Source of the DNA: an uncultured Paracoccaceae bacterium
Lineage (GTDB): Bacteria > Pseudomonadota > Alphaproteobacteria > Rhodobacterales > Rhodobacteraceae
NCBI GenBank assembly: GCA_937863185.1
Contig: CALMEG010000122.1
Location: forward strand, 1-34,030
DNA: 34,030 nt
Reading direction: 5' to 3'
This document shows, piece by piece, positions 1 to 34,030 of this stretch (position 1 is its first letter; each line of letters starts with the position of its first letter). The position numbers were made by a program, and so were the translations under genes. The notes below the pieces were generated by a model. The model had not been told where the DNA came from. It did no database searches and saw nothing but the letters and a program-made list of their open reading frames with translations.

Positions 1-752
1 CGCCGCTCGATGTGGATCTTGCCGCAGCGCGCGGTCTGATCGCCCGGGCAGCCGCCGCGGGCGTTCCGGTGCTGACCGGGCACCATCGCCGCCACAACCC
101 GCTGATCGCCGCCGCCAAGGCCGCGATCGCGGCAGGCGAGATCGGCACCCCGGTTTCGGCGCATGCGATGTTCTGGTTGATGAAGCCGGATGACTATTTC
201 GATGTGGCGTGGCGGCGGGCGCCGGGGGCGGGACCGGTATTCCTCAACCTCATTCACGACCTTGATCTGATGCGACACCTGGTCGGCGATGTCACCTCGG
301 TGCAGGCGATCAGCTCGAACGCGCAGCGCGGCAATGCGGTCGAGGAAACCTGCGTGATCGCTTTTGCATTCCGAAACGGAGCGCTTGGCACGGCGAATGT
401 GTCGGACACCATCGTGGCGCCCTGGTCATGGGAGCTGACGACGGGCGAAAACCCCGCCTATCCGATGACCGGAGAGGCCTGCTACCAGATCGGCGGCACG
501 CATGGCGCGATCGACCTGCCCTCGGGGCGGATCTGGTCGAATCCGGGCACGCGTTCCTGGTGGGAGCCGATCCAGGCAAGGATCGCGCCGCGGATCTCGG
601 GCGATCCGCTGGTCCGGCAGGCCGAGCAGTTCGCCCGCGTCACCGCCGAGGGAGGGGCGCGGTGGGTGTCGGGGCGGGAGGGCCTTCTACCGCTGGACCT
701 GATCGCCGCGCTCCGCCGGGGGCCCCCAACCGGCACCGCCGTTACGCTGTAG
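1..752 (+). CDS. Gfo/Idh/MocA-family dehydrogenase, 5'-truncated by the window edge
   Basis: This is the C-terminal part of an NAD(P)-dependent oxidoreductase that probably oxidises a sugar, cyclitol or hydroxy acid in the cytoplasm. The frame is open from base 3 (reads PLDVDLAAARG), so the Rossmann domain with its glycine-rich loop lies upstream of the window. What remains is the end of that fold (a segment like GVPVLTGHHRRHNP) and the substrate/oligomerisation domain, where the NLIHDLDLMRHLVG segment carries the His-x-x-Asp arrangement usual for the family's catalytic region. The stop is TAG at 750-752. It lies 88 bp before an AEC permease and a QuiC-like dehydratase in the same direction, which suggests the dehydrogenase step of one catabolic pathway. 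The family is very broad, so the substrate is unknown. Quinate/shikimate oxidation is an inference from context only. Confidence 0.85.
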   Translation, partial: PLDVDLAAARGLIARAAAAGVPVLTGHHRRHNPLIAAAKAAIAAGEIGTPVSAHAMFWLMKPDDYFDVAWRRAPGAGPVFLNLIHDLDLMRHLVGDVTSVQAISSNAQRGNAVEETCVIAFAFRNGALGTANVSDTIVAPWSWELTTGENPAYPMTGEACYQIGGTHGAIDLPSGRIWSNPGTRSWWEPIQARIAPRISGDPLVRQAEQFARVTAEGGARWVSGREGLLPLDLIAALRRGPPTGTAVTL

Positions 753-840
753 GCGTGCCGATGGCCTTGCGGGAAAACTGCTTCGCAGACGCCTATGCCA
801 GGCCCCGCGCGTGTGGCCGGAAAGGGCAGAGCGTGTCCGA

Positions 841-1779
841 ATGATCTCGGTCTTTCTTCTGATCCTTCCGATCTATCTGATGATCGGCCTCGGCTATGCG
901 GCGGTGCGGTCAAACTATGTCGCGGCGTCCGAGATTCGCGGCCTTGGCGGTATCGTGCTGAAGCTGTTCATGCCCGCGATGATGTTCCTTGCGATCGCGT
1001 CCAGCCCGATCTCGCAGGTGCTTCGGTGGGATTTCATCCTTGCCTATGCAGGCGGATCGCTGACGATTTACGGGCTGGGTTTTGCAACCGCGCGCATGGC
1101 GGGCCGTTCGTTCGGGGATGCCGCGATCGAGGCGATGGGCATGGCCTGCTCGAACTCGGCCTATTTCGGGTTGCCGCTGGCGACGCTCGTGGTTGGACCG
1201 CAGGTCGCGCTTCAGGCCTTTGCCTTGGCCGTACTTGTCGAAAACCTCCTGATGATCCCGCTCGCCGTCAGCCTGTGCGAGGCCGGTCAGGGCGCCGGAA
1301 CCGGCGCGATCCGCAAAGTCGCACGGGGCTTGATCAAAAGCCCGCTGTTGATCGCGGCGCTGATCGGGCTTGGATGGTCGATCTCGGGTCTTGCGATGCC
1401 GGACCCGGTGCGCGCGGTGCTGGGCATGATGGCCCCCGTGGCTGCGCCCGTCGCGCTTCTGACGATCGGGGGGACGGTAGCCGAGCTGTCGCTACGCACG
1501 TTCGGACCGGGGGTGTTGCGGGTGGTGCCCGGTAAGCTGATCGGTCATCCGCTGGCGGTGTTTGCGGCCTTCGCGTTGGTGGGCACGGTGCCCGATCAGT
1601 TGCGCCTTGCCGGGGTGCTGACGGCGGCGGCCCCGATGTTGTCGATCTATGCGCTTTTTGGCCAGCGTTTCGGGCGCGAGGGGATGACCGCGACGGCGCT
1701 GATCGTGGCCACCGTCCTGTCTTTCGCCACCATTTCGTTCGGGCTTGTGGTTATCGGTGCAGGCCTTGATGCGGGATGA
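841..1779 (+). CDS. AEC-family (auxin efflux carrier type) permease
   Basis: An inner-membrane transporter of about 312 residues, close to the family's usual 300-320. It is hydrophobic throughout, with roughly ten predicted membrane segments. The SNSAYFGLPLA segment near residue 108 resembles the conserved Asn/Gly/Pro core motif of AEC carriers, and AAPMLSIYALFGQRFG near the C-terminus fits the second inverted repeat. I chose ATG 841 over an in-frame GTG at 811 because MISVFLLILPIYLMIGLGY gives the normal short N-terminus starting directly in a membrane helix. Bacterial AEC members mostly carry dicarboxylates or related organic anions. Lying between a dehydrogenase and a dehydroshikimate-dehydratase-like gene, it may move the pathway's acidic substrate, but the direction and substrate of transport cannot be read from the sequence. 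Confidence 0.85.
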   Translation: MISVFLLILPIYLMIGLGYAAVRSNYVAASEIRGLGGIVLKLFMPAMMFLAIASSPISQVLRWDFILAYAGGSLTIYGLGFATARMAGRSFGDAAIEAMGMACSNSAYFGLPLATLVVGPQVALQAFALAVLVENLLMIPLAVSLCEAGQGAGTGAIRKVARGLIKSPLLIAALIGLGWSISGLAMPDPVRAVLGMMAPVAAPVALLTIGGTVAELSLRTFGPGVLRVVPGKLIGHPLAVFAAFALVGTVPDQLRLAGVLTAAAPMLSIYALFGQRFGREGMTATALIVATVLSFATISFGLVVIGAGLDAG

Positions 1780-1844
1780 GCCGGGGCGCAGATCGCGCGA
1801 CCGGGAAATCAGGTTTGCGCGGCTCCGCACCGCGCGATAGTCTC

Positions 1845-1876
1845 GATCCGGAGCGGGAGAACCCGCGCCCCGGATC
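1845..1876 (+). other. Stem-loop between the AEC permease and the QuiC-like gene
   Basis: Outer arms GATCCGG (1845-1851) and CCGGATC (1870-1876) pair perfectly. An inner stem GCGGG (1853-1857)/CCCGC (1862-1866) closes an AGAA tetraloop, with a small 1/3-nt internal loop between the stems. It sits in the 144-bp gap, 47 bp before the next start codon. No T-run follows, so it is not a standard intrinsic terminator. It may be an mRNA-processing or stability element, or part of a leader. Confidence 0.45.
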
Positions 1877-1923
1877 TCGTGAAACCGGAAATCAAGCGGC
1901 GGCCTGCCGCAGGGGATACACAT

Positions 1924-3756
1924 ATGGTGCGCGCGATTTCGTCGATCTCCTTCTCGGGTCAGCTTGAGGACAAGATCGAGGCCGCCGCCGCCGCCGGTTT
2001 CGATGCGATCGAGATCTTCCGCGAGGATATCATAGGCTTCGACGGCCCGCCCGAGGACATCCCGGCCTTCGCGCAACGCGCCGGGATCGGCATCCTGTCG
2101 CTGCAAAGCCTGCGCGATTTCGAAGCGCTGAGCGGAGAGGCGCGTGCCGCCGCTTTCCGGCGGGCCGAGCGGTTTCTGGATCTGGCCGGGCGGCTGGGCG
2201 CGCCGATGCTGATCGTATGCGCCAATACCCGCCCCGACACGCTGGACGATCCCGCCCGTGCCGCGGCGGATCTGGCCGAACTGGCCGGGCTTGCCCGTGC
2301 ACGGGGTCTGAGGCTGGGATATGAGGCGCTTGCGATCTCGGCCCATGTCAACACGGTCGGCGCGGCATGGGAGGTCGTGCGCCGCGTGGATGCCGACAAC
2401 CTGGGCCTTGTGATCGGAGCCGTGCATCTTTTCGCGATGGATGCGGGGGCCGAGGTTCTTGCCGGGATCGCGCCGGAACGCATCGCGCTTGTGCATCTGG
2501 CCGATGCCCCGACGACGCGGATCGACCGGGCATTGCTGACGCAATCCTTCCGGCTGTTTCCGGGGCAGGGAACACTGCCTGTCGCGGCGCTTTACGCCCG
2601 GCTTCGCACGCTTGGCTACGATGGTCCGATGTCGATCGAGATCTTTAACGACCAGATCCGTGCGCTGCCCCCCGGCCAGATCGCAAGCGACGGGATGCGC
2701 GCGTTTCACTTTCTGGACGATGCGCGGCAGAACGTGCTTTCACCGCGCTCGGACCTGGTGGCAACGGCGTTTGTGGAATTCACCGCACAGGGCGAGGACG
2801 CGGCCGAGCTGGTCGGGCTTTTGCAGGCAATGGGATTTGTCTGCACCCACAAGGCGGGGGCTGCGGCGCTGTGGCGGCAGGGTGATGCCTGCATCGTGGT
2901 GAACGGCGACGATCAGCGATTGACCCATTCGATCTATCTGTTGCAGGGGCTTTCGGTCTCGGGGCTGGGGCTTGTCGTCGATGATCTCGACACCCTTGAC
3001 CGCCGCATCGGTCTGTTCCACGGCGAGCGGGTCGCCGACAGGTCGGAACCGCCCTATGGCCTGCCGGTGCTGCGCGGGCCGGGGGGATCGGTCTTCTACC
3101 TGGCCTCGGGCGGGATAGAAACCGCGCCGGGTTTCTCTGCCTTCGTTCCCACCGGGCAGGTGGCTGGCCGTGGCCTGCTGCGGATCGACCACTGCGCACA
3201 GGCACTGCAACCCAATCTGTTCCTTTCGGGCCTCCTATTCTATCGCGCGATCTTCGACATGCGCTCGGCCGAAATCCGTGACGTTCTGGACCCCCATGGC
3301 ACGGTGCATTCGCGCACCATGGAGAACGACAGCGGTGCGGTGCGCTTCTCGCTCAACGCGAGTTTCGGAGCGGGCACGACGACGCAGCGGTTCCTTGGCA
3401 AATCGGGCTTCGCACCCTGGCATCATGTGGCCTTCCTGACCGACGACATCTTCGCCTTTGCCGAAAGGATGGCGCCCGGCGATCTGTTGCAGGTGCCCGC
3501 GAATTACTACGAAGACCTCGTGCTGCGCTTCGATATCGGTGCCGATCTCGTGGACCGGATGCGCGCGCTTGGCATCCTCTACGACCGCGATTCAGAAGGC
3601 GAGTATTTCCAGATCTACACGCGCAGCCTCAACGGCTTTTTCTTCGAGATCGTGGAGCGGCGCGGCTATGTCGGGATGGGGGCGCCGAACGCCCCCGTAC
3701 GGATGCTGGCCCAGTTGCGCGAAATCGAGGCCGAGGACGCACTGCACCTGATGTAG
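1924..3756 (+). CDS. QuiC/QsuB-like two-domain protein: 3-dehydroshikimate-dehydratase-type barrel fused to an HPPD-like VOC domain
   Basis: A cytosolic protein of 610 residues, matching the usual 610-635 of bacterial QuiC/QsuB fusions that convert 3-dehydroshikimate to protocatechuate. Residues 1-270 form a xylose-isomerase-like TIM barrel, and residues 280-610 a 4-hydroxyphenylpyruvate-dioxygenase-like VOC domain. ATG 1924 was preferred to an in-frame ATG at 1879 because it starts at the first barrel strand (VRAISSISFSG) and follows a purine-rich AGGGGATA. From this start the barrel's expected metal ligands fall at Glu134, position 165, position 191 and Glu239. The enzyme described for this family has Asp165 and Gln191 (residue numbers from memory), whereas here they are Gly165 and His191. 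The VOC domain keeps an HPPD-style triad: His423 (LLRIDHC), His501 (PWHHVAF) and Glu575 (FFFEIVER). Substrate specificity is therefore uncertain. Confidence 0.85.
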   Translation: MVRAISSISFSGQLEDKIEAAAAAGFDAIEIFREDIIGFDGPPEDIPAFAQRAGIGILSLQSLRDFEALSGEARAAAFRRAERFLDLAGRLGAPMLIVCANTRPDTLDDPARAAADLAELAGLARARGLRLGYEALAISAHVNTVGAAWEVVRRVDADNLGLVIGAVHLFAMDAGAEVLAGIAPERIALVHLADAPTTRIDRALLTQSFRLFPGQGTLPVAALYARLRTLGYDGPMSIEIFNDQIRALPPGQIASDGMRAFHFLDDARQNVLSPRSDLVATAFVEFTAQGEDAAELVGLLQAMGFVCTHKAGAAALWRQGDACIVVNGDDQRLTHSIYLLQGLSVSGLGLVVDDLDTLDRRIGLFHGERVADRSEPPYGLPVLRGPGGSVFYLASGGIETAPGFSAFVPTGQVAGRGLLRIDHCAQALQPNLFLSGLLFYRAIFDMRSAEIRDVLDPHGTVHSRTMENDSGAVRFSLNASFGAGTTTQRFLGKSGFAPWHHVAFLTDDIFAFAERMAPGDLLQVPANYYEDLVLRFDIGADLVDRMRALGILYDRDSEGEYFQIYTRSLNGFFFEIVERRGYVGMGAPNAPVRMLAQLREIEAEDALHLM

Positions 3757-3763
3757 ATTCCGG

Positions 3764-4423
3764 TCAGCCCCGGCGATAGGCCGCTAGGAACATGTCGACC
3801 GCGCTACGGACATTGGCGGCAAGCAGGGCTGGATCGGGGGGGGCGGGAAGCTTGCCGAACAGGCGCTGACGCCACAGGCCGGCGGTCGACAGCTCGATTA
3901 GCTGGGACGCAGCAAGCGCAATATCCGGAATGGCCAGCGTGCCTTCGGCAACCTCGCGTTCCAGCAGTCGCAGAAGCGGTCGTTGCGCGCGTCCGGCACC
4001 GCCTTCGTAAAAGCGCACACTCAGTTCGGGCTTGCGTTCCGACAGCGCGACGATGGTACGCTGAGTGCGGATCACTGCATCCGAGCACAGGATCCCGGCC
4101 AGATAGGAGGCATAGCGGACAAGCTTCTGTTCGAGGGGCGCGTCATCCTCAAGCCAGTGGTCGGAATCCTTGAAAAGCCTTTCGCGCTCTTGTTCGACGA
4201 GGGCTTCGAACAGCGCTTCCTTGTCGGTGAAATAAACATAGAGCGTGCTTTTCGACACGGCTGCGGTACGGCAGATGTCATTCATGCTTGCCGCATCGAA
4301 GCCGGTTTCCAGAAAGACCTTCGAGGCGCCGTCAAGAATGCGCGCGCGCATTGCCGGATCGGCCCCGGCAGGATGTCGGCGGGGCGCAGAGACGGCCGCA
4401 GTTTCGGATTCGGCGGTATTCAT
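3764..4423 (-). CDS. TetR/AcrR-family transcriptional repressor of the adjacent efflux genes
   Basis: A DNA-binding repressor of 219 residues. The N-terminal helix-turn-helix is recognisable: MRARILDGASKVFLETGFDAASMNDICRTAAV is the usual TetR opening, and VSKSTLYVYFTDKEALFEAL is the recognition helix with the conserved K-x-T-L-Y-x-Y-F signature. The C-terminal ligand-binding half is helical and resembles the AefR-like type. It is transcribed away from the EmrA-like gene. Two copies of the palindrome ATCGAACC-N4-GGTTCGAT lie between them, one only 12 bp before its own start codon, which fits repression of both itself and the pump. It converges with the QuiC-like gene, leaving a 7-bp gap. The inducer is unknown, although this class usually senses the substrates of the pump it controls. 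Confidence 0.9.
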   Translation of the reverse strand: MNTAESETAAVSAPRRHPAGADPAMRARILDGASKVFLETGFDAASMNDICRTAAVSKSTLYVYFTDKEALFEALVEQERERLFKDSDHWLEDDAPLEQKLVRYASYLAGILCSDAVIRTQRTIVALSERKPELSVRFYEGGAGRAQRPLLRLLEREVAEGTLAIPDIALAASQLIELSTAGLWRQRLFGKLPAPPDPALLAANVRSAVDMFLAAYRRG

Positions 4424-4435
4424 AGTGTAACACTA

Positions 4436-4455
4436 ATCGAACCGCTCGGTTCGAT
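4436..4455. promoter_or_regulatory. Probable TetR operator 1
   Basis: Perfect palindrome ATCGAACC-GCTC-GGTTCGAT, extendable to 9-bp arms around a 2-nt centre. It lies 12 bp before the repressor start and directly upstream of the candidate -35 box of the efflux genes. It has the same 8-bp arms and 4-nt spacing as the second copy at 4497-4516. Confidence 0.8.
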
Positions 4456-4461
4456 AAAGTC

Positions 4462-4490
4462 TTGAATTACGTATCCGGGCGCGTTATCTA
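4462..4490 (+). promoter_or_regulatory. Candidate sigma-70-type promoter for the EmrAB-like genes
   Basis: TTGAAT (4462-4467) and TATCTA (4485-4490) are separated by exactly 17 bp and lie between the two operator palindromes. The -10 match is only moderate. A repressor bound at the flanking sites would cover the edges of this promoter, which supports the assignment. Confidence 0.45.
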
Positions 4491-4496
4491 CCCCGG

Positions 4497-4516
4497 ATCG
4501 AACCGATTGGTTCGAT
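4497..4516. promoter_or_regulatory. Probable TetR operator 2
   Basis: Second copy of ATCGAACC-N4-GGTTCGAT, with GATT as the centre; flanking G4496 and C4517 extend each arm to 9 bp. It lies just downstream of the candidate -10 box and 26 bp before the EmrA-like ATG, a position where a bound repressor would block transcription. Confidence 0.8.
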
Positions 4517-4542
4517 CAACAGCGACAACCGGAATCAACGCC

Positions 4543-5685
4543 ATGTCACGCCACGAACGCCTTCGGTCAGACGTAACCGCGCAGGCAGCCGACAGCCCGG
4601 ATCGACCCGCAGCCATAAAGCACTATGTGCCGAAGCTGAGGCGCCTGAAGCTGGCGGGGCTGGGTCTTGCGGGGCTGCTGGCGCTTGGCCTGGGCGGCTG
4701 GTCGGGCGCCCAGTGGTGGACAACGGGCCGGTTCATGGAAAAAACAGACGATGCCTATGTTGCCGCGAATATCACGCTGATCAGCAGCCGCGTTCAGGGC
4801 TATGTCGCCGAAATTGCCGTGGCCGAAAATGCGTCGGTCAAGGCGGGTGACGTGCTGGTGCGGTTGGATGACGGCGATTACCGTATCGCGCTGCAAACCG
4901 CTGAAAGCCGGGTGACGACGGCGGGCGAAAGACTGGCGCGCATCGACGCGCAGTCCGAAGCCGCGCGCGCAGCCGTTGCGCAGGCGCGCGCGATGCAGGA
5001 TATGGCGCAGGCCCAGTTGCAGCTTGCCCGCACGAATGCCGAGCGGTCCGCCCGGCTGGTCGCAGGCGAGATTGCCGCGCAATCCACGCTCGACGATGCG
5101 ACCGAAAAGCTTGATACCGCGCGCGCGACACTGGCCAATGCCGATGCCGCGCTTGCCAGCGCCCAGGCACAGGTGGAAGTGCTGAAGGCAGAACGCGCCG
5201 AGGCCGAAGGCACGCGCGAAGAGCTGAAACTTGCCCAGGCACAGGCCCACCGGAACCTTGACCTGACGGTGCTACACGCGCCGGTGGATGGCACGCTGAC
5301 CAATGTGACGCTGGAGCTTGGCGATCTTGTGGTGCCCGGCGCCCGTCTGGCGGCGCTGGTTCCCAGAGACGGGCTTTATATCGAGGCGAACTTCAAGGAA
5401 ACCCAGATAGCCGGCATTGTCTCTGGAGCCCCTGTTCACATGAGCTTCGATGCGCTGCCCGATACAGCCTTCGAAGGTCGTGTCGCCTCGCTCGCGCCGG
5501 CGACCGGCTCGGTCTTTTCGCTACTGCCGCCCGACAATGCCACGGGCAACTTCACCAAGATCGTGCAGCGCGTGCCCGTCCGGATCGAGATTCCCGCCGA
5601 CGCGATCGCCACCGGCGCGCTGCGCGCGGGGCTGTCGGCCGTGGTCGAGGTCGACACCCGCGCTGCGGCGCGGCCTGCGGGGTAG
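4543..5685 (+). CDS. EmrA/HlyD-type membrane fusion protein of a tripartite efflux pump
   Basis: A periplasmic adaptor of 380 residues that links an inner-membrane MFS pump to an outer-membrane channel. A single membrane anchor lies at about residues 36-54. The family signature TDDAYV follows at 68-73, then the first half of the lipoyl domain (about 80-112), a long Ala/Gln/Glu-rich coiled-coil hairpin (about 113-240), the second lipoyl half (LTVLHAPVDGTLTNVTLELGD) and a beta-barrel segment (IEANFKETQIAGI). ATG 4543 was chosen over an in-frame TTG at 4462, because the earlier start would put a promoter and operator inside the coding region. The next gene begins 6 bp downstream, so the two are almost certainly one operon. 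No outer-membrane channel gene is present here. Confidence 0.92.
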   Translation: MSRHERLRSDVTAQAADSPDRPAAIKHYVPKLRRLKLAGLGLAGLLALGLGGWSGAQWWTTGRFMEKTDDAYVAANITLISSRVQGYVAEIAVAENASVKAGDVLVRLDDGDYRIALQTAESRVTTAGERLARIDAQSEAARAAVAQARAMQDMAQAQLQLARTNAERSARLVAGEIAAQSTLDDATEKLDTARATLANADAALASAQAQVEVLKAERAEAEGTREELKLAQAQAHRNLDLTVLHAPVDGTLTNVTLELGDLVVPGARLAALVPRDGLYIEANFKETQIAGIVSGAPVHMSFDALPDTAFEGRVASLAPATGSVFSLLPPDNATGNFTKIVQRVPVRIEIPADAIATGALRAGLSAVVEVDTRAAARPAG

Positions 5686-5691
5686 CCTGCC

Positions 5692-7251
5692 GTGGCAAGC
5701 CCTGCCCCACCTGCCGCGCCTCAACTGACGTCGCGGCGTGTTGCGGCCTTCATGGTCATGGTCTTCGGTATGTTCATGGCGATTCTGGATATCCAGATCG
5801 TCTCGGCATCGTTGCCCGACATTCAGGCGGGTCTCGGCGCCAGCCGGGACGAGATCAGCTGGGTGCAGACCAGCTATCTGATCGCCGAGGTGGTGATGAT
5901 CCCGCTGTCGGGATTCCTGGCGCGGATGATGTCCACGCGGATCCTGTTCACGCTGTCGGCGGCGGGTTTTACCCTGACGAGCCTTATGTGCGCGCTGTCC
6001 GGCAGCATCAACGAGATGATCTTGTGGCGTGGGCTTCAGGGCTTTCTGGGCGGGGGCATGATCCCTTCGGTCTTTGCCGCTGCCTACACGATCTTTCCGC
6101 CCTCGAAGCGTAATGTCGTTTCGCCGATCATCGGGTTGATCGCCACGCTGGCCCCGACGGTGGGCCCGACCATCGGCGGCTACCTGAGCCATGCGATGTC
6201 CTGGCATTGGTTGTTTCTCGTCAATGTCGGCCCCGGTATCGCGGTCACGGTCGCGGCCTTGCTGCTGATCGATTTCGATCGTCCGAACTGGCGGCTGTTC
6301 GACCGTTTCGACTGGTGGGGGCTGCTTGCGCTTGCGTCCTTTCTGGGCGGGCTTGAATTCGTGCTGGAAGAGGGACCGTCGAACGATTGGTTCGACGATC
6401 ATCTTGTGGCGATCATGACTGCGGTGATGCTGGCGGGCGCGATTGCCACCTTCTGGCGCGCCTTCACGCGGGATGAGCCGATCGTGGATTTCTCGGCCTT
6501 TGCCAATACCAATTTCGCGGTCGGCTCGGTGTTCAGTTTCGTGATGGGGATCGGGCTTTATGGGCTGACCTATCTTTACCCGCTCTATCTTTCGTCGATC
6601 CGGGGCTATGACAGCCTGATGATCGGGGAGACGGTGTTCGTCTCGGGGTTTGCGATGTTCTGCACCGCGCCGGTGGCCGGGATGCTGGCCTCCAGGATCG
6701 ACTTGCGCATGATGCTGCTGATCGGCTTTGCCGGATTTGCACTGTCGACATGGATGCTGACCGGCATGACCGCCGAATGGGATTTCCACGAGCTGGTCTG
6801 GCCACAGATCATCCGCGGCATGTCGTTGATGCTGTGCATGGTTCCGATCAACAACCTTGCGCTGGGGACCATGACGCCGGACAAGATCAAGGGGGCCTCG
6901 GGCCTTTACAACTTGATGCGCAACCTGGGCGGCGCGGTCGGGCTTGCGGTCATCAACACGCTTTTGTCGAACCGGGGTGATCTGCACTATGCGAGGCTGG
7001 CCGAAAAGCTGACCTGGGCCAATGACGAGGCGCTGCGTCAGCTGGATGCGATGGCGGCCAATCTGGCCGCGCACGGCCTTGACGCCAAGACCGGCGCGCT
7101 TGCGCAAATGGCCATGCGGGTCCAGGGGCAGGCGACGGTGATGGCATTCATCGACGTCTTCCTGCTGATATGCATCCTTTTCGCGGGGCTTGGCGTGACG
7201 GCACTTTTGATGAAGACTCCGCCTGCAAGCCGGACGGTCGATGCACATTAG
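5692..7251 (+). CDS. EmrB-type MFS multidrug exporter (DHA2 family, 14 membrane segments)
   Basis: Inner-membrane proton-driven drug exporter of 519 residues, the usual length for 14-helix DHA2 pumps. MVFGMFMAILDIQIVSASLPDI is the first helix, with the Asp of the DHA2 D1 motif. ISWVQTSYLIAEVVMIPLSG is helix 2 and its following loop. LAPTVGPTIGGYL is the antiporter motif C (G-P-x-x-G-G) in helix 5. The start is a GTG at 5692, 6 bp after the adaptor stop. The pump should act with the upstream adaptor to expel hydrophobic compounds and is under the same TetR control. Its drug spectrum cannot be predicted from sequence. Confidence 0.92.
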   Translation: MASPAPPAAPQLTSRRVAAFMVMVFGMFMAILDIQIVSASLPDIQAGLGASRDEISWVQTSYLIAEVVMIPLSGFLARMMSTRILFTLSAAGFTLTSLMCALSGSINEMILWRGLQGFLGGGMIPSVFAAAYTIFPPSKRNVVSPIIGLIATLAPTVGPTIGGYLSHAMSWHWLFLVNVGPGIAVTVAALLLIDFDRPNWRLFDRFDWWGLLALASFLGGLEFVLEEGPSNDWFDDHLVAIMTAVMLAGAIATFWRAFTRDEPIVDFSAFANTNFAVGSVFSFVMGIGLYGLTYLYPLYLSSIRGYDSLMIGETVFVSGFAMFCTAPVAGMLASRIDLRMMLLIGFAGFALSTWMLTGMTAEWDFHELVWPQIIRGMSLMLCMVPINNLALGTMTPDKIKGASGLYNLMRNLGGAVGLAVINTLLSNRGDLHYARLAEKLTWANDEALRQLDAMAANLAAHGLDAKTGALAQMAMRVQGQATVMAFIDVFLLICILFAGLGVTALLMKTPPASRTVDAH

Positions 7252-7253
7252 CA

Positions 7254-7271
7254 CGCCCCTAGGCCGGGGCG
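7254..7271 (+). terminator. Weak GC hairpin after the EmrB-like gene
   Basis: Arms CGCCCC and GGGGCG around a 6-nt loop begin 2 bp after the stop codon and are followed by GAAAATA. No T-tract is present, so termination here is only a possibility. Confidence 0.3.
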
Positions 7272-7337
7272 AAAATACCGCGACAGGCGTCTGGCCACGC
7301 GGTTAGGATCGGAAGGCCGGGAAGAGAGGGGGCCGCG

Positions 7338-8990
7338 GTGCCGCAGACCACATCCACGCTTGCGCTGTTTCACAACCGGACCTTCCGCATGCTTTGGGTT
7401 GCGGCGCTTGCGTCTAATTTCGGCGGGCTGGTGCAGGCGGTGGGCGCGGCATGGATGATGACATCGCTGTCCTCGTCGCAAAGCATGGTGGCGCTGGTGC
7501 AATCTTCGGTCACGCTGCCGATCATGATCTTCTCGCTTGCCGCAGGGGTCTTTGCAGATAACTTCGACCGGCGCCGGGTGATGCTGGTGGCGCAGGGTTT
7601 CATGCTGGTCGTGTCGGTCGCGCTGGCCTTCATGGCCTATGAGGGGATGCTGACCCCTTGGCTGCTGCTGGGCTTCACCTTCCTGATCGGCTGCGGCACG
7701 GCGCTGCACAACCCGTCCTGGCAGGCCTCGATGGGCGATATCGTGCCGCGCGACGATCTGCCGGGGGCGGTGTCGCTGAACAGCATGGGCTTCAACATGA
7801 TGCGCAGCGTCGGGCCCGCCGCGGGCGGCGCCATCGTTGCGGTGGCGGGGGCGGCGGCGGCCTTCGCGGTCAACGCGGTCAGCTATGTGGCGATCATCGC
7901 GGCCCTTCTGGCCTGGCGCCCGGCGCTGCCCGCACGGCGCCTGCCGCGCGAGGCTTTCGGCGGCGCCTTTGCCGCGGGCCTGCGCTATGTCGCGCTGTCG
8001 CCAAACCTGCTGCGGGTGATCCTGCGGGGCTTTCTGTTCGGCCTTGCCGCGGTTGCCATTCAGGCGCTCTTGCCGATCGTGGTGCGCGACCATCTTGACG
8101 GAGAGGCCTTCGTCTATGGCGTGATGCTGGGGTGCTTCGGGCTGGGCGCGGTGTTGGGCGCGCTCTTGAATGCACGGCTGCGCGCGCGATTCCGCAACGA
8201 GATCATCACCCGCATGGCGTTTATGGGCTTTGCGCTCAGCACGGCGACGCTGGCCCTTGTGGGCAATGCGGTGATCTCGGGCGCGGCGTTGCTTCTGGCG
8301 GGGATCTGCTGGGTGGTCGCCCTGTCGCTGTTCAACGTGACGATGCAGCTTTCGACGCCGCGCTGGGTCGTCGGCCGTGTGCTGGCCCTGTATCAGACGG
8401 GTGTCTTCGGCGGCATGGCGGCGGGAAGCTGGCTTTGGGGCGCGCTTTCCGAGGGGTTCGGGCCGGATCGCGCGCTTCTTGGCGCCGCGGCGCTTCTGGT
8501 GATCGGCGCGCTTGCCGGAACGCGCGCGCCGCTGCCGGATTTCGGGCATCTGAACCTCGACCCGCTCAACAGGTTCAGCGAGCCGCCGCTGCGGCTTGAC
8601 CTGAGTCAGCGCAGCGGCCCGATCATGATCCTTGTCGATTACGACATCGCGCAACGGGACGTGCCCGAATTCCTGGAGCTGATGAACCAGCGCCGCCGCA
8701 TCCGCATTCGGGACGGGGCGCGGCAATGGGCCTTGCTGCGCGATCTGGAAGACCCCGACATCTGGACCGAGACCTATCACGTTCCGACCTGGGTCGAGTA
8801 TATCCGCCACCACGAACGCCGGACCCGTGCCGATGCCGGCGTTGCGGACCGGCTGGCCGCGCTGCACAAGGGCCGGCACCCGCCCCGCGTGCACCGCATG
8901 ATCGAGCGGCAGACCGTTCCAAGCCATGACGATACGCCAAGGCGTGGCCCGCAGGAAACACCCCCGCCGCCACCTGACACAGAGCTTTGA
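7338..8990 (+). CDS. MFS exporter (MFS_3/EntS-like) with a soluble C-terminal domain
   Basis: A 550-residue protein. Residues 1-415 form a 12-helix major-facilitator transporter: FHNRTFRMLWVAALASNFGGLVQAVGAAWMM is the usual opening of this subfamily, and GVFADNFDRRRVMLVAQ is the conserved 2-3 loop with its D-R-R-R signature. About residues 425-515 (from PIMILVDYDI through TWVEYIRHHERRT) form a soluble alpha/beta domain like the antibiotic-biosynthesis-monooxygenase fold found in the long members of this family. The last 35 residues are Pro/Arg-rich and probably disordered. The start is a GTG preceded by GAAGAGAGGG. It follows the EmrAB-like pair by 86 bp and may be co-transcribed or separate. 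Substrates of long MFS_3 proteins are mostly unknown. Confidence 0.85.
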   Translation: MPQTTSTLALFHNRTFRMLWVAALASNFGGLVQAVGAAWMMTSLSSSQSMVALVQSSVTLPIMIFSLAAGVFADNFDRRRVMLVAQGFMLVVSVALAFMAYEGMLTPWLLLGFTFLIGCGTALHNPSWQASMGDIVPRDDLPGAVSLNSMGFNMMRSVGPAAGGAIVAVAGAAAAFAVNAVSYVAIIAALLAWRPALPARRLPREAFGGAFAAGLRYVALSPNLLRVILRGFLFGLAAVAIQALLPIVVRDHLDGEAFVYGVMLGCFGLGAVLGALLNARLRARFRNEIITRMAFMGFALSTATLALVGNAVISGAALLLAGICWVVALSLFNVTMQLSTPRWVVGRVLALYQTGVFGGMAAGSWLWGALSEGFGPDRALLGAAALLVIGALAGTRAPLPDFGHLNLDPLNRFSEPPLRLDLSQRSGPIMILVDYDIAQRDVPEFLELMNQRRRIRIRDGARQWALLRDLEDPDIWTETYHVPTWVEYIRHHERRTRADAGVADRLAALHKGRHPPRVHRMIERQTVPSHDDTPRRGPQETPPPPPDTEL

Positions 8991-9091
8991 CCGCCCCGCC
9001 GCCGGGCGCTATCATGCGTGGCGAAGCGAGGACGACCTCCCCCTGTTCGGGACAGCACGCCGGGACGGCCCGATGATTGCAGGGGACATCC

Positions 9092-9523
9092 ATGCGCAGC
9101 ACCGCAGACCGCATCCGTCACGCCATCAGCTTCGAGATCATCGGCCTTGTTCTTGTCACCCCGGCGGGGGCTGCGCTGTTCGACATGCCGATGCACGATA
9201 TCGGCACCGTCGCTATCGTCGGGGCCACGCTCGCCACGGTTTGGAATTACATCTACAATCTGGCCTTCGATCACGCGATGCTGCGCCTTGCCGGGCATGT
9301 GCGCAAGTCGGTTGGGCTGCGCGTGCTGCATGCGCTTTTGTTCGAGGCGGGCCTGCTGGCGGGCCTCTTGCCGTTCATCGCGTGGTATCTTGGCGTGACG
9401 CTTTGGCAGGCCTTCGTGATGGACCTGTCCTTCGCGCTTTTCTACCTGGTCTATGCCTTCGGCTTCAACTGGGCCTATGACGTGGTCTTTCCCGTTCCGG
9501 CCCGTGTTCAGGGCGGCCGCTGA
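9092..9523 (+). CDS. PACE-family efflux transporter (AceI-like)
   Basis: A small inner-membrane exporter of 143 residues with four membrane helices arranged as two bacterial-transmembrane-pair repeats. The first repeat contains HAISFEIIGLVL, placing Glu at residue 15, the position of the essential Glu15 in AceI of Acinetobacter. The second contains LHALLFEAGLLAGLLPFIAWYLG and ends with FNWAYDVVFP, a typical PACE ending. ATG 9092, preceded by AGGGGAC, was preferred to TTG 9077. Known PACE proteins export chlorhexidine and other biocides or short polyamines. This is the fourth consecutive gene for an export component in the cluster. Its 3' end forms a hairpin that includes the stop codon. Confidence 0.9.
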   Translation: MRSTADRIRHAISFEIIGLVLVTPAGAALFDMPMHDIGTVAIVGATLATVWNYIYNLAFDHAMLRLAGHVRKSVGLRVLHALLFEAGLLAGLLPFIAWYLGVTLWQAFVMDLSFALFYLVYAFGFNWAYDVVFPVPARVQGGR

Positions 9524-9532
9524 AGGCCGCCC
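9511..9532. terminator. Hairpin at the convergent end of the PACE gene and dadA
   Basis: Perfect 8-bp arms GGGCGGCC (9511-9518) and GGCCGCCC (9525-9532) enclose a 6-nt loop that holds the TGA stop of the PACE gene. It lies between two converging genes 24 bp apart and reads equally from both sides, so a bidirectional terminator is likely although no T-run is present. Confidence 0.55.
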
Positions 9533-9547
9533 CGTCCCGATCCGGTG

Positions 9548-10852
9548 TCAGCCGATCGCGGGCCGCATGGCGGGTGCGCGGCGCAGGGCGGGGGCGTTGC
9601 GCAGATAGCGCGCATAGCCCAGATCCGCGCTTTCGATATCGGTGGCGGTGCCGCTTACGATATCGGCCAGAACCCGGCCCGAGCCAGCCGCCATCGTCCA
9701 GCCAAGCGTGCCGTGCCCGGTATTGAGGAACAGGTTGGCCACAGGCGTCGCCCCGATGACGGGCGTTCCGTCCGGCGTCATCGGACGCAGGCCCGACCAG
9801 AACTCGGCCCGACCCTGATCGCCTGCACCGCCGAACAGATCCTCGACCGAATGGGTCAGCGTCCTGCGGCGCTTGTCCTTCAGGCTGTGATCGAAGCCCG
9901 CGATCTCGGCCATGCCGCCCACGCGGATGCGGTCGCCCAGGCGGGTGATGGCGATCTTGTGGGTCTCGTCCATGACGGTCGAGACGGGCGCGCGGCCGGC
10001 ATCCACGATCGGAACGGTGATCGAATAGCCCTTGATCGGATAGACCGGCAGCTTCATCCCCAGCGGCGCCACCAGCGCGGGGGAATAGCTGCCAAGCGCC
10101 ACGACGAAGGCATCGCCCGCGATCTTGCCCATCGAGGTGTCGACCGAGGCGATCCGGTCCCCGTCACGGTTCAGCCGGTCGATCGAAACGCCATAGTGGA
10201 ACCGGACGCCAAGTGCCGCGGCCTTTTCGGCAAGGCCCTGCGTGAACTTGAAGCAATCGCCGGTTTCGTCCCGCGGCAGGCGCAGCCCGCCCACGATCTT
10301 GTGCCGCGCATCGCGCAGGCCCGGCTCGGCCGTAAGGCAGCCCGCGACATCGAGCACCTCGAAGGGCACGCCGCCGGCGCGCAGCACCTCGATATCCTTC
10401 GCCGCCGCATCAAGCTGTTTCTGGGTGCGGAAAAGTTGCAGCGTGCCCTGCTGGCGCTCGTCGAAGCGCAGGCCGGTTTCCGTGCGCAGATCGGTCAGGC
10501 AGTCGCGCGAATATTCGGCCAGCCGCACCATGCGTGTCTTGTTGCGCGCATAGGCGCGGGCGGTGCAGTTCCCCAGCATCTGCGCCATCCAGCGCAGCTT
10601 GGCCAGATCCGGCCGGGGCTGGACGATCAGCGGCGCATGCTCCATGAACATCCACTTGATCGCCTTGGCGGGAATGCCCGGTGCGGCCCAGGGCGAGGAA
10701 TAGCCGGGGCTGATCTCGCCCGCATTGGCGTAAGAGGTCTCAAGCGCCGCGGCGGGCTGACGGTCGATCACCGTCACCTCATGCCCGGCCTTTGCAAGAT
10801 ACCAGGCCGATGTCACCCCGATCACGCCCGATCCCAGAACCACCACCTTCAT
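9548..10852 (-). CDS. dadA: D-amino acid dehydrogenase small subunit
   Basis: FAD enzyme of 434 residues (E. coli DadA has 432) that oxidatively deaminates D-alanine and other D-amino acids to keto acids and passes electrons to the respiratory chain. The N-terminal nucleotide-binding strand-loop reads [20 protein letters not shown], with G-x-G-x-x-G at residues 7-12, followed by [37 protein letters not shown], a DadA hallmark. The C-terminal [23 protein letters not shown] is the second FAD contact. The ATG at 10852 was chosen over upstream in-frame starts because AGGGAG lies 9 nt before it. No alanine racemase is adjacent. It is divergent from the hydratase-like gene across a 270-bp AT-rich gap, which is the natural place for its control. 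Confidence 0.92.
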
Positions 10853-10920
10853 GTCGCGCATCTCCCTGACGAAGGATTCCCTGCGCAATCATAGGCCCGT
10901 CATCGGGAAAGTTCTTCGAG

Positions 10921-10998
10921 ATTGATCCGGCAATATTGATATATAGCGCAATAATATCCCGCATATGGCGCATATTTGCGAATAATTCTTCACGCGAT
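10921..10998. promoter_or_regulatory. AT-rich control region between dadA and the hydratase-like gene
   Basis: A segment of markedly higher A+T than its surroundings lies between the two divergent genes. It includes the 8-bp palindrome CAATATTG (10931-10938) and an inverted pair CGCAA (10947-10951)/TTGCG (10976-10980) centred almost on CATATG (10962-10967). Such A/T-rich imperfect dyads are common for Lrp/AsnC-type regulators, which control dadA in other bacteria. The specific regulator here is a guess. The remainder of the 10853-11122 gap shows nothing further that I recognise. Confidence 0.4.
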
Positions 10999-11122
10999 TT
11001 TGGCGTGGCCCGGAAACCTGCGGCGCATGGGGCCGAATCCGGTGCGAATCTTCGTCCGGTTCCGGCAGGCCTGGCGCTGTGCTATGCCCGCCGGGGCAGG
11101 GCGGCATGCGGAAGGGGAAGGA

Positions 11123-11953
11123 ATGGGCGCGTTCGACGAATGGATCGGCCGGCAGACCAGCCGGACAGAGCCGATCACCGCGCGCATGCTGCGCGAATAT
11201 CACGCCACGCTTGCGGGCACCCGCGGGCCGGGGGCGGTGCTGCCGGGGTTTCACTGGTGCCTTGCGCCCGATGTGGTCGAGCCGCAGGATTTCGGCCGCG
11301 ACGGCCATCCGCGCACCGGGATCTTTCTTCCCGCCCTGCCCTTGCCCCTGCGCATGTGGGCCGGCGGGGCGCTGGAGTTTCATGCGCCGTTCCAGCCCGG
11401 TGATATCGTCACGCGCCAAAGCACGATTGCCGAAGTGACCTTCAAGACCGGGCGCAGCGGGCAGCTTGGCTTTGTGACCGTCGCGCATGAATACAGTGTC
11501 GCGGGCGCCCCGCGCCTGAGCGAGCGGCAGGATATCGTCTACCGCGCGCCTGCCCCCGCCGGGCAGCCGGCCCCCGCCCCGGCCGAGGACTGGGACGCGC
11601 TGCGCCGCTGGTCCATCACCCCGACGCCGACGCTGCTGTTTCGCTATTCGGCGCTGACCTTCAACGGCCACCGCATCCATTACGACCACCCCTATGCCAC
11701 CGGGGTCGAGGGGTATGACGGGCTGGTCGTGCATGGCCCGCTGCAATCGGTCTGGATGCAGAACCTTGCGGCGACCGTCCTGGGGCATCTGCCCGCGCGC
11801 TTCAGCTATCGCGGGCTGGTGCCGCTGATCTGCAACCTGCCGGTCACGATCGAGGCGCGGCAGGCCGGGGGCGGGCTGGACCTGCGGGTCCGCCGCGACG
11901 ATGACGGCGTGGTGACGATGCAGGCCCGCGCCGAGGATCCGAACCTTGCCTGA
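11123..11953 (+). CDS. Hot-dog-fold acyl-CoA hydratase (mesaconyl-C4-CoA / itaconyl-CoA hydratase-like)
   Basis: A 276-residue cytosolic protein with two hot-dog halves. The N-terminal half (about residues 1-140) is a degenerate FAS1-type dehydratase domain. The C-terminal half carries the MaoC-type hydratase-2 active-site segment FNGHRIHYDHPYA at about 180-192, where Asp188 and the His residues would activate water. GYDGLVVHGPLQSVWM completes the fold. ATG 11123, preceded by GGGGAAGGA, was preferred to an earlier in-frame ATG at 10976 that would run through the AT-rich control region. Close relatives hydrate mesaconyl-C4-CoA (3-hydroxypropionate-type glyoxylate assimilation) or itaconyl-CoA (itaconate degradation), and sequence alone does not decide between these. 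No lyase or CoA-transferase is beside it. Confidence 0.8.
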   Translation: MGAFDEWIGRQTSRTEPITARMLREYHATLAGTRGPGAVLPGFHWCLAPDVVEPQDFGRDGHPRTGIFLPALPLPLRMWAGGALEFHAPFQPGDIVTRQSTIAEVTFKTGRSGQLGFVTVAHEYSVAGAPRLSERQDIVYRAPAPAGQPAPAPAEDWDALRRWSITPTPTLLFRYSALTFNGHRIHYDHPYATGVEGYDGLVVHGPLQSVWMQNLAATVLGHLPARFSYRGLVPLICNLPVTIEARQAGGGLDLRVRRDDDGVVTMQARAEDPNLA

Positions 11954-11965
11954 GCGCCCGCGCTG

Positions 11966-12616
11966 TCACAGGCCCAGAAGTCCGGGCACCGCGCGCATCG
12001 AGGCGAAAAGCTCGGCCCCTTCGGCGGCAAGTCGGGGATGGGCGCCCTGCGGGGCATAGCCCAGGCAGCGCATCCTCGCCGCGCGCGCGGCCCGCGCGCC
12101 GGTGGAGCTGTCTTCGATCACCACGCAATGCGCCGGATCGGCACCAAGCGCGTGCGCGGCATAGAGGTAAAGGCCGGGATCGGGCTTTGGACAGCGAAGC
12201 TCCTGCCCCGAGAAAAGCCGCCCCCTCAGCCGGGCCAGGAGGCCGGGATGCTGGCCAAGCGTGGCCTGCATCTTGGCCTGGCGCCCGTTCGAGCCGACGG
12301 CATAGCCGATCCCCGCCGCATCCAGCGCATCCAGCAATTCGGGAATGCCGTCGATCAGCGGCGCATTGCCCGCAAGGCGGGCATAAAGCCGAGTGTAATA
12401 GGTCTCGACCCAATCTTCGGGCAGGCTTGCACCCATGCCGCGGGCGGTCTGCGCGACGCCCTCGATCGTGCCGCCGATGAACAGGGCCTCCATCTCGTGC
12501 GGATCAAGCGGCAGGCCATGCGCGGCAAGCTCTTCGCCCAGAAGGGCGAAGGTTGCGGGCTCGCTGTCGACCAGAACCCCGTCGCAATCGAACAGAACAG
12601 CGGCGGGCCGGTTCAT
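11966..12616 (-). CDS. HAD-superfamily phosphatase/phosphomutase (beta-phosphoglucomutase-like)
   Basis: Soluble hydrolase of 216 residues with all four HAD motifs: FDCDGVLVDSEP at the N-terminus (nucleophile and acid/base Asp), VGSNGR (motif II Ser), CPKPDPGLY (motif III Lys) and VVIEDSSTGARAA (motif IV Glu-Asp). A helical cap follows motif I, as in the phosphoglucomutase/phosphatase subclass. Its ATG overlaps the rsmD stop in an ATGA, making it the last gene of a three-gene operon (flavoprotein reductase, rsmD, this gene). It converges with the hydratase-like gene 12 bp away. The natural substrate is probably a small sugar phosphate, and nothing in the context narrows it further. Confidence 0.88.
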   Translation of the reverse strand: MNRPAAVLFDCDGVLVDSEPATFALLGEELAAHGLPLDPHEMEALFIGGTIEGVAQTARGMGASLPEDWVETYYTRLYARLAGNAPLIDGIPELLDALDAAGIGYAVGSNGRQAKMQATLGQHPGLLARLRGRLFSGQELRCPKPDPGLYLYAAHALGADPAHCVVIEDSSTGARAARAARMRCLGYAPQGAHPRLAAEGAELFASMRAVPGLLGL

Positions 12617-13176
12617 TGCGGCATCCTGAGCAGGGTCACGACCGTGTCGCCATATCTGCGCTGGTCGATCTGTTGCAGCGGTTCGGGCGGCGCGGGGGGG
12701 GCGCTTTCCTCCCATACCACGGTCGCGCCGGGCGCGATCCACCCCCCTTCGAGGCATGAGGCAAGCGCGGCCTCGCCCAGGGCCTTGCCATAGGGCGGGT
12801 CAAGGAAGATCAGCCCGTAGCCGGGGCCGCGATTGGGCCCCATCCGCGTGGCATCGCGGCGCCAGACATCGCTGACCCCCATGGCGCGCATCTTCTCGAT
12901 GTTCTGGCGCAAAAGCGCGCGCGCCGCCGCGCCGTCATCGACAAAGGCCACCCGTGCCGCGCCGCGCGACAGGGCCTCAAGGCCAAGCGCGCCGGTTCCG
13001 GCGAACAGGTCCAGCACGCGCGCGCCGGGCACCGGATTGCCATGCGTGCCGTTGATCAGAAGGTTGAAGATGGATTCGCGCACGCGGTCGGTGGTGGGGC
13101 GCAGATGGGCGGCGGCATCGCCCTCGCCCAGCTCGGCCAGTTTCAGGCCGCGCCGCTCGCCTCCGATGATCCTCAT
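12613..13176 (-). CDS. rsmD: 16S rRNA (guanine(966)-N(2))-methyltransferase RsmD
   Basis: A 187-residue SAM-dependent methyltransferase that modifies G966 (E. coli numbering) of 16S rRNA during small-subunit assembly. MRIIGGERRGLKL is the characteristic opening, and LRPTTDRVRESIFNLL is the conserved RsmD segment. VLDLFAGTGALGLEALSRGA is the SAM-binding loop (motif I), and LIFLDPPYG is the catalytic motif IV (DPPY). Both ends overlap neighbours through ATGA junctions, with the reductase gene upstream and the HAD hydrolase downstream, so translation of the three is probably coupled. Confidence 0.95.
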   Translation of the reverse strand: MRIIGGERRGLKLAELGEGDAAAHLRPTTDRVRESIFNLLINGTHGNPVPGARVLDLFAGTGALGLEALSRGAARVAFVDDGAAARALLRQNIEKMRAMGVSDVWRRDATRMGPNRGPGYGLIFLDPPYGKALGEAALASCLEGGWIAPGATVVWEESAPPAPPEPLQQIDQRRYGDTVVTLLRMPQ

Positions 13177-14375
13177 TTCAACAGGGCCTTCAGGTCGCTT
13201 TGCGGATCGCCGATCACCTCGGGCGCGGGCGATTTTCCGGCCTCGATCAGGCGCTTGCCGATCATGTAGGCGCGCGCGTCGTTCAGCGCATCCACCGCGA
13301 TCAGCCTCTCGTCGCGGTAATACCAGAAGGACAGCCCGTCGCCCTGCCGGGTGATGACGCGGGAATAGCCGCTGTTCAGCCCCGCGATCTGCAACTTGGT
13401 ATCGAACTGGTCCGACCAGAACCACGGCCGGGGGTGATAGTCCTGCCCCGCGCCCAGCATGTTGGCCGCGACCAGCTCGGCCATGTCGATGGCGTTGCCC
13501 ACGCTTTCCAGCCGGATGCGCCCCTCGGGGCCGGGGAAAGAGGCGCAATCCCCCGCCGCCCAGATCGCCGGGTCAGAGCTTTGCCCCATGGCGTTCACCG
13601 CGATCCCGTTGTCGATGGCAAGGCCCGCGGCCTCGGCAAGCGCGGTGGCCGGGGCGATGCCGATCCCGACGATCACCACATCGGCCGGAACATGGCGGCC
13701 ATCGGCCAGGTCGGCGCCGGTGACATGGGTGGTTCCGGTCAGCCGCGCAAGCCCCGTGCCTTCAAGGATCGTCACGCCGTGGCCCTCATGCAGGGCGCGG
13801 ATCGCGTCGGCCGTCCCGGCGCAGGCCACGCGGCCAAGGATGCGCGGCGCGGCCTCGATCAGCGTGACCGACAGCCCCAGCTTGCGCGCGACGGCCGCCG
13901 CCTCAAGCCCGATATAGCCGCCGCCCACCACGACAAGGCGCGCGCCCGGAACCAGCGCGGGGGCCATCGCATCCACATCGGCAAGGGTGCGCACCACATG
14001 CACGCCGGGCAGCGCGCCGCCGATCGCTTCGGGCAGGCGGCGCGGTGTGGCACCGGTGGTCAGGGCAAGCTGCGCATATTCCACGCTCTCGCCCGAGGCG
14101 AGCCTGACCCGCCTTGTCGCCCGGTCGATTTCGGTCACCCTCGTGCCGGTGCGCAGTTCGATCCCCTGGGCGGCCCAGAAGTCGTCGGCGCGCAGCGTAA
14201 GGCGCTCCAGCGGCATTTCGCCCAGAAGATAGGCCTTGGACAGCGGCGGGCGCTGATGGGGGGGCCCCGGCTCTTCGCCCACGATCGTCGGCTTCCCCGC
14301 AGATCCAAGCCCGCGCAGCTTGGCGGCCATGGATGCCGCCGCCTGGCCGCCGCCGATGATGACAATCCCGCTCAT
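13173..14375 (-). CDS. FAD/NAD(P)-dependent ferredoxin reductase-type oxidoreductase (rhodocoxin/putidaredoxin reductase-like)
   Basis: A 400-residue flavoprotein that transfers electrons from NAD(P)H to a small iron-sulfur protein. GIVIIGGGQAAASMAAKLR is the FAD-binding G-x-G-x-x-A loop, and PPHQRPPLSKAYL the typical redox-loop region. LVVVGGGYIGLEAAAVARKLG is the NAD-binding loop, and IWAAGDCASFP the second FAD contact. The C-terminal domain (FWSDQFDTKLQIAGL) is the one that follows in putidaredoxin/rhodocoxin reductases. ATG 14375 follows AGAGGGA on the minus strand. It heads the operon with rsmD and the HAD gene and is divergent from the peroxiredoxin gene by 80 bp. No ferredoxin or P450 gene is near, so its electron acceptor is unknown. 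Confidence 0.9.
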   Translation of the reverse strand: MSGIVIIGGGQAAASMAAKLRGLGSAGKPTIVGEEPGPPHQRPPLSKAYLLGEMPLERLTLRADDFWAAQGIELRTGTRVTEIDRATRRVRLASGESVEYAQLALTTGATPRRLPEAIGGALPGVHVVRTLADVDAMAPALVPGARLVVVGGGYIGLEAAAVARKLGLSVTLIEAAPRILGRVACAGTADAIRALHEGHGVTILEGTGLARLTGTTHVTGADLADGRHVPADVVIVGIGIAPATALAEAAGLAIDNGIAVNAMGQSSDPAIWAAGDCASFPGPEGRIRLESVGNAIDMAELVAANMLGAGQDYHPRPWFWSDQFDTKLQIAGLNSGYSRVITRQGDGLSFWYYRDERLIAVDALNDARAYMIGKRLIEAGKSPAPEVIGDPQSDLKALLK

Positions 14376-14455
14376 ATGCCGCTTCCCTCTGGTCGTTTCC
14401 GTGCCGAACCCTATATCCTGCCCGCATCGAAGCGCAACGCGACAGGGAGACTGCG

Positions 14456-14944
14456 ATGACGATTTCAACTGGGGCCAGGTTGCCCGAAGCGACACTTTTG
14501 ACCATGGGCGGGAACGGGCCGGAATCCGTTGCCCTTTCGTCCCGGCTTGATGGCCGCAAGGTGGTGATCTTCGGCCTGCCCGGCGCCTATACCGGCACAT
14601 GTTCCACCGCGCATGTGCCCAGCTTCATGCGCACCCGTGCGCAATTTGCCGAAAAAGGTGTGGATGAGGTGATCTGCGTCTCCGTCAACGACCCCTTCGT
14701 GATGAAGGCCTGGGGCGAGGCGACCGGCGCGACCGCAGCGGGCATCACCATGCTGGGCGATGCCGGTGGCGATTTCACCAAGGCGATCGGCATGGATTTC
14801 ACCGCCCCTGCCGTGGGGCTTTTTGACCGCTCGGCGCGCTATGCGATGCTGGTCGAGGATGGCGTGGTGAAGGTTCTGCACCGCGAAGAATCCCCCGGCG
14901 TCTGCGAGGTCTCGGGCGGAGAGGCGCTTCTGGCCGCGATCTAG
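14456..14944 (+). CDS. Prx5-type peroxiredoxin
   Basis: Thiol peroxidase of 162 residues that reduces hydrogen peroxide and organic hydroperoxides, probably using glutathione/glutaredoxin or thioredoxin. The active-site motif PGAYTGTCSTAHVPSF holds the peroxidatic Cys49; the family norm is PGAFTGTCS. VICVSVNDPFVMKAWG and FTKAIGMDF are further Prx5 landmarks. A second Cys near residue 152 (PGVCEVSGGEALL) could be a resolving cysteine, as in atypical two-Cys members. The start has ACAGGGAG upstream. It is divergent from a flavoprotein reductase and ends 1 bp before the end of a converging glutathione S-transferase gene, a grouping that suggests oxidative-stress defence. Confidence 0.93.
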   Translation: MTISTGARLPEATLLTMGGNGPESVALSSRLDGRKVVIFGLPGAYTGTCSTAHVPSFMRTRAQFAEKGVDEVICVSVNDPFVMKAWGEATGATAAGITMLGDAGGDFTKAIGMDFTAPAVGLFDRSARYAMLVEDGVVKVLHREESPGVCEVSGGEALLAAI

Positions 14945-14945
14945 C

Positions 14946-15527
14946 TCAGCCGATGGCGCGCCCGAAGGCCGGGCGCGCCGCAAGCCTGTCGCGGTAAGCC
15001 TCGAAGGCGGGGCGCGTCGGCAAGGAGCCGAATTGCAGGCCCCAGGGGATATGTGAACCGACATAGACATCGGCCGCGGTGAACCGACCGCCCGCGATGA
15101 AATCATCCCGGCCCAGCTTTTGTTCCAGCGCGCCGATCACGCTATCGAAATCGCCGTAGCCGACCATCTGGCGCCGCTCCGGCGGGGGTTCAATTCCAAG
15201 AGCGCGCGCGGTGACGGCGGCTTCGATGGGGCCGGCGGCGAAGAACATCCAGCGGGAATATTCGGCCCGCTCGTGGGGGCGGGGGGCAAGGCCGGCCTCG
15301 GGAAAACGCTCTGCCAGCCAGGCGCAGATCGCGGCGACCTCGGTCACCACGGTGTCGCCCTCGGTCAGGACGGGCACCTTGCCCATGGGGTTGAGCGCAA
15401 GGAAATCGGGTGTGCGCATCGGTGCGCCGTAATCCAGCTCGATCATCTCGCATTCAGCCCCGGTCTCCTCGACCATCCATTGTGCGATCCGCCCGCGCGA
15501 GCGCTGGTTGGTATAAAGCGTCAGCAT
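14946..15527 (-). CDS. Glutathione S-transferase
   Basis: Cytosolic protein of 193 residues. Residues 1-75 form the thioredoxin-like domain: MLTLYTNQRSRGRIAQWMVEE starts the fold with the Asn/Arg-Ser region near the catalytic position. NPMGKVPVLTEGD has the cis-Pro that binds the glutathione backbone, and VVTEVAAICAWLAERFP holds the Glu that contacts the gamma-glutamyl group. The C-terminal helical domain includes GGRFTAADVYVG, the conserved GST N-capping box. The start at 15527 follows AAGGGAAAACACG. It converges with the peroxiredoxin gene. Its last codons form a perfect 10-bp GC stem that may stop transcription from both sides. The specific substrate is unknown. Confidence 0.92.
   Translation of the reverse strand: MLTLYTNQRSRGRIAQWMVEETGAECEMIELDYGAPMRTPDFLALNPMGKVPVLTEGDTVVTEVAAICAWLAERFPEAGLAPRPHERAEYSRWMFFAAGPIEAAVTARALGIEPPPERRQMVGYGDFDSVIGALEQKLGRDDFIAGGRFTAADVYVGSHIPWGLQFGSLPTRPAFEAYRDRLAARPAFGRAIG
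14955..14979. terminator. GC-rich hairpin at the prx/gst convergence
   Basis: Perfect 10-bp arms GGCGCGCCCG (14955-14964) and CGGGCGCGCC (14970-14979) enclose a 5-nt loop. The hairpin is encoded within the last codons of the GST gene, 11 bp past the end of the peroxiredoxin gene. It is exceptionally stable and readable from both directions but lacks a T-run. Confidence 0.5.
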
Positions 15528-15561
15528 CGTGTTTTCCCTTTCGGCAAGGCAGGCATGGCGA

Positions 15562-15921
15562 TCAGCGCGCGTGCAGTTTGCACAGGCATTCGACGGGTTC
15601 GGAATGATCCTTCTGCACCGTCGCCGCGCCAGCCAGCTTGTCGATGGCGCGGGCAAGTTCGATGTCCTGCATGCTCAGCCCGTCGCAGTGATGGGTGGTC
15701 AGGGTGATGTCGACGACATTGTAGACATTGCTCCATTCCGGGTGATGGCCCATCTTTTCGGCTACCAGAGCGATGCGGGACATGAAGCCCCAAGCCTCGG
15801 AAAAACTGCGGAACTTCAGGATCTTGCGGATACCGTCGCGGTCGGGCACGCCGCCCCATCCGGTTTCGCCAAGGGCGGGCAGAAGGCTTTGTCTTTCGTT
15901 TTCGTCGAGGCGGCCGGTCAT
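15562..15921 (-). CDS. phhB: Pterin-4a-carbinolamine dehydratase
   Basis: Small cytosolic enzyme of 119 residues that dehydrates 4a-hydroxytetrahydropterin, normally recycling the cofactor of aromatic amino acid hydroxylases. The signature is complete: [42 protein letters not shown], with His59-His60-Pro61-Glu62-Trp63 and His77 as the expected active-site residues. ATG 15921 follows GGAGGG by 5 nt and gives the usual N-terminus, and the in-frame start at 15954 adds an unlikely extension. The last 20 residues, ending ECLCKLHAR, exceed the common length. No phenylalanine hydroxylase is nearby, so the role may be in other pterin metabolism. It lies downstream of fliP in the same direction but is unlikely to be functionally linked to it. 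Confidence 0.92.
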
Positions 15922-16008
15922 GAAACCCTCCATCAGTGGCAGAACCCCGATCATAGCGCGCCCGCGCCCTTGGGAAAGTCTCGTCGGAGAGATTTCGCCG
16001 AAGCCCCG

Positions 16009-16725
16009 CTACATGTAGCCCCGCACAAGCGCGTTCGAGACAAGCACCCAGCCATCCGCGACGACGAAGAAGGCCAGCTTGAAGGGCAGCGCCACGATGG
16101 CCGGCGGCACCATCATCATCCCCATCGACATCAGCACCGCCGAAACCACGAGGTCGATGATGAGGAAGGGCAGAAAGACCAGGAACCCGATCTCGAACGC
16201 GCGGGAAATTTCCGACAGCATGAAGGAAGGCACAAGGACGGAAAGCGGCGCCTCTCCGATCCCGCTGCCGGCGGCCCCGGGGCGCAGGTCAAGAAGCGTG
16301 GCGAAAGTGTCGGGATCGGTGCGCCCGGCCATGAAAAGCCGGAACGGGGCGATGCCCAGCTCGAAGGCTGCGGGCAGCTCCAGGCGCCCGGCGATCAGCG
16401 GTTCGATCCCGTTTCGCCAGCTTTCAAGGAAAACCGGCTCCATGATGAACCAGGTGAGGAAAAGCGCGAGGCTGACGATCAGCATGTTGGGCGGCGACTG
16501 TTGCAGGCCAAGCGCCTGGCGTAGGATCGACAGCACCGTGACCAGGAACGGAAAGCAGGTCACCATGATCGCAAGGCCGGGCGCCAGCCCGAGCAGGGTG
16601 ATCGCGGCGATCAGCAGCATCGAGCGGCCCGCAAGGCTTTCGCCATTGCCAAGCGAAACCGTGATGTCCTGCGCGGCGGCGGGGCCCGCGCACAGCATCA
16701 GCGCAAGGAGTATGAGGCGCGCCAT
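16009..16725 (-). CDS. fliP: Flagellar export gate protein FliP
   Basis: Core membrane component of the flagellar type III export gate (the FliP5-FliQ4-FliR1 helix assembly). It has 238 residues with a cleavable signal (ARLILLALMLCAGPAAAQD), as is normal for FliP. LAPGLAIMVTCFPFLVTVLSILRQALGLQQSPPNMLIVSLALFLTWFIM is the first conserved membrane region, and LVPSFMLSEISRAFEIGFLVFLPFLIIDLVVSAVLMSMGMMMVPP the second signature. The ATG at 16725 overlaps the fliN stop by one base (TGATG); an in-frame GTG one codon earlier is possible. It is last in the fliF-fliH-fliN-fliP unit. Its partners FliQ and FliR are encoded in other units of this block. Confidence 0.96.
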   Translation of the reverse strand: MARLILLALMLCAGPAAAQDITVSLGNGESLAGRSMLLIAAITLLGLAPGLAIMVTCFPFLVTVLSILRQALGLQQSPPNMLIVSLALFLTWFIMEPVFLESWRNGIEPLIAGRLELPAAFELGIAPFRLFMAGRTDPDTFATLLDLRPGAAGSGIGEAPLSVLVPSFMLSEISRAFEIGFLVFLPFLIIDLVVSAVLMSMGMMMVPPAIVALPFKLAFFVVADGWVLVSNALVRGYM

Positions 16726-17003
16726 CACAGGCCGTTCTGCAGATCGGCGATCTCGGTCAGGCGCACGGCAAGCGGGCCATCGTCGTCCGGGTCAAGCTGG
16801 GTCAGCTCTCCGCGTGCGATCAACCTGTCGCCGACATAAAGCTCGACCGGGTCGTCGACCCTGCGGTCGAGCGGCAGCACCGAATCGCGCTTCATGCGCA
16901 AGAGGTCGCGCACGAGCGGGCGGGATTTGCCGACCGATACGGTGATTTCGATGGGAACCTGGCTGAAGGGGTTCTGCGGCACGGGGGGTTCGTCAATGCT
17001 CAT
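16725..17003 (-). CDS. fliN: Flagellar motor switch protein FliN
   Basis: Short switch-complex protein of 92 residues consisting essentially of one SpoA (surface presentation of antigens) domain: VPIEITVSVGKSRPLVRDLLRMKRDSVLPLDRRVDDPVELYVGDRLIARGEL. This matches the FliN core, in which the Val-Glu-Leu-Tyr-Val strand and the Ala-Arg-Gly-Glu segment are standard. It forms the lower C-ring and docks FliH for export. ATG 17003 follows AGGAGA by 9 nt and lies inside the end of fliH (11-bp overlap). The longer frame to 17075 runs deeper into fliH without a better start. FliM and FliG are not encoded in the window. Confidence 0.92.
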   Translation of the reverse strand: MSIDEPPVPQNPFSQVPIEITVSVGKSRPLVRDLLRMKRDSVLPLDRRVDDPVELYVGDRLIARGELTQLDPDDDGPLAVRLTEIADLQNGL

Positions 17004-17592
17004 CTTCGGGGGTCTCCTGCCCGGGGCGGAAGTGGTTGCGGATGGCGGCGCGGATCGCCGCGATGACGCCGTCAAGGTCGATCTCGACCCCGGTCTGTCC
17101 GAAGCGGAGGCTGGCCCGGGTCTCGGCCATCGCGGGGTCTTCGTCGAATTCGACGGGTAATCCGGTTTCCGCTGCCAGCATCTCGCGGATGCGCGGCATG
17201 CTGGCGGGATGGGCCACGATCCTTGGCGGAGCCTCTGTCAGCTTTTCGGCCAGCGGAAGCACCTGTTCCAGGACGATCGGGGCAAGCGTGTCCCGGGCCA
17301 TTGCGGGCAGCACCCGCGCGGCCATTTCCACGATCAGCGGCTCGACCGAGCGCAGCAGGTGGGTGCGCGCCTCATGAAACGTGAACGAGAGTTTCTGGAT
17401 GTTGCCGGCAAGTTCGCTGCGCAGCTTTCGTTCGGCATCGTCCAGCGCGGCATTCGCGTCTTCCCATCCGGCGGTATAGCCCTGCTCGAACGCGCCAAGC
17501 CGGACCTCCTCAAGCCGCGCGGGCGAAAGCGTGACATCGCTGTCAGGATCGCTGTCCTCGAAGGTTTCAAGCTTCAGAAGATGCCCGCTCAT
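16993..17592 (-). CDS. fliH: FliH-like regulator of the flagellar export ATPase
   Basis: Cytoplasmic protein of 199 residues that tethers and restrains the FliI ATPase. The pattern fits FliH: an acidic N-terminus, a segment RLGAFEQGYTAGWEDANAAL with the usual Gly/Ala heptad-like spacing, a long helix (about residues 45-110), and a C-terminal alpha/beta domain (PPRIVAHPASMPRIREML, then SLRFGQTGVEIDLDGVIAAIRAAI) like the FliI-binding part of FliH and V-ATPase subunit E. Sequence conservation in this family is weak, so position supports the call: it overlaps the end of fliF by an ATGA and precedes fliN. Confidence 0.85.
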   Translation of the reverse strand: MSGHLLKLETFEDSDPDSDVTLSPARLEEVRLGAFEQGYTAGWEDANAALDDAERKLRSELAGNIQKLSFTFHEARTHLLRSVEPLIVEMAARVLPAMARDTLAPIVLEQVLPLAEKLTEAPPRIVAHPASMPRIREMLAAETGLPVEFDEDPAMAETRASLRFGQTGVEIDLDGVIAAIRAAIRNHFRPGQETPEDEH

Positions 17593-19202
17593 GCGGTTTC
17601 CCCTTCATCTTCCATCCAGCTGCGCAGGATCTCGACCGATTCGGACTGACGCTCTTCGATCAGGCGCTTGAGGCGAAGGACGGGGTCGTGGGTCTGGCCG
17701 CTTGCGGCCGCCGTCGCATCGAAGGTAACGGGAAGCTGACGGTCGGTGCGGCGAAGCTCGTCGGTCAGGGTGACGGGGGGCTGCGCCACATCCTCCATGT
17801 CGATCGCGCCTTCCCGCAACGCGGCGCCGCCAAGATCCCCGCCGCGGCCAAGGCGCGGCAGATCCCGCGCGGGCGGGCGCATCAGCAGCGGCCGCAGCAC
17901 GAACAGCCCCAGCACAAGCGCGACCGCGCCCAGGATCACCGTCTGGATCAGTTGCATCAGGTTGATATCGGATGCGGCGAACATGCCGGCATGGGCAATC
18001 TCTCCCTGCACCGCGGCCTGTTCGAAAGGCATGGAGCGCAGCGTGATGACATCGCCGCGCGCCTCGTCGAAGCCCACGGCCGAGGCCACAAGCTCGCGCA
18101 GCGCCGACAGTTCCTCTTCGGGGCGGGCCTGCCACGAGATATTGCCGGCACCGTCGGCCACCTGAAGCCCGTCGACAAGAACCGCGACCGTCAGGCGCTT
18201 GATGCCGCCGGGGGTGCGCAACACCTCACGCGTGGTTTCGGAGACCTCGAAATTCGTCCGCTCGCGCGTTTCGGTCACGTTGCTTTGCGACTTTCCGCCA
18301 TTCGCAGCATCGCCCTCGGGCAGGTTCGAGGCGACGCTGACCGCGCCGGGGCGCATCTCGTCCGACATGTCCGAACGTTCTTCGGTATCGACCGAGATCG
18401 CCACGCGCCCCTCGGGATCGAAGCGCCGCTCGGTGATCGCCTCGCGTTCCGACACGGTTTCCAGCGAAACCTCGACCACCGCATTGCCATAGCCTACGCG
18501 CGCCTCAAGCAGCCTTTCGACATTGTTCCGGATCTCGACGGCGCGGTCATTGGCCGGCCCGGCCTCTTCCCCGGTGCCGATCAGCGCCCCGTTTCCGTCG
18601 ATGATGGAAACATCCTCCGGCGACATGCCCGAGACTGCCGAGGCCACAAGAAATTTCAACGCCTTGGCCCGCGGCGCCGCAAGGCTTCCGGCCGCGGTGA
18701 CCACCGTGACCGAGGCGGTCGGGCGCAGATCCTTGCGGAACGGCTGGCCGGAGGGGGTGGCGATATGCACGCGGGCCGAACGGATGCCGGGGCTGGAAAC
18801 GATCGTGCGTGCCAGTTCCCCCTCTTTCGCGCGCCAATAGGCGGCGTCGAACATCTGCGAGGTGGTGCCGAAACCCGTCAGCGAATCAAGCAGCTCATAC
18901 CCCATGCTGCCGGCGGCGGGCAGCCCCTCGGCCGCAAGGGTCATGCGCAGCTCGTCGCGCCGCGTGCTTTCGACATAGATCGAATCGCCGCGCACCTCAT
19001 AGGCCGCCCCGCGCTGTTCGAGGGCGGTGACGATCTCGCCCGCGCGGGCGCCTTCGAGGCCGGCATATAGCAATGCAAGATCGCTGCGCGAGGACATCCC
19101 CGCAAGCCACAGGATTGCGACGAATACCGAAAGCGCCGCACCGGCCGCAATCAGCCGTTTGCGGGGGTCCAATGCGCCCCATAGCGCCGATACCTGTTGC
19201 AA
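17589..19202 (-). CDS. fliF: Flagellar MS-ring protein FliF
   Basis: Forms the MS ring, the base on which the rod, export gate and C-ring assemble. It has 537 residues. A first membrane helix lies at about 16-37 (LIAAGAALSVFVAILWLAG), followed by ring-building motif domains (LLYAGLEGARAGEIVTALEQRG... and RVHIATPSGQPFRKDLRPTASVTV). A large periplasmic region and a second helix (LMQLIQTVILGAVALVLGLFVLRPLLM) come next. The C-terminal helix RLIEERQSESVEILRSWMEDE is the FliG-binding tail. The best start is a TTG at 19202 with a near-perfect Shine-Dalgarno AAGGAGGTG. Upstream in-frame starts would run into the divergent promoter and fliL. It leads the unit fliF-fliH-fliN-fliP. Confidence 0.95.
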   Translation of the reverse strand: MQQVSALWGALDPRKRLIAAGAALSVFVAILWLAGMSSRSDLALLYAGLEGARAGEIVTALEQRGAAYEVRGDSIYVESTRRDELRMTLAAEGLPAAGSMGYELLDSLTGFGTTSQMFDAAYWRAKEGELARTIVSSPGIRSARVHIATPSGQPFRKDLRPTASVTVVTAAGSLAAPRAKALKFLVASAVSGMSPEDVSIIDGNGALIGTGEEAGPANDRAVEIRNNVERLLEARVGYGNAVVEVSLETVSEREAITERRFDPEGRVAISVDTEERSDMSDEMRPGAVSVASNLPEGDAANGGKSQSNVTETRERTNFEVSETTREVLRTPGGIKRLTVAVLVDGLQVADGAGNISWQARPEEELSALRELVASAVGFDEARGDVITLRSMPFEQAAVQGEIAHAGMFAASDINLMQLIQTVILGAVALVLGLFVLRPLLMRPPARDLPRLGRGGDLGGAALREGAIDMEDVAQPPVTLTDELRRTDRQLPVTFDATAAASGQTHDPVLRLKRLIEERQSESVEILRSWMEDEGETA

Positions 19203-19206
19203 GACA

Positions 19207-19217
19207 CACCTCCTTTT
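19207..19217 (-). promoter_or_regulatory. Strong ribosome binding site deciding a TTG start for fliF
   Basis: On the minus strand AAAAGGAGGTG stands 4 nt before TTG 19202 (6 nt from the AGGAGG core to the start). It matches the anti-Shine-Dalgarno sequence over nine bases. No ATG or GTG in the fliF frame is placed suitably near it. Confidence 0.75.
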
Positions 19218-19261
19218 GGGGCTTCTGCCCCCTCGCCACGAGGCAGATTCCCCGATTGCGC

Positions 19262-19276
19262 TTAACAATCGGTTAG
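19262..19276. promoter_or_regulatory. CtrA-type binding site in the fliF/fliL divergent region
   Basis: TTAA-N7-TTAG differs from the CtrA consensus TTAA-N7-TTAA by one base. It lies 12 bp before a TATAGA hexamer, where a CtrA box would overlap the -35 region of the fliL promoter. The location between two flagellar operons supports it. Confidence 0.6.
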
Positions 19277-19288
19277 TGGGTGAAGGGC

Positions 19289-19294
19289 TATAGA
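19289..19294 (+). promoter_or_regulatory. Candidate -10 box of the fliL operon
   Basis: TATAGA lies 12 bp after the CtrA-type site and 27 bp before the fliL ATG. It sits in the loop of a TGGGTG (19277-19282)/CACCCA (19295-19300) inverted repeat. No good separate -35 is present, as expected for an activator-dependent promoter. Confidence 0.4.
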
Positions 19295-19321
19295 CACCCA
19301 AAGCGAAAACACGGTGCCGAG

Positions 19322-19804
19322 ATGGACGACACACAGGAAAGCAGCCCGGAGGTTGCTGAAAAGAAATCGAAAATTCCGCTTCTGATCGGATTCGTGCTGA
19401 TGCTTGCCTGCGGGGCGGGTGGCTATCTGGCGGTCATGGCCGGAGTGATTCCCGGCCTGTCCGGCGGCACCTCGCACGAGGTTCACGACACATCCGACAC
19501 GCTGCCCGACATCGCCTTTGTCGCACTTGATCCGCTGATCGTGTCGCTGCCCGGTGCGGTTCAGCGCCACCTGCGTTTTTCCGCGCAGCTCGAGGTTGCC
19601 TCGGCCCATGCCAAGGAGGTCGAGCTGCTTCGCCCGCGGGTGATGGATGTGCTGAACGGTTATCTTCGCGCGGTCGATATCGCCGAGCTGGAAGAGCCGA
19701 CGGCGCTGTTCCGGCTGCGGGCCCAGATGTTGCGCCGCGTGCAGATGGTCACCGGCGAGGGCCGCGTGCGCGACCTGCTGGTGATCGAGTTTGTCCTGAA
19801 CTGA
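19322..19804 (+). CDS. fliL: FliL-family flagellar basal-body protein, copy 1
   Basis: Single-pass inner-membrane protein of 160 residues that sits near the stators and MS ring and supports torque generation. It has a charged N-terminus (residues 1-17), a membrane helix (about 18-40, IPLLIGFVLMLACGAGGYLAV), a linker, then the periplasmic FliL domain. That domain runs from FVALDPLIVSLPGAVQRHLRFSAQLEVA, through an Asp/Arg-rich helix region, to VRDLLVIEFVLN at the C-terminus. ATG 19322 fits a transcription start near 19300; an in-frame GTG at 19280 would lie upstream of the candidate -10. It heads the rightward operon with motE and motA. A second, diverged FliL is encoded at 28980-29462. Confidence 0.9.
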   Translation: MDDTQESSPEVAEKKSKIPLLIGFVLMLACGAGGYLAVMAGVIPGLSGGTSHEVHDTSDTLPDIAFVALDPLIVSLPGAVQRHLRFSAQLEVASAHAKEVELLRPRVMDVLNGYLRAVDIAELEEPTALFRLRAQMLRRVQMVTGEGRVRDLLVIEFVLN

Positions 19805-19814
19805 AGAGGAAGCC

Positions 19815-20174
19815 ATGGAGTTCATCGCAGATATCCTGCTTGCCGCCGGTGCGCTGGGTGCGGCCGCCTATTGCCTTGTGCTGGCGCGGCGCCTGCGTCA
19901 GTTCAATCAGCTTGAAAACGGCATGGGCGGTGCGATCGCCGTGCTGTCGGCGCAGGTCGACGACATGACCAAGGCCCTTCAGCAAGCCCAGGCGACGGCT
20001 GCGTCCTCGGCGCGCCAGCTCGATGCGCTGACCGCGCGTGCCGAAAGCGGGGCGCAGAAGCTCGAACTTTTGCTGGCATCGCTGCATGATCTGCCGCCGG
20101 GCGATGCCGAGGGCCGCCGCCCGCGGGTTCTGCGCCGGCGTGCAAGGTCTGACATGGCGGAGTATGCGGAATGA
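19815..20174 (+). CDS. Small membrane-anchored coiled-coil protein of the flagellar cluster (possibly DUF6468)
   Basis: A 119-residue protein of unknown function. One N-terminal membrane helix (about 4-24, IADILLAAGALGAAAYCLVLA) is followed by Arg-rich residues and a coiled-coil region (about 40-95) rich in Ala, Gln and Leu with few breaks. The C-terminal 25 residues are basic (RRPRVLRRRARS). The Shine-Dalgarno is GAGGAAG. It sits 10 bp after fliL and overlaps motE by an ATGA, an arrangement I associate with alphaproteobacterial flagellar clusters where a DUF6468-type protein is found. That family name is from memory and not confirmed. A role in stator or FliL placement is plausible but unproven. 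Confidence 0.75.
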   Translation: MEFIADILLAAGALGAAAYCLVLARRLRQFNQLENGMGGAIAVLSAQVDDMTKALQQAQATAASSARQLDALTARAESGAQKLELLLASLHDLPPGDAEGRRPRVLRRRARSDMAEYAE

Positions 20175-20767
20175 CCCGGCGGCACGGACCCAAAAAGGCG
20201 GCGGCAGGGCATCGGCGCCGGGCGGGGCGGGGCGCGCTTCTGATTCTGGCGACGCTGCTTGGCGTGTCGGGGTTCCTGCGGCTGGTCGAGGCGACGGGCG
20301 GCGCATTCGCGCTTGCCTCGGACGCGACAGTGCCCGCAGGCGCGGTCGAGCCGACCGCACCCGATGCGATTGCGCTTCTGGAAGCCGTGAAGGAGCGCGA
20401 ACGCAAGGTGTCCGAGCGTGAAGCGCGGCTGGACGCGCGGATCGAGGCGTTGAAAAGCACCGAGGAACGCGTGGAGAAGCAGCTTGCCGCGCTGAGCGCC
20501 GCCGAAGAGGACCTTGCGCGCACCGTGGCGATCGCGGATGGCGCGGCCGAGCAGGACGTGGCCCGGCTTGTCGCCTTTTACGAGGCGATGAAGCCGAAGG
20601 ATGCGGCCCGGCTGTTCAATGAAATGGCGCCGGAATTCGCGGTCGGGTTCCTGGCGCGCATGCGGCCCGATGCGGCGGCCGCGGTCCTTGCCGGGCTTGA
20701 TCCCAAGGCGGCCTATTCCATCAGCGTGCTGATGGCGGGACGAAATGCCAATGCACCAAGGCAGTAA
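20171..20767 (+). CDS. motE: MotE-like protein with an MgtE-N-type C-terminal domain
   Basis: A 198-residue protein. A basic N-terminus and one membrane helix (about 21-38, GALLILATLLGVSGFLRLV) are followed by a periplasmic linker, a strongly charged coiled coil (about 70-118, VKERERKVSEREARLDARIEAL and onward), and a helical domain (about 125-190) with VARLVAFYEAMKPKDAARLFNEMAPEFAVGFLARMRPDAAAAVLAGL. That last part is the repeat pattern of the MgtE N-terminal/MotE domain. In Sinorhizobium meliloti, MotE is a chaperone that stabilises the periplasmic motility protein MotC. Here the gene precedes motA, and motA is followed by a large secreted protein that could be the client. It overlaps the preceding gene by ATGA. 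Confidence 0.8.
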   Translation: MTRRHGPKKAAAGHRRRAGRGALLILATLLGVSGFLRLVEATGGAFALASDATVPAGAVEPTAPDAIALLEAVKERERKVSEREARLDARIEALKSTEERVEKQLAALSAAEEDLARTVAIADGAAEQDVARLVAFYEAMKPKDAARLFNEMAPEFAVGFLARMRPDAAAAVLAGLDPKAAYSISVLMAGRNANAPRQ

Positions 20768-20821
20768 CCTTTTCCGACGCCCCCTGGTGGAGGGCAGGCC
20801 AGCAGACCGGAGGCAATCCAC

Positions 20822-21691
20822 ATGATCGGTATCGTCGGTATCGTCGTCATCTTCGTGATGGTTTTCGGCGGCTACATCGCTGCCGGTGGAAAAATGGGGA
20901 TCATCCTCAAGTCGCTTCCCTTCGAGATGATCATGATCTGCGGCGCGGCGGCGGGATCGTTCCTGCTGTCCAACGACATGGCCTCGGTCAAGCACACGAT
21001 GCGGGATGTGGGCAAGGTGTTCAAGGGACCGAAGTGGAAGCCCGCGGATTACCGTGACCTGCTGTGCCTTCTGTTCGAGCTTATCCGGCTGGCCCGGCAG
21101 AACCCCGTGGCGATCGAGGAGCATATCGAGGCGCCGGGCGACTCGTCGATCTTCGGCCGTTATCCCAGGATCGCCGCGGATCACGAGGCGGTCGACATGA
21201 TCTGTGACACGATGCGCTCTGCCTCCATGAATTACGACGATCCCCACCAGGTCGAGGAGGTTCTCGAGAAGCAGCTCGAGGCGCAGTATCACCATGCGCT
21301 GCATTCCAGCCATGCGATGCAATCCGTTGCGGATGCGATGCTCGCGCTTGGCATCGTTGCCGCGGTCCTTGGGGTGATCAAGACCATGGGCTCCATCGAC
21401 CAGCCGCCCGAGATCCTTGGAAAGATGATCGGCGGCGCGCTGGTGGGCACCTTCCTGGGGGTGTTCCTGGCCTATGGCTTCATCGCGCCTTTCGCGGCGC
21501 GCATGAAAACGGTGATCGATGAGGACAGCCATTTCTACAAGCTGATCCGCGAGGTTCTGGTGGCCAACCTTTACCAGCACGCAACCAATATCTGCATCGA
21601 GGTGGGGCGCCAGAACACCCCGCATCACAACAGGCCCAGCTTCGTCGATCTGGAAGAGGCGCTGAAACTGCTCAAGGCCGAAGCCGCATGA
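20822..21691 (+). CDS. motA: Flagellar motor stator protein MotA
   Basis: Proton-channel stator subunit of 289 residues with four membrane helices. MIGIVGIVVIFVMVFGGYIAAGGKMGIIL and FEMIMICGAAAGSFLLSND are helices 1-2. The large cytoplasmic loop has the charged residues that work on FliG (YRDLLCLLFELIRLARQNPVAIEEHIE, equivalent to the Arg90/Glu98 region of E. coli MotA). ALGIVAAVLGVIKTMGSIDQPPEILGKMIGGALVGTFLGVFLAYGFIAPFA includes both functionally important prolines. The Shine-Dalgarno is CGGAGG. Its obligate partner MotB is not encoded in this window. The stop overlaps the next gene by ATGA. Confidence 0.95.
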   Translation: MIGIVGIVVIFVMVFGGYIAAGGKMGIILKSLPFEMIMICGAAAGSFLLSNDMASVKHTMRDVGKVFKGPKWKPADYRDLLCLLFELIRLARQNPVAIEEHIEAPGDSSIFGRYPRIAADHEAVDMICDTMRSASMNYDDPHQVEEVLEKQLEAQYHHALHSSHAMQSVADAMLALGIVAAVLGVIKTMGSIDQPPEILGKMIGGALVGTFLGVFLAYGFIAPFAARMKTVIDEDSHFYKLIREVLVANLYQHATNICIEVGRQNTPHHNRPSFVDLEEALKLLKAEAA

Positions 21692-23832
21692 TCCGCCTGC
21701 TGGTTGCCCTTTTCCTTCTTGCCGCGCCGGTTTCGGCCGAAACCGTCCGTGTCCGCTCGGGCGAGCATGAAACATTCTCGCGGCTGGTCTTCGATCTGCC
21801 GAACGGCACGGAGTGGAGCATCGAAACCGCCGCAGACAGCCTCCGCCTGACAGTGGGTGACCCGAGCCTGCGGTTCGATTCCGGCAGCGTGTTCGACCTG
21901 ATCCCGAGAACCCGCATTCGGGCGATACGGCAGGACGGCGCGGGCGGCGATATCGTCATTTCACTGGCGGGCGATGTGCATGCAAAAAGCTTCGCAACCG
22001 AAAGTGGTTCGGTCGTGATCGACGTGATTTCCGGCGCCTTGCCAGCGAAGGCCGATGCGCGGGGGGATGGGCCTGCGGTCCTGCCGCCCGTCTTTCCCGC
22101 CACGCCGACGGCCGTGTCGGACCTGCAGGCGCATTTGCCCGTATACTGGAAGCGCCGGCTGGAGGCGCCCGACCCGGCGCATCCCGCACCGGCAAAGCCC
22201 CGGCCCTTGCCCGCATCCTCCCGTCTGGCCGATGTCCAGCAGGCCGAGCAGGAGTTGCTGCACCAGATCAGCCGGGCGGCCGCGCAGGGCCTTATCCGTC
22301 TCGATACACGGCAGATCGGGCTGCCACCCGGCCCGGAGGCGCCGGCCCGGCAGGATGGTGCCCCGCCCGCGCCGGATGCGGCGTCGGATCATCTCGCCAT
22401 TCAGTCGCGCACGGTGATCGATCGTGACAACGCGGTGGCGGGCGCGGCCCCCGAACTTTCTGCCGATGGCGTGCGGTGCCATTCGGATGCGGAACTCGAC
22501 ATTGCCGGATGGCTGGGTGACGCGCCTGTTGCCGCGCAGATCGGTGCCGCCCGTTCGTCCCTGACGCAAGAGTTCGACCGCCCCGACGATGCCGCGGTTG
22601 CAGATCTGGCAAGGCTTTACATCGCCCTGGGCTTCGGGGCCGAGGCGCGGGCTCTTCTGACCTCCATGTCGGTCGATCCGGGGGCAGACAGGGTCTTGCC
22701 GGACCTGGCGGAGCTGGTGGAAGGCAGGCCGGTCGGGGCAGGGTCGCGCTTTCACTCCATGGCGGGATGCGACAGCGCGGCGGCGCTCTGGGCTGTGCTG
22801 GCGGCCAGGGAGGGTGCACTTTCGGCAGAGGGGATCAACCAACCCGCCGTGACCCGCGCTTTCTCGGCGCTGCCGCCGCATCTGCGGGCCTGGCTGGGGC
22901 CCGATCTGACCCGTCGCCTGATCGACGCGGGCGCCACCCGAAGCGCAGAGGATATCCGCGCGGCGATCGCGCGGTTGCCGGATACCGACCCCGCCTCGTT
23001 GCGCCTTGTGGAGGCGCAGATCGACCTTGCGCGGGATGACACGGGTCTCGCGGCACGGACCTTGCGCGAACTTTCGACAGGGGAAGGGGAAGAAACGCCG
23101 CAGGCGCTTCTTCTTTACGTTGCCGCACAGATCGACCGGGGCGAAAGGGTTGATCCCGAAGCGATCGAGACGCTGGATGCACTGGCCTTCGAACATGCCG
23201 CGACCCCGCTTGGTGCCCGGCTGCGCAAGGCCCATGTCCTGGCACTGGCGGGCGCCGAGCGGTTCGACGAGGCGTTCGAGGCCTTGTCCCGCTGGCCGCA
23301 GGGCCAGCATGAGGCGCTGCGGCTGGAAGCCCGTGAGGGGCTTTTCCAGAACCTTCTGGCACTTGCCGACACGGCCCGGTTCCTGCCCTGGGCTTTTGCG
23401 GAAACCGGCCAGCCGGGCCTGAGTGCCGCCACACGGCTTGCTCTGGCGGAACGTCTGGCGGATGAGGGATTCCCCGATGCCGCAAGGGCGCAGCTGGAGG
23501 GCGATCCGGGCCAGACAGAGGACGGGCGGTTGTTGCATGCGCGCATGGCGCTGAAGGATGGCAATGCGCCCGCGGCCATCGCCGATCTTGTCGGGCTTGA
23601 CAATGAGGCGGCGAATGCCCTGCGGGCCGCGGCCTTGCAGCGGATCACCGAGGATGCCCGGCCGCAGAAGCAAGATGATGGGGTTTTACCCGCCGCGCCG
23701 CCACCGGACAGGCCTGCCGCAGGGGGTGCGGACCTGGCCACGGCCCGAGACCTGCTTGAACGAAGCGCGGCCGAGCGCGAGGCCATGCAGGCGCTTTTGC
23801 AAGAAACCGCAGATCTTCGGGAATCACCTTAG
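21688..23832 (+). CDS. Large exported protein of unknown function, AMIN-like N-terminus and helical-repeat C-terminus, linked to motA
   Basis: I do not recognise a named family. The protein has 714 residues and a clear Sec signal (MIRLLVALFLLAAPVSA then ETVRV), so it should be periplasmic. Residues about 20-115 are beta-rich and resemble an AMIN domain: FSRLVFDLPNGTEWSI, SLRLTV, RTRIRAIRQD and SGSVVIDVISG follow the strand order of peptidoglycan- or envelope-targeting AMIN modules. A Pro/Ala-rich linker follows (about 120-260). From about 285 to 650 it is nearly all alpha-helical with Ala/Leu/Arg spacing like TPR or Sel1-type repeats (for example ALAGAERFDEAFEALSRWPQG). The C-terminal 60 residues are Pro-rich, then helical. 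Its ATG overlaps the motA stop. Position suggests a motor or wall-associated stator accessory, perhaps analogous to MotC. Confidence 0.85.
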   Translation: MIRLLVALFLLAAPVSAETVRVRSGEHETFSRLVFDLPNGTEWSIETAADSLRLTVGDPSLRFDSGSVFDLIPRTRIRAIRQDGAGGDIVISLAGDVHAKSFATESGSVVIDVISGALPAKADARGDGPAVLPPVFPATPTAVSDLQAHLPVYWKRRLEAPDPAHPAPAKPRPLPASSRLADVQQAEQELLHQISRAAAQGLIRLDTRQIGLPPGPEAPARQDGAPPAPDAASDHLAIQSRTVIDRDNAVAGAAPELSADGVRCHSDAELDIAGWLGDAPVAAQIGAARSSLTQEFDRPDDAAVADLARLYIALGFGAEARALLTSMSVDPGADRVLPDLAELVEGRPVGAGSRFHSMAGCDSAAALWAVLAAREGALSAEGINQPAVTRAFSALPPHLRAWLGPDLTRRLIDAGATRSAEDIRAAIARLPDTDPASLRLVEAQIDLARDDTGLAARTLRELSTGEGEETPQALLLYVAAQIDRGERVDPEAIETLDALAFEHAATPLGARLRKAHVLALAGAERFDEAFEALSRWPQGQHEALRLEAREGLFQNLLALADTARFLPWAFAETGQPGLSAATRLALAERLADEGFPDAARAQLEGDPGQTEDGRLLHARMALKDGNAPAAIADLVGLDNEAANALRAAALQRITEDARPQKQDDGVLPAAPPPDRPAAGGADLATARDLLERSAAEREAMQALLQETADLRESP

Positions 23833-23867
23833 ACGCTTACGCTTTCTAAACGCTCCGTCACTAGCGT
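23833..23867. repeat. ACGCT direct repeats plus an inverted copy before the lytic transglycosylase gene
   Basis: ACGCT occurs at 23833-23837, 23839-23843 and 23850-23854, and its complement AGCGT at 23863-23867. The last pair can form a 5-bp stem with an 8-nt loop. It is the only sizeable gap (71 bp) in this operon, so it may hold an internal promoter, a weak terminator or an RNA-processing site. Confidence 0.35.
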
Positions 23868-23903
23868 GGGTCTGGCAAGAATTGCTGGAGGTGGGTGAAA
23901 CCC

Positions 23904-24668
23904 ATGAAACGCTTTCGTTGGGCCGTCATGCGGCATGTGCTCCTGATGGCCGTGGGGCTTTTTGCGGCCCGTGCCGAGGCCAGCCAGTCCGAGGCAGAGA
24001 TCTGCTCGCGCGTCGCGGCGACGGTCGCACAGCAGTCGGGCGTGCCGGTTTCGGTTCTCAGGGCGATCACGCTGACGGAAACTGGCCGCAAGCTTGGCGG
24101 CGCGTTTCAGCCCTGGCCCTGGACGGTGAACATGGAGGGCAAGGGCCACTGGTTCGACACGCAGGACCAGGCCCGCGCGTTCGTCTTCAAAGAGTTCAAG
24201 CGCGGCGCCCGAAGCTTCGATGTGGGCTGCTTCCAGATCAATTACAAATGGCATGGGGAGGCCTTCGCCTCGATCGACGAGATGTTCGATCCGCTGGCAA
24301 ATGCCCAATATGCGGCCAGGTTCCTCAGGGATCTGCACACCGAAACCGGATCCTGGAGCAAGGCGGCCGGCGCCTACCATTCGCGCACGCCGGAATTCGC
24401 CAACCGCTATGCCGCGCGTTTCGACCGCATTCGCGCCACGCTCGCCCCGGAGGAAGGTCCGGATGGCGGCGCGCCCTTGCCCGATCGGGAGATCCCCGAA
24501 ATCCCCGATATCGTCCTGGCCGCGAATGGCCCCGCACCGCAGGACAGGGCAGAGCGGGTGAACCGCTATCCCCTTCTGATCCGCAAGACGGCGGCGCCGG
24601 CCTCGCTTGGGGGGGCGCCGGGGGCAAGCCTCTTTGCCGCCGCGGTCGCAAGAATGGGGCAGGAATAG
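23904..24668 (+). CDS. Flagellar-cluster lytic transglycosylase (SltF-like)
   Basis: Exported peptidoglycan-cleaving enzyme of 254 residues that probably opens the cell wall for the growing rod. The signal peptide is about 1-27 (VLLMAVGLFAARAEA). The goose-lysozyme-like SLT domain has the catalytic Glu59 in ITLTETGRK, the G-x-x-Q-I-N motif at GCFQINYKW (Gln111) and the A-x-Y motif at AGAYHSRTPEFANRY (Tyr158). The remainder is a Pro/Glu-rich tail. ATG 23904 was chosen over GTG 23895, which is only 1 nt from the GGAGGTG ribosome site. In Rhodobacter sphaeroides an SLT-type enzyme, SltF, does this job because FlgJ lacks a muramidase domain. The position right before flhA supports the same role here. 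Confidence 0.9.
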   Translation: MKRFRWAVMRHVLLMAVGLFAARAEASQSEAEICSRVAATVAQQSGVPVSVLRAITLTETGRKLGGAFQPWPWTVNMEGKGHWFDTQDQARAFVFKEFKRGARSFDVGCFQINYKWHGEAFASIDEMFDPLANAQYAARFLRDLHTETGSWSKAAGAYHSRTPEFANRYAARFDRIRATLAPEEGPDGGAPLPDREIPEIPDIVLAANGPAPQDRAERVNRYPLLIRKTAAPASLGGAPGASLFAAAVARMGQE

Positions 24669-24671
24669 CCC

Positions 24672-26756
24672 GTGCGCATCACCATGCTGAAGATCTTCCA
24701 GCCCACTATCCTGCTGTCGCTTGCGCTTATGGCGGTGATCGTGATGATGATCCTGCCGGTGCCGGCATGGGTGCTGGACCTGGGGGTCGCACTGTCCTTC
24801 GGACTGGCGATCCTGATCTTCACCATCACGCTTTTCATCGAGCGGCCGCTGGATTTTTCGGCCTTTCCCACGGTGCTTCTGGCCTCGCTCATGCTGCGGC
24901 TGTCGCTGAACGTGTCCTCGACGAAACTGATCATCGGGCAGGGCCATACCGGAACCGGGGCCGCCGGCGGCGTGATCGAGGGGTTCGCCAATTTCATCAT
25001 GGGCGGCTCGGTCCTGATCGGGCTTGTGGTGTTCTGCGTCATCCTGATCGTGAATTTCATCGTCATCACGAAAGGCGCCGGCCGCATGGCCGAGGTCGGC
25101 GCGCGCTTCGCGCTGGATGCGATGCCGGGAAAGCAGCTGGCCATCGACAGCGACATGAATGCCGGCGCGATCGACCATGCCGAGGCCCGCGCGCGGCGCG
25201 AGAAGGAGCAGGCCGAGACGACCTTCTTCGGCTCGCTCGACGGGGCGTCGAAATTCGTCAAGGGCGACGCTGTCGCGGGGCTTCTGATCACCATGCTCAA
25301 TATCGTGATGGGGTTGATCATCGGCACGCTGGTGCATGGCATGCCGATGGACCGCGCGCTGGAAACCTATGCGATCCTGACGGTGGGCGACGGGCTGGTC
25401 AGTCAGATCCCGGCGGTGATCATCTCGATTGCCTCGGCGATCCTGCTGTCACGCGGGGGCGCGCAAGGCGCCGCGGATCTGGAGCTGTTCCGGCAGCTCG
25501 GGCGCTATCCCGCGGCCCTTGCCACCGTCGCGGTGCTGATGGCGCTTTTTGCGATCGTGCCCGGCTTGCCGTTCCTGCCGTTCATCGGCAGCGCCCTTGT
25601 GCTTGGGGGGATCGCTTTCGGCGGTTACCGGGCGGCCGGGAAACGGCGGCGGCGCGACGCGATGCGCCTGCCCCCCCCGTCCGAGCCTGCCCCGCGCAAG
25701 TCGTTGGGGGACATCCTCGATGTCGATGAGATCCATGTCGAATTCGCGCCCGACCTTGTTTCCATGGCGCTTGATCCCGCGACCGGCCTCGATGCGCGCA
25801 TTGCCAACATGCGCAATCATGTTGCGGCCGGTTACGGCGTGATCCTGCCCGAAATCCGCCTGACCGACGATCACACGCTTGGCCCCGGCTGGTATCGCAT
25901 CCGCATCCAGGGGGTCGAGCAGGCGAAGGACCGGCTGTTCCCGGATCATGTCCTTGCCCTCGTGTCCGATAATTCCGGCAGCGTGCCCGAAGGGCAGGAT
26001 GTCCGTGAGCCGGTCTACGGCGCCCCCGCGCGCTGGATCCTGTCCGACCGGCAGGAAGAGGCCGCGCTGTCGGGCTCGACCGTCGTCAGCCCGACAGAGG
26101 TTCTGGCGACCCACCTGCTTGAGGTGATCCGCAACAATTTCGCGCGGCTGATGACCTTGCGCGCGCTGCGCCGCCTTCTGGATGAGGCTGCAAACCTGTC
26201 GGATGCGGCGCGGGGCGAAAGCAACCGCCGCATCCTGGACGATCTTGTTCCCGACAAGGTCAGTCCGGATCTGCTTCTTGCGGTCTTGCGCCTGCTTCTT
26301 GAAGAGAGGGTGTCGATCCGCAACCTGCTGCTGATCGTCGAGGCGATCGCCGAGGCCCGGGGCATGCCCTCGCCCGAGGCGATCTGCGAACATGTCCGCC
26401 AGAGGCTGGGCTTTCAGCTTGTCGCGGATCTGCGCCGCGATGACGGCACCATCCCGCTGCTTCAGCTTGCGCCCGAATGGGAAGAGGCGTTCAGCACCTA
26501 TCAGATCGGCGGGGACCGCGGGCAGGGTGACATTGCCCTGCCGCCGGACAAGTTCAACCGGCTGGCGGGCAATGTCGCCGAGAAGGTTGCCTGCGCCGGG
26601 GAAGAGGGTGTCTTTCCCGCACTGGTGACCTCGACGTTCCGGCGCCGTTTCCTGCGCACCGTGCTGGCCGCGAAGGGCATAAGCGCCCCGGTTCTCAGCT
26701 TTGAGGAAATCGGGACCAACGCGCGCCCCGCCATGGTCGGCGTGGTTCCCGCATGA
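24672..26756 (+). CDS. flhA: Flagellar export gate protein FlhA
   Basis: Largest subunit of the type III export gate, 694 residues. The N-terminal part (about 1-310) contains eight membrane helices. The FHIPEP signature is present at about 133-165 (VITKGAGRMAEVGARFALDAMPGKQLAIDSDMNAG), followed by the charged FHIPEP loop and TYAILTVGDGLVSQIPAVIISIASAILLSR. The cytoplasmic domain (about 340-694) forms the nonameric docking ring for substrates and chaperones. The start is GTG 24672, 7 nt after AGGA and 3 bp after the transglycosylase stop; an in-frame ATG at 24684 has no ribosome site. The stop overlaps fliR (ATGA). Confidence 0.97.
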   Translation: MRITMLKIFQPTILLSLALMAVIVMMILPVPAWVLDLGVALSFGLAILIFTITLFIERPLDFSAFPTVLLASLMLRLSLNVSSTKLIIGQGHTGTGAAGGVIEGFANFIMGGSVLIGLVVFCVILIVNFIVITKGAGRMAEVGARFALDAMPGKQLAIDSDMNAGAIDHAEARARREKEQAETTFFGSLDGASKFVKGDAVAGLLITMLNIVMGLIIGTLVHGMPMDRALETYAILTVGDGLVSQIPAVIISIASAILLSRGGAQGAADLELFRQLGRYPAALATVAVLMALFAIVPGLPFLPFIGSALVLGGIAFGGYRAAGKRRRRDAMRLPPPSEPAPRKSLGDILDVDEIHVEFAPDLVSMALDPATGLDARIANMRNHVAAGYGVILPEIRLTDDHTLGPGWYRIRIQGVEQAKDRLFPDHVLALVSDNSGSVPEGQDVREPVYGAPARWILSDRQEEAALSGSTVVSPTEVLATHLLEVIRNNFARLMTLRALRRLLDEAANLSDAARGESNRRILDDLVPDKVSPDLLLAVLRLLLEERVSIRNLLLIVEAIAEARGMPSPEAICEHVRQRLGFQLVADLRRDDGTIPLLQLAPEWEEAFSTYQIGGDRGQGDIALPPDKFNRLAGNVAEKVACAGEEGVFPALVTSTFRRRFLRTVLAAKGISAPVLSFEEIGTNARPAMVGVVPA

Positions 26757-27523
26757 CCGCGACGCTTGCCGAACTGGCCCCGGCCCTGCAAGAGATGCTG
26801 TTCCTGGGCTTCGTCGTCTTTCTGCGGGTCGGGGGTGCGATGGCGCTGATGCCCGCTTTCGGAGAGGTGTCGGTTCCGATGCGGGTGCGCCTCGGCCTTG
26901 CCCTGGCCTTCACCGCTGCCGTGATGCCCGCCGTTGCCGAAAGCGTCGGGGCCGGGCGTGGCGTGCCGCCCCGCGCGATGCTGACCGAGCCCCTGCTGGG
27001 CCTTGCGATCGGCGCGATGCTGCGCTTCTTCGTGCTTGCATTGCAGACCGCCGGCACGATCGCGGCGCAGGCAACATCGCTTTCGCAGCTTTTCGGCGGC
27101 TCCGGCGGCGAGCCGCAGCCCGCCATCGGGCATATCCTCGTGGCGGCGGGCCTTGCCTTGGCCGTCATGTCGGGCCTGCCGGTCAAGATCGCGCTGCTGC
27201 TGATCGCCTCTTACGATGTGTTGCCGCCGGGGCAGGCACTAGAGGTCGGCCGGATTCTCGCCTGGGGGCTTTCGGGCGTTTCGGCCAGCTTCTCTCTGGC
27301 GCTGAGCATTGCCGCGCCATTCGTCATTGCGGGGCTGGTCTACAACGTGGCGCTTGGCGCGATCAACCGGGCGATGCCGCAGCTGATGGTCGCCTTCGTC
27401 GGCGCCCCGGCGCTGACCCTTGGCGGGCTTGCCTTGCTGAGCATCGCCCTGCCCGCCGGGCTGGCATTCTGGCATGCCACGCTTGACGGATTCCTTGCCG
27501 CGCCTTTCGGGGGGCCGGGATGA
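26753..27523 (+). CDS. fliR: Flagellar export gate protein FliR
   Basis: Membrane subunit of the FliP-FliQ-FliR export pore, 256 residues. The typical opening FLGFVVFLRVGGAMALMPAFGEVSVPMRVRLGLALAFT is followed by the Glu-Pro and long-helix region ALQTAGTIAAQATSLSQLF, as in other FliR proteins. It ends with ALSIAAPFVIAGLVYNVALGAINRAMPQLMVAFVGAPALTLGGLALL. The latter includes the conserved G-x-x-x-R-x-x-P-Q element that packs against FlhB. It is overlapped at both ends (ATGA with flhA, ATGA with flhB), which points to coupled translation and near-stoichiometric assembly. Confidence 0.95.
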   Translation: MTATLAELAPALQEMLFLGFVVFLRVGGAMALMPAFGEVSVPMRVRLGLALAFTAAVMPAVAESVGAGRGVPPRAMLTEPLLGLAIGAMLRFFVLALQTAGTIAAQATSLSQLFGGSGGEPQPAIGHILVAAGLALAVMSGLPVKIALLLIASYDVLPPGQALEVGRILAWGLSGVSASFSLALSIAAPFVIAGLVYNVALGAINRAMPQLMVAFVGAPALTLGGLALLSIALPAGLAFWHATLDGFLAAPFGGPG

Positions 27524-28608
27524 GCGAGGATCAGGCGGCCGAGAAGGAACACGAGCCGACACAGGGCAAGCTTGACGAGGCGCGGCGCAAGGGCGACATC
27601 CCGAAATCGACCGATCTGACGACCGCGGCCGCCTATCTTGGCTTTGCCGTGATGGCCCTTGCCCTTGGCGGCGAGGGGCTTGTCCGCCTTGGTACCGCGC
27701 TGTCGGCTTTCCTGGATCGTCCGGATGCTTTTGCGGGTGTCCTTTCAGGCCACGGGGGACGGACGGTTCTTCGGGGGCCGATCCTGCAAGGCCTTGCGCT
27801 GCTTGCGCCCTGGTTTGCCCTTCCCATGATTGCCGCATTGCTGGCGCTTGTCGCGCAGCGCGCCCTTGTCTTCTCGGGCGACAAGCTGGCCTTCAAGGCA
27901 AGCCGCATTGATCCGCTTGCGAATGCGGGCCAGAAATTCGGGCGCACCGGGCTTTTCGAATTTGCCAAGAGTTTCGTGAAACTCGTCCTGATTTCGGTGC
28001 TGCTGGCGGTCTTCCTGTCGGGTAAACTGCCGCGGATATTGCAGGCGCAGCGGCTTGAGCCCGCCCTGATCGCGGCCGAGATCGCGCGCATGGTGGCCGA
28101 GTTCGTCGTGCTTGTAACGGTTGTCACGCTGGTGATCGGTGGGTTGGACTATGTCTGGCAACGCGCCGAGCATCTGCGCCGCAACCGCATGAGCCGGCAG
28201 GAACTGCTTGACGAGATGAAGCAGTCCGAGGGCGACCCCCACATGAAGGCGCAGCGACGGCAGCGCGGTGTCGATATCGCCATGAACCGCATGCTGTCGG
28301 ATGTGCAGGGAGCCGATGTGATCATCGTCAACCCGACGCATTATGCCGTTGCGCTGAAATGGGATCGGGGAAGCGGGCGCGCCCCGGTCTGCGTGGCCAA
28401 GGGCGTGGACGAGGTTGCGGCGACCATCCGCAGGATCGGGATGGAGCATGGCGTGCCGATCCGGTCCGACCCGCCCACCGCGCGCGCCCTTCACGCCACG
28501 CTGGAGATCGGCGACGAGATCCGGCCCGAGCATTACAAACCGATTGCGGCCGCGATCCGCTTTGCGGAAGCGATGCGCAAACGCGCGCGTGGCAAGTGGG
28601 GGCCGTGA
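27520..28608 (+). CDS. flhB: Flagellar export switch protein FlhB
   Basis: Membrane protein of 362 residues that changes export specificity from rod/hook to filament subunits. The N-terminus EKEHEPTQGKLDEARRKGDIPKSTDL is characteristic. Four membrane helices follow to about residue 215. The cytoplasmic domain holds the self-cleavage motif Asn271-Pro272-Thr273-His274 (VIIVNPTHYAVALKW), equivalent to Asn269-Pro270 in Salmonella. The linker before it (MSRQELLDEMKQSEGDPHMKAQRRQR) is also conserved. The stop shares its last base with the next start (TGATG). Confidence 0.97.
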   Translation: MSEDQAAEKEHEPTQGKLDEARRKGDIPKSTDLTTAAAYLGFAVMALALGGEGLVRLGTALSAFLDRPDAFAGVLSGHGGRTVLRGPILQGLALLAPWFALPMIAALLALVAQRALVFSGDKLAFKASRIDPLANAGQKFGRTGLFEFAKSFVKLVLISVLLAVFLSGKLPRILQAQRLEPALIAAEIARMVAEFVVLVTVVTLVIGGLDYVWQRAEHLRRNRMSRQELLDEMKQSEGDPHMKAQRRQRGVDIAMNRMLSDVQGADVIIVNPTHYAVALKWDRGSGRAPVCVAKGVDEVAATIRRIGMEHGVPIRSDPPTARALHATLEIGDEIRPEHYKPIAAAIRFAEAMRKRARGKWGP

Positions 28609-28952
28609 TGAAGAAATCAGACCTCGAGACGCTTGCGAAGATCACCGGGATGCAGTCGGACCTGGCCCTGGCGCAGCTTGCCGCAATCTCGGACGAGATG
28701 GCGAAGACGCGGGACAGGCAGGCCGCCAATCGCCGCGCGGTCTTGCAGGCCTGGCAAGCGACCAGGGCCGATCCGGCGCTCGGATCCGGTGCGGTGCGTT
28801 TCAGCCAATGGGCCGGGCAGGAAGCCGCGGCCTTGCAACGCCAGGCCGACGAACAGGGCCGCCTGCTTGAAACGAGAAAGGCCGAGGCCATTCGTGCCTT
28901 CGGCCGCAAGATGGCGCTGGACAGTCTGCGCGCCGCCCTGTCGCGCGGCTGA
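28608..28952 (+). CDS. Small helical protein of unknown function downstream of flhB (FliJ-like candidate)
   Basis: A 114-residue, highly charged, almost entirely alpha-helical protein without signal or membrane segment. Two long helices are predicted (about 3-55 and 65-110) separated by a Pro/Gly break (RADPALGSGAV), giving an antiparallel coiled-coil hairpin. This is the architecture of FliJ, the central stalk of the FliI ATPase, but I see no diagnostic motif. It starts at ATG 28608 inside the flhB stop (TGATG), so it is translationally coupled to the export switch gene. It is the last gene of the rightward unit and converges with the second fliL. It could equally be an export chaperone. Confidence 0.75.
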   Translation: MKKSDLETLAKITGMQSDLALAQLAAISDEMAKTRDRQAANRRAVLQAWQATRADPALGSGAVRFSQWAGQEAAALQRQADEQGRLLETRKAEAIRAFGRKMALDSLRAALSRG

Positions 28953-28965
28953 CAGGATGGCCGCG
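28944..28965. terminator. Weak hairpin at the meeting point of the two inward flagellar units
   Basis: Arms CGCGGC (28944-28949) and GCCGCG (28960-28965) with a 10-nt loop span the stop of the small gene after flhB, in the 27-bp gap before fliL2. It lacks a T-run, so evidence for termination is positional. Confidence 0.3.
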
Positions 28966-28979
28966 GATCGCGTCCCGGC

Positions 28980-29462
28980 TCAGGGCGAATCCTGGCGGAC
29001 GATATCCGCGATCAGGATGTCGGACACCTCGGGCCCAAGCGCCTTGTGCGCGGATTCGAGCAAGGCCCGGCGGAGCGCTTCGAGGTTGCCCGATTGCGTG
29101 AAGGCCCCGCGGAACCCTCCGGCATTGGCGTGGTTGAAAAGGACGCTCAGGAAACCGTCGCGCAGTTTCGGCTCCATCTCGTAGACCCGCTCACGATTGC
29201 CCTGCGCAATCTCGAGGCTCAGCGACAGGATCACAAGCGCCGAGACCTGCCCATCCTCTATCGTCGGTATGACGAACTGATTGTTAAGCTTGACATATTC
29301 GCGCCCGGTATCGGATTCGGCATGGGAGGGCGCGGCATCGTGCGGTTCGGCCTCGGCCATCTCTGCCTCGGGCGGCGGCGGAGGTTCGGCAAAAAACTTG
29401 CCCGCTCCGACGCCGGCCAGCAGGCCGATCAATGCCATGACGATCGGAAGCAACTTACGCAT
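28980..29462 (-). CDS. FliL-family protein, copy 2
   Basis: A 160-residue single-pass membrane protein with a very short cytoplasmic N-terminus (MRKLL), a membrane helix (about 4-22), a Pro/Glu-rich linker (PPPPPEAEMAEAEP) and a C-terminal periplasmic domain. The FliL pattern is recognisable: YVKLNNQFVIPTIEDGQVSALVILSLSLEIAQG, then LRDGFLSVLFNHANAGGF, then LEALRRALLESAHKALGPEVSDILIADIVRQ. ATG 29462 with GAGGG 5 nt upstream was preferred to GTG 29468, which falls inside that ribosome site. It is last in the flgB-to-flgH unit. The topology matches copy 1 but the sequences differ greatly, so this is an old duplication or a separate subfamily. Confidence 0.85.
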   Translation of the reverse strand: MRKLLPIVMALIGLLAGVGAGKFFAEPPPPPEAEMAEAEPHDAAPSHAESDTGREYVKLNNQFVIPTIEDGQVSALVILSLSLEIAQGNRERVYEMEPKLRDGFLSVLFNHANAGGFRGAFTQSGNLEALRRALLESAHKALGPEVSDILIADIVRQDSP

Positions 29463-29470
29463 GGGCACCC

Positions 29471-30196
29471 TCAGAACGGCAACAGAACGTCTGCGACCTG
29501 CTGGCCGATGCGGGGTTGCTGCACATCCGTGATCTGCCCGCGGCCGCCATAGGCGATCCGCGCGCCGGCGATCTTGTCATAGGTCACCTCGTTCTGGCGG
29601 CTGACATCTTCGGGGCGGACGAAGCCGGTCACCACAAGCTCGCGCACCTCGAAATTCACGCGCACCTCCTGGCTGCCCTGAATGCGCAGAACGCCATTGG
29701 GCAGGCGATCGAGGATCGTGGCGGCCACGCGCAGGGTCAGCTTTTCCTTGCGCGCAACCGAGCCGTTTCCCTTGTAGGAGGATTGCGAATTCGTCTCATA
29801 GGCGTCTGCCATGCTGGCCCCGTCGGGCAGGCGCTGATCCAGGCGCTGCGGAATCCCGAGCATGGCCGGAATGCCCATGGAATCCGAGCCGCTCCGGCTG
29901 CGCCCCGTGCTGTTGGAGATTTCGGCCTTGTCGTCGATTTCGATCACGACGGTCAGGATGTCGCCACGAGCCGCCGCGCGGCGATCCCCCAGAAGCGAGC
30001 CGCGCCCGCCCGACCAGAGCGACGCCTCGGTCGCGCCGCTTGTCGCTTGGGCGTTTTGCGGCATCGGGGCGCTGGTCATCGCAAAGAACTCGTTCCCGGT
30101 TTCCACCGGGGTGAAATCCGGGGCCTTGCCCACCTCTTCCAGGCGCTGGCAGGCGCTGAACGCAAGGGTGCAGGCGGCGATCAAGAGAATACGCAT
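29471..30196 (-). CDS. flgH: Flagellar L-ring protein FlgH
   Basis: Outer-membrane lipoprotein of 241 residues that forms the L-ring bushing around the rod. The signal ends in a lipobox-like LAFSAC with Cys16 as the lipidated residue (Phe at -3 is slightly unusual). SLWSGGRGSLLGDRRAAARGDILTVVIEIDDKAEISNSTGRSR is the FlgH signature, and the beta-rich remainder ends VTYDKIAGARIAYGGRGQITDVQQPRIGQQVADVLLPF, the normal C-terminus. It lies between flgA and fliL2 in the leftward unit. The P-ring gene flgI is not present here. Confidence 0.96.
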   Translation of the reverse strand: MRILLIAACTLAFSACQRLEEVGKAPDFTPVETGNEFFAMTSAPMPQNAQATSGATEASLWSGGRGSLLGDRRAAARGDILTVVIEIDDKAEISNSTGRSRSGSDSMGIPAMLGIPQRLDQRLPDGASMADAYETNSQSSYKGNGSVARKEKLTLRVAATILDRLPNGVLRIQGSQEVRVNFEVRELVVTGFVRPEDVSRQNEVTYDKIAGARIAYGGRGQITDVQQPRIGQQVADVLLPF

Positions 30197-30212
30197 TCGA
30201 AATCTTCCTGTG

Positions 30213-30641
30213 CTAATCCACGAGCGCCGCGCCCGTTGGCGTGACCGTGGCGGTAAGGGTTGCCTTGGAATCGAGGTTCATCACGCGAATCCGCGCACCC
30301 GCGGCGCCGCGCTCCAGCGCGCGGGCTTCGGTTTCTATGCTGAGCGCGCCGCGGCGATAGAGCAGCGGCACGATCTGGTTGCGCTCGATCATCGCGGGTG
30401 GGCCCAGGTCGGCGGCATGCAGCGGCCGGCCGGCATAGACCGTGATGCGGGTTTCCAGCCCCAAGGCATCGTCGGGGCGCGAAAGCGCTCCGGGCGCGGC
30501 GCTGTCCGATACCGTCACATCGGCAGGGCCGATCACCGTATTGGCGCGCAGGGTCCGCGCGGCCAGCAGGGTTTCGCCCCGTGCGGCGGGCGCCGCAAGA
30601 ACGGCCAGGACACAGCCTGTCAGGGCAAGCCGGAGGATCAT
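30213..30641 (-). CDS. flgA: Flagellar P-ring assembly chaperone FlgA
   Basis: Periplasmic chaperone of 142 residues for FlgI. The signal peptide is about 1-22 (ALTGCVLAVLAAPAARG). The SAF-type domain begins LLAARTLRANTVIGPADVTVSD and continues with GRPLHAADLGPPAMIERNQIVPLLYRRGALSIETEARALERGAAGARIRVMNLDSKATLTATVTPTG, the strongly conserved FlgA C-terminal segment. At 142 residues it is the short alphaproteobacterial form; enterobacterial FlgA is about 220. The ATG overlaps the flgG stop by one base (TGATG). Confidence 0.93.
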   Translation of the reverse strand: MILRLALTGCVLAVLAAPAARGETLLAARTLRANTVIGPADVTVSDSAAPGALSRPDDALGLETRITVYAGRPLHAADLGPPAMIERNQIVPLLYRRGALSIETEARALERGAAGARIRVMNLDSKATLTATVTPTGAALVD

Positions 30642-31426
30642 CAGCGCACCTGTGTCGTTGCACCAAGCATCTGGTCGGCGGCGGTGATCACCTTGGCGTT
30701 CAGTTCGTAGCCGCGCTGCGCCTTGATCAGTTCGGTAATCTCGCGCACCGGATCGACCGAGCTTTCCTCAAGATAGCCCTGCCGCAATGTGCCCAGCCCG
30801 TCCTCGCCGGGGGCCGAGACATTGGCCGGACCCGACGCCCCGGTTTCCAGAAACAGGTTCGACCCGATCGCCTCCAGCCCCTTTTCGTTGGTAAAGCTTG
30901 CCAGCGTGAACTGGCCCAGCATCTCGGGTTCGACCCGGTCGTTGAAATAGGCATAGACCTCGCCCGCGGCATTGATCGAAAGGGCGCGCGCATCGGCGGG
31001 GATGGTGATGTCGGGCACCACGGGATGGCCGTCCGAGGTGCCGATCTGGCCGTCCCCCGAACGTTTCAGGCCGCCATCGCGGGTATATGCGGAAAGGCCC
31101 GAAGGCAGCGTGACCTCAAGATAGCCGTGCCCGTCGATGGCAAGATCCAGATCGCCGCCGGTCGCCGAAAGCGACCCCTGCGCCAGGTTGACCGTCACCG
31201 CCGAGGGCCGGACGCCAAGGCCAAGCTGCACCCCGGTCGGCACCACGGTGCCGTCATTGGCGGTGATCGCGCCGGGCCGCGTCATCTGCTGATAGTGCAG
31301 ATCGGCGAATTCCGCGCGGCGGGCGTTGTAGCCCGTGGTGGACATGTTGGCGAGGTTGTTCGAAATGACCTCGACCCGCATCTGTTGCGCGCTCATGCCG
31401 GTGGCGGCGATCTGAAGGGCTCGCAT
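30641..31426 (-). CDS. flgG: Flagellar distal rod protein FlgG
   Basis: Distal rod subunit of 261 residues, the usual length of about 260. The N-terminal rod/hook motif reads MRALQIAATGMSAQQMRVEVISNNLANMSTTGYNARRAEFADL. The central FlgG fold includes LGLGVRPSAVTVNLAQGSLSATGGDLDLAIDGHGYLEV, and the C-terminal helix VREITELIKAQRGYELNAKVITAADQML completes the coiled coil. LHYQQMTRPG near residue 45 corresponds to the L-stretch region that keeps the distal rod straight. Exported by the type III gate, without a cleaved signal. Confidence 0.97.
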   Translation of the reverse strand: MRALQIAATGMSAQQMRVEVISNNLANMSTTGYNARRAEFADLHYQQMTRPGAITANDGTVVPTGVQLGLGVRPSAVTVNLAQGSLSATGGDLDLAIDGHGYLEVTLPSGLSAYTRDGGLKRSGDGQIGTSDGHPVVPDITIPADARALSINAAGEVYAYFNDRVEPEMLGQFTLASFTNEKGLEAIGSNLFLETGASGPANVSAPGEDGLGTLRQGYLEESSVDPVREITELIKAQRGYELNAKVITAADQMLGATTQVR

Positions 31427-31437
31427 ATCGGGACTCC

Positions 31438-32154
31438 TTATCGGGTGAGGGTGGATATCGTGCTGCGGATGCGTTCGTCTTCGCGGTCGAGGAAGTTCTG
31501 GCCCATCTCATAGGCGCGCTGCACCTCGATCATGCGCGCGATTTCCGAGATCGCATCGACGTTGGAATCCTCGAGAAACCCCTGAAGCAGGGTCGCATTC
31601 TCGACCGGCTCAAGCTCGGTGTCGAAGGCAAGGCGGGTTCCGCTTTCATGCGTTAGTGTGGTGGGATCGGCAGGGCGGAAGACCCCGACCTGCGCGATCG
31701 GGCCATCCCCGGACGAAAGCGTCCCATCCTGCGACAGCCGGATGGTGCCCGCGTCGGGCGGTAGTAGGATCGGCGCGCCGCCCGCATCCAGCAGCCGGTA
31801 GCCGTCGGTCGTGACCAGTTCGCCCTCTGCCGAGGCGGTGAAATTGCCCGCCCGCGTTAGGCGGTTGCCCTGCGGGGTTTCGATCTGGAAAAACCCCTCG
31901 CCCTCGATTGCGAAATCAAGGCTGCCTCCGGTCGCGCTGAGCGGACCCTGCGACTGGTTGATGCTGCGGGCATCGGCATGGGCCATGGACAGCGAGGGCC
32001 CTCCGGCCCCAAGGGCCGCGACATGTTCGGCAAAGATCAGGCCTTCCCGGCGGAACCCGGTTGTCGAGACATTGGCGATGTTGTTGGCAACCACGCGCAT
32101 CTCGTGCATCAGGCCGGACTGGCGGGTCAGCGTGGTATAGAAGGCGTTGTCCAT
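31438..32154 (-). CDS. flgF: Flagellar proximal rod protein FlgF
   Basis: Proximal rod subunit of 238 residues. The N-terminus has MRVVANNIANVSTTGFRREGLIFAEH, the rod-family motif. The core has ARSINQSQGPLSATGGSLDFAIEGEGFFQIETPQGNRLTRAGNFTASAEGELVTTDGYRLLD, characteristic of FlgF, and the C-terminus LEDSNVDAISEIARMIEVQRAYEMGQNFLDREDERIRSTI. It lies 11 bp upstream of flgG and 1 bp after fliQ in the leftward unit. Confidence 0.96.
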   Translation of the reverse strand: MDNAFYTTLTRQSGLMHEMRVVANNIANVSTTGFRREGLIFAEHVAALGAGGPSLSMAHADARSINQSQGPLSATGGSLDFAIEGEGFFQIETPQGNRLTRAGNFTASAEGELVTTDGYRLLDAGGAPILLPPDAGTIRLSQDGTLSSGDGPIAQVGVFRPADPTTLTHESGTRLAFDTELEPVENATLLQGFLEDSNVDAISEIARMIEVQRAYEMGQNFLDREDERIRSTISTLTR

Positions 32155-32155
32155 C

Positions 32156-32422
32156 CTATCCTCCGATCATCAGGGGAATGATGCGGTCTGCGAAGAAGGA
32201 CCGGAGGGTTTCCGTCATGAAGGACATCGAAACCCAGAAGACGACCAGCATCGCGCCCACCTTGGGCACGAAGGTCAGCGTCATTTCCTGCACCGAGGTC
32301 AGGGCCTGAAAAAGGCCGATCGCCACTCCGACGACAAGCGCGACCGCCAGCATCGGCGCGGACATCATCACCGCGATCCAGAGGCCCGCGCGCAATGTGT
32401 CGAAGAGAACCGCTTCCTGCAT
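32156..32422 (-). CDS. fliQ: Flagellar export gate protein FliQ
   Basis: Small two-helix membrane subunit of the export pore, 88 residues. The first helix region LRAGLWIAVMMSAPMLAVALVVGVAIGLFQALTSVQEMTLTFVPK carries the conserved Gln-x-x-Thr and Gln-Glu-x-Thr-Leu-x-Phe-x-Pro-Lys elements. The second helix is VGAMLVVFWVSMSFM. It sits between fliE and flgF, 3 bp from fliE. Its partners FliP and FliR are in the other units. Confidence 0.96.
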   Translation of the reverse strand: MQEAVLFDTLRAGLWIAVMMSAPMLAVALVVGVAIGLFQALTSVQEMTLTFVPKVGAMLVVFWVSMSFMTETLRSFFADRIIPLMIGG

Positions 32423-32425
32423 GGC

Positions 32426-32719
32426 TTACACCGGCATCCGCAGGATTTCCTGATAGGCCTCGACCACCTTGTTGCGCACCGTCACGGCGGTCTCGACGGC
32501 AAGCTCGGTCGCCGCGAGGGCCTGTACCAGCGCATGGGGGTCGGCATTCCCGACCATCGCGGCTTTCGCGGTCTGCTCGCTGTGCTGAAGCGTTTCGGCA
32601 AAGCTGCCGGCGATCCTGGCCAGACCTGCCTGCGGGTCGGGGGCATGGGTCGGTTTGGGTGCGGCGGCCTGGCGGGCCTGCGTATAGCCCTGGGTTGCAA
32701 ATGACGTGCGCAAGTCCAT
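32426..32719 (-). CDS. fliE: Flagellar hook-basal body protein FliE
   Basis: Adaptor of 97 residues joining the MS ring/export gate to the proximal rod. The conserved C-terminal half is clear: SFAETLQHSEQTAKAAMVGNADPHALVQALAATELAVETAVTVRNKVVEAYQEILRMPV, including the Asp-Pro-His and the VRNKVVEAYQEI-x-RM ending of the family. A full consensus ribosome site (AAGGAGGT on the minus strand) precedes the ATG. It follows flgC by 16 bp, the usual flgB-flgC-fliE order. Confidence 0.95.
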   Translation of the reverse strand: MDLRTSFATQGYTQARQAAAPKPTHAPDPQAGLARIAGSFAETLQHSEQTAKAAMVGNADPHALVQALAATELAVETAVTVRNKVVEAYQEILRMPV

Positions 32720-32735
32720 TCTGGACCTCCTTATC

Positions 32736-33128
32736 TTAACGGCGGAGAAGATCGAGCAGGGCCGAGGACATCTGCCGGGCTTGATCGAACATCTTCAGAT
32801 TCGCCTCGTAACTGCGCTGCGCCTCGCGGGCGTCGGCGATTTCGATGACCAGATCGACATTGGACCCCGCGTAATAGCCGCCCGCATCGGCAAGCGGATG
32901 CGACGGATCGTGGATCCGGGGAAGGGGGCTGCGATCAAGCTCGGTCGGGCCGGCCCTTACGGCACCCGTGGCGCGGCCGTGGTCGAACTCTGCCTCGAAG
33001 GCGATCGTCTTGCGGTGATATCCGGGGGTATCGGCATTCGCGATGTTTTCCGAAACATGGCGTAGCCGCATGGCCTGGGCGCGCAGCCCCGAGGCCGAAG
33101 TTGCCAGGGCATCCGAGAAATCGGCCAT
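32736..33128 (-). CDS. flgC: Flagellar proximal rod protein FlgC
   Basis: Rod subunit of 130 residues. The N-terminal motif is LATSASGLRAQAMRLRHVSENIANADTPGYHRKTI. The central SNVDLVIEIADAREAQRSYEANLKMFDQARQMSSALLDLL is the FlgC C-terminal helix with the conserved Arg-Ser-Tyr-Glu-Ala-Asn. ATG 33128 was chosen; an in-frame GTG at 33134 would overlap the flgB stop by 4 bp and add two residues, and the choice is not certain. It lies directly downstream of flgB. Confidence 0.95.
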   Translation of the reverse strand: MADFSDALATSASGLRAQAMRLRHVSENIANADTPGYHRKTIAFEAEFDHGRATGAVRAGPTELDRSPLPRIHDPSHPLADAGGYYAGSNVDLVIEIADAREAQRSYEANLKMFDQARQMSSALLDLLRR

Positions 33129-33130
33129 CT

Positions 33131-33517
33131 TCACCCCCGTCCGAGGCTGGCGCGCAGCACGTTCATTGAGGATTTGTAGATCGCAAGCGCCCGGTCGTGC
33201 TGCCGCCTGACCTCGACCGCCTTGACCATCTCTGCCTCCAGCGAGACCGAGTTGCCGTTGGGGGAAAGATCCGTGTCCAGGCGGGAGATGCGGGGCGAGG
33301 CCCCGCCTTCCGGACCGGCTGTCAGGTGGCCCGCGCGGGTGGCCGCCATGCCGGTTTCCGCACCGCTGCCGTAGATCTGGGAAAAGGGCGATACATCGCG
33401 TGCGCGATAACCGGGCGTGTCGGCATTGGCGATATTCTGCGACACGATGTTCTGGCGCAGCGCCGCATGGCGCGCCATCGCCTGCGCCATCGACATGATC
33501 TCAAGGTTTTCGAACAT
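33131..33517 (-). CDS. flgB: Flagellar proximal rod protein FlgB
   Basis: Rod subunit of 128 residues and first gene of the leftward unit. The N-terminal MAQAMARHAALRQNIVSQNIANADTPGYRARDVSPF is the rod motif. NGNSVSLEAEMVKAVEVRRQHDRALAIYKSSMNVLRASLG is the C-terminal FlgB helix with the conserved Asn-x-Val-Ser/x-Glu-x-Glu pattern. AGGAGAAG lies upstream of the ATG. It is divergent from fliI, with a CtrA-type site in the 79-bp gap. Confidence 0.95.
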   Translation of the reverse strand: MFENLEIMSMAQAMARHAALRQNIVSQNIANADTPGYRARDVSPFSQIYGSGAETGMAATRAGHLTAGPEGGASPRISRLDTDLSPNGNSVSLEAEMVKAVEVRRQHDRALAIYKSSMNVLRASLGRG

Positions 33518-33538
33518 CGGGGCTTCTCCTCCGAGCTA

Positions 33539-33553
33539 TCAACCAAGGCTTAA
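33539..33553. promoter_or_regulatory. CtrA-type binding site in the flgB/fliI divergent region
   Basis: TCAA-N7-TTAA has one mismatch to the CtrA consensus TTAA-N7-TTAA. It lies 22 bp upstream of flgB and 43 bp upstream of fliI. A possible -10 for fliI, TTTAGA (33564-33569), follows 10 bp later. The arrangement parallels the site between fliF and fliL. Confidence 0.55.
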
Positions 33554-33596
33554 GAACGAATCATTTAGAAAACCTTTCGAGGGAAAGGAGGCCGGA

Positions 33597-34030
33597 ATGG
33601 CGCTTGAAGGTCTGGAACTGCTGCGGTCCGAGATTCAGGGGCTGGCACCCGCGCGGCTGATCGGACAGGTCACCGAAATCGGCGGGGGCGTCGTGGGGGC
33701 CTCCGGCCTTTCCGTGCGGGCGGTGATCGGGGACCGGGTGTCCATCCTGCGCAGCGATGGCCCGGAAGTCGGGGCCGAAATCGTGGCGCTTTGCGCGCAG
33801 GGCGCCACGCTTCTGCCCGACGGAATGTCATCCGGAATCGCCATCGGGGACCGGATCGCGCTGCAAGGCGCATGCGGTATCGCCCCGCATGACAGCTGGA
33901 TCGGCCGCGTCGTCGATCCGGTCGGGCGGGCGCTGGACGGCCGCCCGCTGCAACGCGGCATGGCCGAGCGCGATTTGCGTGCCGCCCCGCCGGTGGCAAC
34001 CCGCCGCCGCTGCCTTGGTGCGCGGCTTTC
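33597..34030 (+). CDS. fliI: Flagellum-specific export ATPase FliI, 3'-truncated by the window edge
   Basis: N-terminal 144 residues of the ATPase that energises and unloads flagellar export substrates at the gate. The start ATG 33597 has GGAAAGGAGG upstream. The beta-barrel domain is recognisable: ARLIGQVTEIGGGVVGASGLSVRAVIGDRVSI, then GDRIALQGACGIAPHDSWIGRVVDPVGRALDGRPL. The Gly-Arg-Val-Val-Asp-Pro-x-Gly-x-x-x-Asp-Gly string is shared with F1-ATPase and FliI families. It ends near LGARL, just before the region leading to the Walker A motif, which is outside the window. It opens a rightward unit that may include fliJ and others. Confidence 0.93.
   Translation, partial: MALEGLELLRSEIQGLAPARLIGQVTEIGGGVVGASGLSVRAVIGDRVSILRSDGPEVGAEIVALCAQGATLLPDGMSSGIAIGDRIALQGACGIAPHDSWIGRVVDPVGRALDGRPLQRGMAERDLRAAPPVATRRRCLGARL

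Follow-up and report, generated by a model that had tools for sequence, protein, structure and literature searches.

The genes at positions 20171 to 23832 of the window, by which we mean the whole 34,030-nucleotide stretch analysed from an uncultured Paracoccaceae bacterium, raise the question of what a large secreted protein does directly behind a motE-like gene and motA, in a unit from which motB is missing. A sequence-only reading had proposed a MotE-linked stator accessory system in which the large protein, thought to have no characterised homologue, would be the client of MotE. Three open reading frames are indeed present on the plus strand, at 20171-20767, 20822-21691 and 21688-23832, and the stop codon of the second overlaps the ATG of the third by 4 nt (ATGA). 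The second encodes a protein of 289 aa whose assignment to MotA is certain from its sequence match (TIGR03818, E 4.9e-107, 357 bits, above the cut-off). The gene motB, which the sequence-only reading had missed in the unit, does not occur in the window. In the same genome a single MotB_plug match is located close to the end of a different contig (G000:C166), so that its frame is cut.

The unit lies in a flagellar cluster of Rhodobacteraceae type on one contig. The minus strand carries fliP, fliN and fliF, and the plus strand fliL, a pflI homologue, motE, motA, the gene of the 714-aa protein, sltF, flhA, fliR and flhB. In the 3′ part, flgH, flgA and flgG/flgF-type genes lie on the minus strand with a second FliL-domain gene that adjoins flgH (28980-29468, PF03748 E 4.7e-6). 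The first gene of the operon, fliL (19322-19804, plus strand, PF03748 E 1.8e-12), is likely to start at ATG 19322; the mechanical open reading frame begins at GTG 19280. Between the divergent fliF and fliL we read from the sequence a CtrA-type box, TTAACAATCGGTTAG (19262-19276, plus strand), with one mismatch to the consensus used, TTAA-N7-TTAA. A near-identical box precedes fliL in 75 of the 76 named relatives, and a CtrA site upstream of fliL2 has been reported in Cereibacter sphaeroides (PMC10954123). The pflI homologue (19815-20174, plus strand) was assigned by its position, by 64% identity to the open reading frame at the PflI position of locus L124 and by the published gene order (PMC10954123). 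Downstream of the unit, sltF, encoding a flagellar lytic transglycosylase (23895-24668, plus strand, PF01464 E 1.4e-6) and a frequent neighbour in relatives, is followed by flhA (24672-26756, plus strand, TIGR01398 above the cut-off). Upstream of fliP, non-flagellar genes (HAD hydrolase, reductase, GST-type) occupy 11966-15656, the place of the motB-flgEKLI operon in Phaeobacter inhibens; insertions at this place have been reported for D. shibae and C. sphaeroides.

The identity of the 714-aa protein was determined by comparison with L124. In this locus MotE has exactly 185 aa and MotK exactly 652 aa, and the MotK Cys at position 49 becomes position 20 once 29 residues are removed, matching the publication. 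From these lengths, the Cys position and the gene order we take L124 to be the C. sphaeroides locus, whose fla2 carries the same operon with motK as the last gene (PMC10954123). The 714-aa protein (21688-23832, plus strand) was 32% identical to L124 MotK over 594 residues (E 1e-59), and MotE of the window was 51% identical to its 185-aa counterpart over 185 residues (E 5e-48). On these sequence matches the 714-aa protein is the orthologue of C. sphaeroides MotK (RSWS8N_12065; PMC10954123), with the same operon position after motA. It is therefore not uncharacterised, contrary to the sequence-only reading: MotK was described in 2024 and, by gene order, as CP4 in 2025. The N-terminus, MIRLLVALFLLAAPVSAET, resembles a typical signal sequence by eye. 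Both proteins share an AMIN N-terminus, a Pro-rich linker and a TPR region, but window MotK is 62 residues longer. The aligned relatives have a segment, some tens of residues long, that is missing from window MotK close to where the solenoid ends on its C-terminal side (23658-23734). MotC of S. meliloti, which had been suggested for comparison, is likewise a TPR-rich partner of MotE and is periplasmic, as the window protein probably is; it was rejected because the window protein has an AMIN-type domain and MotC is reported to have none.

An AlphaFold model of MotK, built with 27 sequences, had a mean pLDDT of 82.6 and agreed with the architecture read earlier from the sequence. An AMIN-type beta-sandwich was predicted at about residues 18-122 (21739-22053, plus strand; pLDDT 88 when folded alone); in the full-length model the beta domain spans 18-115. 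It is followed by a Pro-rich, mostly disordered linker (22054-22500, plus strand) of low pLDDT except at about 179-199, where the linker contains one conserved helix with the motif LLxQLxRAAxQGL. Residues 272-657 (22501-23658, plus strand) form a TPR-type alpha solenoid in the model and in structure matches, and residues 683-711 (23734-23829, plus strand) a conserved C-terminal helix with the motif PLAxxRxLLxxS. AMIN-like and AMIN profiles matched the protein only below threshold, and TPR_19 matched 5 of the 27 family members in sequence. The N-terminal domain folded alone aligned with the AMIN domain of AmiC (Z 11.6, 104 residues, rmsd 4.0), with PilQ (Z 10-11) and with the N-terminal domain of PflA (9leq_A; Z 8.3, 91 residues, rmsd 2.9). 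Matches of this domain to small heat-shock proteins fell below AmiC and PilQ on realignment.

For the whole protein, the best Foldseek match in the PDB was 9hmf_K, from the periplasmic scaffold of Campylobacter jejuni (E 1.1e-6), with 775 alignment columns for a 773-residue chain, or about the whole length. We infer from its length and fold that chain K is PflA, a protein that helps to hold the stators and is described as a beta-sandwich joined by an unstructured linker to a TPR superhelix (PMC12222027, the paper for 9HMF). The TM-score was low (0.15), which we attribute to the alpha-carbon trace and to flexible domains. It is therefore the order of the folds, and not superposition, that supports the match to PflA. 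The predicted fold of MotK has this order in common with PflA and with CC_2058 of Caulobacter, and each of the three is a partner, or proposed partner, of a ring protein of MotE/FlgY type. A recent review already puts MotE forward as the E-ring protein and proposes a relationship between MotK, CC_2058 and PflA (PMC13023049), and a 2025 preprint likewise groups these three. MotK thus appears, by its predicted fold, to be built like the Campylobacter spoke.

The motE gene (20171-20767, plus strand) encodes 198 aa, predicted to be secreted, with an MgtE_N head (PF03448, E 4e-7). The match covers residues 121-181, behind a helical, charged stretch. The collar FlbB model also matched (E 3e-7), below that model's cut-off. 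FlgY and FlbB have been shown to form a ring round the MS-ring, and the same has been proposed for MotE (PMC13023049). Window MotE shares the predicted secretion and the MgtE_N head with its C. sphaeroides and S. meliloti counterparts but lacks their single Cys, and the disulphide it forms is required for MotE stability in both species. No cysteine is present in window MotE, and 45 of 112 relatives are also without the single Cys, so that the residue is not shared by the family as a whole.

Homologues of the 714-aa protein were found in 199 of 296 sampled Rhodobacteraceae genomes. FlhA was also present in 198 of these 199 genomes (Fisher p 2e-41) and MotE in 194. For the pattern scan of gene order the 27-row MotK alignment was too diverse, and a 10-row alignment gave 80 named loci. 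The order fliL-pflI-motE-motA-motK, on the same strand, was present in 76 of them and in part in the other 4; in 44 it continued in full with SltF and FlhA. The presence of homologues in so many genomes in a conserved gene order excludes chance, and the module is real and conserved. Two MotE-positive, MotK-negative genomes were checked individually. In G113 the contig ends just past motA. In G258 (L146), an apparently frameshifted motE adjoins fliL and pflI homologues, motA and motK were not found, and there was no FlhA match in the genome either; it is possible that this is a decaying cluster. Neither genome contradicts the pairing of MotE with MotK. A single-protein scan of the genome contigs gave no match, and a plasmid search gave one weak match.

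Function can be approached through the orthologue. In C. sphaeroides both MotK and MotE are required for the flagellum to rotate; they are periplasmic, are located at the flagellated pole and bind each other as well as MotB2 (PMC10954123). A MotE-linked stator accessory system, as first read from the window, is thus borne out, and it is one already described rather than new. The reported MotC degradation in S. meliloti cells lacking MotE, together with the adjacency and homology of MotE here, would fit MotE as a chaperone and the 714-aa protein as its unstable client. In C. sphaeroides, however, MotK was stable without MotE, whereas MotE was severely reduced without MotK. This weakens the chaperone-client view and turns the client role proposed for the large protein the other way round. 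MotE is also found at the flagellar structure when MotK, MotA2 or MotB2 is absent, which argues for a structural part, and we consider a chaperone role of this kind unlikely.

The unit probably represents the stator module that MotE, MotA and MotK form in the archetypal (fla1-type) flagellum of Rhodobacterales, with MotK as a periplasmic spoke. The orthology of MotK and MotE, the conserved operon, the predicted fold and the co-occurrence in our analysis support this, and the periplasmic location, the MotE-MotK-MotB2 binding and the paralysed mutants come from work by others on the relative C. sphaeroides. MotK would be exported to the periplasm and, by analogy with PflA, its TPR solenoid would form a spoke whose inner side points toward a ring of MotE dimers round the MS-ring. 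The linker and the AMIN beta-sandwich would reach outward to the peptidoglycan and to MotB on its periplasmic side, and MotE and MotK would jointly position, recruit or activate MotA/MotB units. Of the earlier suggestion that the large protein anchors or gates the stator at the wall, the link between stator and wall probably holds, and wall binding would fall to the AMIN domain. In the literature covered we found no demonstration of peptidoglycan binding by this domain for any MotK.

The same gene order, fliL, CP2, CP3, motA, CP4, sltF and flhA, was reported for P. inhibens, in which transposon mutants of CP2, CP3 and CP4 were immotile (PMC12363192). The names MotE and MotK do not appear in the text of that paper. 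The likeness is one of gene order, and by this order CP2 is PflI and the equivalent of the window's pflI homologue, CP3 is MotE and CP4 is MotK. Phaeobacter sp. B1627 (L088), used as a stand-in for P. inhibens, had the order fliL-pflI-motE-motA-motK-flhA. Two separate bodies of work are joined in this way, since the "enigmatic" CP2, CP3 and CP4 of Rhodobacterales receive names; the equation of MotK with CP4 is new.

The mutant phenotypes do not agree between the two species. The P. inhibens CP3 mutant had no flagella and only FlgH in its exoproteome (PMC12363192), whereas the C. sphaeroides motE mutant was flagellated and non-motile. This conflict counts against the stator-module explanation, and the equation of CP3 with MotE makes it testable. 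The P. inhibens CP4 mutant had fewer flagellar proteins in its exoproteome (PMC12363192), and sltF is the next gene in many relatives, as in the 44 loci with the full order. This could mean that MotK acts chiefly in wall remodelling or assembly, together with SltF, and that the rotation defects are secondary. No enzyme fold was found for MotK, however, 15 loci that extend from MotK as far as FlhA showed no SltF in between, and in C. sphaeroides MotK has been reported to be indispensable for rotation and to bind MotB2. A primary role in wall remodelling or assembly is therefore very unlikely in our judgement.

Genes related to motK also occur outside the family. The MotK profile matched in 114 of 385 sampled genomes of the class, 4 of these in the window's own family, mostly in the N-terminal part of long open reading frames, many of about 1000-1400 aa. 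The MotK-like proteins of other alphaproteobacterial families are larger. In 14 of the 15 loci examined in these families, no more than about 3 kb separated the MotK-like gene from motE. Such profile-level relatives near motE suggest that the claim of CP4 being restricted to Rhodobacterales is too narrow, and their occurrence close to motE throughout Alphaproteobacteria is a second new result. Just upstream of the MotK-like gene, the five loci scanned contained a MotB_plug open reading frame in L130, L131 and L140, CheZ in L133 and no match in L136, whereas in Rhodobacteraceae motA adjoins motK. In this small sample, a MotB_plug frame beside the MotK-like gene fits the reported contact of MotK with MotB2. 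In L131 (G461), the stretch from motE to the MotK-like gene contains two successive MotB_plug frames and a CheZ gene.

We tentatively propose, at somewhat less than even odds, that MotE and MotK may form a general alphaproteobacterial hub-and-spoke scaffold of FlgY-PflA type. Its AMIN-tipped spoke would carry the wall contact of the stator. It would be encoded near motE throughout the class, beside motA in Rhodobacteraceae or a motB-type gene in some other families, and the MotE disulphide would have been lost in some lineages including that of the window.

Window MotK also differs from C. sphaeroides-type MotK in its cysteines. A CxC pair in the AMIN domain, which the C. sphaeroides type has, was present in 86 of 122 MotK sequences and is missing in window MotK (residues 95-97, 21970-21978). 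The MotE Cys and this pair at first appeared to be inversely associated (Fisher p 1e-6), but the association was dropped after a tree check: the tree has only 7 changes for each trait, and none of it was seen among the few independent pairs. C264 and C361 of MotK were invariant in all 122 sequences.
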